From the NCBI GenBank assembly GCA_948470905.1, contig CAOKQK010000027.1:1-39232 (forward strand): a DNA stretch of 39,232 bases. The letters run 5' to 3'. Made by a program: the position numbers and the translations under genes. Of the stretch, positions 1-39,232 are shown piece by piece. The stretch comes from an uncultured Lachnospiraceae bacterium (GTDB lineage: Bacteria > Bacillota > Clostridia > Lachnospirales > Lachnospiraceae). A model generated the notes under the pieces. The model was not told the origin of the DNA and did no database searches. It was given only the letters and a program-made list of their open reading frames with translations. The first letter of the stretch is position 1. Each line of letters starts with the position of its first letter.

Positions 1-146
1 AATTCCAGTTTATCTATTAATTGATTTAACTTTCCCCTATTTTCAAGGCTTTGTGGTATGCCAAATCTCGAAATATGTATCCTTTTCCTTTGTTTTTGCC
101 CGTATGAGCTGCTTACAAGGGAAAATATTTATTTTTACAAAATAGG

Positions 147-175
147 TTGTATTATAGCTATTATTTGTATATACT
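147..175 (+). promoter_or_regulatory. Sigma-A promoter of the antitoxin-toxin pair
   Basis: A -35 box TTGTAT (147-152) and a -10 box TATACT (170-175) are separated by 17 bases, about 28 bases before the antitoxin start codon. The -10 box lies inside the small palindrome GTATATAC (167-174), which could be an operator, since Phd/YefM antitoxins normally repress their own promoter. The operator role is inference. Confidence 0.5.
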
Positions 176-202
176 ATAAAGAAAAAGAGAGGTGCATTGA
201 AC

Positions 203-445
203 ATGACAATTGACACTAATACAATGATTTCTATAACAGAAGCAAACCAAAATTTTTCAAAAGTGGCGAGAATGGTAGATAAGCATGGTATGGCTGTCAT
301 TCTTAAAAATAATGCTCCCAGATATCTTGTCATTGATTTTAGCAAAGCAGAAAAAGAACAGGCAGCGAATATGGAAGATGTGCTGGCTGTATCTGAACGA
401 CTGATAAAGCAAAACATGGAGGCTTATGAGGTTCTTGCAAAATGA
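203..445 (+). CDS. Phd/YefM-family antitoxin
   Basis: This 80-aa protein looks like an antitoxin of the Phd/YefM family, whose N-terminal half binds DNA and whose C-terminal tail neutralises the partner toxin. The N-terminus has the family pattern (ISITEANQNFSKVARMVD, then a short strand and VIDFSK), followed by a helical, charged tail. I chose the ATG at 203 over the in-frame TTG at 197 because the GAGAGG ribosome binding site (187-192) is too close to the TTG. The stop codon overlaps the next start (ATGA), the usual translational coupling of a toxin-antitoxin pair. The antitoxin frame is intact although its toxin is broken, so it may persist as a stand-alone repressor. Base composition is AT-rich compared with the housekeeping genes further right. 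Confidence 0.8.
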   Translation: MTIDTNTMISITEANQNFSKVARMVDKHGMAVILKNNAPRYLVIDFSKAEKEQAANMEDVLAVSERLIKQNMEAYEVLAK

Positions 446-814
446 TAAGACTAAACAAAGAACAAGTGGTTAAATTGCATACACAGTTAATAGAAACAAC
501 TGGCGGTAGTCATGGGATTCGGGATGAGAAATTGTTGGATTCTGCTTTAAATAATCCATTTCCGTCTTTTGGTGGGGAAGAATTATATCCGAGTATTCAG
601 GCGAAGGCGGCTCAGCTTTGTTTTGGGCTGGTAAAAAACCATGGTTGATGGGAATAAAAGGTTAAGCGCTCATGTAATGTTGGTATTTCTTGCATTAAAT
701 GGATATGAACTGTCATATAGCCAGGCAGAGTTAACGGAAATTATTTTAGCGACAGCTTCAGGAGACGCCGGAGCCGAAGATATTTTGCAATGGATTTTGG
801 GTCATCAAGATTAG
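442..814 (+). pseudogene. Doc/Fic-family toxin, frameshifted
   Basis: The first 68 codons match the N-terminal half of death-on-curing (Doc) toxins: a helix, then GGSHGIRDEKLLDSAL, FGGEELYP and LVKNH. Reading then stops at TGA 646-648. The rest of the family, starting VDGNKR and running through LALNGYEL to the end of the protein, continues in the +1 frame as far as the TAG at 812-814. The Fic catalytic motif of the family is H-P-F-x-D-G-N-K-R. Here CAT is followed by a single G and then GTT GAT GGG AAT AAA, so five bases covering the Pro-Phe codons appear deleted. Doc proteins are AMP-transferase relatives that phosphorylate elongation factor Tu; this copy should be inactive. An ATG at 641 could restart translation of the C-terminal part, but that fragment lacks the catalytic His. 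Confidence 0.85.
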
Positions 815-830
815 ATGGAATAGAATAGTG

Positions 831-909
831 AGCCTTGCAAAGCGAAATACACCCATTGCACAACTGCGTTTATGCAATAGGGATTTCGCTTTGCAGCGGG
901 GACAAGGCT
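831..909. repeat. Long nested palindrome after the broken toxin gene
   Basis: Three sets of arms nest inside each other: AGCCTT (831-836) with AAGGCT (904-909), GCAAAGCGAAAT (837-848) with a perfect 12-base complement at 883-894, and ATTGCA (855-860) with TGCAAT (873-878). It would fold into one long hairpin. It has no T-tract and no recognised gene, so it resembles a palindromic intergenic repeat more than a terminator. Confidence 0.6.
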
Positions 910-991
910 CAATGTGCTAAAAGAACAGATCAATGCATGGAATTAAGGCATTATTGTGAGGGTGTCTTAAAAAATGAATTTATGAAGAAAG

Positions 992-1438
992 GTGGCAATA
1001 TCCAAAGAGAAGTACCGAACTACATGGTTGTCTTCTTGGTTTGAAAACAGCGCTTCCCATCCGACTTTTAGTTCAAGAGTTAATGATGGAAAGGAATATC
1101 GAAAAAAACTTTATACGTATGATGAAATATTAGAAATAATAGAAAAATACGGTTATCCACAGGATTGGAACAATAATGGGAAGCATGGACCAGAAAGATA
1201 TATTGAAGCTCATTTTTGCCCTTATCAGGGTTCGTAATGCCTTATGGGAAGATATAGTACAAGGGAAAAAGTAAGGGAGATTTCACTTGCTATAAATTTA
1301 GAATTTCCAAGGGTTTGCGGACTTTTTGAAGATAAGATATAACAGTTAATAAATGCTATAAAAAGTGTCTTATCAGAATTCCCATTTATAGAGCAGTTGA
1401 TACAGGAACACTTTTCCGAAAAGGGAGAAAATATATAA
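992..1438 (+). pseudogene. Decayed unknown gene
   Basis: An 81-codon frame begins at GTG 992 and ends at TAA 1235-1237. It encodes a polar sequence with YTYDEILEIIEKYGYPQDW. Coding-like sequence then continues in a second frame (RNALWEDIVQGKK, stop at 1272) and a third (VREISLAINLEFPRVCGLF), where an in-frame TAA precedes QLINAIKSVLSEFPF and the last stop at 1436-1438. The shared composition across three frames suggests one gene broken by two frameshifts and a nonsense codon. I do not recognise the family. The first frame could instead be a short intact protein, but its GTG start has only a weak ribosome binding site. Confidence 0.35.
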
Positions 1439-1447
1439 AATAAAAAT

Positions 1448-1474
1448 ATGGGCTTTCGCAAAAGCCCATGTTTT
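1448..1474 (-). terminator. Bidirectional terminator, mainly for the tRNA-Pro
   Basis: A 9-bp perfect stem, ATGGGCTTT (1448-1456) with AAAGCCCAT (1461-1469), encloses a 4-base loop. On the minus strand it is followed by a long T-rich stretch (ATTTTTATTTTA) and lies about 16 bases after the tRNA 3' end. On the plus strand it is followed by only four T residues. Confidence 0.75.
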
Positions 1475-1484
1475 CAAGGGAAAA

Positions 1485-1558
1485 TCGGCGCGACAGGATT
1501 TGAACCTGCGACCTCAGCGTCCCGAACGCTGCGCTCTACCAAACTGAGCCACGCGCCG
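1485..1558 (-). tRNA. tRNA-Pro (anticodon CGG)
   Basis: A complete 74-nt cloverleaf can be folded on the minus strand. The acceptor stem is CGGCGCG with CGCGCCG and discriminator A. The D arm contains GGCTCAGTTTGGTAGAGC. The anticodon stem CAGCG/CGCTG holds the loop TTCGGGA, giving anticodon CGG. The T arm contains GGTTCAAATCC. The 3' CCA is not encoded. A consensus promoter lies directly upstream and a hairpin terminator downstream. Decayed, AT-rich genes adjoin its 3' end, the side on which islands commonly integrate. Confidence 0.95.
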
Positions 1559-1591
1559 ATTGGTTAAGTTGAATTAACTGCCACTCAATAA

Positions 1592-1620
1592 ATAATATAA
1601 AAAAAAAGGTTGATTGTCAA
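1592..1620 (-). promoter_or_regulatory. Sigma-A promoter of tRNA-Pro
   Basis: On the minus strand, TTGACA (1620-1615) and TATTAT (1597-1592) are separated by exactly 17 bases, with a T-rich spacer. The -10 box lies about 33 bases before the tRNA 5' end. Confidence 0.8.
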
Positions 1621-1736
1621 GGGAAAAACACATAAAATAAAATAATTAAGGCTATAAAATGAAAAATGAAGGCAGAACAGGGCAAGAAATCCTTAAAAGA
1701 CGGGAAAAAGGCGGAGGCATCAGAGGAGAGAAGGCA

Positions 1737-2939
1737 ATGGATCGGACGATTGTGACTTTGAAAAAAGGTGAAGGGCGCACCCTGAAGGCTGGCGGCATGT
1801 GGGTGTATGATAATGAGATTGACTCCATCAAGGGGGATTTTGAGAACGGGGATGTGGTGGAGGTACAGGATTTTGACAGCTACTCCATGGGCTGCGGCTA
1901 TATTAATACCAAGTCCAAAATTACGGTCAGGCTCCTTTCCCGAAAGAAGGATGTGGCCATAGACGGGGCTTTTATGGAGAGGCGGGTCCGGGATGCATGG
2001 GCATACCGCAGGCAGACGATGGACACCTCCAGCTGTCGTCTCATCTTTGGCGAGGCGGATTTCCTTCCGGGGATCGTGGTGGACAAGTTCGCGGATGTAC
2101 TGGTGGTGGAGTCCCTGGCGCTGGGCATCGACAGATGGAAGCTGGCCATTGTGGAAGCGCTGAAAAAGGTGCTGGCGGAGGACGGGATAGCGATCCGCGG
2201 CGTCTACGAGCGCAGTGACGCCAAGGTGCGCCTGCAGGAGGGCATGGAGCGCAGTAAGGGCTTTATCGGGGAGCCTTTTGACACAAAGGTTGAAATTGTG
2301 GAAAACGGCGTGAGATACATTGTCGACGTGGAGGACGGGCAGAAGACAGGCTTTTTCCTGGATCAGAAGAATAACAGGGCGGCCATTCAAAGGTTCTGTA
2401 AGGATAAGAAGGTGCTGGACTGCTTTACCCACACAGGTTCCTTTGCATTGAATGCGGGGATTGCGGGCGCTTCCGGCGTCCTTGGTGTGGATGCCTCCCA
2501 GCTCGCGGTGGATCAGGCGGTGGAAAACGCCCGGCTGAACCGTCTGGAGGATAAGGTGAGATTTCAGTGTGCTGACGTGTTTGAGCTGCTTCCCCAGCTG
2601 GAAGCACAGGGGGAGAGGTACGATGTGGTCATCCTTGATCCGCCGGCCTTTACCAAGTCCAGGAATTCTGTGAAGAATGCGGTAAAGGGATATCGGGAGA
2701 TCAATCTTCGGGGCATGAAGCTGGTGCGGGACGGAGGCTTCCTGGCCACCTGTTCCTGCTCTCATTTCATGGAGCCGGAGCTTTTTGCCAAGACTATCCG
2801 CGAGGCGGCAGCAGGCGCCCACAGGCGCCTGCGCCAGGTGGAATTCCGCACTCAGGCGCCTGACCATCCGATCCTCTGGGCCGCGGATCAGTCGTATTAT
2901 TTGAAGTTCTATATTTTTCAGGTGTGCAGCGAACGCTGA
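1737..2939 (+). CDS. RlmI-like 23S rRNA cytosine-C5 methyltransferase
   Basis: This 400-aa protein is a class I SAM-dependent RNA methyltransferase of the RlmI/YwbD type. These add a methyl group to C5 of a cytosine in 23S rRNA. A PUA-like domain fills roughly the first 80 residues (LKAGGMWVYDNEI). The Rossmann core follows with a SAM motif (CFTHTGSFALNAG), an acidic residue in GVDASQLAVDQA, motif IV DPPAFTKS, and the Cys-bearing TCSCSHFM loop that supplies the catalytic cysteine in this family. The start at 1737 is preferred to the in-frame ATG at 1659 because AGGAGAGAAGG precedes it and the conserved PUA start follows at once. The gene stands alone, reading away from the divergent tRNA-Pro. 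The exact target base is inferred from the family. Confidence 0.85.
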   Translation: MDRTIVTLKKGEGRTLKAGGMWVYDNEIDSIKGDFENGDVVEVQDFDSYSMGCGYINTKSKITVRLLSRKKDVAIDGAFMERRVRDAWAYRRQTMDTSSCRLIFGEADFLPGIVVDKFADVLVVESLALGIDRWKLAIVEALKKVLAEDGIAIRGVYERSDAKVRLQEGMERSKGFIGEPFDTKVEIVENGVRYIVDVEDGQKTGFFLDQKNNRAAIQRFCKDKKVLDCFTHTGSFALNAGIAGASGVLGVDASQLAVDQAVENARLNRLEDKVRFQCADVFELLPQLEAQGERYDVVILDPPAFTKSRNSVKNAVKGYREINLRGMKLVRDGGFLATCSCSHFMEPELFAKTIREAAAGAHRRLRQVEFRTQAPDHPILWAADQSYYLKFYIFQVCSER

Positions 2940-3015
2940 GGGGTTAAGAAAAATATGAGGGCCCCTGTTAGAGGAACTTTCTGAGAAAAGTTTAAAATCG
3001 GCGCATTTTGATGCT

Positions 3016-3045
3016 TAGAAAAAAGGTAAAGATACCAAATATAAT
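3016..3045 (+). promoter_or_regulatory. Possible promoter of the restriction-modification cassette
   Basis: A perfect TATAAT (3040-3045) sits 42 bases before the methyltransferase start. The only -35 candidate at usable distance is the weak TAGAAA (3016-3021), 18 bases upstream. The -10 box is clear; the -35 is not. Confidence 0.3.
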
Positions 3046-3086
3046 TGACAGTAGTCCAAAAGCTGTTGAAATTTGGGAGTATAAAA

Positions 3087-5588
3087 ATGGAACTTATTGA
3101 AAGGCTTACATCATTTACACAGGTAAAAACAAAAGAATCAACTATATTGACACATGGAATCCATCCTTACCCGGCCAAATATATTCCTGAGTTGCCAAGG
3201 GAGATAATTAAAGAGTGTACAAAAGAACGTAATACTATATTGGATCCTTTTTGTGGGAGCGGTACAACTTTATTGGAAGCAAGTATGTCCGGCAGAAAAA
3301 GTATTGGAATCGATTCAAACCCCATTGCGGTATTGGTCGCGAAAGCCAAGACAACATCCCTGACGGTAGATGAGCTGAAAAAGATTCAGTTGGTAATAAG
3401 TGAACTATCGACATTGACATATTCGGGTATTCATCAGGGGTGGATTCCGGCTGCCGGTAATCTGAAACATTGGTTTCAGGAAAATATGATATGTGAATTG
3501 TCGTGGCTGAGAGAATACATTTTAGCGAATTCGGTCGGAAATCTTCGAGACTTTCTGCTTTGTATTTTCAGCAGCATAATTGTCACAGTCAGCAATCAGG
3601 AAAGTAATACCAGATATGCGGCAATCAGCAAAGATTTGAAAGATGGGTATGCCATCAATATTTTTATCAAAAAATTGAAGGCGATGTATCCGCGTATTCA
3701 AACAATTTCAGAATGCCAGAACGTTATTAAGAACAGGCCATGCATTATCTTGGAAGACACAGGCAAGGTTGGGGCTGCAGAGATACCTGATAACAGCGTG
3801 GATATTATCATTACATCTCCCCCATATGCTAATACATATGACTATTATCTCTACCATAAGTGGAGAATGATATGGCTGGGGTATGATGTGAAGTCTGTAC
3901 AGGAAAATGAGATAGGTTCAAGGCATGAACATTCCAGTAAAAAGGCGCCATTATCAGTATTTGAAGATAAGATGGTTCCGGTGATGGAGAATTTGTCCCG
4001 AATGCTGAAGCCTAATAAGCTGGCATATTTTTTTGTTGGAGATTCTGTCATATCCGGCGAGTTTATTGATATGAATGAATGTTTTCAGAGAATTGGTGAA
4101 AGGAGCGGATTCAAATATGTTGAAGGCTCCAAATATCTGCTGAAAGATGTGACCAGAAGTTTCCATGAAAAAAAGGAGAATCAGACTGAAAAAATGCAGC
4201 ATATTTTAGTCTTTGAGCCTGATAAAAGGCATGGCTTTTATATGCCGCAGAATGCAATTATGGCTAAACCAAAGTCTGATCTGCATATAGTTGATCTTTT
4301 GAGGGAAAATCCCGTGGATGGGGATGTGATAGCTGTGCAAAATAATGAAGAAACCGGACGGATTCACGGCATAGGTAAATATCCGGCAAAATTTTTCCCT
4401 GATATTCCGGCATGGGCAATCGCAAATTATTCTCAGGCGGGAGATATGATATTTGATCCGTTTAACGGGTGCGGTACTACATGTGTGGAGGCGGGGAAGG
4501 TGGGAAGACATGCAATAGGGCTTGACGTTTCTCCGTTTGCGTGCCTTTTGGCGCGCGCAAATACAAACAGATATGATATGAAACGTCTGTCGAATAAGAC
4601 AGACGATTTTCGCCAATTTTTATCCGACAAGAATAATATAAAAAAAGAAAGGGATTTTTTCTTTGACAATGATGTTTTTTGGTTTAGTGAGAGCAACCTT
4701 TTAGAGATAGAAAGTATAAAGGATTATATCTTTAACATGTATGGCGGTGCTGAAAAAGATTATTTTCTGGCCGTTTTATCATCTATTGTAAAAGCATGCA
4801 GCTATTTGGATGAAAGTCAGATAAAAGTAAAACGTGATCAGAAAAAACTGATCAGAGGAGTTCCGTCTGCGTTTGAAGCAATGGACAGAGCGCTGACAAG
4901 ATATCTTGGTAATGCTTCCGGCAGAACGACAGGTGGTATGCAAGGCGACATAATGATTTATAATGATACAGCACTTCTGTTAGACCGATATGTGCCGGAT
5001 GAGTCCGTTGATCTGATTGTTACATCGCCGCCATACATAAATGCAATGAATTATCCCATGAATAACAGATATGAGAGTTTTCTGCTTTCGCTTGTTTCGC
5101 CTGAAGACAGCATTGAATATCAAACTAAGTTTATTGGAACCGAAAGAGTATATGCGAAGGATTATAATAATATAAAGCAATATGCGGAAAACACAGTCCT
5201 GGGAAGGGAGTTAAATGAGAAGCTGAAAAAAATTTTTTGCAATGAACCGAAAAGAAGCTATATTGTATACAGATTCTTTGATGAAATGAGCAGAGTTTTT
5301 GATCTTGCCGTCAAAACATTAAAAAAAGACGGACGTTTTGTTCTGGTTGCAGGAACCAATAAAATTACGGGCGTCGATATAGACACTTCCGGAATCTTAA
5401 TTAAACTGCTCCAGGAGAGAGGGCTTTGTAAGGAAAAAAGCTTCAAATATGAAATTGTGAAGAACGCGTTAAAGATAAAGAGACATGACACATCTGATAT
5501 CATTAAGTATGATGAAGTTGCTGTTTTAAGTCTGGCTGAGAATTATCGGGGGAAGGAGAAAGATGTCTCAGAACATAATTGTTCATAG
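3087..5588 (+). CDS. Tandem two-domain DNA methyltransferase (N4-cytosine/N6-adenine type)
   Basis: This 833-aa protein consists of two complete methyltransferase modules in one chain. Module 1 has HGIHPYPAKYIP (23-34), SAM motif I DPFCGSGTT (53-61) and catalytic motif IV TSPPY (243-247). Module 2 repeats the plan with HGIGKYPAKFFP (427-438), DPFNGCGTT (457-465) and TSPPY (646-650). Motif order X-I-(~180 aa)-IV is the same in both, with the target recognition region probably in the middle. The (S/T)PPY motif marks exocyclic amino methylation of DNA. Tandem fusion is known from enzymes that protect asymmetric sites, such as M.FokI, where each half methylates one strand. The ATG at 3087 follows GGGAG (3075-3079); the upstream TTG at 3045 lacks a ribosome binding site. 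It is AT-rich compared with the rlmI-like neighbour and is followed, 15 bases on, by the two putative nuclease genes. Confidence 0.88.
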   Translation: MELIERLTSFTQVKTKESTILTHGIHPYPAKYIPELPREIIKECTKERNTILDPFCGSGTTLLEASMSGRKSIGIDSNPIAVLVAKAKTTSLTVDELKKIQLVISELSTLTYSGIHQGWIPAAGNLKHWFQENMICELSWLREYILANSVGNLRDFLLCIFSSIIVTVSNQESNTRYAAISKDLKDGYAINIFIKKLKAMYPRIQTISECQNVIKNRPCIILEDTGKVGAAEIPDNSVDIIITSPPYANTYDYYLYHKWRMIWLGYDVKSVQENEIGSRHEHSSKKAPLSVFEDKMVPVMENLSRMLKPNKLAYFFVGDSVISGEFIDMNECFQRIGERSGFKYVEGSKYLLKDVTRSFHEKKENQTEKMQHILVFEPDKRHGFYMPQNAIMAKPKSDLHIVDLLRENPVDGDVIAVQNNEETGRIHGIGKYPAKFFPDIPAWAIANYSQAGDMIFDPFNGCGTTCVEAGKVGRHAIGLDVSPFACLLARANTNRYDMKRLSNKTDDFRQFLSDKNNIKKERDFFFDNDVFWFSESNLLEIESIKDYIFNMYGGAEKDYFLAVLSSIVKACSYLDESQIKVKRDQKKLIRGVPSAFEAMDRALTRYLGNASGRTTGGMQGDIMIYNDTALLLDRYVPDESVDLIVTSPPYINAMNYPMNNRYESFLLSLVSPEDSIEYQTKFIGTERVYAKDYNNIKQYAENTVLGRELNEKLKKIFCNEPKRSYIVYRFFDEMSRVFDLAVKTLKKDGRFVLVAGTNKITGVDIDTSGILIKLLQERGLCKEKSFKYEIVKNALKIKRHDTSDIIKYDEVAVLSLAENYRGKEKDVSEHNCS

Positions 5589-5603
5589 GGAGATTAATGA
5601 AAG

Positions 5604-6821
5604 ATGAATCACTTTTATTTTTATCACCATAAATCAAAGCGCTTTGCGCAATATGTATATGAATTTTCCAAGGTAAAGTCAATGGTGGCGGGAGGCATTG
5701 CAACATATTCCATTGATAATCTGCCGGACAATAACAGTGTAAGTTTTTCTGAATTGCCTGAGGAACTGAGAAAACTGCTCTTTTTTGCAAAGCCGGATGT
5801 TATTATATGTTATGATAATGGAATATCTCCTGTAAGTCCTGTTTTTGCTTTTGAACTGACAAATCATGTGCCTGCCAGGGACCATTGGCTGCAAAGATTT
5901 AACAATCTTGTAGGATGTGCTCAAATTGGTGTGCCCGGAGCATATGTGCTTCCATTCGATTTATCTTTGAGACGTCCTTTTGGGGGAAAACTGGATTCAG
6001 CCTTTTTCTATGGCTATGACAGGGTGATGGAAATTCACCACACGCCGTTTTATATAGCGGAGTGGGAGTCTTCAGACCGGGCAAACCTGGATTTGGACGC
6101 AGGGTACTCTGATCTGCCAAGACATGATTCAAAGCCTATGGAGAAAGCGTTTGCTTTTTTGGATAAGGTCATTGATGCCGTAATGAGCGGAATTAATACG
6201 GAAATCCTTTTGCAGGACAGGTTGATCGTAGATTTGAGAAATGATATTCGCAGGAGAGCATACACTCCAATACCACAGATAAAGGATTTTGAACGTTTAT
6301 CAAAAAATATGCCGAATAATGATTTCCTTTCATGGGGAGATATGGTGGCTTGGCTGTCAGGAAAGAGTATATCGATCCCCGCAAATCTGCCGGACAGAAT
6401 TGCGAAAAGGCAGCGCAACATGATTTTTACGCCCATTGCCGACGAAAGAGGCAAAACGGATGTTCAAGTAAGAGACAGTTTGAATAAACGAATTAAGGAT
6501 AAAGGGGCAGACCCCTATCTTGGACAGCCGTTGGCGTTTGACTATATTTTCTGTCGTCTGGGAAAGACTCCATATGAGAGGGACGCAAATTTGATAATAG
6601 ATCTGTCTATGCTGAAGTTTGAGGACTTTTCCTGCTATCATCACAAAATTTGGAATAAATGCCCGTTGCAAAATAAGGATATTTTCAAGATTAGAAATGT
6701 TCCGGAGTATACGATGTATTTGACGGAAGGGTGTGTACAGGTAATGAAGAATTTTATCCGAGTGTATTCTTTTTGTGCAGATATTATTATTTTTGAAGAA
6801 GGGATGATCTATTTTTCATGA
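5604..6821 (+). CDS. Putative restriction endonuclease subunit, PD...ExT type
   Basis: I do not recognise a named family for this 405-aa soluble protein. Residues 64-65 are Pro-Asp at the start of a beta strand (KPDVIICYDNG). About 18 residues later comes another hydrophobic strand ending FAFELTNH (Glu84), then a helix with ARDHWLQRFNNLVG. This spacing resembles the PD-(D/E)XK nuclease core, with Thr in place of the usual Lys. The C-terminal ~200 residues contain no motif I know and may recognise DNA. The gene lies between the fused methyltransferase (15-base gap) and a second PD-(D/E)XK protein (4-base ATGA overlap), so all three should be translated together. Low GC content matches its partners and suggests joint transfer. 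It could also be a specificity or accessory subunit rather than a nuclease. It is inference that it cuts DNA. Confidence 0.7.
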   Translation: MNHFYFYHHKSKRFAQYVYEFSKVKSMVAGGIATYSIDNLPDNNSVSFSELPEELRKLLFFAKPDVIICYDNGISPVSPVFAFELTNHVPARDHWLQRFNNLVGCAQIGVPGAYVLPFDLSLRRPFGGKLDSAFFYGYDRVMEIHHTPFYIAEWESSDRANLDLDAGYSDLPRHDSKPMEKAFAFLDKVIDAVMSGINTEILLQDRLIVDLRNDIRRRAYTPIPQIKDFERLSKNMPNNDFLSWGDMVAWLSGKSISIPANLPDRIAKRQRNMIFTPIADERGKTDVQVRDSLNKRIKDKGADPYLGQPLAFDYIFCRLGKTPYERDANLIIDLSMLKFEDFSCYHHKIWNKCPLQNKDIFKIRNVPEYTMYLTEGCVQVMKNFIRVYSFCADIIIFEEGMIYFS

Positions 6822-7309
6822 AGCAGAGAAATTTTCGTGAAGATGATATGCTTGAAATCTATGGGCAAAGTCTGCAGGAGAGAGGATTTAAAATCTTTTC
6901 ATTGAGCGGAAATCAGCAGGGAAGATTCTGGTATGACATCAGGGGACATAGAAAGGCGCCGGATATCGTTGCTGTCAAAAAAGAATTAATTTTGGTTGGG
7001 GAGGGGAAATTAAAAAGCAAAGATCTGTTTGCCGAAAATGGAAAGGAGTATTCGGATTATCAATCTATTGTATACCTGTTGGAAACTCAAGAAGCCTGTG
7101 ATCAATTGCTTCAGAAAATAGAGATCAGCTGTAAAAAAGTCGGAATACCTTTTTTGACAGATATACATTTGAAAGGCATCATTGTCGGGGGAGATCCGTT
7201 TGATAAGTTAAGCGCCCTTATTACAGATAAGCGTGTTGGCTATGCTTATGTTGATGTGAATAACAGGAAAGTTTACGACACCATACAAGCTGAAAGTATT
7301 GAATTTTAA
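6818..7309 (+). CDS. PD-(D/E)XK nuclease, putative restriction subunit
   Basis: This 163-aa protein carries a near-ideal PD-(D/E)XK core. Residues 48-49 are Pro-Asp in RKAPDIVAVKKE, and 12 residues later comes Glu-Gly-Lys (62-64) in LVGEGKLKSKDLF. The first 40 residues hold a helix and FWYDIRGH, as in small endonuclease domains. The start overlaps the stop of the previous gene (ATGA), so translation is probably coupled. There is no transmembrane segment or signal peptide. With a two-module methyltransferase and a second nuclease-like protein upstream, this looks like one strand-cleaving subunit of a heterodimeric enzyme, comparable in logic to BbvCI. That comparison is inference; a repair nuclease or resolvase role cannot be excluded from the sequence. 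Confidence 0.78.
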   Translation: MKQRNFREDDMLEIYGQSLQERGFKIFSLSGNQQGRFWYDIRGHRKAPDIVAVKKELILVGEGKLKSKDLFAENGKEYSDYQSIVYLLETQEACDQLLQKIEISCKKVGIPFLTDIHLKGIIVGGDPFDKLSALITDKRVGYAYVDVNNRKVYDTIQAESIEF

Positions 7310-7334
7310 GGGGGTCTGTTTACGACACCCCTTA
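7307..7334. terminator. Hairpin between two converging operons
   Basis: TAAGGGGGTC (7307-7316) pairs with GACACCCCTTA (7324-7334) with one bulged A, giving a 10-bp stem and a 7-base loop. It includes the stop codon of the nuclease gene on one strand and of the anti-sigma gene on the other. No T-tract follows on either side, so it would be an imperfect terminator or an mRNA 3' end protector. Confidence 0.4.
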
Positions 7335-8165
7335 GCCGCCCTGCTTATGACACTTCCCATGATGGCCGGGGTCTGCCGGATTCGGGGAGGCGGGTTGAAC
7401 CGGGACTGGCGTTCCCATGGGAGATATGCCGTGATGCTGTAATCCGCTTCCGCCCTGATGTCCATGGCAGCTTTCAATCCTGTCATGGATTTCTTTCATT
7501 GTCATATTATGGCACTCCTCAATTGTGACACTGGCGTCATACTGTGAGAGCTCCTGATAGCCTCTGTATTTTCCGAAAGACATTGCGTGTCTGTGGGCTT
7601 CTTCCATGCAGGAGGTATCGCTGGTATACATACATGTTTCGTAATTCCGGGAAAATGCAGCAGCGTTTAAATTTTCCAGTATGGAAGCATATTGGGAGGA
7701 AACGACAGTAAATACCAACAGTGAGTCTTCATTCAGGAAGCCGGAGGCAGACTCATTTGCCAGCAGAGTATCAATTGCCTGGACATAGGGGGCGTTTTTT
7801 AACGACAGCGTCTGCAGGACCAGCTGCCCGTCGTCGTTATATGCGTCTGCGGACACCACCCTGCCGAAGCGGTTGATCCCAAGCTCTATGGAAGGGTTTA
7901 CATCTATACTGATGTAGGATACAGGCTGTCTGTAAACGGAATAGCCGCCTATGCCAAGGAACAGGAATATACACACAGCGGTCAGGACATATTTCAGGCG
8001 GTGATGCCGCTGAAAGGGCTGCGGAGGGGTGCCTGTCTTTGGGGTACTGCTGTCAGGCTTGATATCTTCGGCCTTTTTCAACAGGTATTGCAGCGTGTTT
8101 TTCTTCATTTCCTCGGTTGCCCGTACCCCGTTCAGGCTTTGCCTGATTTTGTTGTTCTCATTCAT
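7332..8165 (-). CDS. RsgI-like membrane anti-sigma factor with His-rich tail
   Basis: This 277-aa protein should hold the adjacent sigma factor inactive at the membrane. An N-terminal cytoplasmic part of about 55 residues is followed by one transmembrane helix (about 58-77, LKYVLTAVCIFLFLGIGGYS). Then comes YISIDVNPSIELGINRFG, a signature of the extracytoplasmic domain of RsgI-type anti-sigma factors. The C-terminal tail is rich in His, Gly, Pro and Cys (CHGHQGG, QHHG, GHHGKCHKQGG) and could bind a metal. The ATG at 8165 is preferred to 8171 because GGAGG lies 9 rather than 3 bases away. It overlaps the sigma factor stop by four bases. RsgI usually partners SigI, whereas the neighbour here is an ECF-type sigma, a variation also found in Clostridia. 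What signal it senses is unknown. Confidence 0.82.
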   Translation of the reverse strand: MNENNKIRQSLNGVRATEEMKKNTLQYLLKKAEDIKPDSSTPKTGTPPQPFQRHHRLKYVLTAVCIFLFLGIGGYSVYRQPVSYISIDVNPSIELGINRFGRVVSADAYNDDGQLVLQTLSLKNAPYVQAIDTLLANESASGFLNEDSLLVFTVVSSQYASILENLNAAAFSRNYETCMYTSDTSCMEEAHRHAMSFGKYRGYQELSQYDASVTIEECHNMTMKEIHDRIESCHGHQGGSGLQHHGISPMGTPVPVQPASPNPADPGHHGKCHKQGG

Positions 8166-8641
8166 GCCCATTCACCTCCCAGCTTCTCCCGCAGTATGCC
8201 CTTTGCCCTGGAAAGCCATGTATATATGGTATTTTCTTTTTTTCCGAGTATTCCTGCAATCTCGGAGGCAGTATATTCTTCATAGTAGTGCAGGTAAATG
8301 ACATTTCGGTACTTTTCCGGAAGCTTCAGGACGATTTCCAGGATCTCAGCCGAGGGACTGTCTAATGAGTCTGATTCCTCAGCTATCACATCGAGCGGCA
8401 CCCATTTCCTTCGTGCGAGGGACCGCAGCCAGTCTGTGCAGGCATTGATGGTCACTCGCACGAACCATGATTTTTCGTGTTCGGCAGTCTCAAAGGAGGT
8501 TGTGTGGAGCAGGTATTTCATATATACATTCTGGAAAACGTCCTCGGTGTCATGCCTGTTTTTCAAATGAACAAAGCAGATTCTCCGCACCATGTCCCCA
8601 TAGGTTTCCATGACACGGGTTAAGTCTTCCTGGCTCTTCAA
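8162..8641 (-). CDS. ECF-type RNA polymerase sigma factor
   Basis: This 159-aa protein has the two-domain layout of extracytoplasmic-function sigma factors. Sigma region 2 spans about residues 8-75 (DTEDVFQNVYMKYL, which recognises the -10 element) and sigma region 4 about 102-152 (LPEKYRNVIYLHYY, then the helix-turn-helix YTASEIAGILGKKENTIYTW). I chose a TTG start at 8641 because AAGGAGGA precedes it by the right distance and the protein then has the normal family length. Extending the frame to 8863 adds 74 residues of low-complexity, unrelated sequence that runs into the upstream gene. It is co-directional and overlapping with the anti-sigma gene. By family rule it should activate its own operon and a small regulon, perhaps including the C-x5 protein upstream. 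Confidence 0.88.
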   Translation of the reverse strand: MKSQEDLTRVMETYGDMVRRICFVHLKNRHDTEDVFQNVYMKYLLHTTSFETAEHEKSWFVRVTINACTDWLRSLARRKWVPLDVIAEESDSLDSPSAEILEIVLKLPEKYRNVIYLHYYEEYTASEIAGILGKKENTIYTWLSRAKGILREKLGGEWA

Positions 8642-8699
8642 AGAAATTCCTCCTTCGGTGTTACGGTGCTGCCCATTCACATTTCGACAAACGATCTGC

Positions 8700-8727
8700 T
8701 GACAAAGTGGTGCCGCACTCTTTGTCA
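8700..8727 (-). other. Hairpin at the end of the C-x5 repeat gene
   Basis: TGACAAAG (8700-8707) pairs perfectly with CTTTGTCA (8720-8727), with an inner GTGC/GCAC extension. It contains the stop codon of the upstream gene. No T-run follows, so it may tune read-through or mRNA decay between the structural gene and the sigma factor rather than stop transcription. Confidence 0.4.
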
Positions 8728-9048
8728 ATGGTGGGATCTGCATCCTCTTTTGGAATAATGGACTGACAGGCTGCCGGTATGGTGTACCGAACAATTTGTA
8801 TCGCTGCAAAGGGCGCCGTTGGGACAGAGGGAAGTATTGATGCAATAACCGCCGTTCTGGCATATTCCGTTTACATCACAGATGCCGTTTTGCGTACATA
8901 CGCCATCCTGCTGACAGGCTGCATACACGACAGTCTGTTTCCGCAAGCTGTGATGGCCGGAGTGCGCATACGCCACATCCGACGCGGCGCCTGCGAAAAG
9001 AATTGCTGCAGCCATTAATAATGAGACTTTTTTGAAACGATTTTTCAT
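8725..9048 (-). CDS. Secreted protein with C-x5 hexapeptide repeats
   Basis: This 107-aa protein begins with a typical signal peptide: KNRFKK, then a hydrophobic stretch LLMAAAILFAGAA, with probable cleavage after AYA near residue 28. The mature protein starts HSGHHS. Its centre has seven cysteines spaced exactly six residues apart (C-QQDGV-C-TQNGI-C-DVNGI-C-QNGGY-C...), then an eighth after a four-residue gap and a ninth near the C-terminus, with His at both ends. The repeat unit reads roughly C-x-x-x-G-(hydrophobic). I recognise no family. Such regular spacing suggests a disulfide ladder, a short beta-solenoid or a metal-binding chain. The ATG at 9048 follows GGAGG by 8 bases. A copy of the ~115-nt structured repeat lies immediately upstream, and the ECF sigma and anti-sigma genes follow. 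Confidence 0.75.
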   Translation of the reverse strand: MKNRFKKVSLLMAAAILFAGAASDVAYAHSGHHSLRKQTVVYAACQQDGVCTQNGICDVNGICQNGGYCINTSLCPNGALCSDTNCSVHHTGSLSVHYSKRGCRSHH

Positions 9049-9056
9049 AGTTTTGT

Positions 9057-9174
9057 CCTCCATTTTAAGTTCCGCCTCTACGCTTCAACGCCCCATAGTC
9101 TGGAAGAAAATTTCATCTGCAAGAACGGCAGCTGTAATTTTCTTCCGGGGGCGTTTCCGCTGCGAGGCTGTTTT
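9057..9174 (-). repeat. Structured intergenic repeat, copy A
   Basis: Read on the minus strand, this 118-nt unit starts AAAACAGCCTCGCAG, pairs GCCCC with GGGGC in an outer stem, pairs GGAAGAAAATT (9146-9136) with AATTTTCTTCC (9112-9102), and ends GAAGCGTAGAGGCGGAAC followed by GGAGG, the ribosome binding site of the C-x5 gene. Both flanks match copy C at 28305-28420 closely, while the central stem differs but remains paired. Copy B is at 35315-35429. Confidence 0.75.
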
Positions 9175-9241
9175 GGGTCTTCATTAACAATACGTTTGGA
9201 AAAGGCAAAACCTTTCATGTTTTCATAAATTTATAAAAAAA

Positions 9242-9270
9242 TTTACAATTGTTTCCTAAAAGAGTATACT
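9242..9270 (+). promoter_or_regulatory. Sigma-A promoter of the small membrane protein gene
   Basis: TTTACA (9242-9247) and TATACT (9265-9270) are separated by exactly 17 bases and lie 55 bases before the start codon. The preceding sequence is A/T-rich. Confidence 0.7.
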
Positions 9271-9324
9271 GTTGATAGCAATAAGTCCATAGCCATACAA
9301 CCATAAAAGGAAAGGATAACCGTT

Positions 9325-9636
9325 ATGAAAACAGTCATTTGTATTATTGCGCTGATCTATGGCGCGTTGTGCGTTTTGGCATCTTTTACGCAGATAAAGG
9401 TAAAAGACAGGAGGCTTGCCAATATGGCAATGCTGGGTGGAGGGATTGTGCTCATTGCGGCGGTGCTGCTGCAGTGGCTGCATGTACCTTTTTCCATTGT
9501 GCCCGCAGTATTGGGTTCCGGGATGATATGCGCCGCCGCCATAAGCAACGGTATCAAGAACGGAAAAGTGCATGTCAGCCACCATATTGTCCGCATTGTG
9601 ATATCATGCATCCTGATCATAGGGTTTATTATCTGA
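9325..9636 (+). CDS. Small polytopic membrane protein, function unknown
   Basis: This 103-aa protein is almost entirely membrane: hydrophobic segments lie at about residues 3-20, 34-51, 55-72 and 85-103, with short basic loops such as KVKDRR. There are no catalytic or binding motifs I can identify. It starts with ATG after GGAAAGG and has its own good promoter. It converges with the MATE gene, leaving 16 bases between stop codons. It could be a small multidrug-type or stress membrane protein, but nothing in the sequence decides this. Confidence 0.65.
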   Translation: MKTVICIIALIYGALCVLASFTQIKVKDRRLANMAMLGGGIVLIAAVLLQWLHVPFSIVPAVLGSGMICAAAISNGIKNGKVHVSHHIVRIVISCILIIGFII

Positions 9637-9652
9637 TGTACCACAGGACATT

Positions 9653-10990
9653 CTACATATAATTATATTTTTTCCTGTTTGCGATCAGGAATATAAGGGA
9701 AATGATGATCGCAGACAGTTCCGCCGTGGTAATTGCCCACCAGATGCCGTCAAGATCAAAGAAGATCGGCAGGATCAGGACGGAAATCATCTGGAATACC
9801 AGCGTGCGCAGGAAAGAGATTGTTGCCGAAACAGCGCCGTTGTTGAGGGCGGTGAAAAAGGCGGATGTAAAAATGTTGATGCCTGCAAGTAAAAATGAAA
9901 AGGAAAACAGCCGGAAAGCATGTTTGGTCATTTCAAATAATTCTGCGTCATAGCCTACAAAAATCTGGGCCAGAGGTCCGGCAAACACTTGCGCCAGCAG
10001 CATCATAATGACTCCGGCAGTCCCCATCAGGGTGAGGCTTTTGCGGAGGATGTTTTTCAGCTCATCGTGATTTTGCGATCCGTAGTTGTAGCTGATCACA
10101 GGCGCTGTCCCAATTGTGTATCCGATAAAGACCGCGATGAAGATAAACTGTACATACATCAGTGTGCCATAAGCGGCGACGCCGTTCTCGCCCACCAGCC
10201 GAAGGAGCTGGAAGTTATAGAGTACGCTCACCAGGGACGCGGCGATATTGCTCATCAGTTCGGAGGAGCCGTTTGCGCATGCTTTCAGCAGGATCCTGCC
10301 TTCCATTTTGGTCTTAGTCAGCCGCAGGAGGCTGCTGTTGGGGCGCAGGAAATAGATCAGGGGCAGTATGCCGCCCACACATTGGCTCAGACCGGTGGCT
10401 AATGCGGCGCCTGCGACGCCCCAACGAAAGACTGCTATGAACAGGGCGTCCAGTGCCATATTGGTCACGCCGGCAGCCATGGTGGCGGCAAGCCCCAGCT
10501 TTGGCTTCTCGGCGGTGGTGAGGAAGGTCTGAAATACATTCTGCAGCATAAAAAATGTATTAAAAATAAGCGTTATCCTGCCGTAGATGACGCAGTCGTC
10601 GAGCATCGCCTCGGTGGCCCCCAGCAGGTGTGAAATGGGACGCAGGAAAACGAAGCCGATGACGGAGAGCAGGATGCCCAGGATGGTGGTCAGTCTGACC
10701 ATCATGGTAAAATAACGGCAGGCATTTTCCCTGTTGCCTTCGCCCAGTGTCTTTGCCACCCATGCACTTCCACCAGTGCCTACCATGAAACCTACTCCGC
10801 CAAGGATCATCACAAAGGGATATACGAGGTTGATGGCGGCAAAAGGAATCTTGCCTACATAGTTGGATATGAACAGTCCGTCCACTACGCCGTAAATAGA
10901 TGTAAAGATCATCATGATAATGGGTGACAGGCAGAATCGGAATAATTTTTTATAAGTAAAGTGATCAGATAATTGTATTGTTGTTTTCAT
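9653..10990 (-). CDS. MATE-family multidrug/cation antiporter
   Basis: This 445-aa protein has the size and roughly twelve hydrophobic segments of MATE exporters, which pump drugs or metabolites out using a Na+ or H+ gradient. Family-like features include the N-terminal FCLSPIIMMIFTSIYGVVDGLFIS, the loop VGTGGSAWVAKTLGEGN after helix 2, and the internal duplication with IGTAPVISYNYGSQ in the second half. It lies 109 bases downstream of a MarR-type regulator on the same strand, and the strong marR promoter probably reads through both. By that arrangement its expression should be released when the regulator binds a ligand. The substrate cannot be predicted. Confidence 0.9.
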   Translation of the reverse strand: MKTTIQLSDHFTYKKLFRFCLSPIIMMIFTSIYGVVDGLFISNYVGKIPFAAINLVYPFVMILGGVGFMVGTGGSAWVAKTLGEGNRENACRYFTMMVRLTTILGILLSVIGFVFLRPISHLLGATEAMLDDCVIYGRITLIFNTFFMLQNVFQTFLTTAEKPKLGLAATMAAGVTNMALDALFIAVFRWGVAGAALATGLSQCVGGILPLIYFLRPNSSLLRLTKTKMEGRILLKACANGSSELMSNIAASLVSVLYNFQLLRLVGENGVAAYGTLMYVQFIFIAVFIGYTIGTAPVISYNYGSQNHDELKNILRKSLTLMGTAGVIMMLLAQVFAGPLAQIFVGYDAELFEMTKHAFRLFSFSFLLAGINIFTSAFFTALNNGAVSATISFLRTLVFQMISVLILPIFFDLDGIWWAITTAELSAIIISLIFLIANRKKYNYM

Positions 10991-11099
10991 TTTAATACCT
11001 CCGTGCCCGCTTCGCGCGGCACAAACAATGCGTGTGAAAGGTGCCTGTTTTTGGCACGCATATCAGCTATAAACAGTGTCTTTTAAATTATCGTTAAAC

Positions 11100-11540
11100 C
11101 TATGCCAGCGTCTTCATATTTTCGTTCAAAAGGTCCGTGTATTTGCGGTATAACTGCAGGAAAGTTTCTTTTTCGTCTGGAGTCATGCTGGCCAGGGCAT
11201 CTGTCTCCCGGGCAATTATCCGGTCGACGGTCTTCTCCGCCAGCGCCAGTCCTTTTGGGGTCAGAGTGACCTGCTTACTCCGGCGGTTGTTGGTGCTGAG
11301 CAGTTCTATATAGCCGTCGTTTTCCAGTTTTTTCATGGCAGAGTTGACGGTCTGCTTCGGCAGGTATATGACGGAGCATATTTCGCTCTGAGTTGTGCTG
11401 TTTTCTTTTTCCCTTAGAGAATACAGGATCCAGAAGGTGCAGTCGGGCAGCCCCAGGCGTTTGGCTACATTGCGGTATATATCATCATTTTCTTTAATAA
11501 GGTTGTTCAGCTTTGACAGGTATTCAAGGTTAGTTTTCAT
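11100..11540 (-). CDS. MarR-family transcriptional repressor
   Basis: This 146-aa protein has the winged helix-turn-helix of the MarR family. The recognition region reads TTQSEICSVIYLPKQTVNSAMKKLENDGYIEL, followed by the wing NNRRSKQVTLTPKGLALAEK and a C-terminal dimerisation helix. Members repress their own operon and usually a linked transporter, and release DNA on binding small molecules. The start codon ATG at 11540 follows AGGAGG. The upstream region carries a perfect consensus promoter with two palindromic operators, one inside the promoter spacer and one just after the -10 box. It is followed by the MATE exporter, its likely target. Confidence 0.92.
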   Translation of the reverse strand: MKTNLEYLSKLNNLIKENDDIYRNVAKRLGLPDCTFWILYSLREKENSTTQSEICSVIYLPKQTVNSAMKKLENDGYIELLSTNNRRSKQVTLTPKGLALAEKTVDRIIARETDALASMTPDEKETFLQLYRKYTDLLNENMKTLA

Positions 11541-11556
11541 ATGCGTGCCTCCTGGA

Positions 11557-11608
11557 TTATCCGATTTCGGACGAAAGCAATTATAGTCCGAAATCGGATA
11601 AATGTCAA
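11557..11608 (-). promoter_or_regulatory. marR promoter with paired operators
   Basis: On the minus strand, TTGACA (11608-11603) and TATAAT (11585-11580) are both perfect consensus and 17 bases apart. The 17-base spacer contains one operator (right arm 11586-11601), and a second, exactly complementary 16-base arm (11557-11572) overlaps the start of transcription. Each arm is itself a near-palindrome with core CCGATTTCGG. A repressor bound at either site would block RNA polymerase. The binding protein is inferred to be the adjacent MarR regulator. Confidence 0.85.
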
Positions 11609-11705
11609 TGCTTTTTTTACTTTATGCTGGAAAAAGATATGAAAAGTGTATATACTGGAAAATGGACGGTTTCAAGAAATGTTTCTGAATGCGGAGAGGG
11701 CAGAG

Positions 11706-12851
11706 ATGCGTATATTTACGGCAATTGACAGGAAGACAGAAAATGTTAAGGACAAGTCTGCGGATAGGACAGGGGAAAATATTTTTAGAAAAAAGATATA
11801 TGGATTGGCAGCGGTTTTGGCAATGACAGTAGTTTTGTCAACGGGCTGCGGAAATCAGGAGGAGCCAGGCGAGTGGCTGGCTCCTGTGCCGCTGGAGACA
11901 TCCGCAGGACCGACCAGGGCGCCGCAGGAGTCCGCGGAGCCGGAGAGGACGGAGCCGCCGGCAGGACCGACCAAAGCGCCGCAGGAGTCCGCGGAGCTGG
12001 AGAGGACGGGGCTGCCGGCAGGACCGACCAATGCGCCGCAGGAGTCCACGGAGCCGGAGAGGACGGAGCCGCAGGCAGGACCGACCAGGGCGCCGCAGGA
12101 GTCCGCGGAACCGGAGAGGACGGAGCCGCCGGCAGAACCGACCAATGCGCCGCAGGAGCCTACGGTGCCGCCATCACCAGAGCCGCAGGAGCCGCTTGTT
12201 CCAACGCCTGTGACGGAGGCGGATGAAGGTTGTCTTGTAGTTATTGACGCGGGGCATCAGCAGAAAGGTAACAGCGATCTGGAGCCCATAGGACCAGGGG
12301 CGGCGGAAACCAAGAAGAAGGTATCCGCCGGCACTGCGGGCAAAACCAGCGGCCTGAACGAGTATGAGCTCAATCTGACAGTAGCGCTGAAGCTGGAAGA
12401 GGAGCTGGTGAGCCGTGGTTATCGGGTGATCATGGTGCGCACTACCCATGATGTGGATATCAGCAACAGTGAGAGGGCGAAGGTGGCAAACGACGCGGAG
12501 GCAGACGCCTTTGTGCGCATTCATGCCAACGGCTCGGAGAACACCTCCGTAAAGGGCGCCATGACCATCTGCCAGACCCCGGCGAATCCTTACAACGGGG
12601 ATCTGTACCAACAGAGCAAGGATCTGGCCGCGGATATCCTGGACGAGCTTGCAGCGGCAACGGGCTGCGAAAAGAGGCGCGTATGGGAGACGGACACCAT
12701 GAGCGGCATCAACTGGTGCCAGGTGCCTGCGACTATCGTGGAAATGGGCTATATGAGCAATCCGGAGGAGGATGCCCTTATGGCGACGGAGGAGTATCAG
12801 GACAAGATTGTGCAGGGGATTGCAAACGGTATTGATAAATTCTTGAAATAG
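11706..12851 (+). CDS. Lipoprotein N-acetylmuramoyl-L-alanine amidase (Amidase_3)
   Basis: This 381-aa enzyme should cut the bond between muramic acid and the stem peptide of peptidoglycan while anchored to the outer face of the membrane. The N-terminus has a basic stretch (FRKK), a hydrophobic segment and the lipobox LSTGC, whose Cys would be lipidated. A Pro/Glu-rich spacer made of 19-residue repeats follows. The Amidase_3 domain fills the C-terminal ~200 residues: zinc ligands in [15 protein letters not shown] and VRIHANGS, and the catalytic Glu in [14 protein letters not shown] prefer the ATG at 11706, which follows GGAGAGGG, over 11646. The cytoplasmic n-region is unusually long for a lipoprotein. 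The gene is divergent from marR. Confidence 0.85.
11907..12191 (+). repeat. 57-bp minisatellite coding for a Pro/Glu-rich spacer
   Basis: Four tandem 57-bp units (starting at 11907, 11964, 12021 and 12078) encode 19 residues each, of the form GPTxAPQESxEPERTxPxA. A fifth, degenerate unit begins at 12135. Units 1 and 4 encode identical residues. The 57-bp period keeps the frame, so copy number changes would alter only the length of the wall-spanning linker. Confidence 0.9.
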
Positions 12852-12941
12852 AGGATGAGCGGTTGATGTCAGGGAGGGGCTGCGCGCCTTCTTGGGAAGC
12901 GGGCACGGGGATAGATAAGGAAAGCGGGCACGAGGTGAGAT

Positions 12942-14819
12942 ATGTTTAACTTTGAGGAAGAATTGAAGAAGCTCCCGAAGGAGCCGGGAGTATATATCAT
13001 GCGGGATGGCAGGGATGTTATTTTGTATGTGGGAAAGGCGGTGAACCTTCACAACCGCGTGCGTTCGTATTTTCGGGAAAATATCGGGCGCGGTCCCGCC
13101 ATCGACAAGATGGTGACGCTGATCGCCCGCTTTGAGTACATTGTCACGGATTCGGAGCTGGAAGCCCTGGTGCTGGAAAATAACCTGATCAAGGAATATT
13201 CACCCAAATATAACACCCTGCTTAAGGATGACAAGACTTATCCTTACATCAAGGTGACGGTGGGGGAAGATTATCCCAGAATCCAGTTTTCCAGAACCAT
13301 GAAGAAGGACAAGTCCAAATATTTCGGACCATACACCAGCGCGGCAGCAGTGAAGGATACCATAGAGCTTTTGAACAAGCTTTATCTCCTCCGCACCTGC
13401 AACCGCAGGCTTCCCAAGGATATGGGGCTGGAGCGTCCCTGCCTGAATTATCATATCAAGCAGTGCTCGGCGCCCTGTCAGGGCTATGTGAGCAGGGAGC
13501 AGTACCGGGAACAGGTGGGCAAGGCGCTGGAATTTTTAAACGGCAACTACAATATGATCCTGAAGGAGCTGGAGGCAAAAATGAAGGCGGCGGCGGAGAC
13601 GCTGGACTTTGAGACGGCCGCCGTATACAGGGATCTGTACAACAGCGTGAAGCAGGTGTCCCAGAAGCAGAAGATTACCGACAGTGTGGGAGAAGACAAG
13701 GATATCATTGCACTCTATCAGGACGACAGGGAGGCGGTGGTCCAGGTGTTTTTCGTCCGGGACGGGAAGCTGATCGGCAGAGAACATTATTATATGACAC
13801 ATGTGTCGGAGGACAATAAGCCGGAGATACTGGAGAATTTTGTAAAGCAGTTTTACGCGGGGACTCCCTTTATCCCCCGGGAGCTGATGCTGCAGTATGA
13901 CATAGGGGACAGGGAGCTTATCGAGAAATGGCTGACGGAGCGCAAGGGAGGCAGGGTTTATATCCGTGTGCCCAAGATCGGTTCCAAAGAGAAGCTTGTG
14001 GAACTGGCGGCGGAGAATGCCAGGCATATCCTGGAGCAGGACAGGGAGCGGCTGAAGCGTGAGGAGGGGCGCACCATCGGCGCGGTCAAGGAGATTGCCG
14101 GCATCCTGGGGCTGGATCACATTGAGCGGATGGAGGCGTTTGATATTTCCAATATTAACGGGTTTGAGAATGTGGGCTCCATGATCGTGTTCGAGAAGGG
14201 GAAGCCCAAGCCCAGCGATTACCGCAAATTCCGCATCAGGACTGTCTCCGGCCCGGACGATTACGCCTGCATGCGGGAGGTGCTGACCAGACGCTTCACT
14301 CACGGCATGGAGGAGAGCGCACAGCTGGAGGAGAAGAATCTGGAAAAGGAGTACGGAAGCTTTACCAGATTTCCGGACCTGCTGATGATGGACGGCGGCA
14401 GGGGACAGGTGAACATTGCGCTGTCGGTACTGGAGGAGCTCCATATCAGCATTCCGGTCTGCGGAATGGTGAAGGACGACAACCACCGCACCCGGGGGCT
14501 GTACTTTAATAATGTGGAGCTGCCCATTGACACCCGTTCGGAGGGCTTCAAGCTCATCACCAGGGTCCAGGACGAGGCGCACCGATTCGCCATAGAGTAT
14601 CATCGTTCCCTGCGCAGCAAGGCACAGGTAAAGTCCGTGCTGGATGATATCCCGGGTGTGGGTCCTGCCAGGAGAAAAGCGCTGATGCGGCACTTCAAGT
14701 CCATAGCGGAGATCAAGGCAGCGTCCATGGAGGAGCTGGAGCAGGTGCCGGAGCTGAACAGGCGCGCGGCGGAAGAAATTTATCATTTTTTCAGGAAAAA
14801 GGATGAAGCAAAACTCTAA
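12942..14819 (+). CDS. uvrC: UvrABC excinuclease subunit C
   Basis: This 625-aa protein is UvrC, which makes both incisions around bulky DNA lesions after UvrA and UvrB have located them. The N-terminal GIY-YIG domain (about 13-90) reads [31 protein letters not shown] Cys cluster follows ([15 protein letters not shown]), a UVR motif near 205-235 ([15 protein letters not shown]), the RNase H-like 5' nuclease ([34 protein letters not shown]) and a C-terminal helix-hairpin-helix ([18 protein letters not shown]). Length is normal. Its start follows GAGGTGAG. It is followed at 135 bases by hprK, an order common in Clostridia. Confidence 0.97.
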
Positions 14820-14826
14820 CAAATTC

Positions 14827-14855
14827 TTTTCATAAGCCCGGGGTTGTGTTAAAAT
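14827..14855 (+). promoter_or_regulatory. Possible promoter of the hprK operon
   Basis: TTTTCA (14827-14832) and TAAAAT (14850-14855) are 17 bases apart in the gap after uvrC. It would give a leader of about 90 bases. Both boxes deviate from consensus. Confidence 0.45.
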
Positions 14856-14892
14856 AACAGTAATTTGGTAGGGTTGAAGTGCAGAGAGCGGA

Positions 14893-14918
14893 ACAAATCG
14901 CCGCTTGTGGCAATTTGT
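14893..14918 (+). other. Leader hairpin before hprK
   Basis: ACAAAT (14893-14898) and GCC (14900-14902) pair with GGC (14909-14911) and ATTTGT (14913-14918), with one mismatch and a 6-base loop. It follows GTGCAGAGAG-CGGAAC, which resembles the 3' tail of the ~115-nt repeat family, so it may be a divergent relative. Confidence 0.4.
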
Positions 14919-14954
14919 GCTGCTCGCGCAGCGACTTTAGACAGGAGGAAAAGT

Positions 14955-15896
14955 ATGGCAAGTATTGCGCTGACAAAAGTGATTGAAAAGATGAAGCTGG
15001 AGAACCTGACACCGGAGGTTGATGTAAAGGGTATCAGGCTTACTCAGTCGGATATTAATCGTCCTGCTTTGCAGATTGCAGGCTTTTTTGAGCATTTTGA
15101 TGCCACGAGGCTTCAAGTGATTGGTTTTGTGGAATATACATATATGGAGGGTATGGACGAGCGAAGAAAACGCGAGGTATACAATGAGTTGATGGACTAT
15201 GATGTGCCGGCGTTTGTGTTCTGCCGCGAATTAAAGCCGGATCCGGTCTTTCTGGAGTGCGCCGTAGAGCACAGGATACCGCTGCTCTCCTCCAAGGGCG
15301 CCACATCCGCTTTCATGGCGGAAACCATACGGTGGCTTAATGTGCAGCTTGCGCCCTGCATTTCCATCCATGGGGTGTTGGTGGATGTGTATGGTGAGGG
15401 CGTGCTGATCACGGGCGAGAGCGGTATCGGTAAGTCCGAGGCGGCGCTGGAGCTGGTCAAGCGCGGGCACCGGCTGGTGACGGACGATGTGGTTGAGCTG
15501 AGGAGGGTCAGCGAGGAGACTCTGATCGGTTCTGCGCCGGACGTGACCAAGAACCTCATTGAACTGCGAGGCATAGGCATTGTGGATGTGAAGGCGCTGT
15601 TCGGCGTGAGCGCGGTAAAGGATACCCAGTCCATTGACCTGGTCATCCATCTGGAGGATTGGGACAAGGATAAGGAGTACGACAGGCTGGGGCTGGAGGA
15701 AAATTATGTGGAATATCTGGGCAATCGGATTGTCTGCCACAATATTCCCATCCGTCCGGGCAGAAGCCTGGCTATCATCTGCGAGAGCGCGGCGGTAAAC
15801 CACCGTCAGAAGAAGATGGGCTATAACGCGGCCCAGGAGCTTTACTCCCGCGTGCAGAATTCCCTTGCGAAAAAGAGGGACGAGGAGGACGAATGA
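14955..15896 (+). CDS. hprK: HPr kinase/phosphorylase
   Basis: This 313-aa bifunctional enzyme adds a phosphate to, and removes it from, Ser46 of HPr and Crh. It thereby signals sugar status to CcpA-dependent catabolite control in Firmicutes. The N-terminal regulatory domain covers about 130 residues. The catalytic domain has the P-loop GESGIGKS (154-161), RLVTDDVVELRR, and the HprK signature LIELRGIGIVDVKALFG. The ATG at 14955 follows a strong AGGAGG (14943-14948); the longer frame from 14865 covers the leader hairpin. Its likely substrate, the Crh-like protein, is encoded 4 kb downstream in the same gene run. Glucokinase follows 32 bases after the stop, which fits a shared carbon-metabolism role. 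Confidence 0.96.
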   Translation: MASIALTKVIEKMKLENLTPEVDVKGIRLTQSDINRPALQIAGFFEHFDATRLQVIGFVEYTYMEGMDERRKREVYNELMDYDVPAFVFCRELKPDPVFLECAVEHRIPLLSSKGATSAFMAETIRWLNVQLAPCISIHGVLVDVYGEGVLITGESGIGKSEAALELVKRGHRLVTDDVVELRRVSEETLIGSAPDVTKNLIELRGIGIVDVKALFGVSAVKDTQSIDLVIHLEDWDKDKEYDRLGLEENYVEYLGNRIVCHNIPIRPGRSLAIICESAAVNHRQKKMGYNAAQELYSRVQNSLAKKRDEEDE

Positions 15897-15928
15897 AGGC
15901 AGAGACGAAACCGGAGTAAGGAGTGGAA

Positions 15929-16894
15929 ATGGGCAAGGTGACATTTGGTGTTGACATCGGCGGCACTACGGTAAAGCTGGGGCTGTTCGGGGAAGATGGC
16001 TGCGTATTGGATAAATGGGAGATTCCCACAGATAAAGAAGACAAAGGGAGGCATATTCTGCCGGAGATAGCGGAGAGCATCCTGGCAAAGATGGGAGAGC
16101 GGGGGCTTAGGCAGGAAGATATCCAGGGAATCGGCGTAGGTGCGCCGGGCGCGGTGGATGATGAGGGAAATCTCACCGCAGGCGCCGTGAATATTGGCTG
16201 GCCTCCTTTTAACATACCAGACGCATTAAAAGCATATATTAATGTACCGGTGATGGCACTGAATGACGCCAATGCCGCAGCCTTCGGCGAAATGTGGCAG
16301 GGCGGCGGCAGGGGCTGCCACAGTATGGTGCTGGTCACACTGGGAACCGGCGTGGGCGGCGGGATCATTGTGGGCGGCAGGATTCTGGCCGGGGCAACAG
16401 GAGCCGGCGGAGAGATTGGGCACATCCATATTGAAGATAATGAAACCGAGCAGTGCGGCTGCGGGAATAGAGGCTGTCTGGAGCAGTATGCGTCCGCCAC
16501 GGGCATTGTGCGTCTGGCGAGGAGACGTCTGGCGCAGGATGACAGGCGGAGCCTGCTGCGGGAGGGCGAGCTGTCCGCAAAGAGCGTGTTTGACGCGGTG
16601 AAGGCCGGTGATGATGTTGCCATGGAAATTGCGGAGAGGTTTGGGGATTATCTTGGCAAGGGGCTGGCGGCAGTGGCGGCAGTGGTCAACCCGGAGGTGT
16701 TTGTCATCGGAGGCGGTGTCTCCAAGGCGGGGGAAATCTTGATTTCCTATGTGGCGCCCTGTTTTCAAAAGTATGTTTTTGCACCCTGCAGCGGGACGAA
16801 ATTTGTCCTGGCCAGGCTGGGCAATGACGCCGGTATCTATGGTGCTGCGGGAGTGATACAGTGCGGCGGGCATTCGTCTGTACAGCCGCAGTGA
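15929..16894 (+). CDS. glcK: ROK-family glucokinase
   Basis: This 321-aa protein phosphorylates glucose with ATP to glucose 6-phosphate in the cytosol. It has the ROK pattern: phosphate-binding DIGGTTVKLG (9-18), GVGAPGAV, the sugar site ALNDANAAAFGEMW, the adenosine loop VTLGTGVGGGIIV, GEIGHIHI with the catalytic-region acidic residues, and the zinc site CGCGNRGCLEQYAS near residue 176. I start at ATG 15929, 5 bases after AAGGAG, rather than at GTG 15923. It lies in a run with hprK and murB. ROK proteins include repressors, but there is no N-terminal helix-turn-helix here, so a kinase is the right reading. Glucose specificity is inferred from the family. Confidence 0.9.
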   Translation: MGKVTFGVDIGGTTVKLGLFGEDGCVLDKWEIPTDKEDKGRHILPEIAESILAKMGERGLRQEDIQGIGVGAPGAVDDEGNLTAGAVNIGWPPFNIPDALKAYINVPVMALNDANAAAFGEMWQGGGRGCHSMVLVTLGTGVGGGIIVGGRILAGATGAGGEIGHIHIEDNETEQCGCGNRGCLEQYASATGIVRLARRRLAQDDRRSLLREGELSAKSVFDAVKAGDDVAMEIAERFGDYLGKGLAAVAAVVNPEVFVIGGGVSKAGEILISYVAPCFQKYVFAPCSGTKFVLARLGNDAGIYGAAGVIQCGGHSSVQPQ

Positions 16895-17010
16895 TGTATT
16901 TTGCGCGTCAGATCCTAAGCGCGGCGGCTGTGCCAATGGAAAAGCGGAACGTCTGCGCTGAGGCTTGCAGGGGCATGGCGGCGTTGAAAGAATAAGGGGA
17001 CAATAGGCAG

Positions 17011-17925
17011 ATGATTAGTGGAGCGGTGGTTGAGGCATTACAGAGATTTGTACCCAAAGAAAATATCTGCTTGCAGGAGCCGATGGCAGGTCACACAACC
17101 TTTCGGATAGGTGGGCCTGCTGATTGCTTTTTGCAGATAGAAAATGAAGAACAGCTCAAAGGAGTGCAGCGATATCTGAATATGGTGGAAATGCCATATT
17201 TTGTGTTGGGAAACGGAAGCAACCTGCTTGTAAATGACAACGGTTATCGAGGCATTATCCTTCAGATAGGACCGAAGATGAATGGAATCATCGTGGAGGG
17301 CGTGCGCATTGTGGCAAAGGCTGGCGCATTGCTGAGCCAGGTGGCGAGGACCGCCATGGAGCACGGCCTCACCGGGCTGGAGTTCGCATCCGGGATCCCC
17401 GGAACGGTGGGCGGGGGCGTTATGATGAATGCGGGCGCCTACGATGGGGAGATGAGCCAGGTGGTGACGCAGGTCAGGGTGGTCAGCAGGGACGGCGAGA
17501 TCATGGAGCTGGACAGGGCGACCATGGAATTTGGCTATAGGACCAGCACGATCCGCAACAATTCCTTCATTGTGACGGAGGTAACTTTTGAACTGCAAAG
17601 CGGTGACAAAGATGTGATCAGGGCAAAGATGGAGGAGCTGATGGAGCGCAGGAGGGAGAAGCAGCCCCTGGAGTATCCCAGTGCAGGCAGCACCTTCAAG
17701 CGTCCGGAGGGGTATTTCGCAGGGAAGCTGATCATGGATGCCGGCATGAAGGGGTTTCAGATAGGCGGGGCGAGAGTGTCCGACAAACATTGTGGATTTG
17801 TAGTCAATATGGGAAATGCGACGGCCCGGGATGTCAGGGGCGTCATAGAAGAAATACAGGAGCGTGTAAAGGATAAATTTAGGGTGGATCTTGAGCCTGA
17901 GGTTGTTTTCCTGGGCTGGAAGTAG
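17011..17925 (+). CDS. murB: UDP-N-acetylenolpyruvoylglucosamine reductase
   Basis: This 304-aa FAD enzyme makes UDP-N-acetylmuramate, the second committed step of peptidoglycan precursor synthesis, using NADPH. The FAD-binding domain shows TTFRIGGPAD, YFVLGNGSNLLV and SGIPGTVGGGVMMNAGAY. The YRTSTIRNN segment and PSAGSTFKRP carry the substrate and catalytic Ser regions, and the end LEPEVVFLG holds the final catalytic Glu. Length matches the shorter type II MurB of Firmicutes. A 116-base gap without recognised genes separates it from glucokinase. The nearest Shine-Dalgarno-like stretch, GGGGAC, is about 10 bases before the ATG. rapZ follows 26 bases later. Confidence 0.96.
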   Translation: MISGAVVEALQRFVPKENICLQEPMAGHTTFRIGGPADCFLQIENEEQLKGVQRYLNMVEMPYFVLGNGSNLLVNDNGYRGIILQIGPKMNGIIVEGVRIVAKAGALLSQVARTAMEHGLTGLEFASGIPGTVGGGVMMNAGAYDGEMSQVVTQVRVVSRDGEIMELDRATMEFGYRTSTIRNNSFIVTEVTFELQSGDKDVIRAKMEELMERRREKQPLEYPSAGSTFKRPEGYFAGKLIMDAGMKGFQIGGARVSDKHCGFVVNMGNATARDVRGVIEEIQERVKDKFRVDLEPEVVFLGWK

Positions 17926-17951
17926 AATGAAGTACGCATAGAGGTGTAAAA

Positions 17952-18818
17952 ATGAGATTTGTGGTAGTGACAGGAATGAGCGGCGGTGGCAAGAGCACCG
18001 CCCTGAAAATGCTGGAAGATGCGGGCTTTTATTGTGTGGACAACCTTCCGCTGTCCCTTGTGGAGAAGTTTGTGGAGCTGATCTCCATGCCAAACAGTGA
18101 GATCAGCAAGGTGGTGCTGGGGCTGGATGTGCGTTCTGACCAGTCTTTCAAGGACGCCACCCGCGTGCTGAAACAGCTGAAGGATAAAGGATATTCTTTT
18201 GAGATACTGTTCATGGATGCCAATGACAGTGTCCTGATCAAGCGCTACAAGGAGACGCGTCGTATTCATCCGCTTGCGGCGGACGGCATGCTGGAGGACG
18301 GCGTGAAGATGGAGCGCAGGGTGCTGGACGACATTAAGCGTAACGCCGACTATGTGATCGACACCTCCAACCTGCTCACAAGGGAGCTGAAAGAGGAGCT
18401 GGACCGTATTTTTGTGGGCAACGGGGAATATAATAGTCTCATGGTGACAGTGATGTCCTTTGGCTTCAAGCACGGTATTCCTGCAGATGCGGATCTGGTG
18501 TTTGATGTGCGCTTCCTGCCCAATCCCTTCTATATCGACGAGATGAAGCGCAAGACAGGCAATGACAAAGAAGTACAGGATTATGTGATGTCTTTTAAGG
18601 AGGCGGGGCAATTTCTGGAGAAGCTGGCGGACATGATAAAGTTCCTGATGCCCAATTATGTGAAGGAGGGCAAGTACCGCCTGGTCATCGCCATCGGCTG
18701 TACAGGGGGCAAGCACCGGAGTGTGACGCTTGCAAACGAGCTGTATAAGCGCCTGAAAGACGAGGGAAAATACGGCATAAAGTTGTACCACAGAGACGTA
18801 AGCGCCCAGGGGACGTAA
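17952..18818 (+). CDS. rapZ: RapZ/YvcJ-family nucleotide-binding protein
   Basis: This 288-aa protein belongs to the RapZ (YvcJ) family. The N-terminal P-loop is GMSGGGKSTALK (8-19), followed by DDAGFYCVDNLP-like sequence (EDAGFYCVDNLP) and a Walker B-like VVLGLDVRS. The C-terminal domain ends with the family signature IAIGCTGGKHRSV. In E. coli RapZ steers RNase E to the small RNA GlmZ and so tunes amino-sugar synthesis; in Firmicutes its role is less clear. It is placed as in other Firmicutes, between murB and whiA. The yvcK gene usually found between rapZ and whiA is absent: only 25 bases separate them. Confidence 0.95.
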   Translation: MRFVVVTGMSGGGKSTALKMLEDAGFYCVDNLPLSLVEKFVELISMPNSEISKVVLGLDVRSDQSFKDATRVLKQLKDKGYSFEILFMDANDSVLIKRYKETRRIHPLAADGMLEDGVKMERRVLDDIKRNADYVIDTSNLLTRELKEELDRIFVGNGEYNSLMVTVMSFGFKHGIPADADLVFDVRFLPNPFYIDEMKRKTGNDKEVQDYVMSFKEAGQFLEKLADMIKFLMPNYVKEGKYRLVIAIGCTGGKHRSVTLANELYKRLKDEGKYGIKLYHRDVSAQGT

Positions 18819-18843
18819 GGCGGCGTGACAGGAGATGGATCAT

Positions 18844-19725
18844 ATGTCATTTTCAGGAGAGGTTAAGGCAGAGCTGGCGAAGCACATCAGCCCGGCGAGG
18901 CACTGCCAGATAGCGGAGCTTGCGGCGATTATGAATTTCTGCGGACAGTATGGCAGGGATAAAGACGGATATTACGCAATAGGATTTCAGACCGAAAATG
19001 AAGCTCTTATCAGAAAAGGCTTTACATTATTGAAAAAAACATATAATATAGAGAATGGTATTTCCCTGAGGGAGGAGGATATGGTGAGCCTGCTGCAGAA
19101 GACGGGGGATCTTCATGAGCCGGTCAGTCCGCTTCTGCTCAAGAATTCCTGCTGTCAGAGAGCCTTTCTGAGAGGCGCTTTTCTGAGCATCGGTTCCATG
19201 AGCGCTCCGGAAAAGGGCTATCATCTGGAGTTTGCCTGTCCAAGCGAGGCAAAGGCAAAGCAGCTTCAGAAACTGATCAAAGGCTTTGACATTGAATCCA
19301 AGGTCATCCTGCGTAAGAAGTATTATGTTGTTTACCTGAAGGAAGGCGCCGGGATCGTGGATCTGCTCAATGTCTGCGAGGCGCCTGTATCGCTGATGAA
19401 CTTGGAAAATCTCAGGATACTGAAAGAGATGAGAAATTCCGTAAACAGGCGTGTGAACTGTGAGACAGCCAACATAGCCAAGACGGTAAATGCCGCGGCG
19501 AGACAGGTGGAGGACATAGAATACCTCAGGGACCATTATGGGTTTGAGAATTTGCCTGAGGGGCTTCGGGAGATGGCGGAGGTACGCCTGGAGAATCCTG
19601 ATGCGCCGCTCAAGGAGCTGGGTGAGTATTTTACCCCGGCAATAGGGAAATCTGGCGTCAATCACAGACTGCGCAAGCTTGGCGAACTTGCGGAAAAAGT
19701 GCGGTCGGCACAGTGCCGGAGGTAA
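18844..19725 (+). CDS. whiA: WhiA-type DNA-binding regulator
   Basis: This 293-aa protein is WhiA, a regulator with an N-terminal LAGLIDADG-like fold lacking nuclease residues and a C-terminal helix-turn-helix. The N-terminus MSFSGEVKAELAKHI is typical. The middle reads CCQRAFLRGAFLSIGSM, and the C-terminal part NRRVNCETANIAKTVNAAARQVEDI then LGEYFTPAIGKSGVNHRLRKL is the DNA-binding section. WhiA is needed for sporulation septation in Streptomyces and affects division and chromosome segregation in Bacillus. I use ATG 18844 because AGGAG abuts the earlier ATG at 18835. It is downstream of rapZ and upstream of the Crh-like gene, as in B. subtilis. Confidence 0.95.
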   Translation: MSFSGEVKAELAKHISPARHCQIAELAAIMNFCGQYGRDKDGYYAIGFQTENEALIRKGFTLLKKTYNIENGISLREEDMVSLLQKTGDLHEPVSPLLLKNSCCQRAFLRGAFLSIGSMSAPEKGYHLEFACPSEAKAKQLQKLIKGFDIESKVILRKKYYVVYLKEGAGIVDLLNVCEAPVSLMNLENLRILKEMRNSVNRRVNCETANIAKTVNAAARQVEDIEYLRDHYGFENLPEGLREMAEVRLENPDAPLKELGEYFTPAIGKSGVNHRLRKLGELAEKVRSAQCRR

Positions 19726-19822
19726 GGCACTGCCATAAGAAGTACCGTGTCAGTCATTTAACTCATTTGCGCTGAAGTGAAGATGCGTGATAGAGAAGAG
19801 AGTTAGAAAGAGGAGGAGTACC

Positions 19823-20083
19823 ATGACAAAGAGGAGTGTCCAGATTAAATTGGAAAACGGTCTTGAGGCGAGACCCGTGGCGTTGCTGGTTCAGGAGGCA
19901 AGCAAGTATGACAGTACGATTTACATCCACTCGGGCGATAAACGTGTCAATGCGAAAAGCATTATGGGTATGATGAGTTTGAGCTTGAGCAACGGAGACG
20001 AACTTGAAGTTTCTGCAGAAGGCTTTGATGAAAAGGCGGCAGTAGAAGGGATTGAGGACTTTCTGAGCAGCCACAGGGCTTAG
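19823..20083 (+). CDS. Crh-like HPr protein with Glu at position 15
   Basis: This 86-aa protein has the complete HPr fold. The active-site loop reads NGLEARPVALLVQ, with Glu exactly at residue 15, where HPr has the His that carries phosphate in the PTS. The regulatory site VNAKSIMGMMSL is intact with Ser46. B. subtilis Crh has Gln at 15 and is likewise phosphorylated only on Ser46 by HPr kinase, acting as a CcpA cofactor. Gene order (rapZ, whiA, then this gene) matches the crh locus, and hprK lies upstream in the same run. It should therefore be regulatory and unable to take part in sugar transport; Glu15 might mimic a permanently charged site. It begins with ATG after AGGAGG. Confidence 0.9.
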   Translation: MTKRSVQIKLENGLEARPVALLVQEASKYDSTIYIHSGDKRVNAKSIMGMMSLSLSNGDELEVSAEGFDEKAAVEGIEDFLSSHRA

Positions 20084-20094
20084 GGCAGGAGGAT

Positions 20095-20136
20095 AAAGGC
20101 GGAATCAACGGGGGATGCTGTTGGTTCCGCCTTTGT
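20095..20136 (+). terminator. Rho-independent terminator after the crh-like gene
   Basis: AAAGGCGGAA and CAAC (20095-20109) pair with GTTG and TTCCGCCTTT (20120-20134), giving about 14 bp with one internal mismatch. A short T-rich tail (TTTGT) ends it. It closes the uvrC-to-crh gene run. Confidence 0.75.
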
Positions 20137-20247
20137 CACAGAAGACGGAGGCTTTTTTAAGGCAGGCTGCAGTGGTTTGCGCAGGGAAAAGCTGAGCATT
20201 TTTCGGATTGTCAGGGCCGGAGATCCCGGCGCAGATTGAGAGGGACT

Positions 20248-21135
20248 ATGGGGAAGAAATTATTGTTTATATATAATCCCAAAGCAGGGAAGGCAAAGAT
20301 TAAAAGTAAGCTGGCGGATATTCTGGACGTGTTTGCAAGGGCCGGATACGAGATGACGGTGATCCCCACACAGAAGCATGACGACGCGCGCAGGATTGTG
20401 GCGGCGCGCTCCCCGGAGTACGACCTGGTAGTCTGCAGCGGCGGTGACGGTACATTGGACGAGACGGTGACGGGCATGATGCAGAGCTCTTTCCGCACGC
20501 CTTTCGGCTATATCCCCGCAGGCAGCACCAATGACTTTGGCAGCAGCCTGGGGCTGCCCAAAAACATGGTGAAGGCGGCGGAGATCATCACCCAGGACAA
20601 AAGCTTTCCCTGCGATGTGGGCTCCTTTAACGAGGATATCTTTGTGTATATCGCGGCTTTTGGGTTATTTACCAATGTATCCTATGAGACGAAGCAGGAC
20701 ATGAAGAACCTTCTGGGATACATGGCATATCTGCTGGAGGGAATGAAAAACCTGTCCTCCGTTCGTTCCTTTCCCATGCAGGTGAGCTGGGAGGACAAGA
20801 CCATAAAGGACGACTTTATATTCGGCATGATCACCAATTCCGTTTCCGTGGGAGGCTTCAAGAACATCACAGGCAAAAATGTCAGGCTGGATGACGGTGT
20901 CTTTGAAGTGACCCTGATCAAAACGCCAAGGAATCCCATAGAGCTGAACAATATCCTGATCTCCCTGATCAACAGGGACATTGACACCAACTCCATGTAT
21001 TGTTTCCGCACGGCGGAGCTGACACTCACATCCCAGGAGGAGGTAGCCTGGACCCTGGACGGAGAGTACGGGGGCAGCCATACTTCTGTTACTATCCGCA
21101 ATGTGCATCAGGGGATTGATATCCGGGTAAAGTGA
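20248..21135 (+). CDS. Diacylglycerol kinase-family lipid kinase (YegS/DagK type)
   Basis: This 295-aa protein belongs to the soluble lipid kinases that transfer phosphate from ATP to diacylglycerol or similar lipids. The N-terminal catalytic domain has FIYNPKAGK, the nucleotide loop VVCSGGDGTLDETVTGMM and IPAGSTNDFGSSLGLP. The C-terminal beta-rich domain includes DGVFEVTLIKTP and ends with WTLDGEYGG, the usual DGE segment. There is no membrane helix. I use the ATG at 20248 after GAGAGGG rather than the TTG four codons earlier. It is monocistronic, after a terminator. The lipid substrate is not predictable; some relatives act on sphingoid or undecaprenyl lipids. Confidence 0.88.
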   Translation: MGKKLLFIYNPKAGKAKIKSKLADILDVFARAGYEMTVIPTQKHDDARRIVAARSPEYDLVVCSGGDGTLDETVTGMMQSSFRTPFGYIPAGSTNDFGSSLGLPKNMVKAAEIITQDKSFPCDVGSFNEDIFVYIAAFGLFTNVSYETKQDMKNLLGYMAYLLEGMKNLSSVRSFPMQVSWEDKTIKDDFIFGMITNSVSVGGFKNITGKNVRLDDGVFEVTLIKTPRNPIELNNILISLINRDIDTNSMYCFRTAELTLTSQEEVAWTLDGEYGGSHTSVTIRNVHQGIDIRVK

Positions 21136-21241
21136 CAGGGGATTTAAAGCAGTCTTTGCTTATGGAAAGGCATGATCCTCCGGCTGAGCTTTGAGGGGGG
21201 ATCAAAGCGGATAATAAATTGTAAAAAAAATATTTTGGTAA

Positions 21242-21270
21242 TTGACAAACATAGCTATGTCATGTATAAT
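21242..21270 (+). promoter_or_regulatory. Perfect consensus promoter of tRNA-Ser
   Basis: TTGACA (21242-21247) and TATAAT (21265-21270) are both exact and 17 bases apart. A leader hairpin, GCGCTGT (21278-21284) with ACAGCGC (21288-21294), lies between the promoter and the mature tRNA. Confidence 0.9.
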
Positions 21271-21331
21271 AATAAATGCGCTGTGGGACAGCGCGGTAAT
21301 TCAATATTGGCAGAGCCGTCATTCGGATTAT

Positions 21332-21419
21332 GGAGAAGTACTCAAGAGGCCGAAGAGGCGCCCCTGCTAAGGGTGTAGGTCGGGCAACCGGCGCGAGGGT
21401 TCAAATCCCTCCTTCTCCG
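21332..21419 (+). tRNA. tRNA-Ser (anticodon GCT)
   Basis: This 88-nt class II tRNA has acceptor stem GGAGAAG with CTTCTCC and discriminator G. The D arm includes CTCAAGAGGCCGAAGAGG, the anticodon loop is CTGCTAA (anticodon GCT, reading AGC/AGT), a long variable arm is present (TAGGTCGGGCAACCGGCG), and the T arm contains GGGTTCAAATCCC. CCA is not encoded. Confidence 0.96.
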
Positions 21420-21436
21420 CTTTTAGCTCTGTCGGT

Positions 21437-21480
21437 AAAAAGTCGGAAATGCTTATGATTTAGGCATTTCCGACTTTTTT
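21437..21480 (+). terminator. Terminator after tRNA-Ser
   Basis: AGTCGGAAATGC (21441-21452) pairs with GCATTTCCGACT (21464-21475), and the run of T residues to 21480 completes a strong intrinsic terminator. The A-run before the stem would let it work weakly in the other direction too. Confidence 0.92.
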
Positions 21481-21582
21481 GTGTACAGCTTAAGACTCTC
21501 CCCTGGCTGCTGCCGTAAACATAGTCCCGGGATATCAGGCGGTCTGCAGCGCCTGCTGCTTACATGCCGCCTGCCCGGATCC

Positions 21583-22470
21583 TCAGGCTTTCTTCACAGG
21601 AACCCACAGCTCACAGAACAGGTTACTTTCTCCTTTTTCAAAATAGATTTCATAGTCTGTGTCGTCTGTCTGCATATAGCCTGTCTGGGGAACAAATTCT
21701 TTAAAAAATTTACTCCAGGTTTCTCCAAGACAGTCGCCGTTGGGGCCAAAACATTTAAAGACCGCGTAGTCGGCAGGATCGGTCTTCCATAAGGAATAGC
21801 CGTTTTGGATATAAGACTCTAAATCTTTGACGTCGGTATTTTCATCAATCAAAACACCGATTCCGTAATTAAAGTGGGTTTCGCTGCCTTTGACAGGGGT
21901 ACACAGACCATACAAGTCCCTTTTTCCCTCCCTGCGGAGAAGCTGCATGGGTTTGATCAGTTTTTTCTCAGAGCATTCCGTCCAGAAATCAGGGATGCTG
22001 TGGTCATTGTCATCGTTGCTGATCTCGTTGGGGAAAGATCTCACCAATGCGAGAAATTGCTGGCTTCCTCTGTGTTCGATTCTGTAATCCATAATACTAC
22101 CACCTTCCAATATGATTTTTATTACAAGGGGATTAAACAAATGAAGCTTTGCGCCTTTTTGCTTCGCCTGTCTGGGTGTAGAGCCGTGAAATCGTGAAAA
22201 AGCCTTGGAAAAGCTTTCCGGCGATTCATAGCCATACTTATATGCCGCGTCGATCACCGAGATATCCGTTGCCTGCAGTTCCATGGCTGCCAATGTAAGT
22301 CGTCTGTTACGGAGGTATTCATTGGCGGTCATTCCTGCGATAAAGCTGAAGGTGCGGTGGAAATTGTAGCTTGACATGTGGACATATCTGGCAACCTCAG
22401 CATAACTTATGTCTTCGCAGATATGTTCTTCCATATAGCATATTGCCTGCTGTATCAGTTGTAGCGACAC
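21583..22470 (-). CDS. AraC-family regulator with GyrI-like effector domain
   Basis: This 295-aa regulator has its two AraC helix-turn-helix units at the N-terminus (about 8-105: DISYAEVARYVHMSSYNFHRTF; SVIDAAYKYGYESPESFSKAF), followed by a C-terminal GyrI-like/Rob-type ligand-binding domain (about 125-295, MDYRIEHRGSQQFLALV to ELWVPVKKA). Such proteins sense small, often lipophilic or cationic compounds and activate efflux or detoxification genes. The start is GTG 22470, with AAGGAGGA ten bases upstream; the nearby ATG is in another frame. A TATAAT (minus strand, 22503-22498) lies just upstream. The GH43-like gene precedes it on the same strand by 130 bases. No target gene is obvious here. 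Confidence 0.9.
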   Translation of the reverse strand: MSLQLIQQAICYMEEHICEDISYAEVARYVHMSSYNFHRTFSFIAGMTANEYLRNRRLTLAAMELQATDISVIDAAYKYGYESPESFSKAFSRFHGSTPRQAKQKGAKLHLFNPLVIKIILEGGSIMDYRIEHRGSQQFLALVRSFPNEISNDDNDHSIPDFWTECSEKKLIKPMQLLRREGKRDLYGLCTPVKGSETHFNYGIGVLIDENTDVKDLESYIQNGYSLWKTDPADYAVFKCFGPNGDCLGETWSKFFKEFVPQTGYMQTDDTDYEIYFEKGESNLFCELWVPVKKA

Positions 22471-22600
22471 TTTGTTTCATCCTCCTTGTATGTGCTTATT
22501 ATAGCCGGTCATATATGGAAAGTCCTGACTTCGCTTGCACAGATTTGTCTGTTATCTGTCTGCTCTCTGCCCGGTGGTGTCATGATTCCCGCTGTGCATA

Positions 22601-23464
22601 TTATGAGGTGCCGAAAGCCTTGATGAAGACAGGGCGTTCCATAAGTTTTCGGTTGGGCGAATGCAGGGCAAGCATGGTTTCTTTATTGTCGTCATTTTTT
22701 TCCTTTCCGCCGCCTGGCGTCTGGAATAGCATGCCGTGTCCGCCGTCCCTGGCAAACAGCGGGACCTTATCCTGTGTCCAATGGCCGGTGATGTCGCCAT
22801 TGTCTGATCTTGCGATGCCCACCCCATAGCCCTCGTCCCCGAAGGAGGACCAGATCATGATCAGCCCGCCGTCCGGCAGGCGGTGCATAAAGGGGCCGTC
22901 CGTGACATAGCCGCCGGAGTGGCTTCTGACCCAGGGGGCTTCCGAGGCGCGAAAGAGCAGGACGGGCTCTCCTGCCGCCGCCCTTAAATCATCTGTCAGC
23001 CTTATGGCGCAGATTTCCCCGTCTGTTACCTGTACCCATTCGTGGCAGAATACCATGTATGGGATCTTGTCTTTGGACAAATAAAAAGTTCCGTCCAGGC
23101 ATTCCCATTCCCTTGGGGTGATATTGCCGTCCGAGTGAGGGGTGAAGACGCCGTCCGGCTCGTCTGCCACAAGGATCGATGTGCCACGGCATACGCCCGG
23201 AGCTTTAAAGGATACAAACATGTAGAACTTGTCTCTGTATCTGTGGACTTCCGGCGCCCAATAGTTTCTTGTATAGGGAAAATCGGGCGTCCGCGTGAAG
23301 ATTTCTCTCGGCTCTGACCATGTGCGCAGGTCATCTGAGACATATACGTCCAGCCCGTAAGCCTCATCTTCCCAGCATTCGCTGCCGCGGGTTCCGTACA
23401 TGTAGTATTTTCCGTTGTGGGTGAGGATAAACGGATCCCGGATGTTGATCTCATCTGTGTTCAT
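22601..23464 (-). CDS. GH43-like glycoside hydrolase
   Basis: This 287-aa protein has the five-bladed propeller signature of glycoside hydrolase family 43 (arabinosidases, xylosidases and relatives). NIRDPFIL (Asp10, catalytic base position) and WAPEVH (69-74) are clear, LDGTFYL holds Asp124 at the transition-state-modulating position, and a late GGHGM (His) loop is present. Where many GH43 enzymes have Glu in the general-acid loop, this one reads VTDGPF (Asp189), so the mechanism or substrate may differ. It has no signal peptide, so it would act on imported oligosaccharides. Length is short, single-domain. No transporter or sugar regulator adjoins it. The specific substrate is unknown. Confidence 0.82.
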   Translation of the reverse strand: MNTDEINIRDPFILTHNGKYYMYGTRGSECWEDEAYGLDVYVSDDLRTWSEPREIFTRTPDFPYTRNYWAPEVHRYRDKFYMFVSFKAPGVCRGTSILVADEPDGVFTPHSDGNITPREWECLDGTFYLSKDKIPYMVFCHEWVQVTDGEICAIRLTDDLRAAAGEPVLLFRASEAPWVRSHSGGYVTDGPFMHRLPDGGLIMIWSSFGDEGYGVGIARSDNGDITGHWTQDKVPLFARDGGHGMLFQTPGGGKEKNDDNKETMLALHSPNRKLMERPVFIKAFGTS

Positions 23465-23495
23465 GAGCGTACCTCTTTTCTTTTTTTATAAGGAC

Positions 23496-23716
23496 CTGTA
23501 AACAGCTATGCAATTGTGAAGATTTGCAGTTCCTAAGCATGCTGTACATGCTATGATTTTACCGCGGAAAATTCATTTATTCAAGGCAGGAACAGAGGAA
23601 TGCAAAAAAGTCAAAGGGATTTGCCGTTATCTCTTGATTTCGCCACAGGCAGTAGTTTATAATAAAACATACCTTTTTACATGAAAATAAAAGAACTGTA
23701 AATAACTTTGCAATTG
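23496..23716 (+). repeat. Direct repeat pair exactly 200 bp apart
   Basis: Segments starting CTGTAAA and ending TGCAATTG occur at 23496-23516 and 23696-23716 and match at 18 of 21 positions. They lie in the divergent gap between the GH43-like gene and the HD-GYP-like gene, flanking the latter's promoter. A short palindrome, AGCATG (23536-23541) with CATGCT (23547-23552), lies between them. They may be paired regulator sites. Confidence 0.5.
23634..23663 (+). promoter_or_regulatory. Promoter of the signalling operon
   Basis: TTGATT (23634-23639) and a perfect TATAAT (23658-23663) are 18 bases apart, upstream of the HD-GYP-like gene. Confidence 0.6.
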
Positions 23717-23798
23717 GCGAAAAATGAATTCACAAAGGCAGGGCGGAAGAAGCGGACTTATTTATTTACAGTTCCTGAGATCAGATGGGGTGGGCGGG

Positions 23799-25646
23799 AT
23801 GGATTACAGAGAGTACAGCGGATTGCTGGAGCGTTATAATGAGATAGATAAGGTGAGCTTCGGGACCGGGGATACGGAGGAAGATGTCATTGACAGGCTG
23901 ATGGAGATTTCCCGGGAAAAGAAGCAGATTCAGACGGAGTGTAACGCCATTATCGGGGAGTTTATCGTAAAATACGAACAGGCTTCCGAGCTGTTGGATG
24001 ACAGGGCGGAGGTGCTGCTGAAGGATTTCCTGAATGAGCTTATGAAGACAGGGCAGTGTGTGGATACGCCGATCGCATTCCGGATATCCAAGCTGCTTCT
24101 GCGGTATTACCAGACCCGGGGGGATGTGGACAAGACTGTACACATGCTGGAATTTTGCACGGTTTTTGAGATCATCATAAAAGAACATCTGGATGATTAT
24201 GAGGGAAGCATGTACGCCCGCCTGTCGGAGAAGTACCTGGATAATTTTGAGGAGCTTTCTGAGAGGGCGAAGAAATCCCTGCTCAACAGCTGGCTGCTTT
24301 GTGTGATCAACCGCAGGGATATGACCTACGGGCTGAGAAAGTACAAGGAGATCAAGGGAAAATTTGAGAAGATCCGCTGGGAGGCAGGGAAGGATTTTAT
24401 GGCGGCAATGTACGTCAGGTGCAGGCAGAACGTGCTGGGCTTTACGCTGGAGGTCTGCCGCAGGACGGAGCAGGCAAGGAAAGCGGGCGTGGCTCCGGAT
24501 GCTGTCAACAGGATAGATATAGAGAAGGAAGCGCCCTATATCGAGGAGCTGTCCAATGCGCTGCGGGAGGCCCTGGAGGCGGAGAACGTGCAGAGCGTCA
24601 TAGGGGACAGGGTAGTTGCCGGGCTTTACTGTGTGCAGGCGGAGTATCATCTGGGCAGGCTGACCATGGAGGAGCTGCTGTGCAGGATCCAGGAGTATGC
24701 CGTGCCCCATGATGATTATAATGAGGTGGAGAAATGTTCGGCATTATTTACTGCGAATGCATATTACCTGGATTATCTGTATAAGTGCAGCTGCTATGAT
24801 GAGAAATATATTCTGGAGAAAAGCGCTCAGATCGTCAAATATGTCCTGTCTCAGGCCAAAACCATGGAACCTTATCTGGGCAGCTATCAGACCAATAACT
24901 GCGTGCTGATGCTGGTGAACTCCGCGTCTAACATAATGGATTTTGATTCCTTCAAAAATACCGTGCTCAGCGCTACCGTCTATGCCAACAAGGCATTGTA
25001 TGTCCATACCATGGTAGTAAAAGAGATATGCAGTATCCTTCTGGGATACATATTGGAGCATGATCCCCGATATCTGGACGGCGTGGGAGGGCACAGCTGG
25101 CAGGAGTGCCGTGACAATCCCGGTGAAGTGATGGAGCTGATGGAGAAGTGTACTCTCTTTCATGACATAGGCAAGTATTTCTGCCTGGATTATGTCTCCA
25201 ATTCCTCCAGGAGCCTGACGGAGGATGAATTTGAAGTAATCAAGGACCACCCTGCAAATTTCATGAAGATTTATCAGGGTGAAATGAGCAGGGAGGTGGA
25301 ATGTGTCCGTGACTGCGCCCTGCTGCATCATCTGTGGTATAATGAGAAGGGGGGATATCCCAGAGGCAGGCACATGGCAAGCAAGCCCTTTGTAAACATT
25401 CTGAGCATTGCGGACAGCCTTGACGCTGCCACAGACAACATCGGCAGGCCATACGGACAGGGGAAGACGCTGGAGCACATGCTGAGGGAGTTCGACGGTA
25501 TGAGGGATGAAAGGTACTGCGGTTATGTCATCGACCTGCTTCACGTGGATGAAATCAAAAGAAAGATAGAGTATGCGCTGGGGGAGCGGAGAAAGGCAAT
25601 ATACTGTGAGATTTATCTGCCTTCAAGAAGCGGGGAAAACAGCTGA
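23799..25646 (+). CDS. HD-GYP-like phosphohydrolase with helical sensor region
   Basis: This 615-aa soluble protein has a long alpha-helical N-terminal region (about 1-370, TPR-like in look but without clear repeats) and a C-terminal HD domain. The metal-site residues are in YVHTMVVKEI, LFHDIGKY (His455-Asp456), VIKDHP (His484), LLHH (510-511) and the loop EKGGYPRG (518-521), a variant of the HD-GYP hallmark HHExxDGxGYP. HD-GYP enzymes break down cyclic-di-GMP or related dinucleotides. An in-frame ATG at 23724 would add 25 residues. Neither start has a strong ribosome binding site; 23799 is chosen because the structured helical region begins there. A LytTR regulator and a GHKL kinase follow within 40 bases, so it is part of a signalling operon. 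Confidence 0.8.
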   Translation: MDYREYSGLLERYNEIDKVSFGTGDTEEDVIDRLMEISREKKQIQTECNAIIGEFIVKYEQASELLDDRAEVLLKDFLNELMKTGQCVDTPIAFRISKLLLRYYQTRGDVDKTVHMLEFCTVFEIIIKEHLDDYEGSMYARLSEKYLDNFEELSERAKKSLLNSWLLCVINRRDMTYGLRKYKEIKGKFEKIRWEAGKDFMAAMYVRCRQNVLGFTLEVCRRTEQARKAGVAPDAVNRIDIEKEAPYIEELSNALREALEAENVQSVIGDRVVAGLYCVQAEYHLGRLTMEELLCRIQEYAVPHDDYNEVEKCSALFTANAYYLDYLYKCSCYDEKYILEKSAQIVKYVLSQAKTMEPYLGSYQTNNCVLMLVNSASNIMDFDSFKNTVLSATVYANKALYVHTMVVKEICSILLGYILEHDPRYLDGVGGHSWQECRDNPGEVMELMEKCTLFHDIGKYFCLDYVSNSSRSLTEDEFEVIKDHPANFMKIYQGEMSREVECVRDCALLHHLWYNEKGGYPRGRHMASKPFVNILSIADSLDAATDNIGRPYGQGKTLEHMLREFDGMRDERYCGYVIDLLHVDEIKRKIEYALGERRKAIYCEIYLPSRSGENS

Positions 25647-25683
25647 GATTCAAAGGCTTTGCCGGAAGTTCGCGGGAGGTTTC

Positions 25684-26385
25684 ATGAGGATTTATTTGTG
25701 TGATGATGAAAGGCAGATACTGCAGGATATGGCAGGGAAGGTGCGGGGCATGCAGCCGGGCAGCCGGGTCAGGTGCTTTGAGAGGAGCGGGGAGCTTTGG
25801 GCGGCGCTGCAGGCAGAGAGATGCGATGTGTTATGTCTGGATATTGATATGCCTGAGATGAGCGGTCTTGAGCTGGCGGCGAAGATGGAGGAGCTGGCTG
25901 TAAGGCCGCTCCTTATATTTGTGACCAGTCATGATGAGCTGGTGTATGACAGCCTGAAATTCCATCCTTTTGGGTTTGTGCGGAAGGCATATTTCGCGGA
26001 GGAGATGGAAAAGCTGTTGGAGGACTGCGCAGAGGAGCTGGGAAGCCGGGAAAGACATTTTTTCTTTCAGTCAGGGGCGGAGAGAGTGAGGCTGTCCCTG
26101 CAGGAGATCTTATATTTTGAGTCGGATGGAAACTATGTGAAGCTTTTTGCCAGGGCCGGGGAGCCTTATCGGTTCCGGGATACCCTGTATTCCCTGGAGG
26201 CGGCGCTGTCCGGGGACGGCTTTATCCGTATCCACAAGGGCTTTCTGGTGAATCAGAGGGCTGTCCGGGTTCTGCGGGGAAATGAAGCGGAGCTGGAGAA
26301 TGGTACTTGCCTTCCCATAGGAAAAAGCTATGTCCAGGAGACAAGAAGCAGGCTGATGCGGTACATGGAGACATGGGGGAGATGA
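25684..26385 (+). CDS. LytTR-type response regulator
   Basis: This 233-aa protein has a receiver domain (about 1-115) and a LytTR DNA-binding domain (about 130-230). The receiver has the acidic pair in LCDDERQ, the phosphoacceptor Asp53 in CLDIDMPEMSG, the Thr in FVTSHDE and the Lys in FVRKAYF. The LytTR part reads VRLSLQEILYFESDGNYVKLF and IRIHKGFLVNQ. LytTR regulators bind direct repeats upstream of their targets, which often include peptide-signalling or ABC export genes. The ATG at 25684 follows GGGAGG. It lies between the HD-GYP-like gene and the kinase gene 6 bases downstream, its likely partner. Its targets could include the ABC cluster that follows. Confidence 0.93.
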   Translation: MRIYLCDDERQILQDMAGKVRGMQPGSRVRCFERSGELWAALQAERCDVLCLDIDMPEMSGLELAAKMEELAVRPLLIFVTSHDELVYDSLKFHPFGFVRKAYFAEEMEKLLEDCAEELGSRERHFFFQSGAERVRLSLQEILYFESDGNYVKLFARAGEPYRFRDTLYSLEAALSGDGFIRIHKGFLVNQRAVRVLRGNEAELENGTCLPIGKSYVQETRSRLMRYMETWGR

Positions 26386-26391
26386 CGTAAG

Positions 26392-27117
26392 ATGAAGAAG
26401 CAAGAGGGCTACAGATTGAAAATACAGGAGCTGGATATGCGCTGTACGGAGCTTTTGGAGGAGAACTGTGAGCTGCGGCTGGAACTGGACGCCCTGAAGG
26501 AGGAGTGGGGGCATGTGAGGGAACAGGATCAGGAGATACGGAAGCTGCACGAAAGCGTGCGGCGGCTGAAGCATGACATGAAAAATCATCTGCTGGTCAT
26601 TGCTTCCTGCCTGAATGCGGAGGAGTATGATGCGGCAAGGTCATATACGTCAGGGATGCTGGACAAGCTGAATTCCATCCACAGCTATGTGGAGACGGGG
26701 AATTCCCTGATGAACCACATCCTCAACGAGAAGCTGGAGCTGGCGCGGAGCAGGGGGATCGCGGTGAAAGCAGAGATACAGACGTTTTCTTTTGCGAAGA
26801 TGGAGAGTTTGGACTTCTCGGCGCTTTTGTCAAATCTTCTGGATAATGCCATAGAGGCCAGCAGGGAAGTTGTGGACCCAAGGCTGTATGTGGAGATCGG
26901 TAAGTCCAGGGGCTATGAGAAGATCCTGGTCCGCAACCGGATCGCCGGGTCGGTGCTGGAGAGAAATCCCCGGCTGCTTTCTGCCAAGCCTGACGGCGGC
27001 GCTCATGGCATGGGGATCCCCCAGATCCGGGGCATTGTGGAGAAGTACCAGGGACTCTGGGACTTTTATGAGGAGGACGGTTACTTCTGTGCCTGCGCGT
27101 TTATCCCTGAATCATAG
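26392..27117 (+). CDS. Soluble GHKL histidine kinase
   Basis: This 241-aa protein is an AgrC-type GHKL histidine kinase reduced to its cytoplasmic part. An N-terminal coiled coil (about 5-55, rich in Glu and Leu) replaces the membrane sensor. The phospho-acceptor helix reads RRLKHDMKNHLLVIASCL, with the His in LKHDMKNH. The N box is LLSNLLDNAIEASRE, and the G box GGAHGMGIPQIRGIV closes the ATP site. There is no transmembrane helix or signal peptide, so the signal must come from inside the cell or from a partner such as the upstream HD-GYP-like protein. It begins 6 bases after the response regulator gene and is followed by a clear terminator. Confidence 0.88.
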   Translation: MKKQEGYRLKIQELDMRCTELLEENCELRLELDALKEEWGHVREQDQEIRKLHESVRRLKHDMKNHLLVIASCLNAEEYDAARSYTSGMLDKLNSIHSYVETGNSLMNHILNEKLELARSRGIAVKAEIQTFSFAKMESLDFSALLSNLLDNAIEASREVVDPRLYVEIGKSRGYEKILVRNRIAGSVLERNPRLLSAKPDGGAHGMGIPQIRGIVEKYQGLWDFYEEDGYFCACAFIPES

Positions 27118-27129
27118 CTGTTTATCCCA

Positions 27130-27169
27130 AACCTTTGCAATGTAATGTTGCAGGGGTTATTATTTTTTT
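27130..27169 (+). terminator. Terminator of the signalling operon
   Basis: AACCTTTGCA (27130-27139) pairs with TGCAGGGGTT (27149-27158), including two G-U pairs, around a 9-base loop. A run of seven T residues lies at 27163-27169. Confidence 0.82.
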
Positions 27170-27198
27170 GCACAGGGCTGCGCCAGCAGACGTAAAGA

Positions 27199-27284
27199 GC
27201 GCGTAAGCGCGTATTTTGTGAATGCGGGAATCAGGTTGGATGCTCCTTGGAGCGTCCAACCGGGCAGTGAGAAAATTTTCCCGC
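27199..27284 (+). other. Structured leader upstream of the ABC cluster
   Basis: Three folds sit in the 235-base gap after the kinase gene. GCGC-GTAA-GCGC (27199-27210) is a hairpin with a GNRA loop. GGTTGGA-T-GCTCC (27234-27246) pairs with GGAGC-G-TCCAACC (27249-27261). An outer GCGGGAA (27224-27230) pairs with TTCCCGC (27278-27284). No T-tract follows and I do not recognise a riboswitch class. No promoter could be assigned with confidence. Confidence 0.5.
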
Positions 27285-27352
27285 TCGATTATCTGTTTCC
27301 CGTGGGCAATGAGCCAAAGCCTGTGATAAAAATGCCGTGAAAGGGTGTAAAA

Positions 27353-28234
27353 ATGATATGTTTTGACAAAGTGAGCAGGTTCATATTGTCGGAGGTCAGC
27401 TTCTGCGCCCCCAAAGGTCAGGCGGTGGGGATTGTCGGGTCCTCCGGTGCAGGAAAGACCACACTTTTAAAGCTTGCCTGCGGGCTGCTTGCGCCGGAAC
27501 AGGGGAGGGTGAGAGTCCTGGGGCGGGAGCCTGTGGGAGAGGGGAGGTCCGTGAAAAGCCGGGTGGGTGTCTGCATTGGGGGCATCCCCCTGCTGGAAGG
27601 GGAGGATACGGTGGAGGAAGGCTTTCGGATGCTTCGGACAATCTACCGGATACCCCGGAAGCAATTTCACGAATGTTTCGGGGAGCTTTCGCGCAGGCTC
27701 GGCTTCGGGGAGTTTGCGGGAAGTAAGTGCAGGGAGCTGTCTGCAGGACAGCGGGCAAGGGTCCGGCTGGGTGCCGTGCTGCTGTCGGATCCGGAGGTGC
27801 TTTTGCTGGACGATCCGGTGAGCGGGCTGGATGTAAACGGCAAGGCTGTGTTCCGGGATATCCTGGCGGAGCGCTGCAGGCGGGGGACGACGGCGCTGGT
27901 CACTTCCCATGACATGGCGGCAATTTCACCTCTGTGCAGCAGGCTGGCACTGCTGGAGAAGGGAAAGCTGTTGTTCTATGGCAGTGAACATACGCTGCTC
28001 AGGCGCTATGCGCCGCCGGAAGAAATAAGGGTAAGGCTGTGGGGCAGGCTTCCGGATCTGGAAGATCTGCCGCTGGATTCCTATGCACTGGACGGGGATG
28101 AACTCCGGCTGCGCTTCTGCCCGACTCATATCACGGCGGCGGAAATCTTAAAACAGCTGCTTGGGCAGACCGGCCTGCAGTCGGTGGAGATCCACAGGGC
28201 AGGGCTGGAGGATGTGTTTTCGCGGCTCAGATAG
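27353..28234 (+). CDS. ABC transporter ATP-binding protein
   Basis: This 293-aa protein is a single ABC ATPase of the ABC-2 exporter type. It has Walker A GSSGAGKTTLLK, signature ELSAGQRARVRLG, Walker B VLLLDDPVSGLD and the switch His in TSHDM. The residue after the Walker B Asp is Asp instead of the usual catalytic Glu, which may slow ATP hydrolysis. A C-terminal extension of about 80 residues follows. The P-loop Q region (VGVCIGG) also lacks the normal Gln. A 190-base gap with a repeat element separates it from the next ATPase gene, so it may form a mixed pair with that ATPase. The substrate is unknown. Confidence 0.88.
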   Translation: MICFDKVSRFILSEVSFCAPKGQAVGIVGSSGAGKTTLLKLACGLLAPEQGRVRVLGREPVGEGRSVKSRVGVCIGGIPLLEGEDTVEEGFRMLRTIYRIPRKQFHECFGELSRRLGFGEFAGSKCRELSAGQRARVRLGAVLLSDPEVLLLDDPVSGLDVNGKAVFRDILAERCRRGTTALVTSHDMAAISPLCSRLALLEKGKLLFYGSEHTLLRRYAPPEEIRVRLWGRLPDLEDLPLDSYALDGDELRLRFCPTHITAAEILKQLLGQTGLQSVEIHRAGLEDVFSRLR

Positions 28235-28304
28235 TACGGCGGGGAACTGAGTGCAGAGAGGCGGAACTGGAATAGTCCAGCTAAGAAGTGTCAAGAGGAA
28301 ATTT

Positions 28305-28420
28305 AAAACAGCCTCGCAGTGGAGACGCCCCGGGAGAATTTTCAGATGCGTATTTTGCAGCTGAAAATTGCTCCCAGACAAGGGGGCGTAGAAGCGGAGA
28401 GGCGGAACTGGAATAGGAGG
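28305..28420 (+). repeat. Structured intergenic repeat, copy C
   Basis: This 116-nt unit starts AAAACAGCCTCGCAG and has an outer stem ACGCCCC (28325-28331) with GGGGCGT (28383-28389). Inner stems are GGGAG (28332-28336) with CTCCC (28371-28375) and AATTTTCAG (28337-28345) with CTGAAAATT (28361-28369). It ends GAAGCGGAGAGGCGGAAC and GGAATAGGAGG, the ribosome binding site of the next gene. A second copy of the tail alone (AGAGGCGGAACTGGAATAG) occurs at 28256-28274. Confidence 0.78.
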
Positions 28421-28424
28421 TATT

Positions 28425-29411
28425 ATGGGCAGTTTGATTGAAGTCAGGGATTTGAGCAAGACCTTTAAGGTCAGCAGGAGGGGCAAGGGGATTCCGGGGA
28501 TGGTGGCGAATCTGTTTGTCCCCAGATATGAGAAAAGGCAGGCGGTCAAGGAGGTGAGCTTTGACATTGAGGAGGGAGAGATGGTGGGATTCATAGGCCC
28601 CAACGGCGCAGGCAAGTCCACTACGATCAAAATGCTGTCCGGCATTTTGTATCCCGACAGCGGCAGTCTGCGGGTGGCAGGCTATGTCCCCTACAGGCAG
28701 CGGAGGGATTATGTGTCCAAGATTGGAGTGGTGTTCGGGCAGAAGTCCCAGCTGCAGTGGGATCTGCCGGTGATAGACAGTTTTGAGCTGCTGAAAGCAA
28801 TCTACCGCATCCCCGGCGAGGTATACCGCAGGAATCTGGAGAGGTATACGGAGATGCTGAATATGGGAGGCTTTTTGAACCAGCCTGTGCGGCAGCTGTC
28901 CCTGGGGCAGCGCATGCGCGCGGATATTGTGGCGGCGCTTTTGCACTCTCCCCGGATTGTCTTTTTTGATGAGCCTACCATCGGCGTGGATGTGGTGGGG
29001 AAAGAGGTTATCCGAAGCTTTCTAAGAGAGCTGAATGCCAGGGACAGGCTGACCATGATTTTTACCACTCATGATATGCAGGATATTGAGAAGACCTGCA
29101 GGAGGCTGTTGATCATAGACGGCGGCAGCAAGGTTTACGACGGTTCGCTGGAAGGCATCAGGGCGAAATACAGCGCTGTCAGGCAGCTGGAGGTGGAGTT
29201 TGCGGAAAGTCTGACTGTGTTGCCCATGGAACATGTGACCATCCAGGACCTGGACGCCTATAAGAAGCGCTTTCTCTTTGAGAGCGCCCAGGTTGAGATT
29301 CAGGATCTGATGAACCGTCTTCTGTCAGAGTACCCCGTCCGGGATCTGAATATCACGGAGCCGGCCATTGAGGGGATCATCCGCAGGATTTACGGCGGAG
29401 AGGAGGTGTAG
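28425..29411 (+). CDS. ABC-2 type exporter ATPase
   Basis: This 328-aa ATPase drives the two membrane proteins encoded directly downstream. It shows Walker A GPNGAGKSTTIK, Q-loop VVFGQKSQLQWD, signature LSLGQRMRADI, Walker B IVFFDEPTIGVD and switch TTHDM, all intact. The N-terminal extension with VANLFVPRYEKRQAVKEVSF and the ~90-residue C-terminal part fit the subgroup that pairs with DUF990-type (ABC2_membrane_6) permeases. It is preceded by copy C of the structured repeat, which supplies its ribosome binding site, and overlaps nothing; the first permease begins one base after its stop codon. The exported compound is not known. Confidence 0.92.
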   Translation: MGSLIEVRDLSKTFKVSRRGKGIPGMVANLFVPRYEKRQAVKEVSFDIEEGEMVGFIGPNGAGKSTTIKMLSGILYPDSGSLRVAGYVPYRQRRDYVSKIGVVFGQKSQLQWDLPVIDSFELLKAIYRIPGEVYRRNLERYTEMLNMGGFLNQPVRQLSLGQRMRADIVAALLHSPRIVFFDEPTIGVDVVGKEVIRSFLRELNARDRLTMIFTTHDMQDIEKTCRRLLIIDGGSKVYDGSLEGIRAKYSAVRQLEVEFAESLTVLPMEHVTIQDLDAYKKRFLFESAQVEIQDLMNRLLSEYPVRDLNITEPAIEGIIRRIYGGEEV

Positions 29412-29412
29412 C

Positions 29413-30207
29413 ATGAGTCTTATACCATATTTTGCCTATGCGAAAAAAAGCTTTCTGGGGCGCAGCGCTTATCGCTTTGATCATTTGATGGGTATTTTCT
29501 CCACCTGTCTGCAGGTCTTTATCTATTGGAATATTTACCGCGCCCTGTACGGGCAGCGGACGGAGGTGGACGGTATCACCATGGCGATGGTGACGACCAA
29601 CTTTATTCTGTCTCTGGGGCTTCGGGAGGCGTTTTACACGGATGACGGCTATCTGTCCCGGAAGATCCGGGACGGGAGCATTGCCACGGAGCTGCTGCAC
29701 CCCATCAGCTTCAAGGGGCGAATGCTGGCGGAAAATCTGGGCAACGCGCTGTTTAACCTGATCTTCCGGTTTGCGCCGGCGGTGCTGATCTCGGTCTGCA
29801 TTGTGGGAATCCAGCCGCCTGCGGACGCGGAAAGCGTCGCGCTTTTTATGGTGAGCGCGGTCCTGGGCTACGGGGTTCTCTGGGCGATCAGCTTCGCCTG
29901 CCAGATGACGGCGTTCTGGCTTATGAATACATGGAGCCTGTTCACGGTGAAAAATGTCTTTGTGGGGATTCTTTCCGGGTCCATGATCCCGCTGTGGTTC
30001 ATGCCGGAGTGGATGGGCGGCGTGCTGAAGGCAACGCCCTTTTCTTCCATATACTTTACGCCGGTGCAGATTTATCTGGGACAGCTTTCTTTAAAGGAGA
30101 TCGGAGCCCGGTGCGCAGTGCAGCTCCTGTGGGCGGCTGGGATCTTCCTGCTGGGGGATTTCCTGTGGCGCAGGGGACAGAAGAAGCTGGTTGTGCAGGG
30201 AGGATAG
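29413..30207 (+). CDS. ABC-2 family permease (DUF990-like), first
   Basis: This 264-aa protein has about six hydrophobic segments and belongs to the ABC-2 permease type that pairs with the preceding ATPase. Recognisable parts are the N-terminal YFAYAKKSFLGRSAYRFDHLMGI, the cytoplasmic coupling stretch YLSRKIRDGSIATELLHPISF, and the periplasmic-facing loop GSMIPLWFMPEWMGGVLKATPF, which is typical of the family. The start at 29413 has AGGAGG at 29401-29406, inside the end of the ATPase gene, so translation is coupled. A 12-bp hairpin follows the stop codon before the second permease gene. The two permeases would form a heterodimer. Confidence 0.88.
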   Translation: MSLIPYFAYAKKSFLGRSAYRFDHLMGIFSTCLQVFIYWNIYRALYGQRTEVDGITMAMVTTNFILSLGLREAFYTDDGYLSRKIRDGSIATELLHPISFKGRMLAENLGNALFNLIFRFAPAVLISVCIVGIQPPADAESVALFMVSAVLGYGVLWAISFACQMTAFWLMNTWSLFTVKNVFVGILSGSMIPLWFMPEWMGGVLKATPFSSIYFTPVQIYLGQLSLKEIGARCAVQLLWAAGIFLLGDFLWRRGQKKLVVQGG

Positions 30208-30233
30208 GTTGAAAAATCAAAGATTTTTCAACC
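30207..30233 (+). other. Perfect 12-bp hairpin between the permease genes
   Basis: GGTTGAAAAATC (30207-30218) and GATTTTTCAACC (30222-30233) pair perfectly across a 3-base loop. The first arm touches the stop codon of the first permease. A second, weaker hairpin (AATTTG with CAAATT) follows. Without a T-tract it probably affects mRNA stability or the ratio of the subunits. Confidence 0.6.
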
Positions 30234-30287
30234 GTGAATTTGTGCCCAAGCCCAAATTTCCGGGCTGCGGCAAGAAAGGGAGCATAA

Positions 30288-31097
30288 ATGCGGGATAATA
30301 CATTAGAATTGATCGGGCTGTATATGAGAACAACCGTACGTTCCTGGTTTCAGTACCGGGTGGACGCACTGCTACGCTCTGTGGCAGTGTTCCTGCGGGA
30401 GGCGGCAGGGGTGATCGCCATTTATTTCACCCTGCTGAAATTTGATAATTTAAACGGGTGGGGGCTGCAGGAGATGATGTTTCTGTACAGCCTGCTCTTT
30501 TTGACCTATGGGATTTTGATCATCTTTTTCACGGGGCTGAGGGACTTTGGGGCGATGGTGCGCACGGGGAAGTTTGACCGCTACATTCTGCGCCCCAGGG
30601 GGCTGCTGTTCCAGATGATTTTTGTGAACGCGGACTGGTTTGCCGCAGTGGGACACGGCGGCCTGGGCATCCTGCTCTTTGTCATCACGGCGGGCAGGGT
30701 GGGCATCCGGTGGACGCCGGGAACGATTGTGTATTATGTGCTGGCGGTGGCGGGGGGAGTCCTGATCCAGGGGGCGGTTTTCCTCTTTCTCGCCACGCTG
30801 AACATTTTCCTGTTGGAGACAGGGAGCCTGAAGGAGCTGCTGTATTATGATACCCGCAAATTCGCGGGCTATCCCATCAGCATTTTTCACAAGGCGATCC
30901 AGTGCTTCATGATTTATGTGGTCCCCATGGCGTTTGTGAACTATTTTCCGGCGCAGTTTCTGCTGCGCAAGCCCGACATGGCGCAGTTCCCGGAAATTTT
31001 CCTCTATATTCCTTTCGCGGTGGGGGTGGGGGTTTATCTGCTGGCGTATCTGTTCTGGAGGTTTGGGCTGCGGTTTTATAAGAGCTCGGGGAATTAG
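30288..31097 (+). CDS. ABC-2 family permease (DUF990-like), second
   Basis: This 269-aa protein is the likely partner of the first permease. It has about six membrane segments, the coupling stretch DFGAMVRTGKFDRYILRPRGLLFQ after the second segment, and LKELLYYDTRKFAGYPISIFHKAIQ followed by VVPMAFVNYFPAQFLL, both characteristic of this permease group. It starts at ATG 30288 after AAAGGGAG. One ATPase plus two such permeases is the normal complement of the family. About 200 bases without a recognised gene or clear terminator follow. Confidence 0.9.
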   Translation: MRDNTLELIGLYMRTTVRSWFQYRVDALLRSVAVFLREAAGVIAIYFTLLKFDNLNGWGLQEMMFLYSLLFLTYGILIIFFTGLRDFGAMVRTGKFDRYILRPRGLLFQMIFVNADWFAAVGHGGLGILLFVITAGRVGIRWTPGTIVYYVLAVAGGVLIQGAVFLFLATLNIFLLETGSLKELLYYDTRKFAGYPISIFHKAIQCFMIYVVPMAFVNYFPAQFLLRKPDMAQFPEIFLYIPFAVGVGVYLLAYLFWRFGLRFYKSSGN

Positions 31098-31299
31098 AAC
31101 AGGGGAGGGGACATAAAGCTCAAAGATATTGGTGGTACAGGAGCGGCAACAAGAACAAAACAAGCTGTGCATACGCTGGAGTGGGCTGCAAAAGGGGACA
31201 GGAAAGGGTTGCGTTTGCCGTTTTTCTGTGCTATATTTTATTTTACTTAGAGTAATAAGCTCGATTTTTGAATATCACGGATTTTTATGGAGGATTGTG

Positions 31300-32115
31300 A
31301 TGAAAAAAAGGCTGATTCAATTATTAAACGCCGATAAGTCTTTGGCGGAAACGCTCGATATGGCAATGTATGAGTTTGGTTTGTCCAGGGACAAACACTA
31401 TGATGTTCTTGTGGTAGCTCCTGGCTGGAAACCGGATAAAATTATGGCAGACTATGATGTAGAAATAACCTGCACGGAAGTACATAGTTACATCTCCGGT
31501 TACGAATTAAAAGGGGATGGTTTCCTTATCGCCTGGATTCAATGTTCCAGCGGCGCAAGCAGCCTGATTGATGAACTGACTACTTGCGCATATTTGAATT
31601 TTGATAAGCTGGTGTTTGTAGGTGCTGTGGGCAGTCTTGTGCCGGAAATTGGATTAGGTTCTTTATGCACTCCTGAATGGAGTATCTCCGGTAATCTGGC
31701 GAATGGCTATCTGTTGGAAAATATTCAGGATTATGTCCCTTTTGGGAAGGTTTTTCCAAATAATACTGCATTTATAGATAATGTAATCAAACACTTGGCC
31801 TCCCAAGGCATTGAGATGAAGAAAGCACCTGTATTCTGCACGGATTCGATAGTCTGTGAATATTCTCACTTGGACTTTATCAAGTCCTTTGGAGTACAGG
31901 TGATTGAAATGGAAACAAGTTCTTTCTACCTTATGGCTGATCTGATGGAAAAGCCGGCGATCGCGTTAATGGCAGTTTCTGATAATTCTGCCACGGGAGA
32001 CCCCTTGATGGCAAGAACAGATGAGCAAAAACGGCTCTACAATATTACGCGGAAACAGGTCATTCCCAAAATCATATTGGATATTGCGAAAATGAAGTCT
32101 GAAAAGTCTTTTTGA
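31300..32115 (+). CDS. Nucleoside phosphorylase-family protein
   Basis: This 271-aa protein has the PNP/UDP fold of nucleoside phosphorylases, which split nucleosides with phosphate. Evidence is the central LVFVGAVGSLVPEIGLGSLC, the C-terminal ribose-binding segment VIEMETSSFYLMADL, and the following VSDNSATGDPL. The N-terminal 70 residues are less typical, so the substrate may not be a common purine or pyrimidine nucleoside. I use ATG 31300 after GGAGG (31289-31293); the open frame upstream to 31129 lacks support. Codon use is more AT-rich than in the flanking ABC and TldD genes, which hints at separate acquisition. It stands alone between two larger gene groups. Confidence 0.8.
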   Translation: MKKRLIQLLNADKSLAETLDMAMYEFGLSRDKHYDVLVVAPGWKPDKIMADYDVEITCTEVHSYISGYELKGDGFLIAWIQCSSGASSLIDELTTCAYLNFDKLVFVGAVGSLVPEIGLGSLCTPEWSISGNLANGYLLENIQDYVPFGKVFPNNTAFIDNVIKHLASQGIEMKKAPVFCTDSIVCEYSHLDFIKSFGVQVIEMETSSFYLMADLMEKPAIALMAVSDNSATGDPLMARTDEQKRLYNITRKQVIPKIILDIAKMKSEKSF

Positions 32116-32297
32116 AAAATAAATGCATTCTCTGGTCACTTCGGGAAAGATTCTCATCCTGATTACCTCTCAGACACAAAACCCGACCTCGTGCGCAGGA
32201 TGTGTTTACAGTGTTCGGACGCGCATGCCGCGGGGTGCAGGTTTATGAAAAGTTAATAACTGAGTCTGCAAAAAATAATGCACACCTGGCTGCCGCA

Positions 32298-32331
32298 TGT
32301 TATAATGTTGACACAGAAGGGATTGTGTCAA
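32298..32331 (+). promoter_or_regulatory. Probable tldD promoter with adjoining palindrome
   Basis: An extended -10 element, TGTTATAAT (32298-32306), is followed at once by a perfect inverted repeat, TTGACACA (32308-32315) with TGTGTCAA (32324-32331). The palindrome would lie over the transcription start, where a repressor could act. No good -35 box is seen. The 380-base gap holding it (32116-32494) has no other recognised gene. Confidence 0.5.
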
Positions 32332-32494
32332 TTACTGATTTCATGATCGGTCCGGGCGTATGGTAAAATGCTGACAGAGAAGTATGCTGTGTCGGATTCT
32401 GATTCCAAACGCGCAAAATTATGGAAAAGGAACACAATCGAAGACAGGAAAGTCCCGGAAAGCTTTTCTGTTAAAAAAAGGAGGTAAAGATCAC

Positions 32495-33880
32495 ATGCTT
32501 GAGGATTTCATTTCAGGTAAAAAGGCTCTTTTCGCTGACGGCGTACATACGGAGCTTCGGGCGCAGGAGAACCGAAACAGGCGCGTCTCTTTGATCCAGG
32601 GCAATCTGACGGCAAACAGCCGCTCGGAAGTTCTGGGCGTGTCAGCGAGAGTGTATAAGAATGGCTTATATGGCTTCTCGTCCATGGCGGAGTACTCCGC
32701 TTCCGCAGCGGAGGCTGTCCTGAAGGCGGCAACGGAGAACGCGCTGTTCATGGATAAGCACGTTCCCAAGGGGAAGGGCGCCCTCCCGGTTCTCCAGGCG
32801 GGGAATATCGCGCTGAACAAGGCGATTGCGGACACGGAGCAAAAGCATTATATTGATTTCTGCAAGGGGGTGGACGATTATATCGTCAGGACTTACCCCA
32901 AGCTTGCCAGCCGTTCTGTCATCATGTCGGCGGATTCCATGGAGAAGCTGCTCTGCACATCGGACGGTTATGACGGGCATACCACATTGCCGCGAAGCTA
33001 TATTTATCTTTTCCTGAATACGGAATCTGAGGCGGGAGTGCCGCTTGAGCTGTTTAAGGCGGTAGGAGGCTTCGGCAATTTTGAGGATCAGTTTACGGAT
33101 CCGGCGCTTCTTTTCCCCGAGGTGGATAAGCTGTATGAGACTCTGATGAAAAAGAGGGAAGGAGTCTATGCGGAGGCGGGCTACAAGACCGTTGTGCTGG
33201 GCGGCATCCTGTCCGGAATGCTGGCTCACGAGGCGGTAGGGCATACGGTGGAGGCGGATCTTGTGCTGGGCGGCTCTGTGGCGGGACCGAACCTGAATAA
33301 GCGCGTGGGTTCCGAGCTGGTCAGTCTTGTGGACTATGCCCACACGGCTTTTGGAAAGCAGGCGCCGCTTCCCATTTATGTGGACGACGAGGGAACCCCG
33401 GCGGAGGACGCAGTCCTGATCAAGGACGGTATATTGACAGGCTATATGAACAACCGCGAGAGCGCGGAGGGCTTTGGAGTAAAGCCCCAGGGCAATGCCC
33501 GCGCATGGCAGTTCTCGGATGAGCCCCTTATCCGTATGAGAAATACGGCAGTGCTTCCCGGAAAGGACAAATTGGAGGACATCATTGCGTCCGTGGATGA
33601 CGGCTATTATCTGGTGGACACCAACAACGGCCAGGCGGATCTGACAGGTGAATTTATGTTTGGCGTCTGCATGGGATATGAGATCAAAAAAGGCAGGCTT
33701 GCGCGTCCTATCCTGGATACCACGATTTCAGGCGTGGCTTTTGACATGCTGAAGACGGTAGATATGGTATCGGATGAGATGACCTGGTCCAGCTCCGGCT
33801 TCTGCGGCAAAAAGCAGCCGATGCCGGTGGGAATGGGCGGTCCTGCACTTCGCTGCAAGGTTATGATAGGAGGGCGTTGA
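32495..33880 (+). CDS. tldD: TldD metalloprotease subunit
   Basis: This 461-aa protein is the catalytic partner of the TldD/TldE protease. The zinc motif HEAVGH (245-250) followed by Glu253 is intact, and the family segment IPIYVDDEGTPAED-like (LPIYVDDEGTPAED) and GYMNNRESAEGFG follow. In E. coli the TldD-TldE pair forms a hollow heterodimer that degrades unfolded short peptides and trims the leader of microcin B17. The ATG at 32495 follows AAGGAGG; the frame upstream to 32384 is not conserved-looking. Its partner gene starts 5 bases after its stop codon. No peptide-modification genes adjoin, so a general peptide-clearing role is more likely than a dedicated RiPP role. Confidence 0.93.
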   Translation: MLEDFISGKKALFADGVHTELRAQENRNRRVSLIQGNLTANSRSEVLGVSARVYKNGLYGFSSMAEYSASAAEAVLKAATENALFMDKHVPKGKGALPVLQAGNIALNKAIADTEQKHYIDFCKGVDDYIVRTYPKLASRSVIMSADSMEKLLCTSDGYDGHTTLPRSYIYLFLNTESEAGVPLELFKAVGGFGNFEDQFTDPALLFPEVDKLYETLMKKREGVYAEAGYKTVVLGGILSGMLAHEAVGHTVEADLVLGGSVAGPNLNKRVGSELVSLVDYAHTAFGKQAPLPIYVDDEGTPAEDAVLIKDGILTGYMNNRESAEGFGVKPQGNARAWQFSDEPLIRMRNTAVLPGKDKLEDIIASVDDGYYLVDTNNGQADLTGEFMFGVCMGYEIKKGRLARPILDTTISGVAFDMLKTVDMVSDEMTWSSSGFCGKKQPMPVGMGGPALRCKVMIGGR

Positions 33881-33885
33881 TCATT

Positions 33886-35184
33886 ATGGAAGATATCAGA
33901 AGCGTAGGCAACAAGATTAATGAGGCGATTCAAAACCGCGGTGTGGATAAGGCGCAGTTCTGGGTGACGCAGAAGGAGACACACGAATTCAATGTGGACG
34001 GGGGAGAATTTTCCCTGATGAGGACTCTTTTTGACAATGGGCTTGCCCTTACGGTGTACCATGAAAATAAAAAGGGATCTGTCAGCACCAATAAACTCTC
34101 AGACGCGGACATCGAGGCGGCGGTGGAGGGGGCTGTCACGGCAGCGGAGTCTGCCATTGCCGACGAGGCGTATGACATTGCGCCGAATCAGGGGAGCCAG
34201 TGTTTTCATGACAATGGCTATGAGCCCGACATAGACCGCCTTTTCCAGCGGACACAGGAGCTGATGGCGGATATCAGGGAGCACCATCCCAAGATCATGG
34301 TGATGCAGATGATCGTAACACATGTAAAGACGCACAGCCTTTACCGGAATACCAATGGGACCGAATGCGAGGCTTTCAAGGGGCAGTATTTAATCTCGCT
34401 GACGTTTGCAGGGCATGAAGGGGATGTGACCACCTCTTTCTTTGGGGCGGGCGTCATGACGGATAATCTGGATAAGCGTTTTATTGAGCTTGGTTCTCTG
34501 GAGTCCCAGCTTAAGGACGCGGAGGCACAGCTTAAGACGATTCCCTTTGAGGGCAAATTCGAGGGCGTGATCGTCCTGACGCCGGACAGCCTGGGCTCAC
34601 TGCTTGGCAGCATTATAGGCAACTTCGTGTCAGACTCCGTCATTCTGGAAAAGACCAGCCTGTGGCTGAACAAATTAAATGAAAAGGTGGCAGACGAGCG
34701 TCTGACGATCTCCATGAATCCGTCGGATCCACGTATTGTGGGAAGGAGCCATGTCACTGCGGACGGATTCCTGGAGGAGGACTATGACCTTATCAGGAAC
34801 GGCGTGCTGAAATCGTTCCTGCTGTCTCTCTATGTGGCAAACAAATCCGGCTTTGAGCGCGCAAAGAATACGTCTTTCTCGGTTGTCATTGAGGGCGGGA
34901 CTACGCCCTATGAGGATATCCTGAAGGGGATTAAGAAAGGGCTTATCGTCGGGCGCTTCTCCGGCGGCCAGCCTGGCACGAACGGGGATTTCTCCGGCGT
35001 GGCGAAGAACAGTTTCCTCGTGGAAGACGGGAAGATCACCGGCGCGGTGAGCGAGACGATGATCAGCGGAAACCTTGCCGACATGCTGCTGAATCTGGTG
35101 GATATCTCCAAAGAGACAGTGGCGGACGGCGGCAGCGTCCTGCCCTACATTGCTTTCGATAAGGTTGTGATTTCCGGCAAGTAG
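33886..35184 (+). CDS. pmbA: TldE/PmbA protease subunit
   Basis: This 432-aa protein is the non-catalytic partner in the TldD/TldE complex. It shares the fold but lacks HExxxH: the matching region reads VIVLTPDSLGSLLGSIIGNFVSD. Typical parts are GVDKAQFWVTQKETHEFNVDGGEFS near the N-terminus and KNTSFSVVIEGGTTPYEDIL with GTNGDFSGVAKNSFLVEDGKI near the C-terminus. I use ATG 33886, 11 bases after AGGAGGG, because the in-frame TTG at 33877 is only two bases from it. It is translationally coupled to tldD. About 250 bases follow before the next start, mostly taken by copy B of the structured repeat. Confidence 0.92.
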   Translation: MEDIRSVGNKINEAIQNRGVDKAQFWVTQKETHEFNVDGGEFSLMRTLFDNGLALTVYHENKKGSVSTNKLSDADIEAAVEGAVTAAESAIADEAYDIAPNQGSQCFHDNGYEPDIDRLFQRTQELMADIREHHPKIMVMQMIVTHVKTHSLYRNTNGTECEAFKGQYLISLTFAGHEGDVTTSFFGAGVMTDNLDKRFIELGSLESQLKDAEAQLKTIPFEGKFEGVIVLTPDSLGSLLGSIIGNFVSDSVILEKTSLWLNKLNEKVADERLTISMNPSDPRIVGRSHVTADGFLEEDYDLIRNGVLKSFLLSLYVANKSGFERAKNTSFSVVIEGGTTPYEDILKGIKKGLIVGRFSGGQPGTNGDFSGVAKNSFLVEDGKITGAVSETMISGNLADMLLNLVDISKETVADGGSVLPYIAFDKVVISGK

Positions 35185-35314
35185 GCTGCGGGCTGCGGCT
35201 GCAGTGCAGCACTGACGGTACATGAATTTTACAGTGCAGCAAGCTGAAAGGGCATTTACCGGCTTGCATTGGTATTTGAGTTTTACAGCATCTTAACCGC
35301 GGGAATACACCATT

Positions 35315-35429
35315 CTCGCAACGAAAGACGCCCCCTTGGTCTGGAAGGAATTTTCGACGCGGCAGCGTAAAATTCCTTCCAGACCAAGGGGGGACGCAGA
35401 AGTGAAGAGATGTCACAGGAATAAGGAGG
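35315..35429 (+). repeat. Structured intergenic repeat, copy B
   Basis: This 115-nt unit contains CTCGCA and ACGCCCCC like the other copies, and a 24-bp perfect stem (35331-35354 with 35369-35392) closed by an inner ACGC/GCGT hairpin. It continues AGACCAAGGGGGG-ACGCAGAAG and ends at the GGAGG (35425-35429) that serves the next gene. Flanks are less conserved than between copies A and C, but order, size and position before a start codon are the same. Confidence 0.65.
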
Positions 35430-35438
35430 ATTACGAGT

Positions 35439-37017
35439 ATGATAAGAAAAGCAGTTGCTGTAGTATGGACTTCTGTTTTTATTGCTTATTTTTCATATAT
35501 AAGAACTGGCCGGTTTAGTGTGATTGAGCTGCTGCTCACAGCCGGCATCTGCACCTTGATGGCAGTGCCTGGGGGGGGGCAGGCTTCGGAAAAGGTTTCG
35601 TCCCTTTGCGTGGGATGATAAAATCTCAGGCTTTTTGTATGGTGTCGTATCAGACAAAGCTCTTTTAATTCATTCTTGGATCATTATTTTTCTCTGCTGG
35701 CTTCCTGCATGGCTGGCTTTTTTCCCCGGTACCTTTGGATATGACTCTCCTATTCAGGTTTCCATGTTTATGGGAGATACGGAACTTACATTGGCGAATC
35801 CCCTGCTCCATACATTGATTTTGGGCGGGATCATCAGTTTAGGCAAGGCTCTGTTTGGCAGCTATCAGGCGGGTTTTGCACTTTTTATTGCCGTGCAGCT
35901 TTTGCTGGCCTCAAACTGCATGGCTCAAATGGTTTTGTTTTTGAAAAAAAGGCGTGTGCCGCTGGTTGTGATCCTGGCAGGCCTGATCTGGACTGTAAGC
36001 TATCCTGTGATACAGACCTTGAACCTGAATTCTACAAAGGATATTCTCTGCGGTATTTTTCTGGCATATTTCACCATGGCTTTTTGGGACCTGATAGAAT
36101 ATGGGGAGGAACAGAAGCCTTGGAAATATGTTAAGACCTTCATTTTAGGCCTGCTTGCCTGCCTTATGAGAAACGCGCTTATCTTTTTGTTTATTATTTT
36201 GCTGCTTGCAAGTCTGCTTTTCCGGCTGAAGGACAGGAAAGTATACTTGATGCTTCTCTCCACGGTTTTGCTGGTGGAGGGCTTTTCTCTGGTATGCGGC
36301 AGCGTGCTGCGGATTCCCAAGGCAGATTTTAAGGAAAATCTCAGTATTCCCATTCAGCAGACTGCAACAGTTGCATTTATGCATCTTAGCGGGTGGGAAG
36401 TTCTTGCCGACGAAGAGGACATGGCGATTCTGGATGAGCTTTATACAGACATGGAATCCTTAATGTGGAATTACAGTGGAAATGTGGCGGACTATCCAAA
36501 GCTAATGTTCAGATCGGATGTTTTTAAAAGTGATCCCCTGCGGTATCTGTCCCTTTATTTTAAGCTGGGGTTTCAGAATCCCAGGACTTATTATGATGCT
36601 TTTTTGAACATGATTCGGTTTTACTGGAACATGAGTGAATCAGAATTCCGCTTCATGGCTTTTGAATACAGCTTTCAGCAGCTGAATCATTGGGGGATAA
36701 AACGGCAGTTCGTTCCCGCCCTGGACAGATATAATACCTACTTGGTGGAGGCAACGGCATTTGAAAGTTTTGCTTTCTGGAGGGAACCGGGGCTCTGTAT
36801 CTGGCTTTTGGCAATACTGCTTGGACTTATGATCGCCCGAAAAGACCGAATGGGGCAGCTGGGGGTCCTGCCTGTTCTTGGCTATTTTGTGGGTATACTC
36901 CTGGGACCTATTGCGCTGCTGCGCTATCTTTATCCAATGATGCTGACAATGCCGCTTCTGTTTGGAGTGTTATTTAGAAGAGATATATCAGACAGGGGGA
37001 GTATGCCTAATGGGTGA
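35439..37017 (+). pseudogene. DUF6020-like polytopic membrane protein, out of frame at a poly-G tract
   Basis: The gene starts at ATG 35439 after GGAGG and reads MIRKAVAVVWTSVFIAYFSY through VIELLLTAGICTLMAVP. It then meets nine G residues (35571-35579) and stops at TGA 35616-35618. With one G fewer, the frame continues as GRLRKRFRPFAWDDKISGF into a 460-codon open frame to 37017, giving 525 aa. The product has ten or more membrane segments and the motif FFPGTFGYDSPIQ near the end of the second. This resembles the DUF6020 family and, more loosely, glycosyltransferase-C-type membrane enzymes. The homopolymer makes reversible on/off switching likely; in this sequence it is off. The next gene overlaps its end by 8 bases and encodes a GtrII-like enzyme, so both probably modify surface glycans. 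A sequencing error in the G-run would also explain the break. Confidence 0.75.
35571..35579 (+). repeat. Homopolymer of nine G residues inside a coding region
   Basis: Nine consecutive G residues interrupt the frame at codon 45 of the membrane protein gene. Eight would restore a 525-aa product. Poly-G tracts of this size slip readily during replication and are a known phase-variation device. Confidence 0.85.
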
Positions 37018-38596
37018 GGTAAGAGGAAAGTCAGGGCTCAGAAGCGGGTTGGCAGGGGTATTCCGTAATTGGATGGGAGCAGCAGAATATATCAGGACCA
37101 ACACGATCATGGCAGGCAGTGTTGCCTTTTTGCTGCTTTTGTTTTATGGGAAGCAGGCGTTTACAAATTATTATTACGTTGATAAAGAGGCACTGGTCAA
37201 CAATCCAGGCAGCTTTTACAACTGGCAGGAGATAGGGCGTTTCGGGCTGATCCTTATCAAAAAAATATTGAACCTGTCATGGTACAACCCATATTTCCAC
37301 GGCGTACTTCTGTTGCTTGCCTTATGGCTGACGGCAATGGCGGCGGGATATTTATTCCATATGATTGACTCGCGGTTAAATCCGTTGTTTGCGGGCATTT
37401 GCGGCTTGATCTTTCTGGTGCATCCTGTCTATGCAGAGCAGTTTTTGTTTCAGTTCCAGGCGTTTGAGGTGGTGCTGGCAATTTTTTTGCTGATCGTGTC
37501 GGATTGGTATCTGGTGCAGGCATACCGTCAAAAAGACAAAATTGCGTTTCTGGCAGCCCTTCCGCCTGCGCTGATAGCCTTTGGCGTGTATCAGAGCATG
37601 GTTGCAGTGCAGTTATGTCTATATTTTGGTATATTTTTAATGTCGGTCTATGCTCAGGAAGAAGGGATCAGAGAGTCGCTGAGATATGCCGGAAGCGCTG
37701 CGCTGCATTTTATAATTGTGTTTTTTACATATGTTATAATTGTCCGCCTCTTTTTTTCCGGCAGCGATTATCTGGCAGGACAGGTTATGTGGAAGATTGG
37801 AAATATCAGGGGGATCATACATTTTGTCCGGGAGTATTTTATCTATTTATTAACCGTAAACGATATGTATTATACAAGGGTTTATGGTATATGTGCCATT
37901 ACGGCGTTGATTGCCCTGGCAGTCCTTTTTTTGAAGCAAAAGTGGCGGGCGCTGATATATCTCGTAGGAACGGCGGGAGTCTTGTTTTCGCCATTGTTCC
38001 TTGCGATCTGTGTTGGGACTGCGACGCCAGTGAGAGCTCAGATGATGCTTCCACTGGCATCAGGGCTGATGTGGATGTTTGGATCCCATGTCCTCTGCAG
38101 AGAGGCGGGTAGAGGCAGGGGAAAAGTTATCCGTAGGGTTTTGGCATTCGTTGGGGGGATGCTGATATTTATCAACGCATCATCTCTGATGCGGCTGTTT
38201 TACACAAGGGATATAATCGGGGAAGCGGATAATATGACTGCGCTCATGATGATTGACGAGCTCAGGGAGATTCCCGCGGCATATGAGGGGAAACCGCTGA
38301 TCTTTATAGGGCATGGGAGGGGCTCTGTCAACCCGGCATGTTTTTCCCCGGATGAAACCATGACATATGTGACTATGTCTGCCTTTGAGATAGATTATGA
38401 AGTGGAGCCGAGATATTATTTTTCGTCATACAGGATTCTTGAGTATCTGAAGACGCTGGGCTTTGGGCAGTTTCAGGGTCCGTCAGATGAAATGATGCCA
38501 GCTGCATATGGGGACTGCCAGGATATGCCCATATGGCCGCTGGCAGGTTCGATCAAAGAATTTGAGGAATATATCATTATAAAGCTGGGTGACTGA
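37010..38596 (+). CDS. GtrII-like glucosyltransferase, membrane-bound
   Basis: This 528-aa protein has about ten membrane segments followed by a soluble C-terminal part of roughly 120 residues. It resembles the GtrII family of glucosyltransferases, which move glucose from a lipid carrier to cell-surface polysaccharide on the outer face of the membrane. Family-like features are the early acidic loop NYYYVDKEALVNNPGSFYNWQEIGRFG, with the NWQEIGRF stretch, and HPVYAEQFLFQFQ before the third segment group. The ATG at 37010 follows AGGGGGAG and overlaps the end of the previous gene by 8 bases, so the two are coupled. Its stop codon overlaps a further ATG (TGATG), pointing to a third member that is now decayed. 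The acceptor glycan is unknown. Confidence 0.8.
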   Translation: MGEVRGKSGLRSGLAGVFRNWMGAAEYIRTNTIMAGSVAFLLLLFYGKQAFTNYYYVDKEALVNNPGSFYNWQEIGRFGLILIKKILNLSWYNPYFHGVLLLLALWLTAMAAGYLFHMIDSRLNPLFAGICGLIFLVHPVYAEQFLFQFQAFEVVLAIFLLIVSDWYLVQAYRQKDKIAFLAALPPALIAFGVYQSMVAVQLCLYFGIFLMSVYAQEEGIRESLRYAGSAALHFIIVFFTYVIIVRLFFSGSDYLAGQVMWKIGNIRGIIHFVREYFIYLLTVNDMYYTRVYGICAITALIALAVLFLKQKWRALIYLVGTAGVLFSPLFLAICVGTATPVRAQMMLPLASGLMWMFGSHVLCREAGRGRGKVIRRVLAFVGGMLIFINASSLMRLFYTRDIIGEADNMTALMMIDELREIPAAYEGKPLIFIGHGRGSVNPACFSPDETMTYVTMSAFEIDYEVEPRYYFSSYRILEYLKTLGFGQFQGPSDEMMPAAYGDCQDMPIWPLAGSIKEFEEYIIIKLGD

Positions 38597-39087
38597 TGGG
38601 ACGATTGTATATATGCATCTGCTGGATTTCGGGATCTGTAACTTTCGGGCTGCCACAAATCATGGATGATCTGACATTTTGATGTACGAGGATAGAGGGA
38701 CTGCCAGTTATCTTTGTATAGGAGCTTTCTGTTATTTTTATCAAGGCGGCAACCACAGCCATTGCTCTTTGGCTGTTTCAAGAAAATTTTTGGCTGCAGG
38801 ATCATTGCTGTTGTGGTTTCTATCGCCTATGTTACCGCGGGGGACAGGATTATGAATATATTCCCGTGTCGCCGCGGGACCGTTTGGCGGAGCATTTCCG
38901 CATTAGATGGATACTGGCACAGGTACAATTCTCCTGGAGATATCTCAGTATTGCAATTTTGTTTCTGGCAATGCTTTTGGGAAGTATTCTTAAATTCAAA
39001 TTCCTGCCTGAAATCTGGGAGAGGGAGAAGATAAGCCGCCTGTGCCAACTGAAAAAAGTTGTTGAAAAAAGTAAAAAAAGGTATTGA
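38596..39087 (+). pseudogene. Decayed membrane-protein gene after the glucosyltransferase
   Basis: An ATG overlapping the previous stop opens a frame reading MGRLYICICWISGSV and stopping at TGA 38680-38682. The same frame has a TAG at 38719-38721 and then stays open to 39087, with a hydrophobic FIKAATTAIALWLFQ, the stretch YEYIPVSPRDRLAEHFRIRW, a strong membrane segment YLSIAILFLAMLLGSILKF and a basic end. Two nonsense codons in one otherwise coherent frame suggest a dead third gene of the operon. It could also be a genuine C-terminal fragment. The family is not recognised. The end of the remnant overlaps the first of two strong promoters. Confidence 0.4.
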
Positions 39088-39113
39088 CATATGAATGGTA
39101 AGTGTGATATTAT
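39084..39113 (+). promoter_or_regulatory. Strong promoter P1 near the right edge
   Basis: TTGACA (39084-39089) and TATTAT (39108-39113) are 18 bases apart and preceded by A-tracts (39065-39080) resembling an UP element. Confidence 0.7.
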
Positions 39114-39201
39114 ACTTTTCGCCGCGTTGATGAAGGCAAACAGGAAAACAACTTCCAAAGAAAAGCTTCAAAAATGCAGCAAAAAAAATTAAAAAAACCT
39201 G

Positions 39202-39230
39202 TTGACAAACCCGGAAAGTTATGGTAATCT
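39202..39230 (+). promoter_or_regulatory. Strong promoter P2 at the right edge, probably of an rRNA operon
   Basis: TTGACA (39202-39207) and TAATCT (39225-39230) are 17 bases apart. A long A-rich tract (39180-39197) sits directly upstream of the -35 box. Two strong promoters about 118 bases apart with A-tracts and no start codon between them are typical of the region before 16S rRNA. The rRNA itself would lie beyond the window, so this is inference. Confidence 0.65.
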
Positions 39231-39232
39231 AA

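Follow-up and report, generated by a model that had tools for sequence, protein, structure and literature searches.

A three-gene cassette encodes a fused methyltransferase and two nuclease-like proteins

The window, i.e., the whole stretch of 39,232 nucleotides that was analysed, carries a cassette of three genes at positions 3087-7309, which encode an 833-aa double methyltransferase, a 405-aa protein and a 163-aa protein. A gap of 15 bases follows the methyltransferase gene, and the genes of the 405-aa and 163-aa proteins overlap by 4 bases. The ORFs lie where a previous sequence-only reading had placed them. The first ORF is listed with a TTG start at 3045 (847 aa); the ATG start at 3087 gives 833 aa. 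The features of the cassette are as follows.

3087..5588, + strand: fused double methyltransferase, 833 aa (Pfam N6_N4_Mtase, 1.1e-40; PADLOC MTase_II models on both halves)
3087-4286, + strand: methyltransferase module 1, about residues 1-400
3243..3269, + strand: motif I of module 1, DPFCGSGTT, residue 53 (invariant in 3/3)
3813..3827, + strand: motif IV of module 1, TSPPY, residue 243 (invariant in 3/3)
4287-5585, + strand: methyltransferase module 2, about residues 401-833
4455..4481, + strand: motif I of module 2, DPFNGCGTT, residue 457 (invariant in 3/3)
5022..5036, + strand: motif IV of module 2, TSPPY, residue 646 (invariant in 3/3)
5604..6821, + strand: large nuclease subunit, 405 aa, predicted to read the site and nick (PADLOC PDLC03392, 3e-6)
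5793..5897, + strand: PD-x18-E-x12-QR motif of the large subunit at residues 64-98, predicted to be catalytic (motif conservation)
6510..6593, + strand: large subunit, conserved block near the C terminus at residues 303-330 (second conservation peak)
6818..7309, + strand: small nuclease subunit, 163 aa (start within the 4-base overlap, 6818-6821)
6959..7009, + strand: PD-x12-E-G-K motif of the small subunit at residues 48-64, predicted to be catalytic (PD-x12-ExK in 6/6)

The cassette is AT-rich, as had been proposed: its G+C content is 39.2%, against 51.3% in 9653-39232. The gene to its left encodes an RlmI-like rRNA methyltransferase (Pfam Methyltrans_SAM and PUA_3 above cut-off, NCBIfam models below their curated cut-offs), and the genes to its right (7332-8863, minus strand) are, as read by eye, an anti-sigma/sigma pair. 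We searched for an empty site in 40 other genomes of the same genus, 29 of which have a strong match to the RlmI-like gene, and compared 10 of these 29. In all 10, DNA similarity ends where the RlmI-like gene ends. The anti-sigma, sigma, MATE and amidase-like genes of the window were found beyond it in none of the 10 stretches, two of which reach only 1.6 kb (L030) and 2.6 kb (L035) past the gene. This comparison shows a variable neighbourhood and no insertion point. Promoter-like matches (20, against 13.1 in shuffles, sd 3.8) and terminator-like matches (8, against 3.5, sd 2.4) were left unused.

Conserved motifs point to two different catalytic sites

The methyltransferase contains two modules, each with its own motifs I and IV, and all four signatures previously described in it were located. 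Sequence identity between the modules is just 26%.

The large subunit carries the motif P64 D65 - x18 - E84 L T86, with QR following E84 after 12 residues. Among the seven large proteins aligned (window included), D65, E84, Q97, R98 and F99 are invariant and P64 is kept in six. A motif of the form PD-x(8-25)-E-x12-QR arose in 37 of 20,000 shuffles of the protein. The PD...ExT variant reported earlier for this protein is present as E84 L T86, and the x12-QR that follows E84 had been overlooked. A second conserved block near the C terminus, DPYxG..A.DY..CR.G.T...R..NL, is mostly kept even in the most distant relative (L021), whose large protein has no E-x12-QR site; this block is perhaps involved in DNA reading or docking. 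Pfam and NCBIfam gave no family match for the 405-aa protein up to an E value of 1, and the PDB gave no sequence match. The PADLOC model of a Type II nicking endonuclease, PDLC03392, matches all seven large proteins of the alignment.

The small subunit has the motif P48 D49 - x12 - E62 G K64, i.e., the PD-x12-EGK core already noticed in the last protein, and PD-x12-ExK is kept in all six small proteins aligned (149-163 aa in the family). Taken alone this motif is weak, because PD-x(8-25)-ExK turned up in 548 of 20,000 shuffled versions of the protein. The family resemblance of the small subunit is to Pfam Hjc, below cut-off in 6/6 aligned proteins (best 0.0047), and Hjc structures match it at 0.012-0.015.

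The gene pair is conserved and patchily distributed

Two close relatives were found, in a Christensenella genome and in an Oscillospiraceae MAG (L002 and L003), and both have all three genes in the order seen in the window. The 4-base overlap between the large and small genes is present in 3/3 close loci. The methyltransferase is 60 and 61% identical to its counterparts in L002 and L003, and the small protein 43 and 38%. In each of the three pairwise comparisons of these loci, conservation is lowest for the small protein, as one would expect if this subunit takes no part in reading the site. Its gene lies after the large gene in the window, L002, L003, L009, L014 and L015.

A check of co-occurrence covered nine loci, the window's among them, and in eight of these a methyltransferase adjoins the large subunit, which does not refute the earlier reading; the distant L021 has none within its 15 kb. 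The stretches examined of L008, L009 and L015 hold a single C5-methyltransferase (the contigs of L009 and L015 measure 7.6 and 7.3 kb), which is ill-suited to an asymmetric site unless a second gene lies elsewhere. In L015 this methyltransferase is fused to the large, nicking-type subunit, giving a protein of 817 aa. The small gene of L008 is split over two frames, and L020 is broken. Defence or mobile genes neighbour the loci of L002, L003 and L014.

The cassette occurs patchily among the genomes searched. A profile of the fused methyltransferase (E up to 1e-60) matched 2 of 196 genomes of the class, the window's own and that of Christensenella, both of which also have the nuclease pair. PDLC03392 matched only the window's own genome among 299 of the phylum, where the controls were silent, and PDLC03439 matched none of 149 genomes, a result that carries no information because its controls were silent as well. 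Only G786 and G1155 themselves came back from searches around them, which covered 2 and 8 genomes. Relatives of the large subunit were found neither in viral contigs (queries: the window protein, two alignments and the L009 protein) nor in plasmid and phage records (queries: the window and L009 proteins). The fused methyltransferase was likewise not found in viral contigs, and in plasmids (E up to 1e-30) it matched five records, none covering 80% of the query.

The two nuclease proteins match two ends of a single-chain enzyme

A protein encoded on a Helicobacter plasmid, P0001, is a single-chain Type II restriction enzyme according to PADLOC (5e-67) and holds both catalytic signatures within one chain. 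The methyltransferase adjoining it is related to module 1, with 37% identity. In single comparisons with hhalign, the profile of the large subunit aligns to residues 50-114 of P0001 (E 0.0018; probability 15%, which is low) and that of the small subunit to residues 395-510 (E 8.2e-5; probability 61%, which is middling). For either subunit, none of 150 shuffles scores as high. Judged by profile alignment, one end of this single-chain Type II enzyme is shown to be homologous to the large subunit and the other end to the small one.

This homology bears on two other explanations of the gene pair. If the cassette held two independent specificities, every module would guard a site of its own and the two nuclease-like proteins would be separate enzymes, which would suit the low identity between modules and the candidate catalytic site of each nuclease protein. 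We consider this improbable given the match of both proteins to a single chain, the overlap of their genes in every close locus and the little space that the small protein leaves for a recognition domain. Alternatively, the large protein could restrict alone and the small one be an accessory nuclease of repair or Holliday-junction type. Hjc is indeed its sole family resemblance, but it is not telling, because any small PD-(D/E)xK nuclease could show likewise. The invariable position of the small gene after the large one in the six loci named above, and the alignment of its product with the C-terminal part of P0001, make such an accessory role equally hard to defend.

Comparison with known systems

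Restriction systems of Type IIT, as described for BtsI and BsrDI, have a large subunit that recognises the site and nicks one strand and a small one that cuts the other, and the host is protected by two methyltransferase activities that are separate or sometimes fused (PMC4081073). The large subunit of BtsI alone nicks, the small one alone is inactive, and the large one has PD at 57-58 and E72, near its N terminus (PMC2909958). The cassette resembles BtsI and BsrDI in its large and small nuclease proteins, the N-terminal PD..E of the large one and the two methyltransferase activities (PMC2909958, PMC4081073). It differs from BtsI in that the two methyltransferases are joined in one chain; the large BtsI subunit is of about 38 kDa (calculated from the concentrations in PMC2909958), its counterpart here of 405 aa. 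The sequence-only reading had recognised no named system; this layout is however that of the described Type IIT systems BtsI and BsrDI (PMC4081073, PMC2909958). Single-chain Type IIT enzymes such as Mva1269I, BsrI and BtsCI also have two different catalytic sites, one per strand (PMC4081073), whereas the two halves are separate genes in the window.

The features described for this type have their equivalents at the locus: two differing catalytic sites (canonical PD-ExK and non-canonical PD-E-x12-QR), seen as sequence motifs only; unequal subunits of 405 and 163 aa, which align with opposite ends of P0001; and two methyltransferase activities, joined here, as predicted modules with motifs I and IV. 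The pairing of PD-Xn-ExK with PD-Xn-E-X12-QR is reportedly the signature given for BtsI and BsrDI by Xu et al. in 2007. A text search of the literature for E-X12-QR found no restriction-enzyme paper.

Three other designs were compared. BspD6I (BstNBI) likewise combines a large nicking subunit with a small catalytic one, and has an N-terminal reading domain and a C-terminal active site (E418, D456; PMC6261011). We rejected a heterodimer of this type: the conserved nuclease motif of the 405-aa protein lies at residues 64-98, against 418 and 456 in BspD6I (PMC6261011). The window proteins have no sequence match to the PDB chains of BspD6I. The C-terminal block of the large subunit may hold a second, unrecognised catalytic site.

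Three other loci (L046, L047 and L048), which we take to be BfiI-like, encode two methyltransferases in a row that are 35-38% identical to module 1, and their nuclease belongs to the phospholipase D family (PADLOC PDLC03425). A BfiI-type system was rejected for the window, where neither the 405-aa nor the 163-aa protein has a phospholipase D match in Pfam or PADLOC.

LlaJI recognises an asymmetric site and comprises two C5-methyltransferases, a specificity subunit with a GTP-binding McrB-like domain (R1.LlaJI) and a PD-D/ExK subunit (PMC1459862). In a system of this kind one protein would solely read the site and the other cut both strands, and the window shares with it the count of two methyltransferases and two nuclease subunits. 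Neither the C5-methyltransferases nor the GTP-binding subunit is seen in the window: the 405-aa protein shows no McrB-like GTPase domain among its Pfam and NCBIfam comparisons up to an E value of 1, and all seven large proteins aligned (7/7) have their own nuclease-like motif. We thus rejected the LlaJI type, which is very improbable here. A Clostridium cellulovorans system with two restriction and two methyltransferase genes, considered here as a possible relative, is likened to LlaJI by its authors (PMC11779793). That the cassette is decayed or silent, for which L008 and L020 are precedents in the family, is scarcely credible with all its frames open and motifs intact.

Proposed function

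Conserved gene order, the catalytic motifs and the alignment to P0001 uphold the earlier reading of a restriction-modification cassette that combines a fused double methyltransferase with a nuclease made of two unequal proteins. Its low G+C content, its scattered distribution and the defence or mobile genes near L002, L003 and L014 also favour the proposed function. We consider it likely (probability of roughly 0.82) that this is a Type IIT cassette like BtsI and BsrDI, to which it was likened through motifs and published descriptions. We infer a heterodimer in which the 405-aa subunit would read an asymmetric site and cut one strand through its non-canonical PD-E-x12-QR site, while the 163-aa subunit would dock on it and cut the opposite strand through its canonical PD-ExK site. 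If the large subunit cuts one strand, it should act alone as a nicking enzyme. The fused methyltransferase would guard host DNA, each module acting on one strand and the mark probably being N4-methylcytosine, and unmarked phage DNA would be cleaved, which would amount to anti-phage defence.

More tentatively, the subunit pair could represent a nicking-type restriction family outside Pfam and NCBIfam that swaps modification partners, these being a fused double N-methyltransferase in the window and, among the distant relatives, a single C5-methyltransferase or two. The fusion of L015 might then be a mark-and-nick protein that needs its small partner for a double-strand cut.

The design of BtsI and BsrDI is already known and the cassette is a sequence-divergent new example of it; the gain for biology is a divergent addition to a described class, not a new class. 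If our reading is right, the large subunit would be a natural nicking enzyme, possibly with a new recognition site, and such enzymes are useful laboratory tools. The family would also show that the two-subunit design can be retained while the chemistry of the protecting mark changes.

Cassette layout and close relatives

Window 3087-7309 carries a real restriction-modification cassette that looks complete and is a divergent representative of a known class. Its features are as follows:

from ATG at 3087 (frame listed from TTG at 3045), + strand: 833-aa protein, first gene, fused double methyltransferase
within 3087-7309, + strand: 405-aa protein, second gene, predicted large nuclease subunit
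within 3087-7309, + strand: 163-aa protein, third gene, predicted small nuclease subunit
residue 53 of the 833-aa protein: DPFCGSGTT, motif I of module 1
residue 243 of the 833-aa protein: TSPPY, motif IV of module 1
residue 457 of the 833-aa protein: DPFNGCGTT, motif I of module 2
residue 646 of the 833-aa protein: TSPPY, motif IV of module 2

The first two genes are separated by 15 bases and the last two overlap by 4 bases, exactly as in the sequence-only reading, which had also described the cassette as AT-rich (its G+C content is 39%, vs 51% for the stretch 9653-39232) and had rightly placed two methyltransferase modules in the 833-aa protein. This protein is matched by Pfam N6_N4_Mtase and by the PADLOC Type II methyltransferase models, and its two modules share 26% identity with each other over 388 aligned residues. 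The TSPPY motif is associated with N4-methylcytosine. Since both modules have it, their motifs suggest N4-methylcytosine as the mark of each, and the recognition site would therefore carry a C on each strand.

A scan with the 405-aa protein across one genome per species, which detects close relatives only, returned two loci: L002, on a Christensenella chromosome, and L003, in an Oscillospiraceae metagenome-assembled genome. The three proposed partners occur together in both, with the same gene set and gene order. Counted pairwise, the methyltransferases of L002 and L003 share 60.3% and 61.5% identity with that of the window, their large proteins 72.1% and 70.9%, and their small ones 42.7% and 38.6%. 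When L002 is compared with L003, the corresponding values are 72.7%, 89.4% and 60.8%. Each of the three comparisons shows the small protein changing fastest. A methyltransferase profile (E up to 1e-60) had hits in two of the 196 class genomes, namely that of the window and Christensenella, and the nuclease pair is present in both. A single-protein search gave no match in the genus's 60 other genomes or in another 38 from the order.

Distant relatives and their methyltransferases

Large-subunit profiles had hits in 3 of the 392 genomes drawn from the order (one being the window's own), in 4 of 391 from the class (counting the window's own and Christensenella, which identical coordinates gave away) and in 3 of 398 from the phylum (again counting the window's own); the draws overlap. 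The newly found loci are L008 (genome G195), L009 (G324), L014 (G786), L015 (G860), L020 (G522) and L021 (G1155). A C5-cytosine methyltransferase adjoins the large subunit in the first five. That of L014 matches Pfam DNA_methylase, shares 91% identity with its counterpart in L015, 70% in L008, 65% in L009 and 41% in L020, and has a second C5-methyltransferase downstream. The lone enzyme seen in L008, L009 and L015 would be unsuited to an asymmetric site unless a second one lies elsewhere (the contigs of L009 and L015 span just 7.6 and 7.3 kb). In L015, the methyltransferase and the large subunit form one open frame of 817 aa (1695-4148, - strand), which may be a mark-and-nick fusion; the gene for the small subunit comes next (1246-1695). 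L009, L014 and L015 all have a small protein with PD-x12-ENK after the large subunit. The L008 small gene is split over two overlapping frames (5461-5926, - strand), which points to a decayed copy, and L020, with a broken large gene (669-2279, - strand), looks like another.

L021 (5995-8221) has a 185-aa protein without PD-ExK and, after it, a 560-aa distant relative of the large subunit, in which the C-terminal block is largely kept and the E-x12-QR site is absent. No methyltransferase of either kind was found in the 15 kb examined, and L021 is possibly a different or repurposed branch. By eye, an IS-like transposase lies upstream of the pair. Homologues usually found without a methyltransferase would have spoken against the sequence-only reading; a methyltransferase adjoins the large subunit in eight of the nine loci, the window counted.

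Predicted catalytic sites and a probable single-chain counterpart

Up to E 1, searches of Pfam, NCBIfam and PHROG yielded no family for the 405-aa protein, and its sole PADLOC match is the Type II nicking endonuclease model (3e-6, residues 46-117). This model matches all seven large proteins of alignment A6 (window, L002, L003, L008, L009, L014 and L015, leaving out the broken L020 and the too distant L021), in which D65, E84, Q97, R98 and F99 are invariant and P64 is present in six (L008 has C). When the large protein of the window was shuffled 20,000 times, the pattern PD-x(8-25)-E-x12-QR arose in 37 cases. The 163-aa protein has a sub-threshold likeness to the Holliday-junction resolvase Hjc and to nothing else. 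PD-x12-ExK is present in 6/6 small proteins (omitting L008 and L020, which are broken, and L021, which is distant and without it), a pattern weak by itself (548/20,000 shuffles). In 2007, Xu et al. reportedly described two sites common to BsrDI, BtsI, BsrI and BsmI, of which PD-Xn-ExK is canonical and PD-Xn-E-X12-QR is not.

Relatives of module 1 were found in five plasmid records (E up to 1e-30, 41-43% query coverage, 35-38% identity), among whose locus genes module 2 has no clear counterpart (24-30% to several). In L047 and L048, two methyltransferase genes precede a nuclease of the phospholipase D type, classed by PADLOC as a Type II restriction enzyme; L046 has two such methyltransferase genes, with a member of the phospholipase D family encoded on the opposite strand, and L044 has one plus hypothetical proteins, two of which were scanned with no PADLOC match. 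In L045, a Helicobacter plasmid locus, two methyltransferase genes are followed by P0001, a 586-aa single-chain PADLOC Type II restriction enzyme (5e-67). The large profile aligns to P0001 residues 50-114 (E 0.0018, probability 15%, E-x12-QR shared), a stretch also recovered by BLASTP with the window large protein (7e-4), and the small profile to residues 395-510 (E 8.2e-5, probability 61%). None of 150 P0001 shuffles scored as high against either profile, and reversed P0001 and another protein, P0002, scored far lower. Because both profiles align above shuffles and controls, the large and small proteins are most likely counterparts of opposite ends of a single Type II restriction enzyme. For the large half the probabilities are low, and its case is carried by the motif.

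Class and proposed mechanism

Type IIT enzymes are defined, in passages of PMC4081073, by two different catalytic sites; they include heterodimers (BbvCI, Bpu10I, BtsI, BsrDI, BspD6I) and single chains (Mva1269I, BtsCI, BsrI and others), with two methyltransferases, separate or joined. The cassette fits this description, and the gene set, which the sequence-only reading did not recognise as a named system, instead follows the layout described there. According to the same passages, recognition of the whole site and cleavage of one strand both fall to the larger subunit of BsrDI, BtsI and BspD6I, the smaller being without specificity. An excerpt of PMC2909958 adds that the BtsI large subunit (PD at 57-58, E at 72) nicks the bottom strand by itself, that the small subunit alone is inactive, and that R119A in the large one alters specificity. 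BspD6I serves less well as a model: its active site is C-terminal and was inactivated by mutating residues 418 and 456 (excerpt of PMC6261011).

The large subunit would thus likely bind an asymmetric site and nick one strand, the small subunit would likely dock and cut the opposite strand, and the double methyltransferase would likely mark both. The fast change of the small protein would be expected if it, unlike the other two proteins, need not read the site.

Genomic setting

The L002 cassette is preceded by AbiEii and by a gene with a sub-threshold match to AbiEi, and that of L003 is followed by Mob_Pre and a DUF5906 protein. L014 (5603-12884) has several defence-like genes in a row, encoding a GmrSD protein, a C5-methyltransferase, the large and small nuclease subunits, the second C5-methyltransferase and a protein with a sub-threshold TIR_2 match. 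In the window, an 82-aa frame (197-445, + strand) resembles, by eye, a Phd/YefM-type antitoxin, and 11646-12851 (+ strand) an N-acetylmuramoyl-L-alanine amidase-like lipoprotein with a repeated proline-/glutamate-rich linker. No insertion point emerged from comparison within the window's genus. With the defence and mobile neighbours in L002, L003 and L014, low G+C and patchy occurrence, the cassette would suit a mobile defence module, with a predicted role in defence.
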